Shown here one piece after another: positions 1 through 64,000 of a stretch of 64,000 bases of DNA. Position 1 is the stretch's first letter. Each line of letters opens with the position of its first letter. The notes under the pieces are model-generated. The model was not told where the DNA came from. It worked only from the letters and a program-made list of their open reading frames with translations, and did not search any database. The position numbers and the translations under genes were made by a program. This DNA is from Massilia mucilaginosa (GTDB taxonomy: Bacteria > Pseudomonadota > Gammaproteobacteria > Burkholderiales > Burkholderiaceae_D), in the NCBI RefSeq assembly GCF_011682145.1, contig NZ_WHJH01000008.1, forward strand, positions 124,001-188,000, written 5' to 3'.

Positions 1-92
1 CGCGAATATTTTGCCGAATCGACACTGGCGACCTCGGGCACGACGTCGCGGGCGACCACGTCGGTGACATTTCTGGTTTGAATGTTGCTCAT
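1..92 (-). CDS. HlyD-family type I secretion adaptor, N-terminal fragment
   Basis: Only the first 30 codons are inside the window; the gene runs off the left edge. The ATG is at 92-90 on the minus strand and the peptide starts MSNIQTRNVTDVVARDVVPE. A short polar cytoplasmic N-terminus of this sort is usual for HlyD/PrtE-type membrane fusion proteins. The start lies 4 bp beyond the stop of the upstream ATPase gene, so the two are almost certainly co-transcribed. In this family the adaptor joins the inner-membrane ATPase to a TolC-like channel. The assignment rests mainly on position, because no adaptor domain is visible in the fragment. Confidence 0.6.
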   Translation of the reverse strand, partial: MSNIQTRNVTDVVARDVVPEVASVDSAKYS

Positions 93-96
93 GTTC

Positions 97-1923
97 TTAT
101 TCCTTTTCCATTGTTACTGGCGCGCTAGCCTGGGGAGGCTGCGGCTGGCCCGGCTGCGGCTGGCCCGGCTGACCTGCCTGCCCTGCCTGGGCGGCCTGCT
201 GCTGGCGCTGCTGCTGTTGCTGCGCTTCGATCAGTTTCTGGTTCGCTTCCTGAATCGCCTGCAATACCTGGGCGGTCGGGCCGAACATCTGCACCGCGCC
301 GTCACGCAGCACCAGCAGCTTGGTCGAGACATTGATCGCGGCCGGACGGTGGGTGATCAGCACAATGGTCTTGCCGCGCTGGCGCATGTCCTGCACCGCC
401 AGCATCAGGGCGTGTTCGCCCTGGTCGTCGAGGTTCGAGTTCGGTTCGTCGAGCACCAGCAGGGCCGGGTCGCCGTACATGGCGCGGGCCAGGCCCAGGC
501 GCTGCTTCTGGCCGCCGGACAGGCCGGCGCCGCCGTCGCCGAGCACGGTGTCGTAACCATCGGGCATCTTCAGGATCATGTCGTGCACGCCGGTACGCTT
601 GGCCGCCAGCACCACCTGCTCGGGATCGATCTCGCCGAAGCGGGCGATGTTTTCGCTGACCGTGCCGCCGAACAGCTCGATATCCTGCGGCAGGTAGCCG
701 AGGTGCGGGCCGAGCTGGTCCTTGTTCCAGTGGTAGATGTCGGCGCCGTCCAGGCGCACTTTGCCGATGATGGCTGGCCAGACGCCGACCAGCAGGCGCG
801 CCAGGGTCGACTTGCCCGAACCGCTGGGGCCGACCACGCCGAGCACGTCGCCCGGGGCGATGGCGAAGCTGACGCTCTTCAATACTGGCACGGTGGCGCC
901 AGGAGGACCGGCGGTGATGTTGTCGATCAACAGATTGCCGGCTGGCGGCGGCAAAGGCATGCCTGGCTTGCGTTCTTCGTTTTCTTCCAGCAGGGCCGTC
1001 AGGCGCTCGTACGAGCTGCGCACGCCGGCGACCGATTTCCAGACGGCGATCACTTGCTGCACCGGCGCCATGGCGCGGCCGACCAGGATCGAGGCGGCGA
1101 TCATCATGCCGGGGGTCAGTTTGCCTTCAATCACCAGCAAGGCGCCGAGGCCGAGAATGAGCGATTGCAGCGAGGTCTGGAAGAATTTGGTGATGGCGCC
1201 GACGGTACCGGCTTTTTCGCTCGCTTCGGCCTGCAGTTGCAGGAATTTGCTGTGGAAGCCGTACCAGCGCTTCTGCAGCGCCGGCAGCATGCCCATCGCT
1301 TCGATGACTTCGGCATTGCGCAGGTTATTGGTGGCCAGGTTGCCGGACACGATGGACATCGTGCTCGCTTCGGCCAGCGGCTTGTGCGAGACGCGTTCGT
1401 TGATGACCGCCAGGATCACCAGGATGATCGTGCCGCCCAGGGCGAACCAGCCCAGGATCGGCTGGAAGAAGAAGATGACCATCAGGTACAGCGGAAACCA
1501 GGGCGCGTCGAAGAAAGCGAACAGCGCGCTGCCGGTCAGGAACTGGCGGATGTTGGTCAGGTCGCTCAGGGCCTGGCCGGCATTGCCGCCGGCCTTCTTC
1601 AGATTGCGCTCGAACGCGGCGGTGTAGACACGCTTGTTCATCTTCATGTCGAAGCGCGCGCCGATCCGTACCAGGATCATGCTGCGCATGAATTCCAGGG
1701 CGCTCATGAGGACGTAGGCGCCCAGCATCAGCAAGGTCAGCATCAGGAGCGTGATCTCGTTCGAGCTGGCCAGCACGCGGTCGTAGACCTGGAGCATGTA
1801 CAGCGACGGCACCAGCATCAGCAGGTTGGCGATCGCGCTGAACACGCCGACGGTATAGAAGGTGCCCTTAAACGCGAGCAATGCCTGCGTGATTTCGTTC
1901 TGCTTATCGAGAAGTTTTTTCAT
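97..1923 (-). CDS. Type I secretion system permease/ATPase (PrtD/RsaD-like ABC transporter)
   Basis: Inner-membrane ABC exporter of 608 aa that would energise one-step secretion of C-signal proteins through an adaptor and a TolC-type pore. The first ~300 residues form the membrane domain. The nucleotide-binding domain shows Walker A GPSGSGKST (~364), the LSGGQKQR signature (~466), Walker B LLVLDEP (~489) and the H-loop THR (~522). There is no N-terminal C39 peptidase or C39-like domain, which places it with PrtD/RsaD rather than HlyB. The C-terminus is an unusual Gln/Pro/Gly-rich tail of about 50 residues, partly encoded by a duplicated 15-bp unit near 137-171. I chose the ATG at 1923; a TTG lies five codons upstream. 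The likely substrate is the large calcium-repeat protein immediately upstream, an arrangement like Caulobacter S-layer secretion. Confidence 0.93.
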   Translation of the reverse strand: MKKLLDKQNEITQALLAFKGTFYTVGVFSAIANLLMLVPSLYMLQVYDRVLASSNEITLLMLTLLMLGAYVLMSALEFMRSMILVRIGARFDMKMNKRVYTAAFERNLKKAGGNAGQALSDLTNIRQFLTGSALFAFFDAPWFPLYLMVIFFFQPILGWFALGGTIILVILAVINERVSHKPLAEASTMSIVSGNLATNNLRNAEVIEAMGMLPALQKRWYGFHSKFLQLQAEASEKAGTVGAITKFFQTSLQSLILGLGALLVIEGKLTPGMMIAASILVGRAMAPVQQVIAVWKSVAGVRSSYERLTALLEENEERKPGMPLPPPAGNLLIDNITAGPPGATVPVLKSVSFAIAPGDVLGVVGPSGSGKSTLARLLVGVWPAIIGKVRLDGADIYHWNKDQLGPHLGYLPQDIELFGGTVSENIARFGEIDPEQVVLAAKRTGVHDMILKMPDGYDTVLGDGGAGLSGGQKQRLGLARAMYGDPALLVLDEPNSNLDDQGEHALMLAVQDMRQRGKTIVLITHRPAAINVSTKLLVLRDGAVQMFGPTAQVLQAIQEANQKLIEAQQQQQRQQQAAQAGQAGQPGQPQPGQPQPPQASAPVTMEKE

Positions 1924-2058
1924 TAGAGACCAACACAATTCATTAGTAATTCACGAGGGGACAGCGCGGAAGGCGGCAAATTCCCGATCATGGCGAGCCC
2001 CGTGATTTGCGGCACGGCGGCAAGGACGACAGGGTGTCAAAAAAAATCCGCTTGGAAA

Positions 2059-2074
2059 TGTGATGTGCATCACA
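2059..2074. promoter_or_regulatory. CRP-type site upstream of the T1SS ATPase gene
   Basis: TGTGATGTGCATCACA is a perfect TGTGA-N6-TCACA palindrome, 136 bp upstream of the ATPase start. Unlike the two other sites in this window, I see no good -10 element at class II distance on the minus strand; a TTGACA at 2042-2037 has no convincing -10 partner. The match to the E. coli CRP consensus is seen directly; use by the Crp-like protein encoded at 12396 is inference. Confidence 0.6.
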
Positions 2075-2170
2075 AGATCGAAAGGTTAGCACAAAGCAGG
2101 TTTTTACACCAGAGAAGATTAACTGAACGCAGCATCGTTGCTGCGGCAAGGCCCGGCACGAACGGCGGGC

Positions 2171-2240
2171 GAATAAAAAAGGCCAGGCGGTGAAGCCTGG
2201 CCTTTCGCGTCGCTCGAAACCGCAAGCCGGAAGGCTTGCG
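2171..2240 (-). terminator. Rho-independent terminator behind the surface-protein gene
   Basis: On the minus strand an 8-bp GC-rich stem (2181-2188 with 2195-2202, extended by A-T pairs) is followed by a run of six T (plus-strand A at 2175-2180). A second perfect hairpin without a T-run, CGCAAGCC/GGCTTGCG (2221-2228 with 2233-2240), lies between it and the stop codon at 2265. Together they should end the very long surface-protein transcript before the ATPase gene, so the ATPase would need its own promoter. Confidence 0.75.
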
Positions 2241-2264
2241 GTTGCTTGCAAACTAGGTCAACTA

Positions 2265-5200
2265 TTAACCAATGATCAGCGAACCAGCACCGAAGGTGGT
2301 GTTGAAGCTGGCGGTGTCGATGACAGTAACCAGATCGTTCGCAGCGTCAACACCGGTCAGGGTGATGGTGGTGGTGGTAGCGCCGTTGACCGAGCTCAGC
2401 GTGATGTTGCCATCGCCAGCAACAGCGTTGGTCACCGTCACGGTGCTGCCTGCGATAAACGCCATTACGTCACCATCGTTGAAGTTGGTGATGTTGGTCG
2501 TGTACGTACCAGCTGCCACGTTGAACTTGTGGTCGGTGAGAACAACTGCCGACGGATCAGCATCGGTGTTCGCATCGAACGAAGCAACGCTGCTGTTCAC
2601 TGCAACTTGGTTCTTCGCAGCTGTGGCGTTGCTCAGTGCGTTAGCACCGAAGATCGCGTTGAAGGCAGCAGTATTGGCAACGGTATCGATAACGCTAGCC
2701 GACTGAACCTTGACGTTCTGCACCGCGCCACCGTTGGTACCGGTAACGATCAGTTCATTAGCGGTCGCACCAGGTGCGAACGACAGGATCGAAGCAGCAT
2801 CGAAGACCAGCTTGTCGCCAGTAGCGAAGTTGCTGACAACGGCGTTGTAGGTCGAACCTGCAACGTTCGTTACGGTGATGGTCGCATCGACGTTGTTACC
2901 AGCGTTGATGGCGGTCGCGGTCGGGCTGATAACAAAGTTGCTGCTCGTTGGCGGGATGGTAACGATCGGAGCGAAGACCGATGCGGCGCCTTCGAGCAGA
3001 TAGTAGTTAGGCGCCGACGAGTTGACGAAGTTAGCCTGGGACAGGGTCGACCACAGGTTTGCACCTGCCAGAGTCGACACGCCGCCGGTTGGCGTCGCTG
3101 CCAGATCGATCGTGCCTTCCAGAACAGCGGTAGCGCCTGCGCCGACAGCGTCAACGATCGAGTACACCGAACCGATGTTGGTGACGTCGTTCACAGCCAC
3201 GTACACGTGCGTCTGTGCAGTGGTGTTAGCCGCGGTGTACAGAGCGCCGATGGCGGCAACGGTCAGTGGGGTAGCAGGCGACGTCGTGATGGTGATCGAC
3301 TTGTCGCTCGCTGCGATGCCGCCCAGGGTCAGGCCGCCGATAGCGGTGAAGTCCAGGTGATCGACGCCAGCGCCGGTCACGTCGAAGTTGACGATCGTGT
3401 CGTTGCCGAAACCAGCAGCAAAGACAACGGTTTCGTTGTTCGAAACGGCGTAGTCAGCAGCCAAAGGCGCAACAGTTGCGGTTTCCTTGTTGCCCAGAAC
3501 CACAACGTCATTGCCCGAACCCGGGGTGATGATGTTGTCGCTGATTGCCAGGCTTTCAGCGCCGGTCAGTGGAGCCAGGGTAGCAAAAGTACCGGCGGTG
3601 CTTTCAACGTAAGCGGTAGCAAAACGCGAAGCGTAGTCGGTGTTGAGGTTGAACTGGGCCACCGATGCTGCGATCGCGGCGTAGACGTCAGCGGTACCGA
3701 GCTTGTAGAAAGCCTGGTAAGCAGAGATGTCGGTCGCCGAAATGGTGCCCAGCGTCGTGGTTGGAGCAACCAGCGAAACGTTCAGGTCGCCAACAACGTG
3801 CAGGCCATCGCTCTTAGCGGTGACAACCAGCGAGTGCGCAGGACCGTCAGCAGCAACCAGCAGCTTGTTCAGCACTGCATTGTCGTTGATCGCAGCTTTG
3901 ATTGCCTGGTTGATCTGCATGTCGGTCGACGAGTACTTGTTGGTCGAGCTGGTGTTAGGCACGTCAACAGTTACCGTGATGCCTTTGTAGGTGACATTCA
4001 GGCGGGTGTTGAAGAAAGCGTAGCTGTCATTCGCGTCCGAACGGATGTTGCCAACGAAACGGTCAGCGATGTCCAGCGGGTCTTGCTGGTTGGTCGTGTT
4101 GAACGCCCACACTGCGGTGGTCGGCGCAGCAGCGGCAACAGGAGCAACTGGCAGTGGCTGGTTCAGGTTGTTGGTACCGTAAGCATACGTGAACAGATTG
4201 GTCGCGCCGGTGTTTTCGCTGTAGACGGTGTCGTCGCCAGCGCCGCCGGTGATGCGGCTGTCGCCATCGCCCAGTTTGCGGATGGTGTCGTTGCCGTCAC
4301 CGCCGTTGATGGTGATGTTGTTGTTCAGATCCTGGTTGCTGTTCCAGAACTGTGGCAGACCGCCACCAGCGACCGCTGGAACGATCGTCAGGGTCAGCGC
4401 GTCGTTGCCGGCGCCGCCGTCCATTTGGAACGTGAAGTCTTCCAGACCGCTCAGGATCTGGCTGCGGCTGCCTGCAACGCCAGCGTCCAGGTCAACGACG
4501 AGGGCGTCGTTACCGTTGCCGCCGATGTATTTGAAGGCGACATTGTCCAGTGCCGAATCGGCTTGGGTGTCGACTTTGTTGATGTACTTGGCAACAGCGC
4601 GGTTGGTGATGGCAGCGGTCAGTGCAACGTTACCGGCCATGACCGATGCGTCGACCAGACGGACGTCGTGGAAGCCATACTTGTCGCCGTGCTGCAGGCC
4701 ACCGTTTTTGGTGTCGGTGCCTGGCAGCGGGGTGTCAACGCCCAGACCTGGCACGGTCACCAAACCACCGTTGGTTGGGGTACCGGCGGTAGGAACAGCG
4801 CCCAGGTTGGCATTGCCGTTAACAAACACGCCACCTTTGGTGACGCCATTAACGAAAATGACTTCTTCCAGGATGTTGTCGGTCGAGTTGATGGTTTGCA
4901 CGCGGCTGGTGCGCTCGACGGTGATTTCGAAACGCTGTACGCCTTGCGAAGTCGAGGTGTCGCCGGTCGACAGACCACCGATGACCAGGTCGCCACCGTT
5001 CGAACCACGGCCCACGTCGTCCAGGATGACGGTGCTGGTGATTTTCGAAACGGTCGTGGTTGGGTTGCCCAGCAGAATTGCGGTGTGCAGACCGGAATTA
5101 GGTGGAACTGCAGCTTCGGTAACCCAGCCCGAACCGTTTGGCAGGCTCATACGGCCCGAACCATTGTTGGTCAGGACGATTTCAGTACCGGTTTGCAGAC

Positions 5201-6545
5201 GGCCGCTGGCGGTATCCGAAACGGTGAAGGTGTTGCCTTCGCTAACTTCGAAATTCTGCAGGCCTGGGGTCAGCTTGACTGCGATCTTCAGTGCAGCCAG
5301 CAGTTCAGGGTAGGTTTGTGCCTGGTCGATGGCTTCCGAAGCGACGCGGATCAGATTGCCGTCGAGGGCGAATTTGAAGCCGTTGTACGGATTGTTCTGC
5401 AGCTTTGGATCGCCCAGATCGCTGGCTTTGGTGTCCATGACTTGCAGACGCAGGGTTGCGCCCGAATCAGTCACTGGAGCAGCGCGCAGGGAGTGCTGGT
5501 CGAAGTAGACGCCGAAATCGACGTTACCTGGATCGGTTTGCACCATGGCGATGGTGATGTCGCGGGTGATCTGCGAGTCGAGGATACGGATATCTTCGAT
5601 CAGCAGGTCGGCGCGGCTGTTGTTGTCTTCCCAACGGTTAACACCAACGGTGCGGTCAGCGTCGATCTGGACTTCGCTGGTGCGCTGGGTGTTGTTGTCG
5701 GTAGCATCGCGCGAAACGGTTTGCGCGGTCAGGACGACGTTTTCAACGCCGGTCGTTTCTGGACGGAACGCGAAATCCTGCGAGTTGCCGATGTCGGCGC
5801 GCAGGGTGTCGTTGCCGCCGCCGCCGGTGATGTTGTCGCCGCCTTGCAGGGTGTTCTGGTTGTCGAAGATGGTGCCGACGAAGGTGTCGTTGGCATCGGT
5901 GCCGACCAGGGTGTCACGCATTTCGGTCAGGCGCAGGGTCGCGCCTGGGGTCGAGCCCAGAGCCAGGCTTGCCAGTACCGAGTTCACGGTAGCCTGGTAG
6001 ACGGTTTCGTTGGTGGACGAGGTAACGTTAGCGATCAGCTTGCGTGCTTCGGCAGCAGCGAAGTCGCCGCTGTAGCCTTTGGCTTCGGCATCGGTGTCGA
6101 TGGCGGCGGTGAAGTTGGTCGAAACCAGAACTTTTTTAGCCACGGTCAGTGCGTCAGCACCCTTAGCGTCGATAGCGCCGGTCAGGATGTTGTAGGCAGC
6201 TGCGCCCTTGCTCAGCGTGCCGCTGTCGATTTGTTTGGCCCAGTAAGCCTGGCCTTCTGCATCAGGAGCGCGACCGAACAGGTTCATGTAGACACCTTTC
6301 ACGAAGTCAGCGGTCGAGCCAGGGTACAGGGCTGCGGACTCGGCGCTGTTGCCGAAGTTGTCCATCAGCTGTTTGACTTCGGCGTTGGTTTTGTATGCAA
6401 GAGCCAGACCAGCCGTGTCCGTAGGAGCTTTAGCAGCGGCCAGTGCGGCGGTCATGCTTGCCAGACCGGTCGAGTCAGCTGGACGGCCAAAATAGGAGAG
6501 GTAAAGTTCTTGTGCTACTTTTGTGTACTCGGTTGCTACGGCCAT
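2265..6545 (-). CDS. Large DUF4214/RTX-repeat surface protein, probable S-layer-like T1SS substrate
   Basis: A 1426-aa protein without a Sec signal peptide. Residues ~2-95 hold two DUF4214 units (ELYLSYFGRPADSTGL and VYMNLFGRAPDAEG). Scattered calcium-binding nonapeptide-type motifs follow: GTDANDTFVG (~218), GGGGNDTL (~242), GGAGNDALTL (~711), GGDGNDTI (~748), GGAGDDTVYS (~768) and FGNDTIVNFD (~1051). The rest is Thr/Ala/Val/Asn-rich beta-sandwich-like sequence. The last ~220 residues look like two copies of one module, each ending in V-I-D-T-x-x-x-F-N-x-x-F-G-A. Cysteine is essentially absent, as in many S-layer and RTX proteins. The start has a clear AAAGGATC ribosome site. Secretion through the neighbouring ATPase and surface assembly are inferred from composition and position; a giant adhesin is the alternative. 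Codon use is visibly less GC3-extreme than in the neighbours, which fits strong expression. Confidence 0.8.
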   Translation of the reverse strand: MAVATEYTKVAQELYLSYFGRPADSTGLASMTAALAAAKAPTDTAGLALAYKTNAEVKQLMDNFGNSAESAALYPGSTADFVKGVYMNLFGRAPDAEGQAYWAKQIDSGTLSKGAAAYNILTGAIDAKGADALTVAKKVLVSTNFTAAIDTDAEAKGYSGDFAAAEARKLIANVTSSTNETVYQATVNSVLASLALGSTPGATLRLTEMRDTLVGTDANDTFVGTIFDNQNTLQGGDNITGGGGNDTLRADIGNSQDFAFRPETTGVENVVLTAQTVSRDATDNNTQRTSEVQIDADRTVGVNRWEDNNSRADLLIEDIRILDSQITRDITIAMVQTDPGNVDFGVYFDQHSLRAAPVTDSGATLRLQVMDTKASDLGDPKLQNNPYNGFKFALDGNLIRVASEAIDQAQTYPELLAALKIAVKLTPGLQNFEVSEGNTFTVSDTASGRLQTGTEIVLTNNGSGRMSLPNGSGWVTEAAVPPNSGLHTAILLGNPTTTVSKITSTVILDDVGRGSNGGDLVIGGLSTGDTSTSQGVQRFEITVERTSRVQTINSTDNILEEVIFVNGVTKGGVFVNGNANLGAVPTAGTPTNGGLVTVPGLGVDTPLPGTDTKNGGLQHGDKYGFHDVRLVDASVMAGNVALTAAITNRAVAKYINKVDTQADSALDNVAFKYIGGNGNDALVVDLDAGVAGSRSQILSGLEDFTFQMDGGAGNDALTLTIVPAVAGGGLPQFWNSNQDLNNNITINGGDGNDTIRKLGDGDSRITGGAGDDTVYSENTGATNLFTYAYGTNNLNQPLPVAPVAAAAPTTAVWAFNTTNQQDPLDIADRFVGNIRSDANDSYAFFNTRLNVTYKGITVTVDVPNTSSTNKYSSTDMQINQAIKAAINDNAVLNKLLVAADGPAHSLVVTAKSDGLHVVGDLNVSLVAPTTTLGTISATDISAYQAFYKLGTADVYAAIAASVAQFNLNTDYASRFATAYVESTAGTFATLAPLTGAESLAISDNIITPGSGNDVVVLGNKETATVAPLAADYAVSNNETVVFAAGFGNDTIVNFDVTGAGVDHLDFTAIGGLTLGGIAASDKSITITTSPATPLTVAAIGALYTAANTTAQTHVYVAVNDVTNIGSVYSIVDAVGAGATAVLEGTIDLAATPTGGVSTLAGANLWSTLSQANFVNSSAPNYYLLEGAASVFAPIVTIPPTSSNFVISPTATAINAGNNVDATITVTNVAGSTYNAVVSNFATGDKLVFDAASILSFAPGATANELIVTGTNGGAVQNVKVQSASVIDTVANTAAFNAIFGANALSNATAAKNQVAVNSSVASFDANTDADPSAVVLTDHKFNVAAGTYTTNITNFNDGDVMAFIAGSTVTVTNAVAGDGNITLSSVNGATTTTITLTGVDAANDLVTVIDTASFNTTFGAGSLIIG

Positions 6546-6639
6546 GATTGATCCTTTAGTTGAGCTTAGATATAACCAAATTTCTGCGGCCCGGGGGGGG
6601 TGAAACTACCTCGCCTGGGCCCTTTTTTGCAGAACAGGG

Positions 6640-6684
6640 AGTATATTGCCACATCGTGGGGCGCGGGTTGTGATCACCATCACA
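6640..6684 (-). promoter_or_regulatory. Promoter of the surface-protein gene with a CRP-type site near -42
   Basis: A perfect TGTGA-N6-TCACA site lies at 6669-6684. Downstream on the minus strand is a -10 hexamer TATACT (6645-6640). Placing +1 seven bases after the -10 (about 6633) puts the centre of the site near -43, the geometry of class II CRP-activated promoters. A 5'-untranslated region of roughly 88 nt would follow. Motifs and spacing are read from sequence; activation is inferred. Confidence 0.6.
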
Positions 6685-7030
6685 AATGACGGATTAATCC
6701 GCATTTTTTACTGAAATTTCGTGAATTTAATTTGATATCGAACATCTTTCTGCCTGTTTCTTGAGCAGATGCCTCCGAATCGGGCAATATTCGTCCGGAT
6801 TGCGCGCCGCCGCTTAAATGACGCGGCAAGACAAGACCAGTGCCCGGATAATCTTCGGGATAATCCTCGGTTTCATTGAAAACCGGGCCTTGGGGATAAT
6901 CCGGCGCCGCTGCGCCGCGCTGCACGAGGGGCGCGGCGCGGCGCGCGCAAGGGAAATCGGATAATACGGCCACGTTGGCCGATGCCCCCCCGCCGCGCCC
7001 TTATATATGTACGGCGCGCGCCCGGCTGCT

Positions 7031-7065
7031 ATAAAGAAAACGGCCGCCATACAGGCAGCCGTTTT
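7031..7065 (-). terminator. Terminator of the FecR-domain gene
   Basis: Inverted repeat 7037-7048 / 7054-7065 (12 bp with one G-U pair, 5-nt loop) that reads as AAAACGGCTGCC...GGCGGCCGTTTTCTTTAT on the minus strand. The U-tract is interrupted but adequate. It lies 80 bp after the stop at 7145. Confidence 0.6.
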
Positions 7066-7144
7066 GCAAAGATAATCGTCGCGCCATCAGCGCCAATTAA
7101 GCCGGCGGCACCGCCCGCGAATACGGGACGGCGCAGCGCCGGCA

Positions 7145-8521
7145 TTAACGCGCAAAGCGCGCATAGCCCTGGGCGGTAAAGCCCTGCGGATTCCAAATCT
7201 CTCCATTAATGCTCTTGAAGATGATTTCGGCACCATTGGCTTTGTCGCCGCCGGTCAGGTAACCATGCACGGCGGTGTTGGAGTCCTTGTTGTGAGCGAG
7301 CGTGCCGTTGGACCACACTTCGCCGACAGCGCGCACCCGCAACTCGCCTTCATGGCTGCTGACCAGCATGCTGGTGTCGAACTTCTGGGTGCCGAAATTG
7401 ACATTCAGGCTGCCGTCCTTGATCACCGCCGCCTGCGCGTCGCCGCCTTTGCGCATCAGGCTGGCCTGTCCTTCGGCCAGCGCAAACGAGGCCTTGCCTT
7501 CCGACGGCAGGACCATGGTGGCGTCGAGGCGCCGCTTCATCGCGAACGAGCCGACGCTTTTCCCGCCGTCATAGGCCGGGTTGGTCAAACGGGCCACCAC
7601 TTCCGGATCCGATTCGGTTCCGGCGATGCGCTCGTAGCGGCCCCAGAGCACCTCGGGGCCTTTCGGCACCTCCGGCACCGGCACCTGCACCACCGGCGGC
7701 ACCGGCGGCAGCGTGGGGGCGACCGGCGGCTTGTTGGCCTGGTTCAGCTGGTTGAGCTGGTTGATGGTGTCCTTCTTGGCTTCCAGATAGACGATCGTGC
7801 CGGCCGTGACCGGTACCGTGGTGGTGGCCCCGGAGATGCGCCCGTTCGGCTCGTCGCTGCGCGGCGGCACGGCCTGGTCGGGGCTGGCGCCAGGATTGTT
7901 CAGCAGCTTGGGCACGTTCTGGCCCTTCTCGACCTGCAACAGCATGCCCGGCTGGCCGGCGAACAGTTCGCGGCTGGCGCGCCCTTCGCAGGGGCCGCCG
8001 CCTTCCGGTCCGCAGGCGCCGGCAAAACCGCTCACCACCACGCCGCCGGAGACCACCGCGATGCGCGTGGTCAACTGGTCGGTCGAGACGATGAAGTCGG
8101 TGCCGCGCACGCCAATCGCCGCCACCGGCGTATTGAAGCGGAAATTCTGGCGCGACAGCTTGACGCCCTGGCCGGAAATACTGCGCGCCACGCCGTTGAG
8201 CAATTCGAGCTTGACCCGGGTGTTGGCCGGATTGGCGGCATCGACCTTGTAGGCGATGATGCGCGCGCGGCTGTTGGGGCGCAGGATCAGGAAGCCGCCG
8301 TCGACGGTCTTCATGTACACGTAACCCTGGGCGCCGGTACTGATGTCGTCGCCTTCCTGGACGGCCGCGTCGAGCACGGCGGCCTTGCTGGCCAGCTGCA
8401 CCTCGCCGGTGACGAACACCACGCGCGCAGCCTCGGCGGCGCCAGCTTGCCCGGCAGCGGCCAAGGATAGCGCCAGCGCAACGGACAGCGTACGGAATGT
8501 GACAATGGATTGATTAAACAT
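7145..8521 (-). CDS. Periplasmic FecR-domain protein
   Basis: A 458-aa protein with a clear Sec signal peptide (MFNQSIVTF..., cleavage near AGQAGA-AEA, residue ~28). A FecR domain lies at ~30-165, with the typical VVFVTGEVQLA, EGDDISTGAQGYVYMK and FNTPVAAIGVRGTDF blocks. A Pro/Val-rich linker follows (~255-300, PPVAPTLPPVPPVVQVPVP), then a C-terminal domain of ~160 residues that I do not recognise. It lacks the cytoplasmic anti-sigma helix and the membrane segment of a classical FecR regulator, so it is a free periplasmic sensor or structural protein. In many Proteobacteria such proteins lie beside CHASE2 cyclases, and here a CHASE2 cyclase is divergently encoded. A good AGGGAGAA ribosome site precedes the ATG. 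Confidence 0.85.
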   Translation of the reverse strand: MFNQSIVTFRTLSVALALSLAAAGQAGAAEAARVVFVTGEVQLASKAAVLDAAVQEGDDISTGAQGYVYMKTVDGGFLILRPNSRARIIAYKVDAANPANTRVKLELLNGVARSISGQGVKLSRQNFRFNTPVAAIGVRGTDFIVSTDQLTTRIAVVSGGVVVSGFAGACGPEGGGPCEGRASRELFAGQPGMLLQVEKGQNVPKLLNNPGASPDQAVPPRSDEPNGRISGATTTVPVTAGTIVYLEAKKDTINQLNQLNQANKPPVAPTLPPVPPVVQVPVPEVPKGPEVLWGRYERIAGTESDPEVVARLTNPAYDGGKSVGSFAMKRRLDATMVLPSEGKASFALAEGQASLMRKGGDAQAAVIKDGSLNVNFGTQKFDTSMLVSSHEGELRVRAVGEVWSNGTLAHNKDSNTAVHGYLTGGDKANGAEIIFKSINGEIWNPQGFTAQGYARFAR

Positions 8522-8540
8522 AAATTCTCCCTTGGTACGG

Positions 8541-8583
8541 ATTATGCGCCCGCAAAACGCTCGAAAATGTGTTGCACGTCACA
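8541..8583 (-). promoter_or_regulatory. Promoter of the FecR-domain gene with a CRP-type site at -41.5
   Basis: TGTGT-TGCACG-TCACA (8568-8583) differs by one base from the CRP consensus. The minus-strand -10 CATAAT is at 8546-8541. With +1 seven bases downstream (8534) the site is centred exactly at -41.5, the class II position. The same intergenic region serves the divergent cyclase gene, which could be co-regulated. Confidence 0.6.
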
Positions 8584-8815
8584 TTATTGCATTCGGATAC
8601 AATTCTGAGACGGATCAGCAACATCTCTTGCGTCCCCTTGGCGCGTATTATCAGGCTCGCCCCTCGTGCGCGCGCAAAGCTTGTGAAGAAAGAAATGTTG
8701 CAAAAACACTTGCCTGGGTAGGTTTACGGCCTGTCTGGCGTTATACTTGCGTAATTTTCCAAGTCGTCAACTTGCGCCGGGAGCAACATCCCGATGCGCC
8801 GGCACGACATACTCA

Positions 8816-10645
8816 TTGGTCCACTTGCGCTCCTTTTCTCCCCCTCCGCTGCTGCACCTGTCGATTCCGCTGGCGGCGCTGATGCTGGCCGTCTGGGCGC
8901 AGCTGCCGCGCGGCGCCTCGGGCCTGGACGCCGCCGACGAATGGCTGCGCGACCGCTTCGTGGTGGCGCAGGCGGCCGATACGCCCGAGCCGCGCATCCT
9001 GGTGGTCGATATCGACGAGACCAGCCTGGCGGCGCATCCCTGGCCGTGGTCGCGCGAGCGCCTGGCCGAGCTGGTGGAAACCCTGATCGGCGACGGCGCG
9101 CGCGCGGTCGCGCTGGACATCTTGCAAGGCGAGCCGGGCGACCCGGCCGGCGACATGCGGCTGGCCGTGCTGGCCCGGCAGGGCCCGCTGGTACTGGCCC
9201 AGCTGTTCGACTACGAACAGCGCCCGCAAGCGCTGCGTTTCGGCCGCCCCGCCGGCGGCACGGCGGCCCCGGCGGCGGACGGCGCGGTGCCGGCCTACGG
9301 CTTCATCGCCAACCATGCCGGGCTGGCGCAGGCCCCGCATGTGGGCAACATCGGCGTGCGTCCCGATCCCGACGGCGTGCTGCGCCGCGTCCCCATGTAT
9401 ACCTGGTTCGAACAGCGCCGCTTTCCGACCCTGTCGCGCGCGCTGCTCGACTGCTGCGCCGCGCCGGCCCCGGCGGCGGCGAGCGCCAGGAACGATGGCT
9501 ACCAGCGCGTGCCGTTCAGCCGCTCGCTCGACGCCTACACCGTGGCCAAGGCCGGCGAAATCCTCGACGGCCAGGTCGACCCGGCGCTGGTGGCCGGGCG
9601 CCTGGTGCTGATCGGCTCGTCCTCCCTGAGCATCGGCGACCGGGTCGCCACCCCGCTCGGGCGTTCCAGCCCCGGCCTGCTGGTGCACGCCTCGATGCTC
9701 ACCACCCTGCTCGACCAGCAAGCCGGCCTGGCCCCGGCGCCCTGGCCCGGACGCCTGATGGCGGTGCTGTTCGCCAGCGTGGTCGCGGTGCTGGCCGGCT
9801 ACACCTTCGCGCGCCTGTCGGCCGCCGTGAATGTGCTGATGCTGGCCTTCGCGTCGCTGACCTGGGTCATGCTGGCCTACGGCCTGGCGGCCCACGATCC
9901 CGATTTTTCGGTCAGCGGCCCGCTGCTGTCGATCGCGTTCCTGCTGGCGGTGGGCGTGCCCTTCCATTGGCAGCTGGCCCAGTCCGGCTCGCGCCGCCTG
10001 CTCGACACCATGCGCCGCTACGTGGCCGGGGAAGTGGTCGACGAATTGCTGCGCAGCGGCCTGAAAGACCCGCTCGCCCCGCGCCAGTTGCAGGTGACCA
10101 CCCTGATCGCCGACATGGAGGGCTACACCTCGCAGGTGGAAGCGCTGCCGGTCGAAGAAGCGGCCAGGCTGACCACCGATTTTCTCGATTGCCTGACCCG
10201 CCCGGTGCTGGAGAACAAGGGCACGCTCGATAAGTACACCGGCGACGGCCTGGTCGCCTTCTGGGGCGCGCCGATTCCGAACGACAAGCACGCCGACCTG
10301 GCGCTGGACGCGGCCGCGCGCATCCTGCGCGAAGTGGCCATCCTGAGCGCGACCCGGGTGCGCGCCGGCGGCCAGCCGCTGCGCGTGCGCATCGGCATCG
10401 AAAGCGGGCTGGCCATGGTGGGCGACTACGGCACCTCGTTCCGCAGTATTTACACGGCGGTCGGCGACAGCGTCAACACCGCCTCGCGCCTGGAACAGGC
10501 GGCGCGCGATTTTCCGCACGATGTGATCATCGGCCAGGGCACGGTCGGCTACGCCACGCGCCACCGCTTCCTCAGCCTGGGCCGCCACGCGCTGCGCGGC
10601 AAGGAGCATCCGATCGAGCTGTACACGCTGGAGCAGCTGGCATGA
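8816..10645 (+). CDS. CHASE2-domain adenylate cyclase
   Basis: A membrane class III cyclase. An N-terminal membrane segment is followed by an extracytoplasmic CHASE2 sensor (VVDIDETSLAAHPWPWSR ... VLIGSSSLSIGDRVATPLGR ... PGLLVHASML), three membrane helices, and a C-terminal catalytic domain. In the catalytic domain the metal-binding aspartates are in IADMEGYT and GDGLVAFWGAP, a substrate-specifying Lys is in DKYTGDG, and AVGDSVNTASRLE supplies Asp plus the Asn/Arg transition-state residues. K and D at the purine positions favour ATP over GTP. The start is uncertain: there is no ATG before the first helix. I use TTG at 8816; TTG 8825 and TTG 8747 (23 codons longer) are alternatives. The stop overlaps the next gene in an ATGA. 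Probable product: cAMP for the Crp-like protein three genes downstream. Confidence 0.88.
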   Translation: MVHLRSFSPPPLLHLSIPLAALMLAVWAQLPRGASGLDAADEWLRDRFVVAQAADTPEPRILVVDIDETSLAAHPWPWSRERLAELVETLIGDGARAVALDILQGEPGDPAGDMRLAVLARQGPLVLAQLFDYEQRPQALRFGRPAGGTAAPAADGAVPAYGFIANHAGLAQAPHVGNIGVRPDPDGVLRRVPMYTWFEQRRFPTLSRALLDCCAAPAPAAASARNDGYQRVPFSRSLDAYTVAKAGEILDGQVDPALVAGRLVLIGSSSLSIGDRVATPLGRSSPGLLVHASMLTTLLDQQAGLAPAPWPGRLMAVLFASVVAVLAGYTFARLSAAVNVLMLAFASLTWVMLAYGLAAHDPDFSVSGPLLSIAFLLAVGVPFHWQLAQSGSRRLLDTMRRYVAGEVVDELLRSGLKDPLAPRQLQVTTLIADMEGYTSQVEALPVEEAARLTTDFLDCLTRPVLENKGTLDKYTGDGLVAFWGAPIPNDKHADLALDAAARILREVAILSATRVRAGGQPLRVRIGIESGLAMVGDYGTSFRSIYTAVGDSVNTASRLEQAARDFPHDVIIGQGTVGYATRHRFLSLGRHALRGKEHPIELYTLEQLA

Positions 10646-11976
10646 AGCGCCCGCCCTGGTCGTCGCCGCTGCCGGCCATGCTGCTGGCGCTCGCCGCGCT
10701 CGCCCCCGCCCGGGCCCAGCAGGGGGATGCGGCGGAAACCAGTGCGCCTGAAACGAGCGCGCCGGCGCCGGCCGAGGCAAGCACGGCCGACACCCCGGAC
10801 GCGCTCAGCGACGAACAAGTGGCCCAGGAAGAAAAACTCTACCTGGAAGCGCTGCGCTCGCTGTCCGAAGGGCGGCCCGACGAAGCCACCAACAAGCTCA
10901 GCCGCCTGCTGGAAAAGAACGCGCTGCACGCCGGCGCCTGGCTCGACCTGGCCATCAGCCATTGCGAACTGGGTAACAAGGCCGAGGCCGAGCGCCTGTT
11001 CGAGCAGATCGAACAGCGTTTCCATCCCTCGGCCGCGATCCTGGAGCTGATGGCGCACTACCGCGCCTCGGGCTGCAAGGGCCAGCGTACCGCCGCGCGC
11101 TCGATGTCGTTCAAGCTCGGCGCCGGCTACGACACCAACGTCAACCAGGGCTCGAGCAGCAGCACGGTCGAAATCGGCAGCGCCGGCGCCTTGAAAACCT
11201 ATACGCTGTACGCGGAATCGCGGCCCCGCGCCGATCATTTCAAGGTGCTCTCGGGCGACTTCAACCAGCCGATCGGCAGCCGCGGCATGCTCCTGATCGC
11301 CCAATTGCGCGCCTTGCGCCACAGCGAGGTGCGCACCCAGGACAGCGATTCGGCCCTGCTCGGGCTGGAACGCCCGTGGAGCGGCGCCGGCTGGACCGGC
11401 CGCGCCACCGCCGCCTACGGCCTGGTCAGGCTGGGCGGCGAGCTGTACCAGCGCCAGGCGCAGGTGCTGCTGCGCGCCGTGCCGCCGGTCGACCTGGGCG
11501 AATCGCTCGGCTGGTCGCTCAGCGCCGGCTACAGCACGGCCATCTACCCGACCCGGCGCTATTACGATGCGCGCACGCTCGACCTGGGCACCAGCCTGGC
11601 CGTGCGCAGCAAGAAATCGACCCTGGTGCTGTCCAGCGGCCTGCTGGCGGACCAGGGCAAGGAGGGGCGCCCCGGGGGCGACCGCAGCGGCTGGTACGGC
11701 GGCGCCAATCTGGTCGCGCTGCTGGGCGACAAGGCCATCGCCGAACTGGGCGCCTCGCGCCAGTCGTGGCGCGGCGCGCGCATCTACTCGAAGGACTTCA
11801 TCGAGATCAAACGCGACCAGGACACCCATGTGCTGCGCGCCAGCCTGCTGTTCCCGGTCGGCACCCACAGCGCCCTGCAAATGGAAGTGCGGCGCACCTT
11901 CAATCGCGAGAACATTCCCCTGTTCCAGTACGACAGCCGCTGGTTCCAGTTCAGCTGGCGCACCGACAACTGGTAA
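10642..11976 (+). CDS. TPR plus beta-barrel outer-membrane protein (DUF560/SLAM-like)
   Basis: A 444-aa protein with a signal peptide (~1-25), an Ala/Pro/Glu-rich linker, one or two TPR-like repeats (~60-140, with LDLAISHCELGNKAEAERLFEQ) and a C-terminal barrel of ~300 residues. The barrel opens with the characteristic LGAGYDTNVNQG and continues with alternating amphipathic strands, ending in an aromatic-rich strand (SWRTDNW). This plan resembles DUF560 / surface-lipoprotein-assembly-modifier proteins, although barrel length and substrate are unknown. Its start overlaps the cyclase stop by 4 bp, so the two are translationally coupled. A job in presenting or sensing an outer-surface component would fit the FecR/CHASE2 context, but that is inference. 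Confidence 0.7.
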   Translation: MKRPPWSSPLPAMLLALAALAPARAQQGDAAETSAPETSAPAPAEASTADTPDALSDEQVAQEEKLYLEALRSLSEGRPDEATNKLSRLLEKNALHAGAWLDLAISHCELGNKAEAERLFEQIEQRFHPSAAILELMAHYRASGCKGQRTAARSMSFKLGAGYDTNVNQGSSSSTVEIGSAGALKTYTLYAESRPRADHFKVLSGDFNQPIGSRGMLLIAQLRALRHSEVRTQDSDSALLGLERPWSGAGWTGRATAAYGLVRLGGELYQRQAQVLLRAVPPVDLGESLGWSLSAGYSTAIYPTRRYYDARTLDLGTSLAVRSKKSTLVLSSGLLADQGKEGRPGGDRSGWYGGANLVALLGDKAIAELGASRQSWRGARIYSKDFIEIKRDQDTHVLRASLLFPVGTHSALQMEVRRTFNRENIPLFQYDSRWFQFSWRTDNW

Positions 11977-12053
11977 GATACCGCTCCAGCACGTCTGCTG
12001 GCGCTGGCACGGCATACCCGGGCGCCGGCGGACCGACTGTTGATGTGGATAAG

Positions 12054-12383
12054 ATGACTTGGGAATTGATTGTGTTTTTACTGGCCGCGGTGAGCATCGT
12101 TGCGGGCTGCCTGGTACCGAACGAATGGCTGCCGCCATTGCCGAACGACAAACTCCTGCATTTCCTGGCGTTCGGCCTGCTGGCTTTGTTGCTGGCGCGC
12201 ATGGTCCCGGGCGGCTGGGTCCTGCAGCTTTGCCTGCTGGGCTTGCTGGGCGCCGCCCTCCTCATCGAAATCCTGCAGAATTTAGTACCAGGCAGAAAGT
12301 TTTGCTGGCGCGACATGGCCGCCAATGCCGCCGGCATCGCCACGGTGGCCCTGTGCGCGCCGCTCGCGCATGCCTATCTATGA
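12054..12383 (+). CDS. VanZ-like small membrane protein
   Basis: A 109-aa integral membrane protein with about four hydrophobic segments. It carries the VanZ-type signature: an N-terminal helix, LPNDKLLHFLAFGLLALLLA, then IEILQNLVPGRKFCWRDM and AANAAGIATVAL. The conserved D-K-x-x-H, E-x-x-Q, R and D-x-x-A-N positions are all present. The family's function is unsettled (named from glycopeptide resistance, widespread in unrelated contexts). It lies 77 bp after the barrel gene and 12 bp before the Crp-like gene, in the same probable operon. The start is the first ATG at a sensible distance from the first helix. Confidence 0.8.
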   Translation: MTWELIVFLLAAVSIVAGCLVPNEWLPPLPNDKLLHFLAFGLLALLLARMVPGGWVLQLCLLGLLGAALLIEILQNLVPGRKFCWRDMAANAAGIATVALCAPLAHAYL

Positions 12384-12395
12384 CGGAAACAGTGC

Positions 12396-13172
12396 ATGAG
12401 TACAGATAATTTCATCGTTACCGCGACCAAGAACGGGGTTCCGCTCGACCCCCAGGATGCCTCGGTGATGCCGGTGCCCAAGGATTCGCAGAACAAGGTC
12501 AGCGTCCAGATCCACCTGCGCAAGATTCCCTTGCTGGCCCAGCTGAACGAGGACGAAATGCGCCAGGTCATGACCGACCTGCGCATCCGCACCTATGCCA
12601 AGCGCGACGTGGTGCTGCAAAAAGGCGCCAGCGGCGACAGCCTGCTGTTCCTGCTGTCGGGCCAGCTGCAAGTGATCGACGTGACCGAGGACGGGCGCGC
12701 GATCGGCCTGCGCATGCTCGCGCCGGGCGACTTCTTCGGCGAAATCGCCGTCATCAACGGCTCGACCCGCTCGGCCTCGGTGGTGGCCTTGAGTCCGGTG
12801 ATGGTGGCGCTGCTGCCGCGCGCCACCGCGCTGCATCTGTTTTCGCACTCGCCCTCGGTGGCCAAGCACATGCTGCGTTTTCTGGCCGAAAAAGTGCAGC
12901 GCGACTCGCAATTCCGCGCGCTGCTGAGCATCCACAACACCGCCAAGCGCATCTATACCTTCCTCGAACTGATGAAGGAAAAGAAGGACGGCGATGTGGA
13001 AGTGGTCGAAAACCTGCCGACCCACCAGGATATCGCCAACATGATCAACACCAGCCGCGAAACGGTGACCCGCACCCTGCTCGCGCTGGTGCAGCAAGGC
13101 ATCGTCGAAAAGGGCACGCACCGCCTGATCATCCTCAACCCGCAAGAGCTGCACAAGCTGGCGCAGAACTGA
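12396..13172 (+). CDS. Crp/Fnr-family regulator with a CRP-like recognition helix
   Basis: A 258-aa protein. A ~35-residue N-terminal extension precedes the cyclic-nucleotide-binding domain (~40-150), whose phosphate-binding cassette FFGEIAVINGSTRSA has Glu and Arg-Ser at cAMP-contacting positions. A dimerisation helix follows, then a winged HTH (~200-258). The recognition helix reads SRETVTRTL, against SRETVGRIL in E. coli CRP, so the three DNA-contacting residues Arg, Glu and Arg are kept. There is no Cys cluster for an FNR iron-sulfur centre. It should therefore read TGTGA half-sites, and such sites occur in this window at 2059, 6669 and 8568. Last gene of the cyclase operon. Whether it is the genome's main Crp or a local paralogue cannot be told from this window. 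Confidence 0.88.
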   Translation: MSTDNFIVTATKNGVPLDPQDASVMPVPKDSQNKVSVQIHLRKIPLLAQLNEDEMRQVMTDLRIRTYAKRDVVLQKGASGDSLLFLLSGQLQVIDVTEDGRAIGLRMLAPGDFFGEIAVINGSTRSASVVALSPVMVALLPRATALHLFSHSPSVAKHMLRFLAEKVQRDSQFRALLSIHNTAKRIYTFLELMKEKKDGDVEVVENLPTHQDIANMINTSRETVTRTLLALVQQGIVEKGTHRLIILNPQELHKLAQN

Positions 13173-13364
13173 GGCGCGCCACAGCCTGGCGCGTCCCCGA
13201 CCGCATGGCCGTGCCAGCTTTCGCTCGCTTCGGCGAACCGAAATATTGTATACTCCGTACCGTTTTATCCGGCACATCATCGTCGCAAGCGGCAAGGGCG
13301 ACCGAGGGCTTGCCCACGCAGCGCCGCCCCCAGCCCGACCAACCCGCAAGGAATTGCAGTTTCC

Positions 13365-14582
13365 ATGAACGACTCTTCTTTCCCAGCCGTCCAGCCCGTG
13401 CGCCTGTCGCCATGGCGCGCCCTGTTGCCGGCATGGCGCCGCCGCAGCCGTGGCGCGCGCCATGTGCTGCGCTTGCTGCTGGTGGCCCTGATCTTCACCG
13501 TCAGCCTGGTGCCGGCCGTGCCGAAACTGTCGGGCTGGCACACCGCAAAAATTCCCCCGGTGGAGGAACTGCGTCCGCTGGCGGCCTACCCGCGCACATG
13601 GGAAGGCGGCATTGTCGAGACCGACAAGAACTACGCGCGCTTCGAAAAAGCCTTCGCCGACCAGCTCGGCCTGCGCAACCTGATGATCCGCGCCAAGAAC
13701 GAAATCGACTACCGCCTGTTCCGCACCTCGCGCCGCGTGTACTACGGCAAAAATGGCGAACTGTACGGCCGCAACCTGGCCGAGGTCGAATTGCCGACCA
13801 CCGAGAAAATCCTCGGCACCCGGGAAGCCCAGGACGCCTCGCACGCCGGCCTGCTGGCGCTGGCGGCGCGCCTGCGCGCGCAGGGCACCACCATGGTCCT
13901 GATGACCCCGGTACAGAAGCAGTATTTCACGCGCGAGCGCTTGCCCTTCTTCGCCCCGCGCGTGCCCGACGATTCGCATTTCATGCACTTTTACCAGCGC
14001 CTGAAAAGCACGCCCGAGGTGCATTTTGTCGACCTGATCGGCCTGATGCGCGCCAACCAGGACAAGTTCGCCCCGTTTTTCAAGCAGGATTTTCACTGGT
14101 CCGAACCGATGGCCATGGCCGCGGCGGCCGACGCGGTGCGCGTGATCGCCGAACTGGAAGGCTCGCCCGTGCGCTGGCGCCACCGGCTCGAGCTTGAGGA
14201 CAAGCCCTTCGTCGGCGTCGAAATGCGCTTTGCCGGACGTCTGAACATGCACCAGGACGTCATCGAGCAGTCGGTCAGGCAGACCTGGACCGAACGCCAC
14301 CAGCGCCGCCAGCTCGACGCCGCCAGCAGCGGCTTCGAATTCGATACCGGCACCCTGGAAGGAGCCGATCTGCTGCCGCCGACCTGCATGTTCGGCAACA
14401 GCTTCAGCGACGGCATGCTGCGCGCCGGCCTGATCGAGCATTTCCAGAAATTCAGCAAGATCAGCCGTCACTACGAACTGACCGATGTCGCACCGCTCAT
14501 CGCCGGGCGCTGCAAATACCTGATCGTCCAGGTGCTCGATATCCAGTCCGACCGCTGGGCGGCGTTCGCCAGCAAGCGCTGA
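13365..14582 (+). CDS. AlgX/AlgJ-like SGNH acyltransferase, copy 1
   Basis: A 405-aa protein with one N-terminal membrane anchor (~35-55) and a periplasmic SGNH-hydrolase-like domain. The catalytic Asp-x-His appears as QDFHW (~240) and the serine block as FGNSFSDGM (~345), the order seen in AlgX/AlgJ. These proteins transfer acetyl groups, passed across the membrane by an MBOAT partner, onto an extracellular polysaccharide. The partner gene follows 92 bp downstream. Unlike the three minus-strand relatives, this copy keeps the canonical Asp of Asp-x-His. A TATACT at 13249-13254 is a possible -10 for the pair. Confidence 0.82.
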   Translation: MNDSSFPAVQPVRLSPWRALLPAWRRRSRGARHVLRLLLVALIFTVSLVPAVPKLSGWHTAKIPPVEELRPLAAYPRTWEGGIVETDKNYARFEKAFADQLGLRNLMIRAKNEIDYRLFRTSRRVYYGKNGELYGRNLAEVELPTTEKILGTREAQDASHAGLLALAARLRAQGTTMVLMTPVQKQYFTRERLPFFAPRVPDDSHFMHFYQRLKSTPEVHFVDLIGLMRANQDKFAPFFKQDFHWSEPMAMAAAADAVRVIAELEGSPVRWRHRLELEDKPFVGVEMRFAGRLNMHQDVIEQSVRQTWTERHQRRQLDAASSGFEFDTGTLEGADLLPPTCMFGNSFSDGMLRAGLIEHFQKFSKISRHYELTDVAPLIAGRCKYLIVQVLDIQSDRWAAFASKR

Positions 14583-14674
14583 AGCGGGACCACTACCTTT
14601 TCCTCCAGCGCACAAGGCGCTGACCGATCACTCTTTTGCCGCGCAGGGCCCCAGGCCCGCGCCCACGGACCACC

Positions 14675-16105
14675 ATGGTTTTTTCTTCTCCCGGCTTCCT
14701 GTTCCTGTTCTTCCCGGTGTTTTTCGCGCTGTACTTCGTCCTGCCCAGGGCGGCGCGCAACAGTTACATCCTGCTGGCCAGCTTCGCCTTCTACATCCTG
14801 GGCGCCGGCGCCCTGACCGTGGTGGCGCTGGTGCTGCTGATGCTCAACTGGCTGCTGGCCCGGCTGATCGGCCGCCGGCGCCGCGCCGAAACGGGCGGTG
14901 CCGGTCCGGGCGCGGCCAGGGCGGCGCTGGGTGTGGGCATTGTCATGAACCTGGCGCCGCTGATCTTCTTCAAATACCTGGTGTTCCTGGCACAGGTGCT
15001 GCACGACCTGTCCGGCGCGGCGCCGTTCGCCACGGCGGCCGCCTGGAAGATCATCCTGCCGCTCGGCATTTCCTTCTACGTGTTCCATTTCCTGTCTTAC
15101 CTGCTGGACGTGTACGCGCGCCGCATCGAGGCCGAAACCAGCATCCAGAAGTTCGCCATCTACATCTTCCTGTTCCCGCACCTGATCGCCGGCCCGGTGG
15201 TGCGCTACGCCGAGGTGCGCGAGCAGCTCAACCTCAAGTACCGGCGCCTGGTCGGCAGCGATGTGTTCTGGGGCATGGTGATCTTTTGCATCGGCCTGTC
15301 CAAGAAAATGCTGATCGCCGACCCGCTCGGCGCGGTGGTGGACGTGGTGCACGGCCCCAGCGTGGCGATGAGCACGTATGCCGCCTGGCTCGGCGCGCTG
15401 TGCTATTCCTTCCAGATCTATTTCGATTTCTCCGGCTACACCGACATGGCGATCGGCATGGCGCGCATGATGGGTTTCCGCTTCCCGCGCAACTTCAACC
15501 GTCCGTACGCGGCCGCCAGCATCACCGAGTTCTGGCAGCGCTGGCACATGACCCTGTCGCGCTTTTTCCGCGACTACGTCTACATTCCGCTGGGCGGCAA
15601 CCGGCGCGGCAACCTGGCGACCTACCGCAACAGCTTCATCGTGTTCGGCCTGTGCGCGCTGTGGCATGGCGCCGCCTACACCTTCCTGATCTGGGGCCTG
15701 GGCCACGGCGCGCTGCTGGCCCTGGAGCGCGCGGGCGTGCTCAATGCGGCGCGCTGGCGCCTCGGCAGCCTGCCGGTGTTCGTGCTGGCCACCTTGCTGT
15801 GGGTGCCGTTCCGCGCGGTCGACCTGGGCCAGACCGGCAAGCTGCTCGGCGCCATGAGCGGGCTCGATCCGGCCGTGCCGCTGTGGCTCGACGCCAACCG
15901 GGTGCTGGCCGATCCCAAGGTGATGTTCCTGCTGGCGCTGGCCGCGGCGATCTGCCTGCTGGGCGACAAACCGTTCCACCGCCTGCGCCGGCTCAGCCTG
16001 CGTCAGCCGCTCATGACGGGCGCGTACGCCAGCGTGCTGTACGTGCTGTCGTGCCTGGCGGTGGTCGAAGGCGGCTTCAATCCCTTCATCTACTTCCAGT
16101 TCTGA
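14675..16105 (+). CDS. AlgI-like MBOAT O-acyltransferase, copy 1
   Basis: A polytopic inner-membrane protein of 476 aa. MBOAT hallmarks are present: FPRNFNRPYAAASITEFWQ, RWHMTLSRFFRDYVYIPLGG with the family His-containing loop, and ALWHGAAYTFLIWGLGHG with the second conserved His. It ends in GGFNPFIYFQF, shared with the two other copies in the window. It probably passes an acetyl group from acetyl-CoA to the AlgX-like protein just upstream. ATG 14675 was chosen because homologous copies start with the same MVFSS. Clearly more diverged than copies 2 and 3, so this is an older paralogue. Confidence 0.9.
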   Translation: MVFSSPGFLFLFFPVFFALYFVLPRAARNSYILLASFAFYILGAGALTVVALVLLMLNWLLARLIGRRRRAETGGAGPGAARAALGVGIVMNLAPLIFFKYLVFLAQVLHDLSGAAPFATAAAWKIILPLGISFYVFHFLSYLLDVYARRIEAETSIQKFAIYIFLFPHLIAGPVVRYAEVREQLNLKYRRLVGSDVFWGMVIFCIGLSKKMLIADPLGAVVDVVHGPSVAMSTYAAWLGALCYSFQIYFDFSGYTDMAIGMARMMGFRFPRNFNRPYAAASITEFWQRWHMTLSRFFRDYVYIPLGGNRRGNLATYRNSFIVFGLCALWHGAAYTFLIWGLGHGALLALERAGVLNAARWRLGSLPVFVLATLLWVPFRAVDLGQTGKLLGAMSGLDPAVPLWLDANRVLADPKVMFLLALAAAICLLGDKPFHRLRRLSLRQPLMTGAYASVLYVLSCLAVVEGGFNPFIYFQF

Positions 16106-16113
16106 TCGGGGCG

Positions 16114-16135
16114 GCGGCGCGCAGGCGCGCGCCGC
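16114..16135. repeat. REP-like palindrome, copy A
   Basis: Perfect hairpin of 9 bp with a 4-nt loop, directly after the AlgI-1 stop. A nearly identical palindrome (10-bp stem, 5-nt loop) lies at 31474-31498 beside AlgI-2. It has no T-run, so it is at best a transcript-end stabiliser. Confidence 0.5.
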
Positions 16136-16336
16136 AGTGGAAACGTGTAGAAAATCAAGAACCGTGGACAGCGGGAAAAGCCGGGTGTGGCGCGCATACA
16201 TCGCCCGTCCAGCCTGTTCAATTGTGCGGAGAAAACAACGGTTTTGTCGGGTGTAAGATGAATTTCCATCTCATCCCCGCCGGAGAACCACCAGAAGTGC
16301 GCGGGGCGGCCCTACTCACAGCAAGGAGTCCGTTCA

Positions 16337-19300
16337 ATGTCTCAACCGACCTACGACAGCGCGAATGGCTACATCGCTGAAAATTTTTTCAGCCTGTTCT
16401 ACACCATTGAGCTCGACGCCGCCAATCCCCCGCCAACGGGCGCCTTTACGATGTCGATCAACGGCAGCGGCACCACCGTGTCGGCAGTCTCCATCGACAG
16501 CGCCACGAAAATGGTCAGGCTGACCTTTACCGCAAACGCCCTGACCGCCGGCGACATCATCGAATTCAGCTATACCGACCCGACCGTCAACAACGACGTC
16601 AACGCCGTGCAAGGCCTGGACGGCACCGATGCCGCCACCTTTTCCGGCTCGACCATCGTGATGGGCGGACGTCCCGGTCCGGCCGCGCCGCCGCTGCCGG
16701 CATTGAGCACCGCCAGCGACAGCGGCACGCTCGGCGACGCCATTACCAATGTCGGCGCCCCGACCGTGAGCGGCACCGCCCTGCCCAACGCCACCGTCAA
16801 GCTGTACGACAGCGACGGCACTACCCTGCTGGGCAGCAACACAGCCGACGCCGGCGGCAACTGGAGCATCACCAGCAGCCTGCTGGGCGACGGCAGCCAT
16901 ACCTTGAAGGTGACCCAGACCAACGACGCCAACGAGACCTCGCCCCTGAGCGCCGGCCTGGTCCTGACCATCGACACCAGCGCCAATGCACCGACGCAAC
17001 TGGCGCTGCAAGCGGGCAGCGACAGCGGCGCCATCGGCGACGGCATCACCAATGCGGCCACCCCGGTCATCACCGGCACCGCCGAGCCGAACGCTACAGT
17101 GCGCCTGTACGACAGCGACGGCAGCACTGTGCTGGGCACGGCCGGCGCCAACGGCGCCGGCGCCTGGAGCATCCCCAGCAGCGCCCTGCTGACCGGATCG
17201 CACACGCTCACCGCCACCCAGACCGACGCCGCCGGCAACGTCTCGCCCGCTTCCAGCGGCTTCGCCTACCTCCTCGACACCATCGGTCCGGTCGGCATGG
17301 CGCTGAGCACCACCTCGGTCGACGCCAGCGCCGCCACCAGCGGCAGCACCGTGGCCACGCTCTCGTCGACCGACATCACCAGCGTGCAGTACGGCTTTGC
17401 GGTCGGCAACGGCACCATCGACGCCGACAACGGCAAGTTCAGCATATCCGGGACTGGTCTGGTGGCCGGCCAGAACCTGCCGATGGGCGCGTATCACATC
17501 TACCTGAAAGCGACCGATGCGGCCGGCAACGACGCCTTCCAGATTTTCACCATCAACGTCACGAATACCCCTACCGTGAGCGCGATCGTGCGCGCCGGCG
17601 GCGCCGCCGTCGCGGTACCGGCGGCGGCCACCACGGTCAGCTACGCGGTCACCTTCAGCCAGAGCGTGACCGGGGTCGACGCGGCCGACTTCAGCGTGGT
17701 CACCAACGGCACGGCGGCGGCCGGCATCGCCTCGGTAAGCGGCAGCGGCGCCAGCTACACCGTGACGGTGGGCGGCCTCGGCGGCGACGGCAGCGTGCGG
17801 CTCGACCTCAATGCCAGCGGCACCGGCATCGAGAATGCCGGCAATGTGGCCATCGGCGGCGGCTATGACGGCGGCGAAACCTATGTGCTCGACCATACCG
17901 CGCTGGCGCCTTCGGTCCCGTCCATGACCAGCGCCACCGACAGCGGGGTCTCCGACACCGATGCCATCACCAGCACCAGCACCCCCGAGTTCAGGGGCAA
18001 GGCCGAGCCGGACGCCACGGTCAGGCTGTACGATACCGATGGCATCACCCTGATCGGCACCGGCGTGGCCGACGGCAAGGGTAACTGGAGCATCCCCAGC
18101 AGCACCCTGGCGGCCGGCCAGCATACGGTCAGCGCGCGCCAGACCGATCTGGCCGGCAATGTGTCGTCCGCCAGCGCCGCACTGACTGTGGTCATCGATA
18201 CCGGCGCAGCGCCCCCTGGCGCGCCGGTGCTCACGCCCAAGAGCGACAGCGGCGCCGTGGGCGACAATGTCACCCGCTTCGCCACCCCGACCGTCAGCGG
18301 CAGCGCCGAAGCCTTTGCGAGCGTGCAACTGTTCGACACCGATGGCACCACCGTGCTCGGCACCGCCAGTGCCAATGCGAATGGCGTCTGGAGCATCTCC
18401 ACCAGCCTGCTGGGCGAAGGCAGCCATACGCTCACCGCCAAACAGACCGATGCGGCCGGCAACATATCGACTGCCAGCGCCGCGCTGACCTTGATGATCG
18501 ACACCGAAGCGCCGGCCGCGCCGGCAGCGCCGCTGCTTTCGCCCGCCAGCGACAGCGGCACGGCCGGCGACCAGATCACGTATGTCAGCGCGCCGCTGCT
18601 GAGCGGCAGCGCAGAGCCGCATGCCAGCGTGACCTTGTACGACAGCGATGGCGTGACCGTGCTGGGAAGCGCGCTCGCCGACGGCAGCGGCCAGTGGAGC
18701 ATGACCACCCTGCCGCTCTCGCTTGGCTATCACGCGCTCACGCTCAAACAGGCCGATGCGGCCGGCAACCTGTCGCCTGCCAGCCCCATCATGGGCCTGT
18801 TGATCGAGGCGCCGCCGCTGCCGCCGGTCATTCCGGTGCCGCCCCCGCCAACGCCACCGGTGCCGGTGGAGGCGACGGTCGATGGCGTGCCAGTCTCGAC
18901 CGTTGCAGTAACGCTGCCGGGAGGCGCCAGCGGTACCCGGACCGTCATTCCGGTGGTGAGCGGCGAGCGCGCCGAATCGAATGGCGGCGCCAGCACGGCC
19001 GACATCGCCCTGGCCACCAGCAGCGGCGCCAACCTGCTGCTGGCCCAGCTCGCGCCCGGCATCGGCCTGACGGCCAGCGGCGGCCCGAGCCAGGCGGCCG
19101 GCAATTCGACCGAGCACCTGATCCAGGCCATCCTGGCGTCCACGCCGAGTCATCCGGCCGCCGACCAGTCTCACCTGACCGGCAACGGCGTGGTCTTCCT
19201 GAGCAAGCTGGGCGCCAGCCTGCCCTTGCTGGTCGAGACCATCGTGGCGGTCGGCGCGGCCAACAATGCAGCCGGCGCCCTGACCCTGACCGGCACCAGC

Positions 19301-20143
19301 AGCGCGACCCAGGCGACGGCGCTGGTGGTGGACGCCACCGGGCTGGCGGCCGGCAGCCAGATCGTCCTGAACGCGGTCAACTTCGCCGCCATCGTCGGGG
19401 CCGCCAATGTCAGCGGCAATACCGAGGGCCAGATCCTGACCGGCGACGCCGCCAGCCAGGTGTTTACCAGCGCGGCCGATACCGCCTACGTGTTTGCCGG
19501 CGGCGGCGGCGACAGCCTGCGCCTGGCCTGGGCGGCGGGCAGCGCCACCCGGGCTGCGGCGGCCGAGCCGGCGCCCGCACCGGCGCCGACCATCCTGCAT
19601 GGCGGACGCGATGCGGACGTCGGGTTTTTCATCGGCAACAGCGGCGACTACACCATCGCGCGCCACGAAGCGTACGTGGCCATCACGCCCAGGGACCAGC
19701 CGCAGCGCACGGCCGTGGCGATCAATCTGGAAAGCCTGGTGTTTGCCGACACCACCATCGCGCTCGAACACCGCGGCGAACAGAGCGCACTGGCCGGACT
19801 GTACAAAAGCGTGCTGGGGCGCCAGGCCGACTACCAGGGCTTCGAGTTCTGGGCCCAGGCCGAGAAGAACGGCGTGAGCCTGGGGCACATTGCGCTGGAG
19901 ATCATCAGTTCGCCCGAGGCGCAGCTGTTGAACAAGGCGCCATTCAACGGCTTCATCGCGCATGACCTCGAGCTGCTCTACCAGAACATCTTCGGGCGCC
20001 AGAGCGATGCGCCCGGGCTGGCCTTCTGGCGCGCGGCCATGGAGCAGGGGGTAAGCCTGGAGCATGTGGCCGACCAGTTCCTGCGTTCGCCGGAAAGCGC
20101 GGCGCATGTGGTGGCGCCGCTGCAGTGGGACTTTATCGTCTGA
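16337..20143 (+). CDS. Large Ig-like repeat adhesin with C-terminal DUF4214, probable T1SS substrate
   Basis: A 1268-aa protein with no Sec signal. Residues ~1-105 resemble a SwmB/Ig-like domain (VSAVSIDSATKMVRLTF). Five ~95-residue bacterial Ig-like repeats follow (from ~118, ~218, ~521, ~619 and ~721). Each has SDSG...GDxIT, V-x-LYDSDG or a close variant, G-x-W-S, GSHTLT-like and Q-x-DAAGN-x-S elements. Two different beta domains separate repeats 2 and 3. A Pro-rich linker (~822-845) leads to a Gly/Ala-rich region and two DUF4214 units (LYKSVLGRQADYQGFEFW and LYQNIFGRQSDAPGLAFW). The last four residues are DFIV, an acidic residue followed by hydrophobics, typical of type I secretion signals. 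An AAGGAG ribosome site precedes the ATG. Likely secreted or surface adhesin; the exporter could be the ATPase at 97, but that is not shown. Confidence 0.75.
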   Translation: MSQPTYDSANGYIAENFFSLFYTIELDAANPPPTGAFTMSINGSGTTVSAVSIDSATKMVRLTFTANALTAGDIIEFSYTDPTVNNDVNAVQGLDGTDAATFSGSTIVMGGRPGPAAPPLPALSTASDSGTLGDAITNVGAPTVSGTALPNATVKLYDSDGTTLLGSNTADAGGNWSITSSLLGDGSHTLKVTQTNDANETSPLSAGLVLTIDTSANAPTQLALQAGSDSGAIGDGITNAATPVITGTAEPNATVRLYDSDGSTVLGTAGANGAGAWSIPSSALLTGSHTLTATQTDAAGNVSPASSGFAYLLDTIGPVGMALSTTSVDASAATSGSTVATLSSTDITSVQYGFAVGNGTIDADNGKFSISGTGLVAGQNLPMGAYHIYLKATDAAGNDAFQIFTINVTNTPTVSAIVRAGGAAVAVPAAATTVSYAVTFSQSVTGVDAADFSVVTNGTAAAGIASVSGSGASYTVTVGGLGGDGSVRLDLNASGTGIENAGNVAIGGGYDGGETYVLDHTALAPSVPSMTSATDSGVSDTDAITSTSTPEFRGKAEPDATVRLYDTDGITLIGTGVADGKGNWSIPSSTLAAGQHTVSARQTDLAGNVSSASAALTVVIDTGAAPPGAPVLTPKSDSGAVGDNVTRFATPTVSGSAEAFASVQLFDTDGTTVLGTASANANGVWSISTSLLGEGSHTLTAKQTDAAGNISTASAALTLMIDTEAPAAPAAPLLSPASDSGTAGDQITYVSAPLLSGSAEPHASVTLYDSDGVTVLGSALADGSGQWSMTTLPLSLGYHALTLKQADAAGNLSPASPIMGLLIEAPPLPPVIPVPPPPTPPVPVEATVDGVPVSTVAVTLPGGASGTRTVIPVVSGERAESNGGASTADIALATSSGANLLLAQLAPGIGLTASGGPSQAAGNSTEHLIQAILASTPSHPAADQSHLTGNGVVFLSKLGASLPLLVETIVAVGAANNAAGALTLTGTSSATQATALVVDATGLAAGSQIVLNAVNFAAIVGAANVSGNTEGQILTGDAASQVFTSAADTAYVFAGGGGDSLRLAWAAGSATRAAAAEPAPAPAPTILHGGRDADVGFFIGNSGDYTIARHEAYVAITPRDQPQRTAVAINLESLVFADTTIALEHRGEQSALAGLYKSVLGRQADYQGFEFWAQAEKNGVSLGHIALEIISSPEAQLLNKAPFNGFIAHDLELLYQNIFGRQSDAPGLAFWRAAMEQGVSLEHVADQFLRSPESAAHVVAPLQWDFIV

Positions 20144-20146
20144 ATC

Positions 20147-21292
20147 TCAGACCGGCGCCGCGTTCCCGCCCAGGCGAGCGGGAACGCCCGCCGGCACGCC
20201 CCAGCGGCGCCGGATCCAGTCCTGCAGCGGCCGCTCGAGATGGTGATAGCAGACATACGACAGCACCAGGGTGGCCGTCACGAAACCGAGGAACAGCCAC
20301 GGCGAGCGCCACGGCACCTCGCGCCCCAGCCAGCCGCACGCCAGCGCGATGTACAGTTGCAGCGGAAAATGCAGCAAATAGCTGGCATAGGTCAGGTTGC
20401 CCAGTTCATTGAAACAGCGGCGCACGCCCCGGTGCAGCGGCTGCACCCCTTGCAGGAACACATACACCAGCAGCGGCACCAGCGCCACCACCGCATGGTC
20501 GGCCGCCACCCAGCCCGGGCGCATGGCCGCGCAGGCGCCCAGGAACAGCAGCGCCAGCGCGCCATTGACGATCTGGCGGCGGCGCCGGCTCCACAGCGCC
20601 GCGCGGCGCGCGGCCAGCCACACCACCCCGCCCAGGTAAAAGTACAGCAGGCATTCGAAGGCCGGCAGGCCGGTCGCGTAGAAACCCGCGCCCGCCAGCG
20701 CCACGGTGGCCAGGGTGGCGCTGGCCCCCAGGCCGATGCGCCGCCCGAGAACGAAGAACAGCAGGTAGGCCAGCAATTCGAGCGACACGCTCCAGATCGG
20801 CCCGTTGAACGAGGCGCTGCTCAGCAGCGGGTAAAACCAGTGGCCGATCACGCCCAGTTGCAGGAAAAAACTCGGCAGGCTGTTGTCCTGGTAGACGAAA
20901 TAGGCGGGGTGGCTGGCGCGGAACAGGGCTTGTCCGAGCGCCACCAGCAGCAGGGTCAGGAGGTGCAGCGGATACAGGCGCGAAAAGCGCAGCAGCGCAA
21001 AGCGGCCGGCCCCGATGCGTCCGGCGACGACCGCCTCGCCGTACTTCCAGAAAAAGATGAAGCCGGAGATGCTCCAGAACACTTGCACGCCGAACTTGCC
21101 GTAATGATAGAACAGCGACAAGGCGCTGTAGAACGGCTCTTCCCGGTGATCGAATTGAAACGGCGCCGCGCCCACGAACGAGAAATGCTGGTAATGCCAG
21201 AACAGCACCGCCAGCGCACTGGCGAAGCGCAGCAGGTCGATCCCGGCCAGATTCATGGCGGCGGGCGGCACGGCGGTCTCATGATTTTGCAT
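20147..21292 (-). CDS. Acyltransferase family 3 (OafA-like) membrane protein
   Basis: About ten membrane segments in 381 aa. The family motifs are present: LAGIDLLRFASALAVLFWHY near the start, FGVQVFWSISGFI, RFSRLYPLHLLT, and the SLELLAYLLFF region. Members O-acylate surface sugars or other envelope targets from the inner membrane. It has no fused SGNH domain. Start chosen at 21292; an internal ATG at 21256 directly before the first helix is also possible. It converges with the adhesin gene (3 bp between stops) and diverges from the Wzm gene, consistent with decoration of the same polysaccharide. Confidence 0.85.
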   Translation of the reverse strand: MQNHETAVPPAAMNLAGIDLLRFASALAVLFWHYQHFSFVGAAPFQFDHREEPFYSALSLFYHYGKFGVQVFWSISGFIFFWKYGEAVVAGRIGAGRFALLRFSRLYPLHLLTLLLVALGQALFRASHPAYFVYQDNSLPSFFLQLGVIGHWFYPLLSSASFNGPIWSVSLELLAYLLFFVLGRRIGLGASATLATVALAGAGFYATGLPAFECLLYFYLGGVVWLAARRAALWSRRRRQIVNGALALLFLGACAAMRPGWVAADHAVVALVPLLVYVFLQGVQPLHRGVRRCFNELGNLTYASYLLHFPLQLYIALACGWLGREVPWRSPWLFLGFVTATLVLSYVCYHHLERPLQDWIRRRWGVPAGVPARLGGNAAPV

Positions 21293-21376
21293 TATAGAAA
21301 CACATCTGGGCATAGTTGCAAGATTATACTGCGCCGTGACGCCGCCATTGCGGGCCGCGTCGTGCTTTTTGCGCCG

Positions 21377-21404
21377 TTGTGGCCCAAAAGCTGCATGCTA
21401 TAAT
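21377..21404 (+). promoter_or_regulatory. Extended -10 promoter for the polysaccharide export operon
   Basis: TGC-TATAAT at 21396-21404 is an extended -10. TTGTGG at 21377-21382 is a weak -35 with a 16-bp spacer. It lies about 150 bp upstream of the Wzm gene and points into the four overlapping genes. Confidence 0.5.
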
Positions 21405-21559
21405 CTTCCGCCCCGCAGCCCCGGCAAGACCCGGCGCGAAGCGGCGCGACCTGTGATTTCCCATATGCCTGATAAAACGACCCACACCATGACCTTGCCG
21501 TTCGCCGCCCGTGCGCCTGCGCTTCCCACCAGAGATCACGCGCACCGCGCCGCGCGCGC

Positions 21560-22360
21560 ATGATCTCGCTGTCGATGTTCCGGGGCGTCTGGCGCTACCG
21601 CGGCTTCGTGCTCGGCAGCGTCAAGCGCGAATTCCAGTCCAAGTACCGCAATTCCCTGTTCGGCGCCCTCTGGACCGTGCTCAATCCGCTGGCCATGATC
21701 ACCGTCTACACCGTGATCTTTTCCGAAGTCATGGGCAGCCGCCTGCAAGGGGTCAATTCGACCTTCGCCTACAGCATCTACCTGTGCGCCGGGGCGCTCA
21801 CCTGGGGCCTGTTCGCCGAGATCACCACGCGCGCCCAGACGGTGTTCATCGAAAACGCCAACCTGATCAAGAAGCTGCAATTTCCGCGCATCTGCCTGCC
21901 GATCATCGTGGTGCTCAACGCCTGCGTCAATTTCGCCATCATCTTCGGCCTGTTCACCGCCTTCCTGGTCTGGTCCGGCCACTTTCCGGGCGCGGTCTAC
22001 CTGCTGCTGTTCCCGGTGCTGGCGCTGCAAATCCTGTTTTCGATCGGACTGGGCATGGTGCTCGGCGTGCTCAACGTGTTTTTCCGCGACGTCGGCCAGT
22101 TCTTCGGCATCCTCTTGCAGTTCTGGTTCTGGTTTACCCCCATCGTGTATCCGGCCACGGCGCTGCCGAAACCGGTCCGCGAGCTGCTCGTCTTCAATCC
22201 CATGGCCGCCGTGATCGCCTCCTACCAGACGATTCTGGTGCACGGCCGCGCGCCGGACTGGGCCAGCATGCTGCCGATTGCCATCCTCACCGTCCTGTGC
22301 TGCGTGATGGGTCTTTTACTGTTCCGCAAGCGCTCCGGCGAAATGGTGGATGAACTCTGA
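21560..22360 (+). CDS. wzm: Polysaccharide ABC transporter permease (Wzm-like)
   Basis: A 266-aa ABC-2 permease with six predicted membrane helices. The N-terminal KREFQSKYRNSLFGALW motif just before the first helix and the FGILLQFWFWFTPIVYP segment are typical of O-antigen/teichoic-acid exporters (Wzm, TagG, RfbA). It exports a finished, lipid-linked glycan across the inner membrane with the ATPase encoded next. Its stop overlaps that gene's start by one base (TGATG), indicating translational coupling. Confidence 0.92.
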   Translation: MISLSMFRGVWRYRGFVLGSVKREFQSKYRNSLFGALWTVLNPLAMITVYTVIFSEVMGSRLQGVNSTFAYSIYLCAGALTWGLFAEITTRAQTVFIENANLIKKLQFPRICLPIIVVLNACVNFAIIFGLFTAFLVWSGHFPGAVYLLLFPVLALQILFSIGLGMVLGVLNVFFRDVGQFFGILLQFWFWFTPIVYPATALPKPVRELLVFNPMAAVIASYQTILVHGRAPDWASMLPIAILTVLCCVMGLLLFRKRSGEMVDEL

Positions 22361-23580
22361 TGGGTACCATACGCGTCAACCAACTGGGCAAGGCCTACAA
22401 GCAATACGGCAACCGCTGGGGCCGGCTGGTGGAATGGGTCCTGCCCTTCCTCGGCCAGCGCCACCGCCTCAAATGGGTGATCCAGGATGTCAGCTTCCAG
22501 CTCGCGCCGGGCGAAGCGGTCGGCATCATCGGCATCAACGGGGCCGGCAAAAGCACCCTGCTCAAACTGATCACCGGCACCACCACGCCGACCACCGGCA
22601 GCGTGCAGATCACCGGCCGCGTGGCGGCCCTGCTCGAACTGGGCATGGGCTTCCATCCCGATTTCAGCGGGCGCCAGAACTGCTTCATGGCAGGCCAGCT
22701 GATCGGCCTGACGGTCGATGAAATCGCCGCCCTGATGCCCGAGATCGAAGCGTTTGCCGACATCGGCGAGTACATCGACCAGCCGGTGCGCGTGTACTCC
22801 TCGGGCATGCAGATGCGCCTGGCCTTCAGCGTGGCCACCGTCAAGCGGCCCGATGTGCTGATCGTGGACGAAGCGCTGTCGGTCGGCGACGCGTATTTTC
22901 AGCACAAGAGTTTCGAACGGATCCGCCAGTTCCAGAAGCTCGGCACCACCCTGCTCATCGTCAGCCACGACCGCGCCGCGATCCAGTCGATCTGCGAACG
23001 CGCCCTGCTGCTCGACGGCGGCCGCCTGGCGTCGCAGGGCAGCCCGGAACAGGTGATGGACTATTACAACGCCCTGATCGCCTCGCGCGACGGCGCCGGG
23101 GTCGAGCAGGTCGTCACCGAAGCGGGCCGCACCCAGACCAGCTCCGGCACCGGCGAAGCGAGCGTGACCCGCATCACCTTAGAGGACGAGGCCGGGCGCG
23201 CGCTCGAGACGGTCAACGTCGGCGCCGCCGTGACCCTGTGCATCCAGGTCAAGGTGCATCAGCCGGTGTCGCGCCTGGTGCTCGGCTACATGATCAAGGA
23301 CCGCCTCGGCCAGCAAATGTACGGCACCAATACCCACCACATGGACATGGTGCTGGAGGACGTGGCGGCCGGCGAAGAGATCACCTTCCGCTTCGCCTTC
23401 CCGCTCAACCTGGGCGAAGGCAGTTATTCGCTCACCACCGCGCTGACCAGCGCCGAAACCCATTTGGGCGGCAACTACGAGTGGCGCGACCTGGCCTTCC
23501 TGTTCATCGTCATGAACATGAACCGCAACTACTTCGTCGGCACCAACTGGCTTGAACCGCGCGTGGAGATCCTGCGATGA
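22360..23580 (+). CDS. wzt: Polysaccharide ABC transporter ATPase with C-terminal glycan-binding domain (Wzt-like)
   Basis: A 406-aa protein. The N-terminal ATPase has Walker A GINGAGKST, the GRVAALLELGMGF region typical of this family, the signature YSSGMQMRL, and Walker B VLIVDEALSVGD. Residues ~260-406 form a Wzt-type C-terminal beta-sandwich (YGTNTHHMDMVLE ... YSLTTALTSAETHLGG). In E. coli O8/O9a and similar systems this domain recognises the capped non-reducing end of the glycan before export. Its presence next to a methyltransferase suggests the exported chain carries a terminal modification here too. The start of the next gene overlaps its last codons by 4 bp. Confidence 0.92.
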   Translation: MGTIRVNQLGKAYKQYGNRWGRLVEWVLPFLGQRHRLKWVIQDVSFQLAPGEAVGIIGINGAGKSTLLKLITGTTTPTTGSVQITGRVAALLELGMGFHPDFSGRQNCFMAGQLIGLTVDEIAALMPEIEAFADIGEYIDQPVRVYSSGMQMRLAFSVATVKRPDVLIVDEALSVGDAYFQHKSFERIRQFQKLGTTLLIVSHDRAAIQSICERALLLDGGRLASQGSPEQVMDYYNALIASRDGAGVEQVVTEAGRTQTSSGTGEASVTRITLEDEAGRALETVNVGAAVTLCIQVKVHQPVSRLVLGYMIKDRLGQQMYGTNTHHMDMVLEDVAAGEEITFRFAFPLNLGEGSYSLTTALTSAETHLGGNYEWRDLAFLFIVMNMNRNYFVGTNWLEPRVEILR

Positions 23581-25028
23581 GCGACAATTTTTACCGCGCT
23601 TTCGAAGACCGCTACCGCGGTTCGCGCGACTTGATCAAATCGCGCCTGACGGCCTATGCGCCGTTTTATGCCCCGCTGGCGGCGCTGTACCCGGGCGCCA
23701 GCGTGCTCGATCTGGGCTGCGGGCGCGGCGAATGGCTCGAACTGCTGGGCGAGCAGGGCTTCAAGCCCTTCGGCGTCGATCTGGACGACGGCATGCTGGC
23801 GGCCTGCCGCGAACGCGGCCTGCACGTCGAGCTGACCGACGCCCTCTCCGCCTTGCGCGCCACGCTTGATTCCAGCGTGGCCATGGTCTCGGCCTTCCAC
23901 CTGGTCGAGCACATTCCGTTCGAGATGGTGCAGGACCTGATCCGCGAAGCGCGCCGCGTCCTGCTGCCGGGCGGCCTCTTGGTGATGGAAACGCCGAATC
24001 CCGAAAACCTGGTGGTGGGCGCGTCCAGCTTCTACATGGACCCGTCGCACCTGCGTCCGATTCCGCCGCCGCTGCTCGACTTCGTGGTCGGCTTTGCCGG
24101 CTTTGCGCGCCAGAAGGTGCTGCGCCTGCAGGAAGCCAAACAGCTACACGAGGGCAAGCCGATCGGCCTGATCGACGTGCTCGACGGGGTCAGTCCCGAC
24201 TATGCGGTGGTCGGCCAAAAAGAGGCGCCGCAGGATGTACTGGCGCCGTTCGGCGCGCCGTTCGCGGCCAGCTACGGCATTTCCCTGTCCGACCTGGCGC
24301 TGCGCTTCGAGGAGCAGGACAGCGGCCGCCGCGCCGAGCTGCACCAGGCGCTGGGGCAACTGGGCGACCGTGTCGGCTTGCGCGAGCAGGCCGACAGCGC
24401 CAACTTCGACACCCTGCACAAGGGCCTGGCGCGGGTCGCCGATGGCGTCGAGAACAATCGCCTGCGCCAGGATGCGGCCGAAGCGCAACTGCATGGCATG
24501 CACGCGCGCGCCGACCAACTTGGTCAGCAACAGGAGCAGCACGCGCAACTGGCGCTGCAAACCCAGTCGGCCTTCCAGGACAGCCTCAATGCGCTGGCCC
24601 AGCGCATTGGCGCGGCCGAGGAGCGCGCCGCGCAGCACCAGCGCCGCGTCGAAGAACTGCAGGGCAGCACCTCGTGGCGCGTCACCGCGCCGCTGCGCAT
24701 GGTCACCGGCTACGCTTACCGCCTGCGCGACGCCGCCCGCGACGGCCGCATCGTCCCCGGCATCAAGCGCCGCGTCACGCCGCCGCTGCTGGCCCTGATG
24801 CGCGCCCTGCTGCGCCGCCCGCGCGCCAAGCGCACCGCCCTGGCCGTGCTGCGCCGCTTCCCCGGCCTGCACGCGCGCCTGTACGGGGTGCTCAGGCGCG
24901 GCAACAACCCGCCGCCGCCGCCGCCCGCAGCGCCGTTCCCGCCGAGCGCCAGCATGGACGACCTGACGCCGCGCGCGCAGCGCATCTACCAAGAACTCAA
25001 ACAAGCTATCGACTCAAGGAAGAACTGA
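23577..25028 (+). CDS. SAM methyltransferase with coiled coil and basic C-terminal helices (WbdD-like chain terminator)
   Basis: A 483-aa protein. A class I SAM methyltransferase lies at ~1-200 (motif I VLDLGCGRGEWLELL; acidic motif II PFGVDLDDG; a post-I FHLVEHIPFEMV segment). A long heptad-rich coiled coil spans ~240-370 (Gln/Arg/Ala/Leu-rich). The region ~375-460 is strongly basic and helical and could lie on the membrane. WbdD of E. coli O8/O9a has the order methyltransferase, kinase, coiled coil, membrane helices, and sets chain length. This protein has the first and the last two parts but no kinase. Role inferred: end-capping by methylation and a molecular ruler for the glycan exported by Wzm/Wzt. 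A one-base stop/start overlap joins it to the glycosyltransferase. Confidence 0.8.
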   Translation: MSDNFYRAFEDRYRGSRDLIKSRLTAYAPFYAPLAALYPGASVLDLGCGRGEWLELLGEQGFKPFGVDLDDGMLAACRERGLHVELTDALSALRATLDSSVAMVSAFHLVEHIPFEMVQDLIREARRVLLPGGLLVMETPNPENLVVGASSFYMDPSHLRPIPPPLLDFVVGFAGFARQKVLRLQEAKQLHEGKPIGLIDVLDGVSPDYAVVGQKEAPQDVLAPFGAPFAASYGISLSDLALRFEEQDSGRRAELHQALGQLGDRVGLREQADSANFDTLHKGLARVADGVENNRLRQDAAEAQLHGMHARADQLGQQQEQHAQLALQTQSAFQDSLNALAQRIGAAEERAAQHQRRVEELQGSTSWRVTAPLRMVTGYAYRLRDAARDGRIVPGIKRRVTPPLLALMRALLRRPRAKRTALAVLRRFPGLHARLYGVLRRGNNPPPPPPAAPFPPSASMDDLTPRAQRIYQELKQAIDSRKN

Positions 25029-28000
25029 TGCGCATTGTGATCGACCTCCAGGGCGCCCAGTCGGAAAGCCGCTTTCGCGGCATCGGCCGCTACTCGCTGG
25101 CCCTGGCCCTCGGCGTGGCGCGCAACGCCGGCGACCATGAGATCTGGCTGGTCCTCAACGGCGCCCTGGGCGCCTCGATCATCGAGATGCGGCGCAGCTT
25201 CGCCGGCCTGGTGCCGCCCGAACGGATCCGCGTGTTCGACATCGCCGGCCCGGTGGCCGAAATCGACGCGGGCAACAGCCCGCGCACGCGCGCCGCCGAA
25301 CTGACGCGCGAGCACTACATCGCCCAGCTGCGCCCGGACGCGGTGCTGGTCACCAGCCTGTTCGAAGGCTTCGTCGACGACGCCGTGGTGTCGGTCGGCG
25401 CCTTCGCCGGCGCCGAGCGCACGACGGTGGTGCTGTACGACCTGATTCCGTTCTTGAATCCCGAGGCATACCTCGGCAGCCCGATCCAGCGCGTGTATTA
25501 CGAGCGCAAGATCGCCTCGCTGCGCAGCGCCGGCCTGCTGCTGGCCATTTCCGACTACTCGCGCCAGGAAGCGATCGACGCGCTGGCGCTGGAACCCGGC
25601 TCGGTGCACGCGATCTCCACCGCGGTGGACGAAACGTTCCGCCCCGACGCCGCGCAAACGCCGGAACAGGTGGCCGAACTGCGCGCGCGCTTCGGCATCA
25701 ACCGCGGCTTGCTGATGTACGCGCCGGGCGGCTTCGACGCGCGCAAGAACATCGATGGCCTGATCACCGCCTACTGCCTGCTGCCGCCGGCCCTGCGCGA
25801 CAGTCACCAGCTGCTCATCGCCAGCAAGCTCGGTGAGCGCGACCGCGCCGACCTGCTGGCCCACGCGGCCAAGCGCGGCATGGAAAAGGATCACCTGATC
25901 CTGACCGGCTACGTCAGCGACGCCGACCTGATTCGCCTGTACCAGATCACCGACCTGTTCATCTTCCCGTCGCGCCACGAAGGCTTCGGCCTGCCGGCGC
26001 TCGAAGCGATGGCCTGCGGCGCGATCGTCATCGGCGCCAACAACACCAGCATTCCCGAAGTGGTGGGCTGCGAGGAAGCGCTGTTCGACGCCGACCGCCC
26101 GCAATCGATCGCCGAAAAAATCGGCCAGGTGCTGCAGGACCCGGCCATGCGCGAACGCCTGCGCGCGCATGGGCGCGCCCAGGCCAAGCGCTTTTCGTGG
26201 GACGAGAGCGCGCGCAAGGCCCTGCGCGCGATCGAGCTGCGTTTCGGTGCGCCGCTGCCGCAAGTGGCGCCCGTTGTCGCGACTAGGCGTCCGCGCCTGG
26301 CGTTCGTCTCGCCGCTGCCGCCCGAGCGCACCGGCATCGCCGACTACGCCGCGCAAGTGCTGCCGGCCATGATGGCGCATTACGAGATCGACCTGATCGT
26401 GCATCAGCCCAAAGTGGTGCTGCCGGCGGCGCTGGCCGCCCTGCCCCAGCGCGACCTGGCCTGGTTCGAGCAGAACGCCGGCCAGTTCGAACGCATCGTC
26501 TACCAGTTCGGCAACAGCCCGTATCACAGCCACATGTTCGGCATGCTGGCGCGCCATCCGGGCGTGGTGGTGCTGCACGACTTCTTCATCAGCAGCGTGC
26601 TGGCCTACGAGCAGCTGGCCGGCGGCATTCCCAACGCCTGGACCGACGCCCTGTTCCACTCGCACGGCATGGCCGCGCTGCTGGCCGGCCTGAAGGTCGA
26701 GCGCGCGCTGGAAACGCGCAGCCTGTACCCGTGCAACCTGGCCGTGCTGCAGCAGGCGCGCCGGGTGGTGGTCCATTCCGACCATGCGCGCAGCCTGGCG
26801 CGCCACTGGTACGGACCGCTGGCGGCGGGCGACTGGAGCGTGGTGCCGCTGCCGCGCGCCCTGCCCGCGCCGGGCGACCGCGCCAGCGCCCGGCGCGCGC
26901 TGGGCATCCCCGAGGACGTGTTTTTGGTGTGCAGTTTCGGCTTTGTCGCCAACACCAAGCATAGCCAGGAATTGCTGGACGCCTGGATGGACTCCAGCTT
27001 GCAGCGCGACCCGCGCTGCGAACTGGTGCTGGTCGGCGAAAACGACGGCGGCGAGTACGGCAAGCGCGTGGCCGCCACCGTGGCCGCCGGCGGCAAGCGC
27101 CTGCGCGTGGCCGGATGGACCGACGAAGCGGTCTACCAGCAGTACCTGCACGCGGCCGATGTCGGCGTGCAGCTGCGCTGCCAGTCGCGCGGCGAAACCT
27201 CGGCCGCGGTGCTCGACTGCCTCAATTACGGTTTGCCGACCATCGTCAACGCCAACGGCTCGATGGCCGAACTGCCGCCGGACGCGGTGTGGGGCCTGCA
27301 CGACCTGTTCACCCAGGACCAGTTGCGCGACGCGCTGGAAGGCTTGCATGCCGACCCGGCGCGGCGCGCCGCGCTGGGCCGGCGCGCGCGCGAACTGCTG
27401 CACACGGTGCACAGCCCGGCTCATTGCGCCGCCCTGTACGCGCAAGCCATCGAAGAGACCTACGCCGGCGCGCCCGGGTCGCGCGCCAGCTTAATGAACG
27501 CGCTGGCCGAGCAGCCGGTCCTGCACCACGACGACGCGCTGGTGCGCCTGTGCGCTCAATGCATCGCCGGCGCGCCCGAGTCGCTGGCGCCGCGCCAGTT
27601 GCTGGTCGACGTCACCTCGACCGCGCGCCATGGCCTCAACACCGGCATCGAACGGGTGGTGCGCATGCAGCTCGCCGAACTGCTGGCGCGCCTCGAACCG
27701 GGCCTGCGCATCGAACCGGTGTACCTGGCCGAGCACAACGGCCGCACCGAATACCGCTATGCGCGCGCCTATGCGCGCAGCCTGTACGGGATCGATTCGC
27801 CCATGCCGCACGACGCACCGGTGGAAGTCAATGCGGGCGACCGTTTCTACTGCGCCGACTATGCGCCCGGCGCGGTGCTGGCGGCGGCGCGCGAAGGCCT
27901 GTTCGCGGCCTGGCGCGCACGCGGGGTCGAAGTGACCTTCCTGATCCACGACCTGCTGCCGGTGCTGCGTCCCGAGTTCTTCCCGGAAGGGGCGGACACC

Positions 28001-28813
28001 GGCCATGAAGCCTTTTTGGCCTGCATCGCGGCCAATGCCGACCGCCTGCTGTGCATCTCGGGCGCGGTCAGGAGCGAGCTGCAGGACTGGCTGGCGCAGG
28101 CCAAGGCGCGCCTGGAGCTGCGCGGCCCGCTCAAGCTGGCGGTGCTGCACCACGGCGCCGATATCGGCGCGCCGCTTGTACAAGCAGCACCCGCCGCCAG
28201 CGCCGGTGCACGGCGCGATGGTCCGGCCACCTTCCTGATGGTCGGCACGATCGAGCCGCGCAAGGGCCACCTGCAAGCGCTCGACGCGTTCGAGGTACTG
28301 TGGCGCGAAGGCGTCGACGCGCGCCTGGTGATCGTCGGCGCGGAAGGCTGGACCCCGCTGCCGCAAACGGCGCGGCGCACCATTCCGCGCATCGTCGAAC
28401 GCCTGCGCGGCCACCCGGAACTGGGCAAGCGCCTGCAATGGCTGCAAGGGATCGGCGACGCCGAACTGCTGGCGCTGTACCAGTCGAGTTCCTGCCTGCT
28501 GGTGCCGAGCGAAGGCGAAGGTTTCGGCCTGCCGCTGATCGAAGCGGCGCGCTACGGCCTGCCGGTGCTGGCGCGCGACCTGCCGGTGTTTCGCGAGGTG
28601 GCCGGCGCGCATGCGGCCTATTTCAGCGGGATGCAGGGGACCGAGCTGGCGCAGGCGCTGCGCACCTGGCTGGCCCAGCGCAGCACCGGCACCGAGCCCG
28701 ATTCGGCCGGCATGCCCTGGATCACCTGGCGCGACAACGCCGGCCAGCTGCTGGCCGTGCTGGATGGACGCGGCGGGGATGTGCTGTGGAGCGCGGCCGC
28801 GCCAGCAAAATAG
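25028..28813 (+). CDS. Three-domain GT4 glycosyltransferase (WbdA-like polymerase)
   Basis: A 1261-aa protein with three tandem GT-B modules. Module 1 (~1-415) starts RIVIDLQGAQSESRFRGIGR and has a full EX7E in HEGFGLPALE. Module 2 (~420-850) starts RLAFVSPLPPERTGIADYA, but its EX7E region reads RGETSAAVLDCLNYG, with the first Glu displaced and the second replaced by Asp. Module 3 (~857-1261) starts LLVDVTSTARHGLNTGIERV, with EGEGFGLPLIE intact. Multi-domain GT4 proteins of this kind build repeat units of ABC-exported O-antigens, each module making one linkage. Module 2 may be inactive or of a variant type. ATG 25028 overlaps the previous stop by one base. Sugars and linkages cannot be deduced. 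Confidence 0.85.
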   Translation: MRIVIDLQGAQSESRFRGIGRYSLALALGVARNAGDHEIWLVLNGALGASIIEMRRSFAGLVPPERIRVFDIAGPVAEIDAGNSPRTRAAELTREHYIAQLRPDAVLVTSLFEGFVDDAVVSVGAFAGAERTTVVLYDLIPFLNPEAYLGSPIQRVYYERKIASLRSAGLLLAISDYSRQEAIDALALEPGSVHAISTAVDETFRPDAAQTPEQVAELRARFGINRGLLMYAPGGFDARKNIDGLITAYCLLPPALRDSHQLLIASKLGERDRADLLAHAAKRGMEKDHLILTGYVSDADLIRLYQITDLFIFPSRHEGFGLPALEAMACGAIVIGANNTSIPEVVGCEEALFDADRPQSIAEKIGQVLQDPAMRERLRAHGRAQAKRFSWDESARKALRAIELRFGAPLPQVAPVVATRRPRLAFVSPLPPERTGIADYAAQVLPAMMAHYEIDLIVHQPKVVLPAALAALPQRDLAWFEQNAGQFERIVYQFGNSPYHSHMFGMLARHPGVVVLHDFFISSVLAYEQLAGGIPNAWTDALFHSHGMAALLAGLKVERALETRSLYPCNLAVLQQARRVVVHSDHARSLARHWYGPLAAGDWSVVPLPRALPAPGDRASARRALGIPEDVFLVCSFGFVANTKHSQELLDAWMDSSLQRDPRCELVLVGENDGGEYGKRVAATVAAGGKRLRVAGWTDEAVYQQYLHAADVGVQLRCQSRGETSAAVLDCLNYGLPTIVNANGSMAELPPDAVWGLHDLFTQDQLRDALEGLHADPARRAALGRRARELLHTVHSPAHCAALYAQAIEETYAGAPGSRASLMNALAEQPVLHHDDALVRLCAQCIAGAPESLAPRQLLVDVTSTARHGLNTGIERVVRMQLAELLARLEPGLRIEPVYLAEHNGRTEYRYARAYARSLYGIDSPMPHDAPVEVNAGDRFYCADYAPGAVLAAAREGLFAAWRARGVEVTFLIHDLLPVLRPEFFPEGADTGHEAFLACIAANADRLLCISGAVRSELQDWLAQAKARLELRGPLKLAVLHHGADIGAPLVQAAPAASAGARRDGPATFLMVGTIEPRKGHLQALDAFEVLWREGVDARLVIVGAEGWTPLPQTARRTIPRIVERLRGHPELGKRLQWLQGIGDAELLALYQSSSCLLVPSEGEGFGLPLIEAARYGLPVLARDLPVFREVAGAHAAYFSGMQGTELAQALRTWLAQRSTGTEPDSAGMPWITWRDNAGQLLAVLDGRGGDVLWSAAAPAK

Positions 28814-28814
28814 G

Positions 28815-30026
28815 CTAGGCCTGCGGCAGCGGCGCCGGCAACAGCGGCTCGGTCCCGAAGCGCAGCACGTTGTTCAAGGCGCCGCCATCGTGATACAGGA
28901 ACAGGATGTCGGTGTCGGCGCGCTCGCGGTACAGGTAGGCCTTGAAGGCCGCGAGCTGCGCGGGGGTGAGCCGGCCCACCTCATTGGTGGCGAACTGCTC
29001 CACGCGGGCATAGTAGCGCGCGTACCAGGCCGATACTTTCGATCCGAACGAGTCAGAAATGATCAGCAGGCGGCGCCGCGGCGCCCTGGGATTGTCGAAG
29101 CGGCTGACGTCGCCCAGGATCTCCGTGATGTCGGCGATCTCGGGGTAGCACGCGCCGCCCCAGCAGCCCTTCACGCCCGATTTGTCCAGGTCCGGTTCGA
29201 TGGTTTCGCTTTCCAGCAAGACGCCGTCGAACAGGTGCGACACGTCGGCCCGCTGGATCCGCTTGTTCTGCGCTAGCGCGGGCGCCTGGTCGAGCGGACG
29301 CTGCCAGAAATGGGTGAGCGACAGGCGCGCTACCTGGTCGAGCCCGTCGCCGGTCCAGTGGAACCAGGTCTTCGGAAACAGCAAGGCGCTCTTCTTGATC
29401 TCGCGCATTTCACTCAATGGATAGAAGATGGCCGCCGCCGCCGTCCGCTCCAGCCGCCCCGACGCGAGCATGGCGTCGATCGGGTTGACCGCGCTGGCGC
29501 ACTCGCGCTCGAGAAAGCGCGGCACGTCCTCCGGATAAACCTGCGGGGCCGACGGCACCACCAGCAGTTTCGGGTCCAGGCCGGCGCCGCGAAAGGCGCG
29601 GAACAGGCGGTTCAGGTGGGCAACGTTCGCGTCGTCGGCCCTTGCCCGGCTACAAATGGTGGTCAGGGCCTGGTACGGCCGCATGCTGGTGTTGTGGGCC
29701 GACAGGAAATAGCGGCCGTGGCGCCCGGCCGCCATCTGCACCGTTGGAAACTCGCGGAACAGCTTGAAGCGCAGGCGGTTGTTGTACTGGAGCAGGGGCA
29801 GGCGGTAGCCGAAATGGTCGTTGATCCAGGCTTCGAGCAGGGGCGGCGTGTCCAGCAGCTCTGCGATGCTGGCCGGGCGCGGCGGCAACTGTTTGCGGTT
29901 GGGATTGGGGTCGGCCGGCTTGGTGACGGCGTCGTATACCGAGATCAGCCCCGGCAACGCCAGCAGCGCCACCACCATGATCTTGCCGGCATTGCGTCCC
30001 AACATGGCGAAAACAGGGTGGCGCAT
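28815..30026 (-). CDS. AlgX-like SGNH acyltransferase, copy 2
   Basis: A 403-aa protein with a single N-terminal anchor (~14-32) and an SGNH-like periplasmic domain. The serine block is LLIISDSFGSK (~330) and the histidine lies in KTWFHWTGDGL (~220). The residue two before that His is Trp, whereas AlgX and copy 1 of this window have Asp. It lies one base after its MBOAT partner's stop, the same spacing as in the copy 3 pair. Its own stop is one base from the stop of the converging glycosyltransferase gene, leaving no room for a terminator. Probable role: O-acetylation of the exported glycan. Confidence 0.78.
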   Translation of the reverse strand: MRHPVFAMLGRNAGKIMVVALLALPGLISVYDAVTKPADPNPNRKQLPPRPASIAELLDTPPLLEAWINDHFGYRLPLLQYNNRLRFKLFREFPTVQMAAGRHGRYFLSAHNTSMRPYQALTTICSRARADDANVAHLNRLFRAFRGAGLDPKLLVVPSAPQVYPEDVPRFLERECASAVNPIDAMLASGRLERTAAAAIFYPLSEMREIKKSALLFPKTWFHWTGDGLDQVARLSLTHFWQRPLDQAPALAQNKRIQRADVSHLFDGVLLESETIEPDLDKSGVKGCWGGACYPEIADITEILGDVSRFDNPRAPRRRLLIISDSFGSKVSAWYARYYARVEQFATNEVGRLTPAQLAAFKAYLYRERADTDILFLYHDGGALNNVLRFGTEPLLPAPLPQA

Positions 30027-30027
30027 A

Positions 30028-31449
30028 TCAGAAGCGGTAATAGATGAAGGGATTGTAGGTGCCGGCCGCCAGGCTGGCGACGCACATCAGCGCCAGCGCG
30101 GCGGTCAGCGCGGCGTGGCCGGCATGCGCCAGCACGGGCGGCAGGCGCGCGGCCGGCGCCGCATCGGCGGCGCCCTGCTGCGCGGTGCGCGCGCTTTGCC
30201 AGCGCCAGCAAGCCAGCCCGGTCCCCACGGCCAGCGCCAGCAGCGCGCTGCTGCCCACGTCCATGCGGTACGGGCGAAAGTAGGCCTGGGCGTCGTGGCC
30301 GCCGAACATGGCGCCCAGGTACTTGAGCGCGTACGGCACGTCGCTGGCGCGGAAGAAGACCCAGCCGATCATCACGCACAGCATGGTCCAGGCTTGCCCG
30401 AGCAGGCCGGGCAGGCGCGCCAGCAGGGCCGCGCCGCCCAGCCGTTCGAGCACCAGCAGCGCGCCGTGCCACAGGCCCCAGATGACAAACGTCCAGGCCG
30501 CGCCATGCCACAGTCCGCACAGGAAGAACACCAGCGCCAGGTTGAAGTAAGTGCGCACTGGCGAGACCCGGTTGCCGCCCAGCGGAATGTAGACGTAATC
30601 GCGGAACCAGCTCGACAGGCTGATGTGCCAGCGGCGCCAGAAGTCGGTGATCGAGGTGGCCGCGTACGGGCGGTTGAAATTGGGCGGGTAGCTAAACCCG
30701 AGCATGTGGCCGATCCCGATCGCCATGTTCGAGTAGCCGGCGAAGTCGAACAGAATCTGGATCGTGTAGCAGGCGATGCCCAGCCAGGCCGAGGCCGCGT
30801 TAAGCTGGGCGGGATCGTTGGCGAAGACATTGTCGGCGCCCAGCGCCACGGAATTGGCGATCAGCACCTTCTGCGCCAGGCCCAGCACGAACAGGCGAAA
30901 CCCCATCCACAGGCGCGCATTGGTGATGCTGCGCTGCTCGACTTCGGCGGCGATCTGGCGGTAGCGCACGATGGGGCCGGCGATCAGTTGCGGGAACATG
31001 GCCTTGTACATGGCAAAGCGCAGGAAGCTGCCTTGCGCGGCGATGTCGCGGCGGTATACGTCGATCAGGTAGGAAATGCCCTGGAACACGAAAAACGAGA
31101 TCCCCAGCGGCAGCACGATGGCCGGCAGCGCGCCTTCGCGCAGGCCGACGGCGTTCAGGATGCCGGCGAAAAAGCCCAGGTATTTGTAATAGCCCAGCAT
31201 CGCCAGGTTCAGCCCGATCCCCAGTCCCAGCAGCAGCTTGCGGCGGCCGCCGGCGCGCGCGATCAGGCAGCCGAAGCTGTAGTTCAGGAAGGCCGACAGC
31301 AGCAGCAGCGGCACGAAGCGCGGCTCGCCCCAGGCGTAGAACACCAGGCTGCCGATCAGCAGGACAGCATTTTTCCACGGCAAAACGTAATACAGCAGCA
31401 GGAAGCCGGGGAAAAAGTAGAACAGGAAAACGGCTGAACTGAAAACCAT
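30028..31449 (-). CDS. AlgI-like MBOAT O-acyltransferase, copy 2
   Basis: A 473-aa polytopic MBOAT protein. Motifs: PPNFNRPYAATSITDFWR, RWHISLSSWFRDYVYIPLGG, LCGLWHGAAWTFVIWGLWHG, and the C-terminal YNPFIYYRF. It starts MVFSSAVFLFYFFPGFLLLYY. The first ~370 residues are nearly the same as copy 3, with marked divergence only in the last ~100, so the two arose by recent tandem duplication or are being homogenised. The leader also shares ATGTCTCGTCA (plus-strand sense) immediately upstream of the start with copy 3. Confidence 0.9.
   Translation of the reverse strand: MVFSSAVFLFYFFPGFLLLYYVLPWKNAVLLIGSLVFYAWGEPRFVPLLLLSAFLNYSFGCLIARAGGRRKLLLGLGIGLNLAMLGYYKYLGFFAGILNAVGLREGALPAIVLPLGISFFVFQGISYLIDVYRRDIAAQGSFLRFAMYKAMFPQLIAGPIVRYRQIAAEVEQRSITNARLWMGFRLFVLGLAQKVLIANSVALGADNVFANDPAQLNAASAWLGIACYTIQILFDFAGYSNMAIGIGHMLGFSYPPNFNRPYAATSITDFWRRWHISLSSWFRDYVYIPLGGNRVSPVRTYFNLALVFFLCGLWHGAAWTFVIWGLWHGALLVLERLGGAALLARLPGLLGQAWTMLCVMIGWVFFRASDVPYALKYLGAMFGGHDAQAYFRPYRMDVGSSALLALAVGTGLACWRWQSARTAQQGAADAAPAARLPPVLAHAGHAALTAALALMCVASLAAGTYNPFIYYRF
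31058..31242. repeat. 185-bp block identical to 33776-33960
   Basis: Base-for-base comparison by eye shows no difference between 31058-31242 and 33776-33960 (offset 2718), inside the 5' half of AlgI-2 and AlgI-3. Flanking sequence shows scattered synonymous and non-synonymous changes. This is the pattern expected from a short gene-conversion tract between tandem paralogues. Confidence 0.85.
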
Positions 31450-31473
31450 GATGTCTCGTCACCGGAAAACAGC

Positions 31474-31498
31474 GGCGGCGCGCAGGGTGCGCGCCGCC
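31474..31498. repeat. REP-like palindrome, copy B
   Basis: Perfect 10-bp GC stem with a 5-nt loop between the AlgX-3 stop and the AlgI-2 start. Its core matches the palindrome at 16114-16135 except in the loop. It may stabilise or attenuate the polycistronic message. Confidence 0.5.
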
Positions 31499-31538
31499 CG
31501 GCATGCGTGGGTAAATGTCAAACGCCCAGGCCGCTGCC

Positions 31539-32741
31539 TCAGGGTGCGGCCGCCAGCGGATCCGGCAGGATCCCCTGGGTTCCGAGAAGCAGCACGTCAT
31601 ACATGGCGCCGCCGTCGTGATACACGAACAGGATGTCGGTATCGGCCCGGTTACGGTAGATATACGCCTTCATCGCTGCGATCTGCTGCGGGTTGAGCTC
31701 GTAGGTATGGGTGGTGCAGAAATGCTCGACCTCGCCGTAATAGCGCGAATTCCATTGCGCCAGCTTGGCGCCGAAGGAATCCGAAATGATCAGCAGGCGG
31801 CGCTTGGGCGCGTTCGGGTTGTGGAAGCGGCTGACGTCGCCCAGCACGCGCGCCACGCCCGGCATCTCCGGATAGCAGTCGGCACCGTAGCACGCCTTGA
31901 TGCCGGACGCGCCATGGTCCGGCTCGGTCAATTCGGTGTCGAGATTGACCCCGATGACCATGTGGCCCAGGTCCGAGTGGCCCATGTAGGTGCGCACCTT
32001 CAGCGGCGGCTGGTCGAGCGGGGTCTGGAAGAAGTGGCTCAAGGTCAGGCGCGCGACCTGGTCCAGGCCCTCGCCGTTCCAGTGGAACCAGGTCTTCGGG
32101 AACAGGGTCGCGTTTTTACTGATCTCGCGCATTTCCTTGAGCGGATACAGGATCGACTTGCGCGCTTCCGGCAGCAGCTCGGGCGAGGCCAGCACGCGCG
32201 CGGGGGGCGTGTCGGTGCTGGTGCATTCTTTCACCAGGTCGGCCGGGACGTCGTCCGGATACACCGCCGGGGACGAGGCCACCACCAGCAATTTGGGGTC
32301 CAGCCCGGCCGCGTGGAAGGCGGTAAACAGCTTGTTCAGGTAGGGAATCGTGCTGGCGTTGGCCTTGCCCTTGCTGCACACGGTGGTCATGGCCTGGTAC
32401 GGGCCGACGGTCTTGGCGTGCGCCGCCATGAAGTAGCGTCCGTTCTGGCCGTAGGCCAGCTGAACCGACGGAAACTCGTGGAACAGGTAAAAGCGCATGA
32501 TGTTGTCGGCCATGATGAAACGCCCGCGCAGGCCGAAGTGATCGCTCACCCAGGCCGTGACCTTGGGCGGCATTTCCATCAGTTCCTGGAGCGTATGCGG
32601 GCGGGCCGGCAGCGGCGTCAGGTTGGGGTCGTTCGGCTTGCGGGCCGCCTTGACCGAGATCAGCGCCGGCACCGCCAGCATGACAATGATGCAGATCTTG
32701 GCGGAGTGGCGGCCCACCCGCGCGAGCACAGTCGAGCCCAT
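31539..32741 (-). CDS. AlgX-like SGNH acyltransferase, copy 3
   Basis: A 400-aa membrane-anchored SGNH-like protein, paralogous to copies 2 and 4. Anchor at ~14-32; His block KTWFHWNGEGLDQVA (~222); serine block LLIISDSFGAKL (~332). As in copies 2 and 4, Trp stands where AlgX has the catalytic Asp. It follows its MBOAT gene with a one-base gap. An extra Cys pair (ACYGADCYPEM) near residue 290 is shared, with variation, by copies 2 and 4 and may form a disulfide. Confidence 0.78.
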   Translation of the reverse strand: MGSTVLARVGRHSAKICIIVMLAVPALISVKAARKPNDPNLTPLPARPHTLQELMEMPPKVTAWVSDHFGLRGRFIMADNIMRFYLFHEFPSVQLAYGQNGRYFMAAHAKTVGPYQAMTTVCSKGKANASTIPYLNKLFTAFHAAGLDPKLLVVASSPAVYPDDVPADLVKECTSTDTPPARVLASPELLPEARKSILYPLKEMREISKNATLFPKTWFHWNGEGLDQVARLTLSHFFQTPLDQPPLKVRTYMGHSDLGHMVIGVNLDTELTEPDHGASGIKACYGADCYPEMPGVARVLGDVSRFHNPNAPKRRLLIISDSFGAKLAQWNSRYYGEVEHFCTTHTYELNPQQIAAMKAYIYRNRADTDILFVYHDGGAMYDVLLLGTQGILPDPLAAAP

Positions 32742-32742
32742 G

Positions 32743-34167
32743 TCAGAACCTGAAGTAGATGAAGGGATTGTAGGTACCGGCCGCCAGGCTGCTGATGCAC
32801 AGCAGCGCCAGCGCGGCCGTCGCCAGCACGCTGGCGCTGTTGGCGAGGGCGCCGCTGCGCGCAGCGACGATGGCCGGGACCGCCTTCGCCTCGCCCTTCT
32901 CGCCCGGCCCGGCGCGCAAACGCCAGCAAGCGAGCACGATGCCGATGGTCAGCGCGATGGTGGCGGTGACGGTGAGGTTGTGGCGCCACGGATGGGCGTC
33001 GGCCACGCCGTCGTAGGCGCCGAACATGCTGCCCAGATACTTGAGCGCGTACGGCACGTTGTCGGCGCGGAAGAACACCCAGCCGACCATCACGCACAGC
33101 ATGGTCCAGGCTTGCGCCACCACGCCGGGCAGGCGCGCCAGCAGGGCCGCGCCGCCCAGGCGTTCGAGCACCAGCAGGGCGCCGTGCCACAGGCCCCAGA
33201 TGACAAACGTCCAGGCCGCGCCGTGCCACAAGCCGCACAGGAAGAACACCAGCGCCAGGTTGAAGTAGGTGCGCACCGGCGAGGCGCGGTTGCCGCCCAG
33301 CGGAATGTAGAGGTAATCGCGGAACCAGCTCGACAGGCTGATGTGCCAGCGGCGCCAGAAATCGGTGATCGAGGTGGCCGAATACGGACGGTTGAAGTTG
33401 GGCGGATAGGTAAAGCCGAGCATGTGGCCGATGCCGATCGCCATGTTCGAGTAGCCGGCGAAGTCGAACAGGATCTGGATCGTGTAGCAGGCGATCCCGA
33501 CCCAGGCGCCGGGGGCGTCGAGTTTGGACGGATCGACCGCGAAGATCTGGTCGGCCGGCAAGGCTACGTAGTTGGCGATCAGCACTTTTTGCGCCAGGCC
33601 CAGCACGAACAGGCGGAAACCCATCCAGATCCGTTCATTGGTCAGCGAGCGCTGGTCGACCTCGTGGGCGATCTGGCGGTAGCGCACGATCGGGCCGGCG
33701 ATCAGTTGCGGGAACATGGCCTTGTACATGGCAAAGCGCAGGAAGCTGCTTTGCGCGGTGATGTCGCGGCGGTACACGTCGATCAGGTAGGAAATGCCCT
33801 GGAACACGAAAAACGAGATCCCCAGCGGCAGCACGATGGCCGGCAGCGCGCCTTCGCGCAGGCCGACGGCGTTCAGGATGCCGGCGAAAAAGCCCAGGTA
33901 TTTGTAATAGCCCAGCATCGCCAGGTTCAGCCCGATCCCCAGTCCCAGCAGCAGCTTGCGCTGGCCGCCGGCGCGCGCGATCAGCCAGCCGAAGCTGTAG
34001 TTCAGAAATGCCGAGAGCATCAGCAGCGGCACGAAGCGCGGCTCGCCCCAGGCGTAGAACCAGAGGCTGCCGATCAGCAGGACGGCATTTTTCCATGGCA
34101 GGACGTAATACAGCAGCAGGAAGCAGGGGAAGAAATAGAACAGGAAAACGGCCGAACTGAAAACCAT
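32743..34167 (-). CDS. AlgI-like MBOAT O-acyltransferase, copy 3
   Basis: A 474-aa protein, near-copy of AlgI-2 over its first ~370 residues, with all MBOAT motifs intact (RWHISLSSWFRDYLYIPLGG, LWHGAAWTFVIWGLWHG) and the C-terminal YNPFIYFRF. Differences cluster in the last ~100 residues, where copy 2 is Ala/Arg-rich and copy 3 carries a Lys/Glu loop. The start at 34167 was chosen by alignment to copy 2; the frame stays open upstream but without homology. It probably has its own promoter (34222-34227). Confidence 0.9.
   Translation of the reverse strand: MVFSSAVFLFYFFPCFLLLYYVLPWKNAVLLIGSLWFYAWGEPRFVPLLMLSAFLNYSFGWLIARAGGQRKLLLGLGIGLNLAMLGYYKYLGFFAGILNAVGLREGALPAIVLPLGISFFVFQGISYLIDVYRRDITAQSSFLRFAMYKAMFPQLIAGPIVRYRQIAHEVDQRSLTNERIWMGFRLFVLGLAQKVLIANYVALPADQIFAVDPSKLDAPGAWVGIACYTIQILFDFAGYSNMAIGIGHMLGFTYPPNFNRPYSATSITDFWRRWHISLSSWFRDYLYIPLGGNRASPVRTYFNLALVFFLCGLWHGAAWTFVIWGLWHGALLVLERLGGAALLARLPGVVAQAWTMLCVMVGWVFFRADNVPYALKYLGSMFGAYDGVADAHPWRHNLTVTATIALTIGIVLACWRLRAGPGEKGEAKAVPAIVAARSGALANSASVLATAALALLCISSLAAGTYNPFIYFRF
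33776..33960. repeat. 185-bp block identical to 31058-31242
   Basis: Second member of the identical pair inside AlgI-3. The first mismatches outside the tract are at 33775 and 33961. Confidence 0.85.
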
Positions 34168-34221
34168 AAGATGTCTCGTCAGATAAAAACGGCGTCGTTG
34201 GCGGCGCTGGATAAGCGCGCG

Positions 34222-34227
34222 ATTATA
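34222..34227 (-). promoter_or_regulatory. Extended -10 promoter before AlgI-3
   Basis: On the minus strand TGC-TATAAT forms an extended -10, about 55 bp before the AlgI-3 start, with no clear -35. It resembles the element ahead of the Wzm operon (TGC-TATAAT at 21396-21404). Confidence 0.45.
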
Positions 34228-34293
34228 GCATCGCCTTGTTGCAATAAATCGATAGTTGCCAAGAAACAATCGTGAGAATCGGCGATTCATCCC

Positions 34294-34329
34294 GGCGTCC
34301 GCTACGGCGTCCGCTACGGCGTCCGCTAC
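34294..34329. repeat. Three 12-bp tandem repeats at the AlgX-4 stop codon
   Basis: GGCGTCCGCTAC occurs three times in a row, plus a partial fourth unit. The AlgX-4 stop (TAG on the minus strand, 34328-34326) lies inside the last copy, so the repeat tract is the immediate 3' end of the gene. A closely related 12-bp repeat lies at 47074-47109. Confidence 0.8.
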
Positions 34330-35507
34330 GGCAGCATGTTTTCGGTTCCGAGGCGCAAAGTGTCGTACATGGCGCCGCCATCGTGGTACAGGAACAGGAT
34401 GTCGGTGCCGGCCGGCTCGCGGAACAGGTAGGTTTTCAGCTCGGCCATTTGCTGGGGCGAGAGCTGGTCGACCCGGTTGGTGGCCATGTGCTCGACCTGG
34501 CGGTAGTAGCGCGCATACCAGGGCGCGATCTTGATCCCGAAGGAGTCGGAAATGATCAACAGGCGGCGCGCCGGCGCGCGCGGATTGTCGAACCGGCTGA
34601 CATCTTGCAGGATGCGCGCGGCCGCCACTTCCGGATAGCAGTCGCGCCCGATGCAGGCCTTGACGCCGGAGGCGTCCAGGTCGGGTTCGACGATCTGGCT
34701 CTTCAGGCTGACGCCCGCGAACAGGTGCGACACATCTGAGTTCGCGCGCCGGCTGCGGGTGGCCAGCGGCGGCCCCTGCTCCAGCGGACGCTGCCAGAAG
34801 CGGGTGAGGGTCAGGCGCGCCACGTCGTCCAGCCCGGCGCCGGTCCAGTGGAACCAGGTGAGCGGGAACAGGGTCGCGCTTTTCTTGATTTCGCGCATTT
34901 CCTTGAGCGGATACATGATATTGCTTGACGCCGCGGGCAGCAGTTCTGGCGCCGCCAGCACGCCGGTGACGGCGGTCCGCTCGCCGGCGCACTCGGCCAC
35001 CAGCTGGGGCGGCATGTCTTCCGGGTGGACCGCCGGGGCCGACGGCACCACCAGCAGTTTCGGCTGCAGCCCGGCGGCGTGGAAGGCGCCGAACATCTTA
35101 TTGAGGTAGGGGACGGTGCTGGCATTGGCCACGCCCTTGCCGCACACGGTGTGGATGGCCTGGTAGGGCGCGCCCTTGGCGCTGTGGGAGGCGAGGATAT
35201 AGCGGCCGTGCTGGCCGACCGCCATCTGGTTGGTCGAGAATTCATGAAACAGGTGAAAGCGCACGATCGTGCCGAGCCGGATGAACACCCTGCGCCCGCC
35301 GAAATGGTCGGCCATCCAGGCGTCGAGGATTGGCGGCGCGGCGGTCCAGTCCGCGAAGCTGACCGGCCGCGCCGGCAGCTGCGCCAGGTTGGGGTCGGCC
35401 GGCTTGCTCAGGGCGCGCTGGAGCGACAGCAGCGCCGGCAGTCCCAGCAAGGCAATGATCCAGATCTTGGCAGAATGCCGGCCCATGCGCACTGCAAAGG
35501 TGCTCAT
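34326..35507 (-). CDS. AlgX-like SGNH acyltransferase, copy 4 (no adjacent MBOAT of its own)
   Basis: A 393-aa anchored SGNH-like protein (MSTFAVRMGRHSAKIW..., anchor ~12-30). His block LTWFHWTGAGLDDVA, serine block LLIISDSFGIK, with the Asp-to-Trp change of copies 2 and 3. ATG 35507 overlaps the stop of the upstream GT-C gene by ATGA, so it is coupled to the glycosylation genes and not to an MBOAT gene. The next MBOAT gene (copy 3) begins 159 bp downstream. It may use that protein or replace another AlgX-like partner. Confidence 0.76.
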   Translation of the reverse strand: MSTFAVRMGRHSAKIWIIALLGLPALLSLQRALSKPADPNLAQLPARPVSFADWTAAPPILDAWMADHFGGRRVFIRLGTIVRFHLFHEFSTNQMAVGQHGRYILASHSAKGAPYQAIHTVCGKGVANASTVPYLNKMFGAFHAAGLQPKLLVVPSAPAVHPEDMPPQLVAECAGERTAVTGVLAAPELLPAASSNIMYPLKEMREIKKSATLFPLTWFHWTGAGLDDVARLTLTRFWQRPLEQGPPLATRSRRANSDVSHLFAGVSLKSQIVEPDLDASGVKACIGRDCYPEVAAARILQDVSRFDNPRAPARRLLIISDSFGIKIAPWYARYYRQVEHMATNRVDQLSPQQMAELKTYLFREPAGTDILFLYHDGGAMYDTLRLGTENMLP

Positions 35508-37252
35508 GGCAGCCTGGCCACTTCGCACAGTTGATACGGATCGCTGGCGCCGCCGCCGAAGCGGGCGTCGTACACGACGCAGCTCGCTTCATTGAAGCCG
35601 AGCTTGTAGCGTTCGAGCACCTGCGCGCCAGCGTCGTACAGGCGGCGCAGGCGCTGCGCGGTCTCGGGCTCGGGCGCCGGGGCGCCCCTGCGCGGGCCCG
35701 GCGGCAAGCCGGGGGCGGTGATCATCACGTACAGCGGGCCACGGCGCGCGGCCACCATCTGCGCGACGCGCTCGGCGAAGGCGGGCGACTCGGGAAAGCC
35801 CGAGCCGAGCGCGGCGAACGCCAGGCGGTTCGGAAAACTCGGCACCATCCACGACATCGGCGGATCGCCATGCACGGTAAACACCATGCTCTGTTCCGGT
35901 TCGGCAAACGCCGGCACCTGCACGGTAAAACTTTTCTCGCCATTGTAGTGATGGCCCCAATCCACGCGCGGCAGGCCGGCGATGGCGGAGAGCACGATGC
36001 ACCAGGCGCCGATCGCGCGCGCCACCGGCAAGCTGCACAGGCGGTGCAGCAGCAGCCACAGCACCAGCGGCGCCAGCAGTTCGAGCGGCACCATGTAGCG
36101 GTAGATCCCGAACAGCTTGAGCCAGATCAGGTACGAGAGTGCGAAAAACACCAGCAGCAGGCGCGCGCCGGGGGCCTCGCCCGCGGCCACGATGGCGCTG
36201 GCGGGAGCGGGAGCGGCCAGCCACATCCGGCGCAGGCGCTGGGCGATCAGCGCGATGAAGGCGATGTAGACCAGCGGCCAGATGATCTGGGTCATCGGCA
36301 ACTCGATCACGCGGCGCGAATTGAAGGTGAAGATGAAGGGCCACAGCAGCGCTTCGAGCGCGCTCTTGGGCACCCAGCCCATGTCGGCCACGGCGATCTG
36401 CGAGGCCAGCGGCGCCTTGAAGATATTGTTAAATTGGGGGAACAGGGGATTGCCGAACTGTTTCCACATCAGCCAGTACCAGTGGCCGGCGGTGGCGCCG
36501 ATGCCGGCCAGGGTGCCCAGCCCGAACACGAAGGCGGTGGTAAACCGCCGCCACAGCGACACGCGCAGGGTCAGCAGCGCCAGGCACAGGGCCAGCGCAT
36601 AGTTGGCATTGGTCAGCTTGAGCCCGGTGCCGGCGCCGATGATCAGCCCGGCCAGGGCGGCGATCATGGCCGCGCGCGCGCCGCCGGCCAGCAGTTGCGG
36701 CCACTGGCGCAGCAGCAGCGCGATGGCGCCCAGCACGGTCAGCGAGGTCAGGTTGTCGCCCATGGTGTTGCCGAGCTGGGTCAGGAAGGAAAACCCCATG
36801 CAGCCGGCCACGGCCAGCAGCAGCGGCAGGCGGTAGCGCGTGGTGGCGAGCGCGGCCGGCTCGCCGGCGGCGCCCAGCACCTGGCGCACGATCAGGACCA
36901 GCAGCACGAAATTGAGCCCGTGCAGGAAACCCATCACAAAGCCGGTCACGCGGGTCGGAAAATGCGAGGCCAGCCCGTAATACAGCAGGTCGATGGTGGG
37001 GTTGAAATAGCTCTGGAACTGGCCCGGATTGAGGTCGAAGCCGATCTTGTCGTTCAGGAAAGCGTACGGGTTATACCAGTGATAATTGCGCAAGTCCCAG
37101 TTGGCGTCCTGCCCCAGCGCCATCGAGACCAGGCCGGCCATGAACGGCCCAACCCACATGGCCAGGCGCAGCATGCGGGCGCGGTCGAGCCCGTCCCATA
37201 GGCGCAGCGCGCCGGCGTCCACACGCGAAATTGCCCGAGTCACGACATTCAT
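35504..37252 (-). CDS. Polytopic GT-C-type glycosyltransferase (GtrC-like position)
   Basis: A 582-aa integral membrane protein with about ten to twelve helices. The first periplasmic loop carries an acidic/aromatic cluster (GQDANWDLRNYHWYNPYAF), as GT-C enzymes do for the metal/polyprenyl-phosphate sugar site. The C-terminal ~130 residues are soluble. No named family is certain by eye. Position decides the call: GtrB-like GT2, GtrA-like flippase and this protein form the three-gene set that in serotype-converting systems makes, flips and transfers a polyprenyl-phosphate sugar onto a surface glycan in the periplasm. The downstream AlgX-4 gene overlaps it. Confidence 0.65.
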   Translation of the reverse strand: MNVVTRAISRVDAGALRLWDGLDRARMLRLAMWVGPFMAGLVSMALGQDANWDLRNYHWYNPYAFLNDKIGFDLNPGQFQSYFNPTIDLLYYGLASHFPTRVTGFVMGFLHGLNFVLLVLIVRQVLGAAGEPAALATTRYRLPLLLAVAGCMGFSFLTQLGNTMGDNLTSLTVLGAIALLLRQWPQLLAGGARAAMIAALAGLIIGAGTGLKLTNANYALALCLALLTLRVSLWRRFTTAFVFGLGTLAGIGATAGHWYWLMWKQFGNPLFPQFNNIFKAPLASQIAVADMGWVPKSALEALLWPFIFTFNSRRVIELPMTQIIWPLVYIAFIALIAQRLRRMWLAAPAPASAIVAAGEAPGARLLLVFFALSYLIWLKLFGIYRYMVPLELLAPLVLWLLLHRLCSLPVARAIGAWCIVLSAIAGLPRVDWGHHYNGEKSFTVQVPAFAEPEQSMVFTVHGDPPMSWMVPSFPNRLAFAALGSGFPESPAFAERVAQMVAARRGPLYVMITAPGLPPGPRRGAPAPEPETAQRLRRLYDAGAQVLERYKLGFNEASCVVYDARFGGGASDPYQLCEVARLP

Positions 37253-37272
37253 GCATTACCTGCGATAAAGAG

Positions 37273-37665
37273 TTACGATTTACGTTGAAAGACGAACCAG
37301 CGCGCGCCGACGAAATTGACCGCCATGCCGGCCAGCGAACCGGCGCACACGCCCCAGTAAGGGATGTGCGGCACGCCGGAAAACAGCCAGACGATGGCGC
37401 TGTAGGTGGCGAAGTTGACCGCCCCGCCGCCGCTCATGGCCAGCAGGTAGCGCCACCATTCGGTCCACAGCGAGATGCCGGCCGGGTGAAAGGTGTAGCG
37501 CCGGTTGATCTGCCAGGTGGCGAACACCGCGCACAGGAAGGACAGCACGCGCCCGGCATATGGATCGAGGCCGGCGCTGCGCGCCAGCGCCAGCACGCCC
37601 AGGTCGACCAGCAAGCCGGCCACCCCGGCCGCGCCGAAGCGCAGCAGCTCGCTAGCGAGCTTCAT
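37273..37665 (-). CDS. GtrA-family membrane protein
   Basis: A 130-aa protein with four membrane helices and the GtrA pattern: LLRFGAAGVAGLLVDLGVLAL at the start, NRRYTFHP in the middle, and NFVGARWFVFQ at the end. GtrA proteins are thought to flip polyprenyl-phosphate sugars. It lies between the GT2 and GT-C genes (48 and 20 bp gaps), completing a gtrBA-GT-C set on the minus strand. Confidence 0.87.
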   Translation of the reverse strand: MKLASELLRFGAAGVAGLLVDLGVLALARSAGLDPYAGRVLSFLCAVFATWQINRRYTFHPAGISLWTEWWRYLLAMSGGGAVNFATYSAIVWLFSGVPHIPYWGVCAGSLAGMAVNFVGARWFVFQRKS

Positions 37666-37713
37666 GCCGGCACTGCGGGAGGCGTGGCGGGGACGCCGGC
37701 CCGAGCGCCGGGC

Positions 37714-38658
37714 TCAGGCATGTTTGACACGCGGCGCCGAGATGGCCAGATAGGCGAAGCGCTTCTGCTCGATGCGGCCCTTGGTCACGGTGTCGAGGAT
37801 CAGGCCGCAGTTGAGCGAGATCACGCCGAACAGGCTGAGCGCGACCGACAGGATCGCGGTCGGCAGGCGCGGCACCAGGCCGGTGGCCAGGTAGGTCTGC
37901 AGCAGCGGCACGGCAAGGCCGACCGCCGCCAGCATGAAGGCGAAAAACGCCAGCGAGAAGAAGGCCAGCGGCTTTTCGGTCTTGAACAGCTTGATGATGG
38001 TCCACAGGATGCGGATGCCGTCGCGGTAAGTGTTGAGTTTGCTGACCGAGCCTTCCGGACGCGAACGGTAGATGGTTTCGACCTCGGCCACCGGCATGCG
38101 CAGTTCGAGCGCGTGCACGGTCAGTTCGGTTTCGGTTTCGAAGCCGGCCGAGTGCGCCGCGAAGGACTTGGCGTAGCGCCGCGAAAACACGCGGTAGCCC
38201 GACAGCATGTCGGTGAAGGTATTGCCGAACACCGCCGCGACCGAGCCGGTCAGCAGGCGGTTGCCGAAGCGGTGGCCGAAGCGGTAGGCTTCCTGCTCGG
38301 TCGACACGCGCGTGCCGACCACCATGTCGAGTCCCTCGTCGACCAGCTTTTCGGCCAGCTTGGGGGCCACGCTGGCGTCGTAGGTATTGTCGCCGTCGAC
38401 CATGATGTAGATGTCGGCGTCGACATCGGCGAACATGCGCCGGATCACGTTGCCCTTGCCCTGCAGGGGCACATTGCGCACCACGGCGCCGGCCTCAAGC
38501 GCCAGGCGCACGGTGGCATCCTTGGAATTGTTGTCGAAGACGTACACCACCGCCTGTGGCAGGCAGGCATTGAAGTCGCGAACAATCGCGGCAACCGTCA
38601 GTTCCTCGTTATAACAAGGCACGAGGATGGCGATGCTTTGATTACTTAGTTTGTTCAT
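37714..38658 (-). CDS. GT2 polyprenyl-phosphate glycosyltransferase (GtrB-like)
   Basis: A 314-aa protein. The catalytic domain ~10-230 starts IAILVPCYNEELTVAAIVRDF and has the metal-binding D-x-D-like VDGDNTYD and the DPM/GtrB-type GKGNVIRRMFADVDADIY segment. Two C-terminal membrane helices (~235-295) are as in GtrB/DPM1-type enzymes. It would charge polyprenyl phosphate with a hexose for the GtrA flippase and GT-C transferase encoded downstream. ATG 38658 gives the standard N-terminus. A TATAAT lies ~80 bp upstream. Confidence 0.87.
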   Translation of the reverse strand: MNKLSNQSIAILVPCYNEELTVAAIVRDFNACLPQAVVYVFDNNSKDATVRLALEAGAVVRNVPLQGKGNVIRRMFADVDADIYIMVDGDNTYDASVAPKLAEKLVDEGLDMVVGTRVSTEQEAYRFGHRFGNRLLTGSVAAVFGNTFTDMLSGYRVFSRRYAKSFAAHSAGFETETELTVHALELRMPVAEVETIYRSRPEGSVSKLNTYRDGIRILWTIIKLFKTEKPLAFFSLAFFAFMLAAVGLAVPLLQTYLATGLVPRLPTAILSVALSLFGVISLNCGLILDTVTKGRIEQKRFAYLAISAPRVKHA

Positions 38659-38737
38659 GGCTATACAGTGATAAAAAAGAGAAACGCCGCGGCGCGCGAC
38701 CAGGGGCCACACGCACGGCGGCATTACATTTAGGCAA

Positions 38738-38743
38738 ATTATA
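38738..38743 (-). promoter_or_regulatory. -10 element for the gtr/acetylation operon
   Basis: A perfect TATAAT on the minus strand, 80 bp upstream of the GT2 start, in a short AT-rich patch. The -35 region is poor. It is the only good promoter candidate ahead of the three gtr-like genes. Confidence 0.4.
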
Positions 38744-38814
38744 CATCCCGACAACACGCCGAAGGAACAAACGTGGTGCGCGCCGTGCCGGCGCCACCGG
38801 TCGCGCCCGGCTGC

Positions 38815-40347
38815 TTACTGCTTGGGCGAACCGCCCAGCAGCACGGCGATCTTCTGCTTGGGCTTGGCGCTGGTGGCGACCTGGTCGGTCACGGCCGGCG
38901 TGCTCTTCTTGGCCGGTTCGTACGGGGTCAGGAACCACGGGTCGACTTTTTCGCGGCGCGGATACGGCGCCGAGCGGCCCGACGACGCGCCGCCGGCACT
39001 GCGCTCGCTACTGCCCGAGGAGCTGAAACTGCGCTCGCCGCCGCGTTCGCGCTCGGGCGGACGGCTGGACGAACGCGCGCCGGCGGCAGCGGCGCTGTCG
39101 TCGCGGCGCGGACGGCGTTCGCCCGGGGACGACTCGGTGCGCCCGCTGGCGGCGGCGCTGCCCGCCACGAAACCGGCCAGTTCGCCGCGCGTGATGGTCT
39201 GCTTGATCAGTTTTTCGATATCGACCAGCAAGCGCTCGTCCTTGTCCGAAAACACCGACAAGGCGTCGCCCGAGGCGCCGGCGCGGCCGGTGCGGCCGAT
39301 CCGGTGCACATAGTCTTCGGCGTTGTACGGCAGGTCGAAGTTGATCACGCACGGCAGGTCGGAAATATCGAGTCCGCGCGCGGCCACGTCGGTGGCGACC
39401 AGCACGTCGATCTCGCCCTTTTTAAAGGCGTCGAGCGCGGCCATGCGTTCCTGCTGGGTCTTGTCGCCGTGGATCGCGGTGGCCTTGATGCCGCCCTGCT
39501 CCAGGTGGCGCGACAGGCGCGAGGCGCCGATCTTGGTGTTCGAGAACACCAGCACCTGCTTGAGGTCGCGTCCGCGGATCAGGAATTCGACCACGTCGCG
39601 CTTGGCTTCGTCGGCGACCTTGTAGACGATCTGGGTGACCTTGTCGGCGGTGGCGTTGCTGCGCGCCACTTCGATGGTGACGGGGTCGGTCAGGAAACTG
39701 TTGGCCAGCTTCTTGATTTCCGGCGAGAAGGTGGCCGAGAACATCAGGTTCTGGCGCTTCTTCGGCAGCAGGTTGATGATGCGCTGCAAGTCCGGCAGGA
39801 AGCCCATGTCGAGCATGCGGTCGGCTTCATCCATGACCAGCATCTGGACCTGGCCCAGGCTGACGTTTTTCTGTTCGATATGGTCGAGCAGGCGGCCCGG
39901 GGTGGCGATCACGATCTCGACGCCGCCCTTGAGGATGATGGTCTGGCCCTTCATGTCCATGCCGCCGAACACCACGGTCGAGCGCAGCGGGGTGTGCTGG
40001 GCGTAGGCCTTGACGTTCTCGGCCACCTGCACGGCCAGCTCGCGGGTCGGGGTCAGCACCAGCGCGCGCACCGGATGGCGCGCCGGCGACATGCTCGGGC
40101 TGGCGTGGGCCAGCAGCAGCTGGATGATCGGCAGCGAAAAACCGGCGGTCTTGCCGGTGCCGGTCTGGGCCGCGCCCATGACATCGCGGCCCTGCAGCAC
40201 AATCGGAATGGCCGCGGCCTGGATCGGCGTCGGATGGATGTAGCCCTGGTCCGTCAGTGCGCGCAGGATCTCCGGCGCAAGGCCGAAATCGGCGAACTTG
40301 ACGGTGGGTGCACTGTCGGCTTCGATGGTAATCGGTGTTTCAGACAT
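38815..40347 (-). CDS. rhlE: DEAD-box ATP-dependent RNA helicase (RhlE-like)
   Basis: A 510-aa protein. Q motif with FADFGL and HPTPIQ; motif I AQTGTGKT; Ia PTREL; Ib TPGR; motif II DEAD; motif III SAT; motif IV region VLVFSNTK; motif V ATDVAARGLD; motif VI HRIGRTGR. The ~120-residue C-terminal tail is Arg/Ser/Gly-rich and low complexity, typical of RhlE-type cold and ribosome-assembly helicases in Burkholderiales. The likely promoter lies ~160 bp upstream, so the message has a long leader. Confidence 0.92.
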   Translation of the reverse strand: MSETPITIEADSAPTVKFADFGLAPEILRALTDQGYIHPTPIQAAAIPIVLQGRDVMGAAQTGTGKTAGFSLPIIQLLLAHASPSMSPARHPVRALVLTPTRELAVQVAENVKAYAQHTPLRSTVVFGGMDMKGQTIILKGGVEIVIATPGRLLDHIEQKNVSLGQVQMLVMDEADRMLDMGFLPDLQRIINLLPKKRQNLMFSATFSPEIKKLANSFLTDPVTIEVARSNATADKVTQIVYKVADEAKRDVVEFLIRGRDLKQVLVFSNTKIGASRLSRHLEQGGIKATAIHGDKTQQERMAALDAFKKGEIDVLVATDVAARGLDISDLPCVINFDLPYNAEDYVHRIGRTGRAGASGDALSVFSDKDERLLVDIEKLIKQTITRGELAGFVAGSAAASGRTESSPGERRPRRDDSAAAAGARSSSRPPERERGGERSFSSSGSSERSAGGASSGRSAPYPRREKVDPWFLTPYEPAKKSTPAVTDQVATSAKPKQKIAVLLGGSPKQ

Positions 40348-40509
40348 AAGTTTTCCGGGCGTGGGTTCAATCTGCTCTACGCCCGGACAGGCCGACGCGG
40401 GGAACTTCCAGGATGGACGGGAACGAGCCGGCGTAGTGGCAAGACCGGTGGCCAGCTCGAATAGTGCCACGACAGCGTCGGCAGAACCGGGCGTACGGAC
40501 GTAGATGCA

Positions 40510-40537
40510 ATAATAGTGCCGTAAACGATACCCTAAA
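40510..40537 (-). promoter_or_regulatory. Promoter of the RhlE-like gene
   Basis: Minus strand: -35 TTTAGG (40537-40532), 16-bp spacer, -10 TATTAT (40515-40510). Transcription from here would give a leader of about 155 nt before the ATG at 40347. Confidence 0.45.
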
Positions 40538-40578
40538 TCCCGGCAACTGTACATCGATAATACATCTTGAAAGAGGTA

Positions 40579-40606
40579 TTGCCGCACAACCAACTTGGTT
40601 TACACT
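40579..40606 (+). promoter_or_regulatory. Promoter of the Reg_prop/GGDEF gene
   Basis: -35 TTGCCG (40579-40584), 16-bp spacer, -10 TACACT (40601-40606), about 48 bp before the ATG at 40661. Confidence 0.4.
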
Positions 40607-40660
40607 GCCCGGGTTCCCCGGCATTCCCGGGGTGGCCGGTACTGTAGACACCTATTTGCC

Positions 40661-43600
40661 ATGCTCAGCGTATTTACCGCCTTCGCGCGTCACCCGTTCG
40701 CCCCGCCGCGCCTGCTGCTGTGCGCCCTGCTGTGTGTCATGCTGGGCGCCGGCGCCGCCCAGGCCGGCACCACCCCGACCTCGCCGCTGCGCTTCAAGCG
40801 CCTGCCCTCCTTCGATTCGAGCGAGCTGTCGATCCTGGCCATGCTGCAGGACCGCCAGGGCTTCGTCTGGATCGGCACCCATAGCGGCGGGCTGTACCGT
40901 TACAACGGCTACCACGCGGTCAAGTACGCCAGCAACGCCAACAGCGGCGGCAACCTGCCGCACGACCGCGTCTCCGACCTGTACCAGGACGCGGCCGGCA
41001 CCATCTGGGTGGCGACCCAGAACGGGCTGGCGCGCTTCAATCCCGAGACCAACAATTTCACGCGCTTCGTGCCGCCGCCGGGGCCGGCGTCGCAGCGCAT
41101 CGTCAAGAAGATCATCGGCGACGGCAAGGGCGGCATGTGGCTGGCCACCTGGGGCGGCTTGCAGCACTTCGATCCGGCCGCTGCCCGCTTCACCCTGCAC
41201 CTGCACGACGCGGCGCGCCCCGGCAGCCTCGCATCGAACGACCTCAACGCCATCGCCATGGATGCCGGCGGCGGCCTGTGGGCGGCCACCTGGCCGGGCG
41301 GGCTCGATTACCTGGCGCCCGGCGCGCGCGATTTTCTGCACTTCCGGGTCGACCGGCCGGAGGCGCCCGATCCCAAGCTCAACATCGTGCGCGCCCTGCA
41401 CTTCGCGCCCGACCGCACGCTCTGGATCGGCACCGAAACCGGGGTGGTGAGCTGGCGCGCCGGCCAGCCGTGGAGCACGCGCCGGCAGGTGGCCTCGCCC
41501 GCCACCCGCATCAACACCCTGTACGGCGACCGCAACGGCACGATCTGGGCCGGCACCCTGGGCGCCGGCCTGCTGCGCTGGGATAAAAGCGACGACCGGA
41601 GCAGCGCCAAGGCCGTCCATTACGTGCACCGCGCCAACGATTCCTACAGCCTGCCGTCGGACGATATCCGCGCCGTCATGCACGACCGCAGCGGCATGCT
41701 GTGGATCGGCTCGATCACCGACGGCATCAGCCTCGTCAACCTGAACAGCGAAGGCTTCCAGCGCTTCATTCCGTTCGACGTCGACGCCAACAACCTGCGC
41801 CCCAACAATGCCATGCGCGCCATGGAAGGCGCGCCCGGCGGCCGCTTGTGGCTGGCCAATAACGCCGGCCTGTCGCTGTTCGACAGCGCCAGCGGCGCCG
41901 TGCTGCGCAGCTACCGCGCCGAGGCCAGGCCGGACCCGGAGCATGCCGCGGCGGGCGCGCCGCCCAGCGCACTGAGCAGCAATATCGTCTACAGCCTGTA
42001 CCAGCAGCCGGACGGCCCCTTGTGGATCGGCACCTCGGCCGGCCTGAACCGGCTCGACGCGCTCGACGCGCCGGTGCGGGTGGTCAGCTTCGGCTCGGTC
42101 GGCAGCGACTTCATCAATACGATCGCCCCGGCCGCCGGCGGCGCCCTCTGGATCGGCACCGGCCAGCACGTGCTGCGCTACGACCCGGCGAGCGGGCACA
42201 GCACGCCCTACCCGTCCGACCCGGCGCGCCCGGGCAGCCGCAGCGTCAGCGGCACCACCAGCATCGTCGAAGACAAGCTCGGGCGCGTATGGATGGGTTC
42301 GGAATGGGGCGGCGGCGGGCTCGACGTGCTGGACCAGGCCAGCGGCAACTTCCGCCACCTGCGCCAGCGCGCGGGCGATGCGCGCTCGCTGTCGGACAAC
42401 AACGTGGTCTCGCTGTACCAGGACCCGCAGGGACGGCTGTGGGCCGGCACCGCGCGCGGCGTCAACCAGATCATGACCGACGCCCGGGGCGCGATCAGCT
42501 TCCGCCGCTACGACGGCCCCGACAGCGTAGGGCCGCTGAAGATCCTGGCGATGCGCAGCGACCGCGCCGGCCAGTTATGGCTGAGCACCGCGAATGGCTT
42601 GCTGCGGCTCGATCCGGACAGCGGCAAGGTGGCGCGTTTCTCCGCCGCCGATGGCTTGTCGGAAGGGTTTTCCTCGGGCGCCGCGCACGCCGCGCCGGAC
42701 GGGCGCCTGTATTTCGGCGGGGTCAAGGGCATCACCGGGGTGACCCCGGCGGCGGTGCGCAGCGTGTCCTCGCCGCCGCAGGTGGCCATCACCGACATCA
42801 GCGTGTTCAACCGCTCGCTGCGCGACGGGCGCGCGGTGCCGGGCCTGAAACTCGAGGGCCCGGTGACGGCGCCAAGCAACCTGACCCTGGCCGGCGACGG
42901 CTCGGTGTTCTCGATCGAATTCGCGGCCCTGCACTTCACCGATCCGGTACGCAACACCTACGAATACCGGCTCGACGGTTTCGACCGCGCCTGGGTGCTC
43001 ACCGACGCCGCGCACCGCAGCGCCACCTACACCAACCTCGACCCGGGCAAGTACACGTTTTCGGTGCGCGCCGCCAATCACCAGGGCGTGCGCAGCGAGA
43101 ACGCGGCCAGCATGACGGTGACGATCCTGCCGCCCTGGTGGAAAACCTGGTGGTTCCGCACCATCCTCGCCCTGCTGGCGCTGGGGCTGCTGAGCGCGGC
43201 GTACCGCGCGCGCGTGCGCGACCTGACCCGGCGCCAGAAGCAGTTGCAGCACATGGTGGCCGAGCGCACCGCCGAGCTGGAAGCGAGCAATGCCAAGCTG
43301 GCGGCGCTGTCCTCCACGGACGGGCTGACCGGCATCAACAACCGGCGCGGCTTCGACAACGCGCTCGAAGCCGAATGGCGGCGCGGCGCGCGCAACGGCT
43401 ATCCGGTGGCGCTGGCGATGCTCGACGTCGACCATTTCAAGAGCTACAACGACCATTACGGACACCAGGCCGGCGACCAGTGCCTGCGCGCGGTGGCCGG
43501 CGTGATCGCGGCCCATGCGCGGCGTCCGTCGGACCTGGTGGCGCGCTACGGCGGCGAAGAATTCGCCCTGCTGGCGCCCGCCACCAGCGTGGCCGAAGCG

Positions 43601-43807
43601 CACGAACTGGCCAGCGCGCTGTGCCTGGCGCTGGAAAAGCTGGCGCTGCCGCACGCCAAGTCGCCGTATGGGGTGGTGACGATCAGTATCGGGGTGGTGT
43701 CGCTGATGCCGGACGAGAGCGGTGGGCCGGAACAACTGATCGAACATGCCGACCGCGCCATGTACCGCGCCAAGACCGAGGGGCGCAACCGGGCCTTGTG
43801 CGCCTGA
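40661..43807 (+). CDS. Membrane diguanylate cyclase with periplasmic Reg_prop propeller and Y_Y_Y domain
   Basis: A 1048-aa protein. Signal peptide/anchor ~1-35; Reg_prop beta-propeller repeats ~45-720 (recurring G-x-x-WIGT and L-W-x-G motifs such as GFVWIGTHSGGLYRY); Y_Y_Y domain ~764-806 (YEYRLDGFDRAWVLTD); membrane helix ~830-853; short coiled coil; GGDEF domain ~885-1048. The active site is intact (YGGEEF, ~962), and an inhibitory RxxD (RPSD) stands five residues before it, so product inhibition by c-di-GMP is expected. Senses an unknown periplasmic ligand and makes c-di-GMP. ATG 40661 chosen for the signal peptide; the frame is open further upstream. Confidence 0.93.
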   Translation: MLSVFTAFARHPFAPPRLLLCALLCVMLGAGAAQAGTTPTSPLRFKRLPSFDSSELSILAMLQDRQGFVWIGTHSGGLYRYNGYHAVKYASNANSGGNLPHDRVSDLYQDAAGTIWVATQNGLARFNPETNNFTRFVPPPGPASQRIVKKIIGDGKGGMWLATWGGLQHFDPAAARFTLHLHDAARPGSLASNDLNAIAMDAGGGLWAATWPGGLDYLAPGARDFLHFRVDRPEAPDPKLNIVRALHFAPDRTLWIGTETGVVSWRAGQPWSTRRQVASPATRINTLYGDRNGTIWAGTLGAGLLRWDKSDDRSSAKAVHYVHRANDSYSLPSDDIRAVMHDRSGMLWIGSITDGISLVNLNSEGFQRFIPFDVDANNLRPNNAMRAMEGAPGGRLWLANNAGLSLFDSASGAVLRSYRAEARPDPEHAAAGAPPSALSSNIVYSLYQQPDGPLWIGTSAGLNRLDALDAPVRVVSFGSVGSDFINTIAPAAGGALWIGTGQHVLRYDPASGHSTPYPSDPARPGSRSVSGTTSIVEDKLGRVWMGSEWGGGGLDVLDQASGNFRHLRQRAGDARSLSDNNVVSLYQDPQGRLWAGTARGVNQIMTDARGAISFRRYDGPDSVGPLKILAMRSDRAGQLWLSTANGLLRLDPDSGKVARFSAADGLSEGFSSGAAHAAPDGRLYFGGVKGITGVTPAAVRSVSSPPQVAITDISVFNRSLRDGRAVPGLKLEGPVTAPSNLTLAGDGSVFSIEFAALHFTDPVRNTYEYRLDGFDRAWVLTDAAHRSATYTNLDPGKYTFSVRAANHQGVRSENAASMTVTILPPWWKTWWFRTILALLALGLLSAAYRARVRDLTRRQKQLQHMVAERTAELEASNAKLAALSSTDGLTGINNRRGFDNALEAEWRRGARNGYPVALAMLDVDHFKSYNDHYGHQAGDQCLRAVAGVIAAHARRPSDLVARYGGEEFALLAPATSVAEAHELASALCLALEKLALPHAKSPYGVVTISIGVVSLMPDESGGPEQLIEHADRAMYRAKTEGRNRALCA

Positions 43808-43846
43808 GTTGGCCGTGCGCCTGCGCTTGGCCTGGCGCGCCGGCCC

Positions 43847-44608
43847 TCAGCGCTTCCAGCCGCGGTCGCGCGCGGCGCGTTCGGCGATCGGGTCGAGCGG
43901 CTCGTCGGCGCGCCGCGCGATCGCGCCGCTGACCGCCTGCGGCATGCCGTCGCCGGGGCTGCGGTACTCGCCAGGCGCGCCGTCCATGCCGGCGAAGACA
44001 TCGAGCTGCCAGCCGCCGCCGTCGATGCGGCAGGCCAGCCCGCCGCCGTTGGCGACGCGGAAACTGCGGCAGTAGCCGCCTTCCCTGGACAGGAAGCTGG
44101 CGCCGATGCGCACCGGGGCGTCGGCCGCCGGGGTCCCCGACAATTGCTGGGTCAGCGCCTGCGCCAGCGCGCCGCGCGCCATCATGGCGGCGCCGTCGCC
44201 GTCGCCGTCGCCCAGCACCAGCGGGACCGGCTGGACCGCGTAGCCGAGCCCGGCGCCGGCCAGCACGGCGGCCGACAGCATCGCCCCCAGCTTGGCCCAG
44301 GCCGGCCACGACCAGATCTGCGGCACGTCTTCCACGGCCGGCGCCGCCACGCCGGCCACGCGCGCGTTGCGTACCGCATGCAGGTGCACCACCTTGGCCG
44401 AGCGCGGCGCCTGCGCCTGGCGCTGGGCCGCGCCGTCGGCGCTGCCCGGCCCGAAACCGGCAAAGGCATTGCTGTGCTGGGTCAGGAGCAGGCGCACCCG
44501 GGCCGCCAGCAGCGGGTCCTCGCGCAGGGCCGCCTCGACCGCCTGGCGGGTGTCCTCGCCGAGCGCGCCGTCGGCGTAGGCTTTCAGGATTTCATCGGAA
44601 AAGCTCAT
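43847..44608 (-). CDS. Putative transmembrane anti-sigma factor, orphan
   Basis: A 253-aa protein with an acidic helical N-terminus (MSFSDEILKAYADGALGEDTR) like the start of many ECF anti-sigma proteins, one membrane helix (~125-145, KLGAMLSAAVLAGAGLGYAV) and a periplasmic domain of ~105 residues with two Cys (YCRSF and LACRID) that could form a disulfide. The zinc-binding HxxxCxxC is absent. Anti-sigma genes normally follow their sigma gene, but none is adjacent: the upstream neighbour encodes a LON-domain protein. A partner elsewhere or another function is possible. It converges with the GGDEF gene. Confidence 0.5.
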   Translation of the reverse strand: MSFSDEILKAYADGALGEDTRQAVEAALREDPLLAARVRLLLTQHSNAFAGFGPGSADGAAQRQAQAPRSAKVVHLHAVRNARVAGVAAPAVEDVPQIWSWPAWAKLGAMLSAAVLAGAGLGYAVQPVPLVLGDGDGDGAAMMARGALAQALTQQLSGTPAADAPVRIGASFLSREGGYCRSFRVANGGGLACRIDGGGWQLDVFAGMDGAPGEYRSPGDGMPQAVSGAIARRADEPLDPIAERAARDRGWKR

Positions 44609-44717
44609 ACTGCCATCCTCGTCTGATCGGGGCGCCCGTGCGGCAGGGGCAAAAGTCGCTTCCCTGTATCTTATCATTGCCCCATGCCCGCGCACGATGC
44701 GCCCCCCGCAACACGGT

Positions 44718-45335
44718 TCAGGACGTGATCAGGCCATGTTCGTCCAGCATATCGTGCAACAATTCGAGCCGGATCACCGGGTTGTCCAGCATCAGCAAGC
44801 GGTATTTCTGGTCGTTCGGCAAGGGCAGCAGGTCGCACCAGCGGTTCGCGACCCAGCCGCAGTCGTCCAGGCGGAACGGCGGCAGCACCGGCCAGCGCTG
44901 CTCGGGCACCTCGTCGAGCGAGGCCAGCACGCGGTCGAGCGCGTCGGCCGCGCCCTGCAGCTCGGACGGCACCGGCACCGGATGGTCGTCTTCGACAAGT
45001 TTGGTCTCGGCCATCCACAGGCCGTTCGGACGGCGTTCGCTGGCCAGGATGCGAAAGCGCGCGCCGCCGCGGCAACTGACCTGCATCAGCCCGGGCGCGC
45101 TCATCGTACTGTCGTGCACCGAGGCCAGGGTGCCGGCCGGGTGAAAACGCTCCTGTCCCTCGGGCGTGCGCACCTCGTGGCCCTCGGTCAGCAGCACCAC
45201 GCCGAACGGGCTGCCGCTGGCGATGCACTTGCCCACCATGTCGAGATAGCGCACTTCGAAAATCTGCAAAGGCAGCACGCCGTCCGGAAACAGGACTGTA
45301 CCAAGAGGAAACAGAGGGAAAGTGAGGGTCGCCAT
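44718..45335 (-). CDS. LON substrate-binding-domain protein
   Basis: A 205-aa protein consisting only of a LON N-terminal-type domain: LTFPLFPLGTVLFPDGVLPLQIFEVRYLDM at the start, then FGVVLL and the GxARFRI beta strands, ending in a helical part (YRLLMLDNPVIRLELLHDML). There is no AAA+ or protease domain, so it is a stand-alone adaptor-like member as found in many Proteobacteria. Function unknown; a role in handling unfolded substrates is only suggested by homology. Start at 45335 is supported by family alignment. Confidence 0.85.
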   Translation of the reverse strand: MATLTFPLFPLGTVLFPDGVLPLQIFEVRYLDMVGKCIASGSPFGVVLLTEGHEVRTPEGQERFHPAGTLASVHDSTMSAPGLMQVSCRGGARFRILASERRPNGLWMAETKLVEDDHPVPVPSELQGAADALDRVLASLDEVPEQRWPVLPPFRLDDCGWVANRWCDLLPLPNDQKYRLLMLDNPVIRLELLHDMLDEHGLITS

Positions 45336-45558
45336 GAGCCCATGATGCCAGAATCCGGGGCGGCAGCGAAGCACGATTGTCACGCGCTGTGGTGGCGTGT
45401 GTGTATCGCCATTTTACTTTTTTTACATCAAGCAACCCCTTTTTGCGGCCGCTTCCGTTACATTCCATGTCCCGCCAATGCGCAATAGTCGCTGCGGGCA
45501 AACAACAAGAAGACACAAGAAAATACAAGAAAAGACAGAAATCAGGAGAGCCACCCCC

Positions 45559-47343
45559 ATGTCGCACATTTTTGCGGCCGGCCTGGCGTTGCTGCTGCTC
45601 ACGGGCTGCCAGCAGCGCGCCAGCGAGCCGGCGCCACCGAAAACCCTGCACGCGTTCGAGGACGACGCACAGCTGGAGGCGTTTTTCAAGGACCAGCCGG
45701 CAGCGGCCGGGCCGCTCGACGCGGCAGCGCCGGCGCCCGCAGGCGCCCTTGCACAGCGCGACAGCGCCCTCGCCGCCGAGCACGGCAGGCACCTGGTGCT
45801 GCTGCGCCGCGGGCGCCTGTTTACCGTCGAGATCGGCAAGGACCAGCTCAAGCCGGTGGCGGCGCTCGATGCCTTCGCCCCCGGCGGCGCCGGGATGAGC
45901 CGCTATGACGAGCTGATCGTGTCGGAGGACACGCTGGCGGTGATCGGCTACAGCGAAGCGGAGCGCAGCACCGGCATCAACCTGTTCGACATCGACGCCG
46001 GCGGCCGCCTGGCGTTTCGCGCCAGCTACCTGCTGCGCGCCGGCGACGGCGCGCCGGGCAGCCTCGCCATCAGCCAGATCGACAGCAAGCTGGTGCTGTA
46101 CGCAGCGGGCGCGCCCGATCCGCTCGGCGCCGACCCGCTGGCCGTGCTGCCGGCGCTGCGCGCAGGTCCGGCGCCGTTCGGGCGGATCATTCCGGCCAGC
46201 CGCGTGTACCGCCTCGACGCCGCCATCGACAGCCGCCTGGCGCTGCACAGCGTCACCGTGTGCGACCTGGCCACGCGCACGCTGCGCTGCGACGCCAGCA
46301 CCGTGCTGGCGCCGCGCGCGCGGGCCGTTTACATGGCCTCGCAAGCGCTGTATGTATGGACGCTGCCGTACGCGGGCGAGTCCGGCGCCGGACTGGTGCG
46401 CATGCCGTTCAACGGTGGCGCGCCGGGCGCGGTGCGGGTCGCGGGCGCCCCGCACGACCGCTACTCGTTCCACGAAAGCGCGGACGCCCACCTGAACGTG
46501 CTGGTGGGCGCGGACGGCGCCACCCGTTCCTGGCGCAGCCAGGGCGGCGCCGGCGCCCTGGCCTTGCTGCGCCTGCCGCTGCAAGCGTTTTCCGACGGCA
46601 GCGAGCGCGCGCCCATGGCCAGCTACAAGGACTTGCCCGATTTTTCCTCGGCGCCGCTGCGCAACCGCTTCATCGGCCCGTGGCTGGTGTACGGCGGCGC
46701 GGCCGGTAGCGCCGACGGCCGCGCGCCGCTGTACGCGCTGCGCTGGGATGGCACCGGCGGATTGCAGCGCCTGCAACTGGCGCACCCGGTCGAGCGCATC
46801 GCGGCCATGGGCGTGGACGCGGTGGTGGCCGGGCAGGCGCGCAGCGCGCTGCACCTGAGCAGTATCAGGCTGGGAGCGGGCCCGGACCAGCCGGCCACCG
46901 TGGCCAGCACCTATGTCCATCCGAACGCCCAGGAAACGCCGGCGCCGGTCCAGGAGCCGTATTACGCCGCCCAGCGCCCCGGCCAGGGCATGCTCGGCCT
47001 GGCGATCGTGGAAGCCGCCCGGCCGGACCAGAGCGACGGCGCGATCGGCGCGGTAGCCGGCGCGACATCTGGCGCGGTAGCCGACGCGGTAGCCGACGCG
47101 GTAGCCGACGCGGCATCGGTGCTGTACCTGCGCAACACCGCGCTCAAGCTGCGCGAACTGGGCGCGCTCAAGGCCCAGCACGACGCGCCCGGGGACCAGG
47201 CGGCCTGGTACGGCAACGCCCGTCCGCTGTTCGTGCAGGGACGCATGTTTGCCCTGCTGGGCGATGAACTGGTGGAAGGCAAGCTGAAAAACGGCCGCCT
47301 GCGCGAAGCGCGGCGCATTAACTACGCTCCGGCGGCCCCTTGA
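45559..47343 (+). CDS. Beta-propeller lipoprotein
   Basis: A 594-aa protein. A lipoprotein signal ends in LLLTGC (Cys 17), so it is membrane-attached. The body reads as WD/Kelch-like beta-propeller strands, with YDELIVSEDTLAVIGYS and NLFDIDAGGRLAFRASYLL resembling secreted C-terminal beta-propeller (PF09826-type) proteins. A low-complexity segment near ~500-520 is coded by three 12-bp repeats and gives repeated V-A-D-A. AGGAGA lies 9 bp before ATG 45559. It converges with and overlaps by 26 bp the next minus-strand gene. Role unknown. Confidence 0.7.
   Translation: MSHIFAAGLALLLLTGCQQRASEPAPPKTLHAFEDDAQLEAFFKDQPAAAGPLDAAAPAPAGALAQRDSALAAEHGRHLVLLRRGRLFTVEIGKDQLKPVAALDAFAPGGAGMSRYDELIVSEDTLAVIGYSEAERSTGINLFDIDAGGRLAFRASYLLRAGDGAPGSLAISQIDSKLVLYAAGAPDPLGADPLAVLPALRAGPAPFGRIIPASRVYRLDAAIDSRLALHSVTVCDLATRTLRCDASTVLAPRARAVYMASQALYVWTLPYAGESGAGLVRMPFNGGAPGAVRVAGAPHDRYSFHESADAHLNVLVGADGATRSWRSQGGAGALALLRLPLQAFSDGSERAPMASYKDLPDFSSAPLRNRFIGPWLVYGGAAGSADGRAPLYALRWDGTGGLQRLQLAHPVERIAAMGVDAVVAGQARSALHLSSIRLGAGPDQPATVASTYVHPNAQETPAPVQEPYYAAQRPGQGMLGLAIVEAARPDQSDGAIGAVAGATSGAVADAVADAVADAASVLYLRNTALKLRELGALKAQHDAPGDQAAWYGNARPLFVQGRMFALLGDELVEGKLKNGRLREARRINYAPAAP
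47074..47109. repeat. Three 12-bp tandem repeats inside the propeller gene
   Basis: GCGGTAGCCGAC repeated three times, in frame (Ala-Val-Ala-Asp), with partial and degenerate copies on both sides. Reverse-complemented, the unit differs by two bases from that at 34294-34329. Confidence 0.8.
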
Positions 47344-47785
47344 TCGCGTAACCACGCAGCGCCTGTTCGAGCGCGTACAGGCGCCAGCGCAGGCGGTCCG
47401 GTCCGGGGTTCGGATGGATGCTCACGAGCACCGTCAGCTCGCCGCTGACGCGCGCGCTGCACGGCAACTGCAATTCGGTGGCGCGCTCGAAGGGCAGGCG
47501 GAATTCCTGGCCCGGCATCAGGCGCAGGCCGCCGACCTGGTGCGGCACGCTGTCGCTGTTCCTGAGCAGCAGCACGTCGCGCAAGCCCACGGTCAGGCGC
47601 ACCACCGGCGGCAGCACCTCGGCCCTGTCGCCGGCGCGGCGGCGTTCGGCGGCGTGTTCGGGAATGTCGAGCAGGAAATCGCGGCTGCCCGGGCGGATCG
47701 GCGCCATCGCGGCCCACACCAGCAGCAGCAGGAACGAGGCGAGCAGGAGCGAGGCGAGCCAGTGGCGGCGCAGGTACTGTTCCAC
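47318..47785 (-). CDS. Membrane-anchored small protein, possibly cupredoxin-like
   Basis: A 155-aa protein. One N-terminal membrane helix (~10-30, LASLLLASFLLLLVWAAMAP) is followed by a soluble beta-rich domain. The stretch LLRNSDSVPHQVGGLRLMPG followed by LPCSARVSGELTVLVSIHP resembles the copper-site His/Cys arrangement of cupredoxin-fold proteins, but the ligand set is not complete by eye. Its 3' end overlaps the convergent propeller gene by 26 bp. I cannot name a function. Confidence 0.5.
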   Translation of the reverse strand: MEQYLRRHWLASLLLASFLLLLVWAAMAPIRPGSRDFLLDIPEHAAERRRAGDRAEVLPPVVRLTVGLRDVLLLRNSDSVPHQVGGLRLMPGQEFRLPFERATELQLPCSARVSGELTVLVSIHPNPGPDRLRWRLYALEQALRGYAIKGPPERS

Positions 47786-47828
47786 GCTCAGCGGCCCGCC
47801 GGCGGAGCCGGTGTCGGCAAGCGCAGCG

Positions 47829-48008
47829 TCAAGGATCGATCACCGCGGCGCAGGCGTCGGTCGGCAGCGCGGCCACGTGCCCGACCACGGGAACCATCTT
47901 GATCACGGCCGAACCGACGCGGCAAGGCGCCGCCAGCACGCCGCAACCGCTCAGCACGGCCGGCAGCAGGAGGATGGTAGCGATACGGCAAACCAGGCGG
48001 GCATTCAT
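47829..48008 (-). CDS. Small lipoprotein (DUF6726-like), 59 aa
   Basis: Minus-strand ATG at 48008-48006, TGA at 47831-47829. The peptide has a short lipoprotein signal (MNARLVCRIATILLLPAVLSGC), giving lipobox LSGC with Cys 22. The mature part contains APCRVGSAVIKMVPVVGHVA and ends in CAAVIDP, with two further Cys. This compact pattern matches small lipoproteins common in Burkholderiales (DUF6726-type, from memory). It lies 43 bp upstream of the membrane-anchored protein gene on the same strand, so the two probably form an operon. Function unknown. Confidence 0.75.
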   Translation of the reverse strand: MNARLVCRIATILLLPAVLSGCGVLAAPCRVGSAVIKMVPVVGHVAALPTDACAAVIDP

Positions 48009-48115
48009 CGTGAAATCCGGGGAAAGTGAGGGTGAGAAAGAATTGTAAATGGCGCGCTACAATGGCGACAACCATTTAGAGGTAACAAAACGTTTGTGCG
48101 CCACATAGTGATAGG

Positions 48116-48835
48116 ATGGAGTCAATGAATTCAGCCACCCGTGAGCTACATATCGGCATCGTTGCCTGCTCGGCCGAGGGGGCGGCGCTGTGCTACCGCA
48201 CCATCTGCCACGAGGGCGCGCGCCAGCTCGGCCCCTACGAGCATCCGCAACTGACCATGCATTCGCACGCGCTGGCCGCCTACATGCGCTGCATCGACGC
48301 CGACGACTGGGCGGGCGTGGGCGAGCTGATGCTCTCGTCGGCGCACAAGCTGGCCAGCGCCGGCGCCGATTTCCTGATCTGCCCCGACAACACGATTCAC
48401 CAGGCGCTGGCGCCGATCCTGGCGCGCTCGCCCCTGCCGTGGCTGCACATCGCCGACGTGGTGGCCGACGAAGCGCTGGCGCGCGGCTACAAGCGCGTCG
48501 GCCTGACCGGCACGCGCTGGCTGGTCGAGAGCGAAGTCTATCCCGACCGCTTCGCCGCGCACGGCCTGGCCACAGTGCGCCCGGGCCTGGCGGCGCGCGT
48601 GGAAATCAACCGCATCATCATGGACGAGCTGGTCAACGGCGAATGCAAGCCGGCGGCAATCGCCTATTTCCAAAAAACCATCACACGAATGAAAGATGGC
48701 GGCTGCGACGCGGTCGTGCTGGGCTGCACGGAAATCCCGCTGATCATGAACAACAGCAATTCGCCCCTGCCCACGCTCGATTCGACCCGGCTGCTGGCGC
48801 GCGCCGCGCTGCGCCATGCGATCGGACAGGAATGA
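48116..48835 (+). CDS. Aspartate/glutamate racemase family protein
   Basis: A 239-aa protein of the Asp/Glu/hydantoin racemase family. Both catalytic cysteines are in place: CPDNTIHQ (~91) and LGCTEIPLI (~200). The N-terminal block IGIVACSAEGAALCYRTIC replaces the usual G-G-x-G-x-x-A-T loop, and HADVV-like IADVVADEA and KRVGLTGTR blocks follow. It would interconvert L- and D-amino acids (aspartate most likely for this subgroup). ATG 48116 and ATG 48125 are both possible; the second has GGATGGAG just upstream. Confidence 0.83.
   Translation: MESMNSATRELHIGIVACSAEGAALCYRTICHEGARQLGPYEHPQLTMHSHALAAYMRCIDADDWAGVGELMLSSAHKLASAGADFLICPDNTIHQALAPILARSPLPWLHIADVVADEALARGYKRVGLTGTRWLVESEVYPDRFAAHGLATVRPGLAARVEINRIIMDELVNGECKPAAIAYFQKTITRMKDGGCDAVVLGCTEIPLIMNNSNSPLPTLDSTRLLARAALRHAIGQE
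48532..48540. other. No feature; interior of the racemase gene
   Basis: Listed only to note that I looked for a second start or frameshift here and saw none. The reading frame is continuous through the racemase gene. Confidence 0.1.
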
Positions 48836-48913
48836 CAGGCCGGCGGCCGGCCGGCCCGGCCTGCGCGGCCCGGCCTGATTGACACGGCCGCCCAAAACTG
48901 CGACGATACGAGC

Positions 48914-48964
48914 ATGACAACGTTTAACTCACATGCCCGGTATTTGAATTGGTGGCTGCGCTGA
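48914..48964 (+). CDS. Trp-rich leader peptide upstream of trpS
   Basis: A 16-codon open frame, ATG 48914 to TGA 48962-48964, encoding MTTFNSHARYLNWWLR. Codons 13 and 14 (48950-48955) are two consecutive TGG. It lies in the 238-bp leader region of trpS, directly before a set of mutually exclusive hairpins ending in an intrinsic terminator. Tandem Trp codons in a short leader are the sensing element of transcription attenuation by charged tRNA-Trp. An RBS before the ATG is weak (ACGAGC). Confidence 0.8.
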   Translation: MTTFNSHARYLNWWLR

Positions 48965-49030
48965 CATCGCGCGGCGCTTGCACCATCATGTGTTTTCCAT
49001 GAACGCCGCCTCGATTGGGCGGCGTTTTTT
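48955..49030 (+). promoter_or_regulatory. Tryptophan attenuator of trpS
   Basis: Region 1 (48955-48961, overlapping the second Trp codon's last base) pairs with region 2 (48969-48975) with one G-U. Region 2 (48971-48976, GCGGCG) pairs with region 3 (49004-49009, CGCCGC). Region 3 (49002-49010) pairs with region 4 (49018-49026) as a 9-bp stem followed by TTTTTT (49025-49030). A ribosome stalled at the TGG pair would cover region 1, free region 2 to pair with region 3, and prevent the terminator. Low tryptophanyl-tRNA would thus raise trpS expression. Confidence 0.8.
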
Positions 49031-49073
49031 ATGAGCGTTTTCCGATAGGGGCACCCACCCAAGGACTATCGAA

Positions 49074-50093
<1,020 letters not shown>

Positions 50094-50096
50094 TCC

Positions 50097-50831
50097 TCAG
50101 CGGTAGCGCGCCAGGATGGCCTCCACGCTGCCATCCTCGATCAAGCCGTTGATGGCCTGGTCGACGTCCTCGAACGGCACCCCGGCCTTTTTCGAGAACG
50201 CGCACTGCGCCTTGAACGAGGCGAACACCAGGTCCTGGCGCAGCTTCAGGGCCTTGTTGATGCGCATCTGGTACGCCAGCGTCGCCTGTCCGATCACGGT
50301 ATGGCGCACGCTGCCGGCCATCAGTTTGCGCAAATTTTCTTCCATGGTCACCGATTCGCTGCGCTGGAAGCGCAATCCCAGCACCTGCTCGACGCGCGGA
50401 TAACGGTAGCCGGACACCGTGCCGACCGGGCGGTCGCGCAGGTCGGCCAGCGAACGCACCGGCGGCGCGCCCTGCTGCGAAGCGACCACTTCGGCGTCCG
50501 GGATGAGCGGACGGCTCCAGTCGAAATGCCCGTCGATCCAGAACGGGCGCACGTAGCAGATGCCGTCGGCCGTGCCGGCGTCGAGGGTGGCGCTGACCTG
50601 GTCTCCGCTCACGCTGATCCAGGCGATGCCACGACCCAGGCGGCGCGCGATGGCCTCGCCCAGATCCTTGAGGATGCCCCCGGTCAGCTTGTTATTCTGG
50701 AAACGGGTCAGCGGCATGGTCTGGTTCAGCGGCGCGATCATGACCAGCTGCGCCTCCGCGCTGGCGCTGGCGGCGAGCGGGGCACAGAGAGGGACAATCA
50801 GCGCGAAGAGGCAGGCGGGTCGCTTGAACAT
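50097..50831 (-). CDS. Periplasmic solute-binding protein (SBP family 3)
   Basis: A 244-aa protein. Signal peptide ~1-25 (LFALIVPLCAPLAASASA) then an SBP_bac_3 fold: LTGGILKDLGEAIARRLG near the start, the GTADGICYVRP loop, and RPVGTVSGYRYPRVE at the hinge. There is no ABC permease or ATPase gene nearby. Stand-alone members of this type in Betaproteobacteria are usually annotated as transporter substrate-binding proteins of unknown ligand. Its start overlaps the end of the upstream membrane-protein gene by 34 bp. Confidence 0.8.
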   Translation of the reverse strand: MFKRPACLFALIVPLCAPLAASASAEAQLVMIAPLNQTMPLTRFQNNKLTGGILKDLGEAIARRLGRGIAWISVSGDQVSATLDAGTADGICYVRPFWIDGHFDWSRPLIPDAEVVASQQGAPPVRSLADLRDRPVGTVSGYRYPRVEQVLGLRFQRSESVTMEENLRKLMAGSVRHTVIGQATLAYQMRINKALKLRQDLVFASFKAQCAFSKKAGVPFEDVDQAINGLIEDGSVEAILARYR

Positions 50832-51340
50832 GGGCTGGCAAGGTGGTCGGACGGTAGCTCTAATGTACCATCGGCAACGCTTTCGAACCCATTTCTTTCG
50901 TGCAAATCATACAGACTCACGGTGTCGGCACGGCGGATTTGCCACAGGCGCCACAAGGCCAGCATCAGCAGGCCAGCGGGACCGCCAAAATAGCGCAGCC
51001 AGTTGCCGGCGATGCGCAGATCCGTCAGGGACAGCGGCACCCTGAACAGCGCAAAAGCCAGGAACAGCGCGCCGCACACGTAGCCGGCCAGCACCCAGCG
51101 CGGCGTCGCGATGAGCAAGTCTGAAATATGCCACGCGGTCCAGCCCAGGGAACCCAGGCTCAGCCAGCCCATCACCACCACGCCGGCAAAGATGGCTTGC
51201 GGCGAAGCGAATGCGAGCGCGCTGGCGGCGGCCCCTCCCAGGACGACGGCGCCGCCCGCTATGGTGAGCAGGCACCAGCCCAGCAGCGCCGGAAACGAGC
51301 ACAGTGCAAGGACGATGGCAAGTAGTCGAAGGGGGTGCAT
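50798..51340 (-). CDS. Uncharacterised four-helix membrane protein
   Basis: A 180-aa protein with hydrophobic segments at about 5-28, 30-65 (two close segments, possibly one re-entrant) and 84-105, plus a half-hydrophobic stretch near 115-130. The C-terminal ~45 residues are polar and Ser/Pro-rich, extending over the start of the downstream gene. No family motif is recognised. Same strand as, and overlapping, the solute-binding protein gene, so probably co-transcribed. Confidence 0.55.
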   Translation of the reverse strand: MHPLRLLAIVLALCSFPALLGWCLLTIAGGAVVLGGAAASALAFASPQAIFAGVVVMGWLSLGSLGWTAWHISDLLIATPRWVLAGYVCGALFLAFALFRVPLSLTDLRIAGNWLRYFGGPAGLLMLALWRLWQIRRADTVSLYDLHERNGFESVADGTLELPSDHLASPCSSDPPASSR

Positions 51341-51436
51341 GGGGAGGGGGAATGGCTAAAAGGCGATCATACCTCACCCGCGAACGCCCCCGGCCGCCGT
51401 CAGGAAAATCAGCGTTGTCGTCGTTGACACCGTTAA

Positions 51437-51724
51437 TCACGAGGCAGGGGCTAGCTCAGTCCCGTCAACATCCATCTTCTCCAGATTCTTCCGCGCCAAC
51501 ATCAAACTATGCGCGGTCTGCATCCCCATCCACGCCTCTGCCGACAAATCAAACACTTGCGATAGCCTGACAGCCATCGCGGCGAACAGCTCGGCTTTTC
51601 CGGAAATGACACGGGAAACGCTGGATTTATCCACTTGCAAACGCTTTGCCAGCTCGCTTTGCGTCATGCCCAGCGGTTCAAGGTAGACCTCGCGAAGATA
51701 CTCGCCCGGGTGCATGGTGATCAT
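51437..51724 (-). CDS. HigA-family XRE antitoxin-like regulator (orphan)
   Basis: A 95-aa protein typical of HigA: HPGEYLREVYLEPLGMTQSE, the HTH LAKRLQVDKSSVSRVISGK, then AAMAVRLSQVFDLSAEAWMG and a helical tail. HigA antitoxins repress their own operon and neutralise a HigB RNase encoded immediately upstream. Upstream here (51725-51961) there is no HigB frame, only short unrelated open frames, so this copy is solitary. It may be a decayed toxin-antitoxin locus or a recruited regulator. Confidence 0.85.
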   Translation of the reverse strand: MITMHPGEYLREVYLEPLGMTQSELAKRLQVDKSSVSRVISGKAELFAAMAVRLSQVFDLSAEAWMGMQTAHSLMLARKNLEKMDVDGTELAPAS

Positions 51725-51961
51725 ATGCCCTCCAATAGTGCGCGTTGCGCAACATGCAACAATCAATTCAAAAAACGTCAATTGGCAGTACCGCCGCTCA
51801 TGGACGGGTATCCAATGTTGGCCGCTTCAGAATACAACGTCAGCGATCGACTCGGAAGTCGAGCGTCAGCCTGAAGTGCATAACAGCCTGCGTTTCTAAA
51901 TGCGGGGCAGCGGTACTGAAGGATTGCGCAGGCACGACCGCAATCCCGCCCGCCCCCGGCC

Positions 51962-54400
51962 TCAGAAGTCGAGCGCCGCCGACAGCACCACGCTGCGCGG
52001 CGCACCCGCGATCAAGGTGCCCCAGGTCGAGGCGCCGGCCCAGTAATCCTTGCCGGTCGCATTGCGCACGCCGGCGCGCAGCACCAGCGGCCGGCCCGAC
52101 ACCGTAGTACGGTAGCGCGCACCGACGTCGACGCTGGTCCAACTGTCGAGACGCTGGGTGTTGGCCTGGTTGGCGTACTGGGCGCCGCTGTGCTGCAGCG
52201 CGCCGGTCAGGGTCAGGCCGGGCAGCTGCGCCAGGTCCCACTCGGCGCTCATGGTCACGTGCAGTTTGGGCACGCCGACCGCCGTCTTGCCGAGCGTGGC
52301 GGCGCTGTTGGTCTTGACCAGCTCGGCGTCGGTCCAGCTGGCGCCGCCGGACAGGCGAACCGCCTCGCCCAGCTTGCCGTAGGCGTTGACTTCGATGCCG
52401 CGGTTGCGCTGTTCGCCATCGGCGGCGTAGCGGTTGGCGGTGAGCTGGCCGCTCGGACGGGTGATCTGGAACAGGCTCACGCTGGTCACCAGGCTGCCAT
52501 GGTCGACCTTGGCGCCGATCTCGTTCTGCTTCGCCTTGTACGGGGCGAATGCTTCGCCGGCGTTGACGGCGGTATCGGGCGCGCTGTCGCCCTTGCTCAG
52601 GCCGCCGATGTGGTTGGCATACAGCGACACCTGGCGCCACGGTTTGAGCACCACCCCGGCCATCGGCGTGACCGCGCTGCGCTCGTACTGGGCGCTGGTC
52701 GCGCCGGACGCGCCGAAGGTGTCGGCGCGGATGGTTTGATGGCGCAGGCCCAGCATCACTTGCAGGCGCTGGTCGAACATGGACAGCATGTCGGCCAGCG
52801 CCACGCCGCCCAGGCGGTTGGTCGAGCGCTTGCTCACCAGCGCCGGCGGGGCGACGTCCTGGGCCGGCCGCACCACAGGCATATACATGTTCGAGGTGTA
52901 CAGGCGGCCGGCCTGGGTGCCCATCGCCAGACGGTCTTCGTACTGGCTCCACTCCAGGGTGAGCTGATGCTTGACCGGGCCGCCGGCAAAGCGCGCGCGC
53001 AGGCCGGCGCTCACCGAGCTGCGCTCGACGTCGAACACGGCGCGGGTCGGCAGCACGCTGGTGTCGCCGGCGGCGTTGACGATCGAGGGCGTGTTGAACA
53101 GGCGCTCGACGTCGCTGCGGGCGGTGCCGGCGCTGGCGAACAGGGTCAGCTGCTCGTGCGCCTGGTAGTCGGCGCGCAGCAGGGCCGAGCGCTCGCGGCT
53201 GTCGTACCATTCCCAGCGCTGGGTCAGATTGGTGCGGCCGCCGGGCGCGCGCGGCACGGCCAGGCCGGCGCTCAGCGACGGCCGGCGCGACGGGGCGTCG
53301 ACGTCTTCGCGCTGGTCGATCAGGTCGAGCGTGGCGCGCAGGCGTTCGCCCTGGTAGTCCAGCGCCAGCGCGCCCAGGCTGGCCTTGCGCGACTGATTGT
53401 CGATGGCGGTGTCGCCGCCGCGGTGGCTGGCGTTCAGGCGCGCGCCGAAGGCGCGCTCGGGCCCGAAACGGCGCGCCAGGTCGGTCTTGAGGCCCGCTTG
53501 CGCACTGCTGGCGTAGTCGGCCTGCACCCGGGTCAGGTCGGCGCCGGCGCGCTTGGGCACGACGTTGATGCTGCCGCCCACGCCGCTGTTGGGCGACATG
53601 CCGTAGACCATGGCGGCCGGGCCCTTGAGCACGTCGACCCGTTCGGCGTAGTCGGCCAGCAGGCGGTAGTTGGGGGCGACCCCGTACAGGCCGTCGAAGG
53701 CGATTTCGCCGATGTTGTTATCGCCGATGGCAAAACCGCGGATGAAAAAGGAATCGGCCACGTCGCCGCTGGGGGCGGTGCTGCGCACCGAAGGGTCGCG
53801 CGCGACCACGTCGGCGATGGTGGCGGCCTGCTGGTTGTCGATGGCCTGGGCGGTGAAGCTGGTCAGGTTGAACGGGGTGTTCATGGCGTCGACGTTGCCG
53901 AGCATGCCGAGGCGGCCGCCGCGCGCGACCTGGCCGCCGGCGTAGGCGTCGGGCAGCTCAAAGGCCGAGGTGTCAGCGCTGGCGGTCACGGTCACGCCGG
54001 GCAGGGTTGCCGCTGTTGCCGCCGCTGCTGTTGCCGATGGCGCCGGGGCCGCTGGCGGCACCGACTTTTTTAGCGTGTAGCTGCCGTCGGCGCGCGCGGC
54101 CAGTTCCAGGCCGCTGCCGGCCAGCAGGCGCGCCGCCGCTTCGCGCGCAGGGTAGCTGCCCGTCAGCGGGGCGGCGACGAGGCCCTCGGTCAGGGCCGGG
54201 TCGAACGAGAGCGCGATGCCGGCGTTGACGGCAAAGCCCGACAGCGCGCGTCCGAGCGGGCCGGCCGGGAGCTTGTAGCTTTGCACGGGAGCGCTGTCGA
54301 GCGTGACGGGAGCGGCGCCGGCCAGCGGCGCGGCCAGGGCCAGGCCGAGGCAGGCGATGCGGATGGCGTGATGGAGTCGGGTCGGACGTGGGTGCGGCAT
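51962..54400 (-). CDS. TonB-dependent siderophore receptor with STN signalling domain (FecA/FpvA type)
   Basis: An 812-aa outer-membrane receptor. Signal peptide ~1-30; secretin/TonB short N-terminal domain ~35-100 (YKLPAGPLGRALSGFAVNAG, typical of transducers); Ala/Pro linker; plug ~140-260 (FFIRGFAIGDNNIGEIAFDG, VLKGPAAMVYGMSPNSGVGG, INVVPKRAG); then a barrel ending in VVLSAALDF with a terminal Phe. The STN domain should contact the FecR-type protein encoded just upstream. It imports a ferric siderophore and reports its arrival. Start at 54400 was chosen for the signal peptide. Confidence 0.92.
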   Translation of the reverse strand: MPHPRPTRLHHAIRIACLGLALAAPLAGAAPVTLDSAPVQSYKLPAGPLGRALSGFAVNAGIALSFDPALTEGLVAAPLTGSYPAREAAARLLAGSGLELAARADGSYTLKKSVPPAAPAPSATAAAATAATLPGVTVTASADTSAFELPDAYAGGQVARGGRLGMLGNVDAMNTPFNLTSFTAQAIDNQQAATIADVVARDPSVRSTAPSGDVADSFFIRGFAIGDNNIGEIAFDGLYGVAPNYRLLADYAERVDVLKGPAAMVYGMSPNSGVGGSINVVPKRAGADLTRVQADYASSAQAGLKTDLARRFGPERAFGARLNASHRGGDTAIDNQSRKASLGALALDYQGERLRATLDLIDQREDVDAPSRRPSLSAGLAVPRAPGGRTNLTQRWEWYDSRERSALLRADYQAHEQLTLFASAGTARSDVERLFNTPSIVNAAGDTSVLPTRAVFDVERSSVSAGLRARFAGGPVKHQLTLEWSQYEDRLAMGTQAGRLYTSNMYMPVVRPAQDVAPPALVSKRSTNRLGGVALADMLSMFDQRLQVMLGLRHQTIRADTFGASGATSAQYERSAVTPMAGVVLKPWRQVSLYANHIGGLSKGDSAPDTAVNAGEAFAPYKAKQNEIGAKVDHGSLVTSVSLFQITRPSGQLTANRYAADGEQRNRGIEVNAYGKLGEAVRLSGGASWTDAELVKTNSAATLGKTAVGVPKLHVTMSAEWDLAQLPGLTLTGALQHSGAQYANQANTQRLDSWTSVDVGARYRTTVSGRPLVLRAGVRNATGKDYWAGASTWGTLIAGAPRSVVLSAALDF

Positions 54401-54479
54401 GGCGGAGTTCCTTTGCGTGAAAATGGTGGGTTCACGATGCAGGCCAGCCGAGCCGGCAAAAAGTATCACCATGTCCGAA

Positions 54480-55427
54480 CTATTTTTTCGCCGGCACCAG
54501 GGTCGTCCACCAGCCGCCCAGGCGCGACTGGACTTGCAGCGGATAGGTGGCGGCCAGCATGGCCAGTGCGCGCTCCACTTCGGCCGGGCCGCCGACCGGG
54601 AACGCGCCGGACACCGGCAGCGCCGCCAGTTGCGGGTCGCAGCGCAGCACGCCGCCGCGGTAGCGCGCCAGTTCGGCCAGCAGTTCGGCCAGCGCCATTT
54701 TGTCGGCCAGCAGCATGCCGCGCGTCCAGGCGGCGGCGTCGACCGTGTCGGCGGGTGCGGCGGCGGCGCTGGCGCTGAAGGCCGTTTGCTGGCCGGCGCG
54801 CAATGTCAGCGCGGCGCCGTGGGCGGGCTCGATGCGGACCGCGCCATCGAGCACGGCCACGCTGGTGCGGCCCTGGTGCGCGCGCACGCTGAAACGGGTG
54901 CCGAGCGCTTGCATGCGGCCGTGCGCGCTGGCGACGCGAAACGGGCGCTGGACGGCGCCGTTGTCAAGCGCGGTGTGGACCAGGATCTCGCCCTCGCGCA
55001 GCAGCACCAGGCGCTGCGCGGGGTCGAAGCGCACATCGATGGCACTGGCGCTGCCCAGGGTGACGCGGCTGCCGTCGGCCAGCAGCAGTTCGCGCCGTTC
55101 GCCGCTGCCGGTGCGGTGCGCGGGCACGCTCATGCGCCAGCCGAGCCAACCGGCCGGCGGCAGCACCAGCAGCGCGGCACCGGCGAGGGCCTGGCGGCGC
55201 GGGCGGCTGGCGGGGCGGTCGAGCAGCGGCAGCGCCAGCGCCGGCGGCAGGCCGCCCAGCTGATTCATCAGCGCTTCGGCGCGGGCCCAGGCGCGCGCAT
55301 GGTCCGGGTCCTGCTCGCGCCAACGGGCGCAGGCGGCACGGTCGGCATCGCTCGCGTCGCCACTGTGCAGTTGCGCCAGCCAGGTGGCCGCTTGTTCCAG
55401 GATGCGCGGCGCGATCGGCGCCGTCAC
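54480..55427 (-). CDS. FecR-type anti-sigma regulator
   Basis: A 315-aa protein. Cytoplasmic DUF4880 helix region ~8-55 ([22 protein letters not shown]-x-x-x-P-x-H-A-like [16 protein letters not shown]); one membrane helix ~80-100; FecR domain ~110-210 ([29 protein letters not shown]); C-terminal receptor-contact part ending PAKK. It starts at GTG 55427, overlapping the sigma-factor stop in GTGA. It holds the sigma factor until the receptor's STN domain signals ligand. Confidence 0.9.
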
Positions 55428-55942
55428 GCGCCGTCCCGATCGGCCAGCAGCAGGCAGTGCAGGAAGGCTTGTTTCATGTAGCGCTTGATGGTGATGGCCG
55501 ACACGCCGAGTTCGATGGCGATGGCGTCGTAGGTCATGCCATCGAACTGGGACAGCAGGAAGGCGCGCCGCACCGGCGGCGCCAGCGCGTCGAGCATGGC
55601 GTCGATGCGCTGCAGGGTCTCCAGCAGCAGGTAGCGCTCTTCGGCCGAGGGCACGCTCGCTTCGGGCAGCCGGGCGACGGCGTCCAGCCAGGCGCGCTCC
55701 AGTTCCTGGCGCCGGTACCAGTTGACCAGGATGCCGCGCGCGACAGTGGCAAGGTAGGCGCGCGGCTCGGCGATGCGCGTCACGTTGCGCGCCGCCAGCA
55801 CGCGCACGAAGGTGTCCTGCGCCAGGTCGGCGGCCTGGGCCGAGCAGCCCAGCTTGTGGCGCAGCCAGCCGGTCAGCCAGCCGTGATGGCCTTGGTAGAG
55901 CACGTGCATGGCTTGCTGTTGGACGAGCTCGGCGGCGGACAT
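55424..55942 (-). CDS. ECF sigma factor, FecI type
   Basis: A 172-aa protein. Region 2 contains [17 protein letters not shown] and [20 protein letters not shown]; region 4 contains [20 protein letters not shown] and [24 protein letters not shown], the sequence pattern of iron-starvation FecI-type factors. First gene of a sigma-FecR-receptor operon. A Fur-type box lies just upstream of its start. Drives the receptor gene when the siderophore is sensed. Confidence 0.93.
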
Positions 55943-55954
55943 GGGTCAAGTGCG

Positions 55955-55973
55955 AATGAGAATGGTTCTCATT
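55955..55973 (-). promoter_or_regulatory. Fur box of the FecI-FecR-receptor operon
   Basis: AATGAGAATGGTTCTCATT is a perfect 8-3-8 inverted repeat, 12 bp upstream of the sigma-factor start, and resembles GATAATGATAATCATTATC in its TGAGAA/TTCTCA arms. Iron-dependent repression is inferred. Confidence 0.75.
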
Positions 55974-56128
55974 TTAACCCATGCCGAATAATGCCGCCAA
56001 TCATCGCCTGCCACAACATGGGATGGACGGCCATCCCTCTTTCCGGTGATGCGCCCGCGCGCGCGGCGCTCTATCCTGCTGCGGCGGGCAGCTCCCGCAC
56101 TTCCCAACCATCCCACGGAGAATCAGCG

Positions 56129-56953
56129 ATGAGCACATTTACGACCAGCGACGGCGTCGAACTCTATTACAAGGACTGGGGCCAGGGCCAGCCGATCGTG
56201 TTCTGCCACGGTTGGCCGCTCAATGCGGACAGCTGGGAGTCGCAGATGATCTTCCTGGCCGGCCAGGGCTACCGCTGCATCGCCCACGACCGCCGCGGCC
56301 ACGGCCGTTCCAGCCAGCCGTGGGACGGCAACGACATGGACCACTACGCCGACGACCTGGCCCAGCTGCTCGACAAGCTCGACGTCAAGGATGCCGTGCT
56401 GCTCGGCTTTTCGACGGGCGGCGGCGAAGTGGCGCGCTACATCGGCCGCCACGGCGGCAAGCGCGTGGCCAAGGCCGGGCTGATCTCGGCGGTGCCGCCG
56501 CTGATGCTGCAAACCGCCGCCAATCCGGGCGGGCTGCCGCTCAGCGTGTTGGACGGCATCCGCGCCGGCGCCCTGGCCAACCGTGCCGAGCTGTACCGGG
56601 AGATCGCCGGCGGCCCGTTCTACAACTTCAACCGCCCCGGCGCGACCCGCTCCGAAGGCCTGGTGCAGGCGTGGTGGATGCAGGGCATGATGGGTGGACA
56701 CAAAAATACCTACGACGCGATCAAGGCGTTCTCGGAAACCGACTTCAGCGAGGACCTGAAAAAATTCACCATGCCGACCCTGATCATCCATGGCGACGAC
56801 GACCAGATCGTGCTGATCGAGGCGGCCGGCAAGGCGGCGGCCAGGCTGGTCAGGCATGCGACCTTGCTGGTGTATCCGGGCGCGCCGCATGGCTTGACCG
56901 ACACGCACAAGGACCAGGTCAACGCCGACCTGCTGGCGTTTATCCGTTCCTGA
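56129..56953 (+). CDS. Alpha/beta hydrolase (non-haem chloroperoxidase/esterase type)
   Basis: A 274-aa single-domain alpha/beta hydrolase. Oxyanion [10 protein letters not shown], nucleophile elbow GFSTGGG (Ser ~96), acid HGDDDQ (Asp ~226), His in PHGLTDTH (~255). The cofactor-free haloperoxidase/esterase family has exactly these motifs and length. ACGGAGAA gives a good ribosome site for ATG 56129. It precedes the catalase gene by 103 bp on the same strand, so a shared oxidative-stress context is possible. Physiological substrate unknown. Confidence 0.88.
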
Positions 56954-57056
56954 TCCCTTTTTGTCGCCGCCCGGCTGACAAGCCTCGTCACTAAAACACA
57001 GCGGCCGGCGCCCCGGGGCGCCGCCATTCCTGCCCATTCCTCTGAAAGAACTTCCC

Positions 57057-58517
57057 ATGACCAAACTGACCACGGCCGCCGGCGCGCCGGTGCCCGATAA
57101 CCAGAACACGCAAAGCGCCGGCGCGCGCGGCCCGCTGCTGCTGCAAGACGTGTGGCACCTGGAAAAACTGGCCCACTTCGACCGCGAAGTGATCCCGGAA
57201 CGGCGCATGCACGCCAAGGGCTCGGGCGCCTTCGGCACCTTTACCGTGACGGGCGACATCACGCGCTACAGCAAGGCCACCCTGTTTGCCGAGGTGGGCA
57301 AGACGACGCCGCTGTTCATGCGCTTTTCGACCGTGGCCGGCGAGCGCGGCGCGGCCGACGCCGAACGCGACATTCGCGGTTTTGCCATCAAGCTCTACAC
57401 CGAACAGGGCAACTGGGATATTGTCGGCAACAACACCCCGGTGTTTTTCATGCGCGACCCGCTCAAGTTCCCCGACCTGAACCACGCGGTCAAACGCGAC
57501 CCCAAGACCAATCTGCGCAGCGCCGAAAACAACTGGGACTTCTGGACCCTGCTGCCGGAAGCGCTGCACCAGGTCACCATCGTGATGAGCGAACGCGGCA
57601 TTCCTGCCTCGTACCGCCACATGCACGGCTTCGGCTCGCACACGTACAGCTTCATCAACGCCGCGAACGAACGCTTTTGGGTGAAGTTCCATTTCGTTTG
57701 CCAGCAGGGCATTAAGAACCTGAGCGACGCCGAAGCGGCCGAGCTGGTCGGGCGCGACCGCGAAACCCACCAGCGCGACCTGTTCGACAGCATCGAGAAC
57801 GGCGCGTTCCCGCGCTGGCGCTTCCAGGTGCAGATCATGCCGGAACGCGATGCGGCGACCTACCACATCAATCCCTTCGACCTGACCAAGGTGTGGCCGC
57901 ACCGCGACTACCCCTTGATCGACGTGGGCGTGCTGGAACTGAACCGCAACGCCGAGAATTACTTTGCCGACGTGGAACAGGCGGCATTTGCGCCCGCCAA
58001 CGTGGTGCCGGGCGTGAGCTTTTCGCCCGACAAGATGCTGCAATCGCGGCTGTTCTCGTACGGCGACGCCCAGCGCTACCGGCTCGGCGTGAACCATCAC
58101 CAGATTCCCGTCAACGCTCCGCGCTGCCCGGTGCACAGCTACCACCGCGACGGCGCCATGCGGATCGACGGCAACCACGGCGCCACCATCGGCTACGAGC
58201 CCAATTCCAGGGGGCAGTGGCAGCAGCAGCCCGATTTTTCCGAGCCGCCGCTGGCCATCGACGGCGCCGCCGCGCACTGGAACCACCGGGTCGACGAGGA
58301 CTATTACAGCCAGCCGGGCGCCCTGTTCCGCCTGATGACGCCGGCCCAGCAGCAGATTTTGATGGACAACACGGCGCGCTCGCTGGGCGGCGCCTCGCGC
58401 GCGGTGCAGGAGCGGCATATCGCCAACTGCGCCAGGGCCGACGCGGCGTATGGCGCCGGGGTGGCGGCGGCGCTGGCGCGCGGCGTGGCGGCGGCGACGC
58501 CGAACACGGTAGTGTAA
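57057..58517 (+). CDS. katA: Catalase (haem, small-subunit clade)
   Basis: A 486-aa haem catalase. The catalytic His lies in [14 protein letters not shown] and the Asn in [18 protein letters not shown]. The proximal Tyr block is [14 protein letters not shown], and the NADPH-binding-type region H-x-H-I-P-V appears as [10 protein letters not shown]. Length and lack of a C-terminal flavodoxin-like domain put it in the small-subunit group. It decomposes hydrogen peroxide. The letter A is the usual name and is not certain. A perfect 9-bp hairpin without a T-run follows the stop (58532-58555). Confidence 0.94.
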
Positions 58518-58531
58518 ACACACGCGGACAA

Positions 58532-58555
58532 GCAGGGGCGCCGCGCCGCCCCTGC
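58532..58555 (+). terminator. Hairpin behind the catalase gene
   Basis: GCAGGGGCG (58532-58540) and CGCCCCTGC (58547-58555) form a perfect 9-bp stem with a 6-nt loop, 15 bp after the stop. No T-run follows, so termination efficiency is uncertain. Confidence 0.4.
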
Positions 58556-58677
58556 CCTGCAAGCCGGCCACGCGCAGCATCGATTGTCGCAATCGCGCCA
58601 CGCCGTTTCGCACTTCTCCCGCGCAAGGCGTCAAATGGCATACACTACGCGTTTCCCATAAGCATCAATATTTTCGG

Positions 58678-59457
58678 ATGAGCTACATCTTGAAAGTGGT
58701 GGTCCCGCCAGTGCCTTCCGACAATCTGTCTGTCCGGGGGTTTGCCAACACGCTCGCGCATACCTCGATGGACTTGCCGCCGTCGGCGCGCCTGCTGCAG
58801 TTTTACGACGCCATCACGGCGCGCTATCCGTGCGCTTCGAGCGGCGCCTACAGCCGCGCCAGCGCGGCGGCCTGTCCGTGGGGCGACACCCCGCTGCTCG
58901 ACTGCCTGACCGGCGACATCGGCGTGCTCACCCTGTCGTACAAGAATATCGAGGTGCTGTCCTTCGTGCTGCGCCGCGCCGGCGCGCTGTCGCTGACGGT
59001 GATCGACACCCAGGCCGGCCTGGTGTACCGTCCGGCGCGCTTCCGGGTGGTACTCACCAGCATCCAGAAGAACGTGAATACGGGCGCCATGCTGGACAAG
59101 CTGGTGCCGCTGCTCAAATGCACGCGCGAACAGGCGGTGACGATGCTGGGGACGCCGAACGCCCTCGTGCGCGGCAGGCTCGACCATGTGACGGCGCAGC
59201 GCCTGGTCGCCACCATGCACCTGCTCGGGTGCAACTGCAGCGTCGAGAAAGAACCGTCGCGCTCGGCGCAGAAAGCGGCCGCCAAGGTGACGGCAACGCA
59301 AGCGCCGCCACGCGCGCCGGCTGCGCGCGTGCGCGTGGCGGCGCCATCGGGCTTTGCGCTGGCGTACAGATCGATGGTGAACCGGGCCGTCCACTTCATG
59401 CAGGGACTGCTCGAACGCCTGTGGGAACGGATGACGGCCACGCGCCCGTACTCTTAG
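58678..59457 (+). CDS. Conserved-looking protein of unknown function
   Basis: A 259-aa protein. Three parts are visible. Part 1 (~1-120) is a globular domain with an N-terminal MSYILKVVVPPVPSDNLSV and three Cys. Part 2 (~130-200) is a small alpha/beta domain containing CTREQAVTMLG, then V-R-G-x-L-D and LLGCNCSVE. In it alternating helix-strand elements resemble L7/L12-C-terminal/ClpS-like adaptor folds. Part 3 is a basic Ala/Arg/Pro-rich tail with a final amphipathic helix. There is no signal peptide or clear membrane segment. I do not recognise the family. A TACACT ~35 bp upstream could be the -10. Confidence 0.6.
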   Translation: MSYILKVVVPPVPSDNLSVRGFANTLAHTSMDLPPSARLLQFYDAITARYPCASSGAYSRASAAACPWGDTPLLDCLTGDIGVLTLSYKNIEVLSFVLRRAGALSLTVIDTQAGLVYRPARFRVVLTSIQKNVNTGAMLDKLVPLLKCTREQAVTMLGTPNALVRGRLDHVTAQRLVATMHLLGCNCSVEKEPSRSAQKAAAKVTATQAPPRAPAARVRVAAPSGFALAYRSMVNRAVHFMQGLLERLWERMTATRPYS

Positions 59458-59539
59458 CGCCGCGGCAAGTGGTAGGATGCGCGCTCGCGCCAGGTTCGCC
59501 ACCGGCAGCGCCCTCCTCCACGGCGACCAGGGACTCCAC

Positions 59540-59965
59540 ATGAAACTGCTACTGAACATCATCGGATGCCTTGCCGTGCTGCTGGGAATCCTTGGCATTT
59601 TCCTGCCGCTGTTGCCGACCACGCCCTTCCTGCTGCTCGCCTCGGCCTGTTTCGTGCGCGGCTCGCCGCGCCTGCATGCCTGGCTGCTGGGGAACAAAGT
59701 CTTCGGCAAATACCTGAGCGATTTCGAACAAGGGCGCGGCATCCCGCGCCGCGCCAAGATCACCATCATCGTGCTGATGTGGGCGTCGCTGGCGTATTCG
59801 ATGCTGCGCCTGCAGCGCACCGGGCTGACCGTGCTGCTGCTGTGTATCGGCGCCGGCGTGACGATCTACCTGCTGCGCTATGTGCCCACCGGCGCGCCGC
59901 GCGCCGCGCCCCTGGAAGAGCCCAGCCAGGAAAGGCCCGGCCAGGAGAGGCCCGGCCAGGACTAG
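59540..59965 (+). CDS. YbaN/DUF454 family small membrane protein
   Basis: A 141-aa protein with three membrane helices and the DUF454 pattern: GCLAVLLGILGIFLPLLPTT, then PFLLLASACFVRGSPRLHAW and the central RRAKITIIVLMWASLAYSM. The last ~15 residues are a Glu/Arg/Pro/Gly repeat (QERPGQERPGQ) coded by a duplicated 15-bp unit. ATG 59540 gives the standard N-terminus. Family function is unknown. Confidence 0.87.
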   Translation: MKLLLNIIGCLAVLLGILGIFLPLLPTTPFLLLASACFVRGSPRLHAWLLGNKVFGKYLSDFEQGRGIPRRAKITIIVLMWASLAYSMLRLQRTGLTVLLLCIGAGVTIYLLRYVPTGAPRAAPLEEPSQERPGQERPGQD

Positions 59966-60039
59966 CACATGCCCGGCGATGCGCCGCGCACGCCTGATGC
60001 AGCGCAAAGGTCGGGCAGGATCGCTGGCTGGAATGCCTC

Positions 60040-61059
60040 ATGCCTGCTCATCACGACCTCGGTTACCGTTCGCTGTTTGCCCATCCTGAGCTGGTGCGCG
60101 AGTTGGTCACGCACTTTACGCCCTTCAAATTGTTCGAGAATGTGGCGCTGTCCTGCTTCGAACCGGTCGATCCGGTGTATGTGAGCGAGCGCCTGGCGGC
60201 GCGCCAGAACGACATCGTCTGGCGCGTGCGGATCGGCGAGCAATCCCTGTATGTGTATATCCTGCTCGAATTCCAGTCCGGCGTGGACCGCTGGATGGCG
60301 CTGCGCATGCACAACTACGTCGGCTTGCTGTGCCAGAACCTGGTCAAGCGGCATCAATTGCCGCCGTCTTTGCTGTTGCCGCCGGTGCTGCCGCTGGTGT
60401 TCTACAACGACACGCCGGACTGGCACGCCAGCACCGGCCTGGCCGCCCTGCTCATGGACGCGCCCGCCGAACTGGCGCCATTCCAGCCATCCCAGCGCTA
60501 CCTGCTGATCGACCAGCAGCGCCTGAAGCCGGCGGCGCTGGAAGCGAATGCCACCCTGCTGGCGCTGCTGTTTCGGATGGAACTTTCAAGCGCTTCCGAG
60601 GTCAGAGACAAGGTCTTGCCCGCGCTGCTCACCTGGTTCCAGGATGCGCCCCAGACCAGCCTGATGCGCTCGGTCGAGGTGTGGCTGGCGAGCCTGGCCA
60701 GCCGGCGCGGCGAACCGGAATCGTTCACGTTTGAGAATGCGAAGGAGGCCACCGACATGGGACGTAAATTTGCAAGCTGGGCCGAGGAATTCGAGGATAT
60801 CGGCTTTCAGAAGGGAACCGAAAAAGGCCGGGAGGAAGGCCGGACGGAAGGCCGAACGGTAGGTCGGGCAGAAGGGCAATTGAGCGCACTGCGCGGCGTG
60901 CTCACGCATTTGCTGCGCAAGCGTTTCGGCAATCTGCCGGAAGCGGCAACGCAACGCATCGCCGCGGCCACCCTGGCGGAGCTCGAACTGTGGTGCGAAC
61001 GCAGCATCGACGCGTCCGGCCTGGCAGCCGTCTTCGGCGACGACACGGCATCGGCCTAG
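60040..61059 (+). CDS. Rpn/YhgA-like PD-(D/E)XK nuclease family protein with DUF4351 tail
   Basis: A 339-aa protein. Residues ~1-220 are a Rpn-type (YhgA, formerly transposase_31) domain: HDLGYRSLFAHPELVREL, the ARQNDIVWRVRI ... YVYILLEFQS core with Asp, Glu and Gln as expected for PD-(D/E)XK, and VLPLVFYN. A Gly/Glu/Arg repeat follows (~245-275: GTEKGREEGRTEGRTVGRAE). The C-terminal DUF4351 segment reads LTHLLRKRFGNLP ... LELWCERSIDAS. Members promote RecA-independent recombination or act as selfish/defence nucleases. It ends in a shared CTAG with the converging regulator gene (4-bp overlap). No transposon ends seen around it. Confidence 0.85.
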   Translation: MPAHHDLGYRSLFAHPELVRELVTHFTPFKLFENVALSCFEPVDPVYVSERLAARQNDIVWRVRIGEQSLYVYILLEFQSGVDRWMALRMHNYVGLLCQNLVKRHQLPPSLLLPPVLPLVFYNDTPDWHASTGLAALLMDAPAELAPFQPSQRYLLIDQQRLKPAALEANATLLALLFRMELSSASEVRDKVLPALLTWFQDAPQTSLMRSVEVWLASLASRRGEPESFTFENAKEATDMGRKFASWAEEFEDIGFQKGTEKGREEGRTEGRTVGRAEGQLSALRGVLTHLLRKRFGNLPEAATQRIAAATLAELELWCERSIDASGLAAVFGDDTASA

Positions 61060-61802
61060 CCGCGCGGTGGCGTGCTCAGTTCGCGCATGGCCATCCTGGC
61101 CAGGTCTTCCAGGCCCTGCAGCTCGCGGCTCTTGAGCCGGCGCGGCTCGCGGTCGATCACGCACAGGGTGCCTAGCGCCAGGTCATTGACACCGACTAAA
61201 GGATACCCCGCGTAAAAGCGGATCTTCGGTGCGCCCGTCACCAGTGGATTGTCGCGAAAGCGCGCGTCCTGCGAGGCATCTTCGACGATGAACGGCTCGC
61301 GCTGCAGGATCGCGTGCGTGCAGAACGCCCATGCGCGCGGCGTCTCGCCCGCTTTCAGACCCACGCGCGCCTTGAACCACTGGCGCTGCGCGGTCAGCAA
61401 GGTAATGAGCGCGATCGGGCAATCGGTCACCAGCGATGCCAGGCGCACGATGCGGTCGAAGCGCTCTTCGGCGGCTGACGGTACCAGTTGCAGCGCCGCC
61501 AGCGCGGACAGGCGCGCCTGCTCTCGCTCAGGCACCGGATAGGGCGGCTCGGCCAGCATCGTGAATTCGGCGGCGGGCGCCGCTCCGCTCCAGGGGCCGG
61601 GCGCTGCGGCGGACTGGTCGGGCCGGGTCATGCGCAGCACCGAACTCATCAACGCGCGGCGATGCCCGCCCGGCGTTTTCCACGACGCAATAGCACCGCT
61701 TTCCATCCATAACTGCACGGTACTGGTCGCCACGCCCAGCAGGCGGGCGGCGTCACTCGTGGTCATGACGGGATCGGAAGCAGTGATGGGTTGGCGCGCC
61801 AT
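61056..61802 (-). CDS. Excisionase-like HTH plus GAF-domain regulator
   Basis: A 248-aa protein. The N-terminal MerR/excisionase-type HTH (~12-55) has SDAARLLGVATSTVQLWMES and the wing motif TPGGHRR. A linker follows (~60-95), then a GAF domain (~95-245) with RLASLVTDCPIALITLL, WFKARVGL and FYAGYPLVG. The combination suggests a ligand- or redox-tuned DNA-binding switch; Cys residues lie in the GAF part (TDCP, WAFCTH and LGTLCVIDRE). It is divergent from a chemoreceptor gene across a 240-bp AT-rich region with an operator-like palindrome. Confidence 0.8.
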   Translation of the reverse strand: MARQPITASDPVMTTSDAARLLGVATSTVQLWMESGAIASWKTPGGHRRALMSSVLRMTRPDQSAAAPGPWSGAAPAAEFTMLAEPPYPVPEREQARLSALAALQLVPSAAEERFDRIVRLASLVTDCPIALITLLTAQRQWFKARVGLKAGETPRAWAFCTHAILQREPFIVEDASQDARFRDNPLVTGAPKIRFYAGYPLVGVNDLALGTLCVIDREPRRLKSRELQGLEDLARMAMRELSTPPRG

Positions 61803-61840
61803 GGATAATTTCTACAAAGAAATATCCAGTGTAGCGTAGC

Positions 61841-61860
61841 TTTTATGTTTACACATAAAA
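61841..61860. promoter_or_regulatory. Operator-like palindrome between regulator and chemoreceptor genes
   Basis: TTTTATGT-TTAC-ACATAAAA is a perfect 8-4-8 inverted repeat, 39 bp from the regulator start. AAATATTTAT(C/T)GA occurs as a direct repeat at 61859-61871 and 61929-61941. The whole 240-bp gap (61803-62042) is much more AT-rich than the surroundings. Binding by the HTH/GAF protein is inferred. Confidence 0.5.
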
Positions 61861-62042
61861 ATATTTATCGAAATTGATGATCCGACTCAGCTTGCGCAAA
61901 AAAAGTACACAACATCGGTGTTTTCAGCAAATATTTATTGATTTTTGGAAACTACTGCCTCACCATATCGACAGTTTCATCAATTTTCGCGTACTCACGC
62001 TGCCCGTGACTGAGTGACGCCCACAATCTCGGACTGCTCATC

Positions 62043-63602
62043 ATGCCCTCTTCCTCTACCATGAAAATCGCTACCAAACTCTACAGCGCCTTCGCCCTTG
62101 TCCTGGCCATCACGCTGGTCCTGGCCATCTTCGCGGTGGTACGGATGAACAGCGTCGACAAGGCCATCAGCGACCTGAACCACGTCACCGAGGAAAAGCT
62201 CGATCCGCTGCGCGTGGCGCGCGAAGCACTCGCACAGACCGGCATCGCGGCGCGCAATGCCTTCATCTTCGTCGACAACGGCGCCGCCACCAGGGAGCTC
62301 GACATTGTCGACCAGCAAAAGGCGGTCTACCTCGGTGCCCTGGCACAGCTCGACAAGGCATTTTCCGGCGATGCCGATTTTGCCAGGGTCAAGGCGGGCT
62401 TGCAGGCGATGGCGAAGGAACTCGAGCGTCCGCGCCACTACCGCGCCAAGGCCGAGATGGATGCCTTCGGCCAGTTCCTGGTCAACGAGTGCAGTCCGCT
62501 GCGGCGCCAGATCGTGGCCGACATCGACGTGCTGCTGAAAAAAGTGCAGTCGCAAAGCAGCGCGGCCAGCGACGAGGCCAGCGGCCAGGCCTCCAGCGCC
62601 ACGTTCTGGATCGGCGCACTGAGCGTGCTGTCGGTCCTGGTGTGCCTGAGCGTCGGCTTTCTGATCGTGCGCGGCCTGCTCAAGCAGCTCGGCGGCGAGC
62701 CCGCCTACGCCACCGACGTGGCGCAGCGCATCGCCCAGGGTGAACTGCAGCACGCTGTCAATGTGCAATCGGCCGTGCCATCGAGCCTGGTATTCGCGAT
62801 CAAGACCATGCGCGACAGCCTGAGCGGGATCGTCTCGAAGGTGCGGATGGGCACCGAATCGATGGCGCTGGCGTCGAGCGAGATCGCGGCCGGCAATATC
62901 GACCTGTCGAACCGCACCGAGCACCAGGCCTCGGCGCTGGCCGAGGTGGCGGCATCGATGGCCCAGCTGGTCAGTTCGGTCGGGCGCAATGCGGACTATG
63001 CGGCCAGCGCCAGCAAACTGGTGCAGGCGGCCTCGGAAGTATCGGTGCGCGGCGGCGAGGCGGTCGATGGCGTGGTGGCGACGATGGGCGTGATCAATGC
63101 CTCGTCGCGCAAGATCGTCGACATCATCGCGGTCATCGATGGCATTGCATTCCAGACCAACATCCTGGCGCTGAACGCCGCCGTGGAAGCGGCGCGTGCC
63201 GGTGAACAGGGGCGCGGCTTCGCGGTCGTGGCGTCCGAAGTGCGCAACCTGGCGCAGCGCTCGGCGGCGGCGGCCAAAGAAGTGAAATTGCTGATCGACG
63301 ATTCGGTGTCCAAGGTCGGCACCGGCACGATCCTGGTGGAGCAAGCGGGCAACACCATGCGCGAAGTGGTCGAAGGCGTGCAGCGCGTGAGCCGGATCAT
63401 GGACGATATTTCGTCGGCCACGCGCGAGCAGGGCGTCGATATCGGCAGCGTCGACAAGGCCATCGTCAAGCTCGACGAAATGACCTTGCAGAATGCGGCG
63501 CTGGTCGAGCAGGCCGCCGCGGCGGCGCAGTCGATGCAGAACCAGGCGGCCGAGCTGGCCGACGTGGTGCGCGTGTTCAAGCTCGAAGCGGCGCACGCAT
63601 AA
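62043..63602 (+). CDS. Methyl-accepting chemotaxis protein
   Basis: A 519-aa protein. Membrane helix ~12-32; periplasmic four-helix-bundle sensor ~33-195; helix ~195-217; HAMP; cytoplasmic signalling coiled coil. The conserved hairpin tip is [20 protein letters not shown], followed by [20 protein letters not shown]. It ends in EAAHA, with no NWETF-type CheR pentapeptide. ATG 62043 is used; ATG 62061 ([11 protein letters not shown]) is equally plausible. Ligand unknown. Followed by a strong bidirectional terminator. Confidence 0.93.
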
Positions 63603-63629
63603 GCGGCGCCGCGCGCGGCGTGGGACGTA

Positions 63630-63671
63630 AAAAAACCGGGTACGCCCGCTAACGGCGCTCCCGGTTTTTTG
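63630..63671. terminator. Bidirectional intrinsic terminator
   Basis: AAAAAACCGGG (63631-63641) and CCCGGTTTTTT (63661-63671) form an 11-bp arm pair around a 19-nt inner region, with A- and T-runs on both sides. It serves the chemoreceptor gene and the converging gene at the right edge. Confidence 0.85.
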
Positions 63672-63693
63672 CGTCATGCCTGCTGCGCCATGC

Positions 63694-64000
63694 TTAATGC
63701 ATGATGCCTTCTTTGACAAAATACTTGCGCGCATAGGCGAGCAGCTGGCCATCGTTCGGATGGTCGACCGTTTCGACGCTGACCACTTTAGCGGCGATGG
63801 CGGCATGCAGCTTTTCCAGGTGCTTGATGAAGACCAGCTTTTCCTGGCCCGGGCCGACGATCAGGATTTCCTGGGCCGCTTCGATGGCGGCGGCGATCTC
63901 GTTCAGGTAATCGGGATTCTGTTCCGATTGAATGCTGGCATCGACGCCGGCTTTTTTATGCTGCGAGTGCACGGAGGCGGTCTTGATGACTTCCGACTCG
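63694..64000 (-). CDS. eRF1-domain-3-like protein (bacterial 'translational machinery' type), C-terminal part
   Basis: The open frame continues to the window edge, so the N-terminus is missing; 101 codons are visible. The part seen reads like the C-terminal domain of an eRF1/archaeal-release-factor-like fold: AQEILIVGPGQEKLVFIKHL, then AKVVSVETVDHPNDGQLLAY and ARKYF near the end. Proteins with this domain in Betaproteobacteria are annotated as translational machinery or baeRF-like proteins (from memory), with no established role. An in-frame GTG at 63972 is not the real start, because homologous-looking sequence continues upstream of it. Confidence 0.6.
   Translation of the reverse strand, partial: ESEVIKTASVHSQHKKAGVDASIQSEQNPDYLNEIAAAIEAAQEILIVGPGQEKLVFIKHLEKLHAAIAAKVVSVETVDHPNDGQLLAYARKYFVKEGIMH

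Follow-up and report, generated by a model that had tools for sequence, protein, structure and literature searches.

A predicted tryptophan attenuator upstream of trpS

The window, a 64,000-nucleotide stretch of Massilia mucilaginosa DNA, contains upstream of trpS a leader that we read, at a probability of about 90%, as a ribosome-mediated transcription attenuator setting the TrpS level by charged tRNA-Trp. A preceding sequence-only reading had taken the leader for a classical Trp attenuator; this interpretation is supported by the present analysis, and the description is right in every part visible from sequence. The downstream gene (49074 to 50093) is indeed that of a tRNA synthetase: trpS encodes a tryptophan--tRNA ligase of 339 aa, matching NCBIfam TIGR00233 with 228 bits (cut-off 176.75). 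TrpS proteins of Massilia rubra, M. aquatica and M. frigida are 98, 95, and 95% identical to that of the window, and the genome is close to these species. Upstream, the leader ORF is flanked by a racemase gene (48116 to 48835, amino acid racemase family), so that it sits between this gene and trpS.

The leader features and trpS lie on the forward strand. The leader ORF (48914 to 48964, with ATG at 48914 and TGA ending at 48964) consists of 16 codons plus stop and translates into MTTFNSHARYLNWWLR. As previously described, it holds two consecutive Trp codons (TGGTGG, 48950 to 48955, coordinates checked), which lie within region 1, and the trpS genes of relatives are preceded by similar leaders. 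RNA folding pairs 48950 to 48963 (region 1) with 48972 to 48985 (region 2), and 49003 to 49011 (region 3) with 49017 to 49025 (region 4). The core of the alternative 2:3 pairing is formed by 48971 to 48976 (GCGGCG) with 49004 to 49009, as obtained for an RNA masked to 12 nt past the first TGG and with region 4 absent. Thus, all three pairings of the sequence-only reading were given by folding, 2:3 under this masking, and they are mutually exclusive in the window leader. The 3:4 hairpin (49003 to 49025) likewise folds as claimed; its region 4, together with the T6 run at 49025 to 49030, makes up the 3′ part of a predicted intrinsic terminator (49017 to 49030).

Taken as a single sequence, the fold of the window leader is ordinary, with a z-score of -1.48 for the whole leader (15 of 200 shuffles as good) and -0.58 for the stretch after the leader stop (54/200); the case hence rests on comparison. 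A simple consensus scan of the window listed neither the terminator of the trpS leader nor its promoter. The terminator was presumably missed because G-U pairs took up Ts of the tail, and the promoter because its -10 box is weak.

Comparison of trpS loci and a probable leaderless start

A search with TrpS gave 80 related trpS loci. Demanding a W-containing leader ORF with TTGACA spacing, we found leaders at 52 of the 80 loci and none at the other 28; the Collimonas, Pandoraea, Methylophilus, and Methylobacillus loci among the 80 had no TTGACA-spaced leader. Since TTGACA was here a selection criterion, this count is unusable for promoter conservation, which was judged from a set chosen by a WW ORF alone. 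ATG ORFs of 8 to 30 codons containing WW were present in 54 of 101 trpS upstream pieces (350 nt), compared with 8 of 2020 dinucleotide shuffles; in this as in all other counts the species are related, and the loci are non-independent events. On tiles of the window, the same ORF test gave 6 hits in 364, and the promoter spacing was also present only in the trpS leader itself. The motif TTGAC[AG] was found 34 to 37 nt upstream of the in-frame leader ATG at 53 of the 54 loci picked by the WW ORF; the sole miss (L065) looks like a chance ORF. Leader, Trp codons, alternative pairings, and terminator hairpin all recur at trpS, and this conservation, on which the earlier proposal depended, extends over Oxalobacteraceae and other families of the order. 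In many species the leader peptides share positions such as S-H ahead of NWWRR.

In the window, the putative -35 box (TTGACA, 48879 to 48884) lies 35 nt upstream of the leader ATG. It is followed after 17 nt by a putative -10 box (GACGAT, 48902 to 48907; AACCAT in many relatives), which is a weak match to the sigma-70 consensus. With the 17-nt spacer, the leader ATG falls 6 to 7 nt past the -10 box in most loci, which is where transcription normally starts. The predicted transcription start would thus be the leader ATG or a position within 1 to 2 nt of it, which probably makes the trpS leader mRNA leaderless. Published examples of such Trp leaders are those of trpE(G) in Sinorhizobium (PMC7298713) and of trpE and trpS in Streptomyces lividans (PMC8079986).

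Alternative pairings and proposed mechanism

Folding in three states agreed with attenuation in all 53 leaders analyzed. The 3:4 hairpin formed both in the free RNA (53/53) and with a ribosome placed at the stop (53/53). When the 5′ part was masked, at least four of the six region 3 bases paired upstream in 53 of 53 leaders, compared with 29.4 expected from region shuffles. The antiterminator core (GCGGC:GCCGC) is identical in 41 of 41 distinct alignment rows and, being invariant, adds no covariation. From the 42-row alignment, RNAalifold retained the terminator alone. For the whole structure, covariation is modest: 6 pairs are changed on both sides, which is not exceptional (4.4 in shuffles, 72/500 as high), whereas 17 cells show such changes (8.2 in shuffles, 0/500 as high). 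The alignment comprised the window and 41 of the 52 locus leaders; omitted were seven divergent leaders (L047, L052, L059, L060, L063, L068, L071) and, by choice, four close to retained rows (L002, L035, L045, L049). In the Duganella rows of this alignment, the Trp codon is out of register. The pairings are borne out by folding and conservation together.

An additional helix, P0, pairs CACATG inside the leader ORF (48930 to 48935) with its complement CATGTG between regions 2 and 3 (48987 to 48992). In many relatives, the leader codons read TCACATC and the complement GATGTGA; pair variants include TCACATC:GATGTGA, GCACATC:GATGTGC, and CACATG:CATGTG. Both-side changes were seen for five of nine P0 pairs, and 76.6% of the cells pair. 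For 24 Oxalobacteraceae representatives, own strands gave -11.76 kcal/mol, compared with -9.88 kcal/mol for permuted ones (0/20000, relatedness ignored), and 17 of the 24 own pairs were better than their row median. Outside this family, a first choice of segment, which began past part of the 3′ strand, gave a null result (12 leaders, 13288 of 20000 permutations as low). With the segment reset, a change made only after this null had been seen, own pairs reached -10.74 against -8.15 kcal/mol in 11 leaders (48/20000, relatedness ignored) and beat the row median in 9 of 11; for 15 leaders including the g26 type (see below), 58 of 20000 permutations were as low. P0 is absent from the minimum-energy fold of the window. 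In our reading, P0 extends 1:2 and would hold untranslated leaders in the terminating form.

Stalling, termination, and regulation can be proposed from this anatomy and from known attenuators. RNA polymerase would initiate on the A of the leader ATG or very close to it, and a ribosome would probably load on the leaderless 5′ end. With plentiful charged tRNA-Trp, the ribosome would reach the UGA by region 2, 3:4 would pair, and transcription would stop at the T6 run, leaving an RNA of approximately 117 nt. With scarce charged tRNA-Trp, the ribosome would wait at UGG-UGG and cover region 1 together with the 5′ P0 strand, leaving region 2 to capture region 3 and permitting read-through into trpS. 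If the leader is not translated at all, P0 and 1:2 would form and favor termination.

Distribution and variants of the leader

A covariance model of the leader (R1) matched 174 of 392 genomes of the GTDB family, in 10 of 44 genera, with E-values that are rough. We inspected the best 30 matches and 16 weak or doubtful ones among the 174. All of the best 30 lie directly upstream of trpS. The 16 others comprise (i) ten at trpS; (ii) four elsewhere (G158, G176, G264, G312); and (iii) two near a contig end (G041, G202). One of the ten at trpS (G349, locus L143) has no recognisable WW leader, and six belong to genus g26, in which leaders such as MLFRTQLAKTQHWWRA have a TATACT box 7 nt upstream of the ATG and the same design. 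Of 17 genomes listed for the window genus, 12 match R1; the other five are without this TrpS type at E 1e-60.

At the same cut-off, 21 genomes in a sample of 160 from the order encode this TrpS type. Twenty upstream regions from this sample yielded 13 W leaders, 12 of them outside the window family. Leaders outside the family, for example MNSANATASFFWWWRLF and MTTFNASAFAYYYWWRH, encode very different peptides, with W(W)R kept. Both pairings form in the 14 correctly parsed of 16 leaders of the non-family or g26 type (L164 and L172 were mis-parsed).

Two elements of the sequence-only reading, present in the window, are not uniform among relatives: the Trp pair and the U-tract of the terminator. 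Such differences argue against a single mechanism throughout. Six Duganella and six Undibacterium loci have a single Trp codon, and these leaders may respond weakly. At least five Ts within the 8 bases after the hairpin occur in 44 of 53 leaders. In the remaining nine, namely Janthinobacterium L019, L031, L033, L035, L039, and L041 as well as L026, L043, and L068, there are fewer, which makes intrinsic termination doubtful there; control may act at another level. At five Undibacterium loci (L051, L054, L057, L062, L069), a terminator hairpin lies 58 to 61 nt after TTGACA, and the interval contains no ORF with W. Massilia horti (L013) keeps the terminator hairpin and the downstream segment upstream of trpS; a W leader and TTGACA are absent.

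Alternative explanations

The leader might chiefly serve to produce a small RNA or leader peptide that acts in trans, like Sinorhizobium rnTrpL/peTrpL, with control of trpS being secondary. The terminated RNA (about 117 nt), which would probably begin at the ORF start, fits such a role, as does a match of 23.1 bits (E 0.21, 48940 to 49029) to Rfam RF02552 (RcsR1), which we take to be the Rfam name of rnTrpL; this match is below the gathering threshold of 60. The recurrence of S-H before NWWRR in the peptides of many species also speaks for this reading, but the codons for S-H supply one P0 strand, so that RNA pairing can explain their conservation. As the best 30 model matches are, moreover, all placed directly before trpS, we regard a mainly trans-acting leader as unlikely.

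Alternatively, control could be exerted mostly at trpS translation initiation, at least in leaders lacking a U-tract. The segment between terminator and trpS (segment 5) is conserved and could pair either with the start region of trpS or with region 3 plus the terminator loop. The former pairing would yield a possible hairpin, H5 (49043 to 49071), at the trpS ribosome-binding site, in which CGATAG (49043 to 49048) pairs with CTATCG (49066 to 49071) and AAGGA (49061 to 49065) lies in the loop. In 24 representatives, own pairs were lower in energy than permuted ones for both pairings. H5 gave -10.01 kcal/mol (permuted, -8.28), and region 3 paired with segment 5 gave -19.29 kcal/mol (permuted, -16.97); 0/20000 permutations were as low in each case, with relatedness ignored. 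Together with the nine of 53 leaders missing a U-tract, these pairings favor translational control. Against it, the window leader has its U-tract, and the folded accessibility of the ribosome-binding site is nearly the same in both states. The idea that the antiterminator opens this site was rejected, its accessibility being 0.487 compared with 0.489 in the terminator state and higher in 23 of 45 leaders (eight of the 53, L032, L047, L052, L059, L060, L063, L068, and L071, were omitted). Control mostly at initiation thus appears quite unlikely, and transcription attenuation is the reading we retain.

A constitutive terminator accompanied by a chance short ORF, with no tryptophan regulation, would account for the W-less terminators upstream of trpS in the five Undibacterium loci and L013, but it is very unlikely given the frequency of WW ORFs (54/101 against 8/2020 in shuffles), their promoter spacing (53/54), and a 2:3 pairing commoner than shuffles predict (53 against 29.4). 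Finally, a T-box, the usual control of trpS in Firmicutes, or another tRNA- or ligand-binding riboswitch can be dismissed as most improbable: cmscan of 46000 to 52000 against all Rfam up to E 5 returned three sub-threshold sRNA families, none of them a T-box, and an ORF with Trp codons is present instead.

Relation to known systems

The trpL attenuator of Escherichia coli and other enterics (RF00513) has in common with the leader described here tandem Trp codons in region 1, mutually exclusive pairings, a stop codon by region 2, and a terminator with a U-tract. It differs in preceding trpEDCBA, whereas the present element precedes trpS, is probably leaderless, and has the extra helix P0; to our knowledge, the E. 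coli trp leader has no P0-like helix. The Rfam model RF00513 (Trp_leader) had no match in 46000 to 52000 (cmscan up to E 5) and none in the whole genome at E 0.001, with a positive E. coli control. No Rfam family reached its threshold in seven of the comparison loci.

A synthetase operon attenuated in response to the cognate amino acid is known in E. coli pheST (pheM), with Phe codons and PheRS in place of the Trp codons and TrpS found here. In Streptomyces coelicolor, the gene for a second TrpRS is controlled by attenuation. The sequence-only reading had set the synthetase gene against the biosynthetic operons in which Trp attenuation is textbook knowledge; trpS is indeed the downstream gene, but such an arrangement is not unprecedented. 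For Streptomyces avermitilis, a candidate attenuator of trpS2 was predicted (PMC1262725). For the S. lividans trpL2-trpS transcript, which is leaderless, attenuation is supported by RNA-seq (PMC8079986). It shares with the present case a Trp leader peptide before a TrpS gene, but belongs to another phylum and, going by the description in the available part of that paper, contains a single Trp codon and lacks a U-rich tract. Titles cited in PMC9437257 report an inducible, indolmycin-resistant second TrpRS in S. coelicolor; there, the inducible enzyme is one of two, whereas the attenuated TrpS is the only one found in the window genome. Ribosome profiling of the proteobacterium Caulobacter crescentus placed a leader CDS on the trpS mRNA (PMC4117421); this small ORF likewise precedes trpS, and the available part of that paper describes no attenuator structure. 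In Sinorhizobium meliloti, rnTrpL/peTrpL starts at the Trp leader ORF, its 5′ end coinciding with the ATG, but it controls trpE(G) and not trpS (PMC7298713). In the open-access literature, no trpS attenuator in Betaproteobacteria was among the matches listed. In view of the Streptomyces and Caulobacter precedents, this is a known kind of switch in a bacterial order for which no report was found; its particulars are the probable leaderless start and P0.

Genome context and significance

A pattern search of the genome for a second Trp leader of this type gave 18 matches, compared with 12 in a reversed control; judged from the matches, the trpS leader alone was taken as real. A separate Trp-rich leader, MFFIKKHNVTQTGSIEAWLWRRWQSWAK, lies ahead of trpE on the reverse strand in this genome (L093, G000:C144), with its ATG 180 nt before the trpE ATG. 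After it come a hairpin (-18.4 kcal/mol, flanks included) and T6; inspected by eye, no promoter box was apparent directly before its ATG. As trpE has its own Trp-rich leader, hairpin, and T6 run, trpE and trpS of this genome are probably both attenuated.

The 339-aa attenuated protein is the only TrpS found in the window genome. Of the five genomes of the window genus without an R1 match, four (G094, G170, G213, G231) encode a longer TrpS, about 400 aa where the reading frame is intact (it is interrupted in G231), and in G222 the only TrpS match is below the family cut-off. The longer TrpS also occurs in 29 of 58 R1-matching genomes examined at E 1e-100 (e.g. G011 and G052; two of the 29 matches, G139 and G203, are partial) and is absent in 29; these 58 were hand-picked from the 174 in list order with gaps and are hence a non-random set. 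In total, 61 genomes were searched and 32 were positive, three of them without an R1 match. Six longer TrpS genes were inspected, two of them in G011 and G052. They start 3 to 8 nt past another open frame and have no WW leader.

Tentatively, and with considerable doubt, attenuator and 339-aa TrpS may be viewed as an inducible spare TrpS module of Burkholderiales, which would accompany an operon-embedded TrpS of about 400 aa in many genomes and would have replaced it in the window lineage. On this same doubtful footing, H5 and segment 5 may add a further level of control at the ribosome-binding site of trpS, one that may link translation to the attenuator switch and may have taken over where the U-tract was lost. 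If the spare-module reading is true, the only TrpS of the cell in the window lineage feeds back on its own product.

The proposed attenuator would sense charged tRNA-Trp, which the regulated enzyme itself directly produces; the switch would hence be a clean autoregulatory loop. Teaching on attenuation draws on biosynthetic operons, whereas the gene here is that of a synthetase. The arrangement recurs over several families of the order, with differing peptides and the same W(W)R and pairings. Its natural replicates, with one or two Trp codons, the U-tract kept or lost, and one or two TrpS, suit the study of how such a switch evolves.
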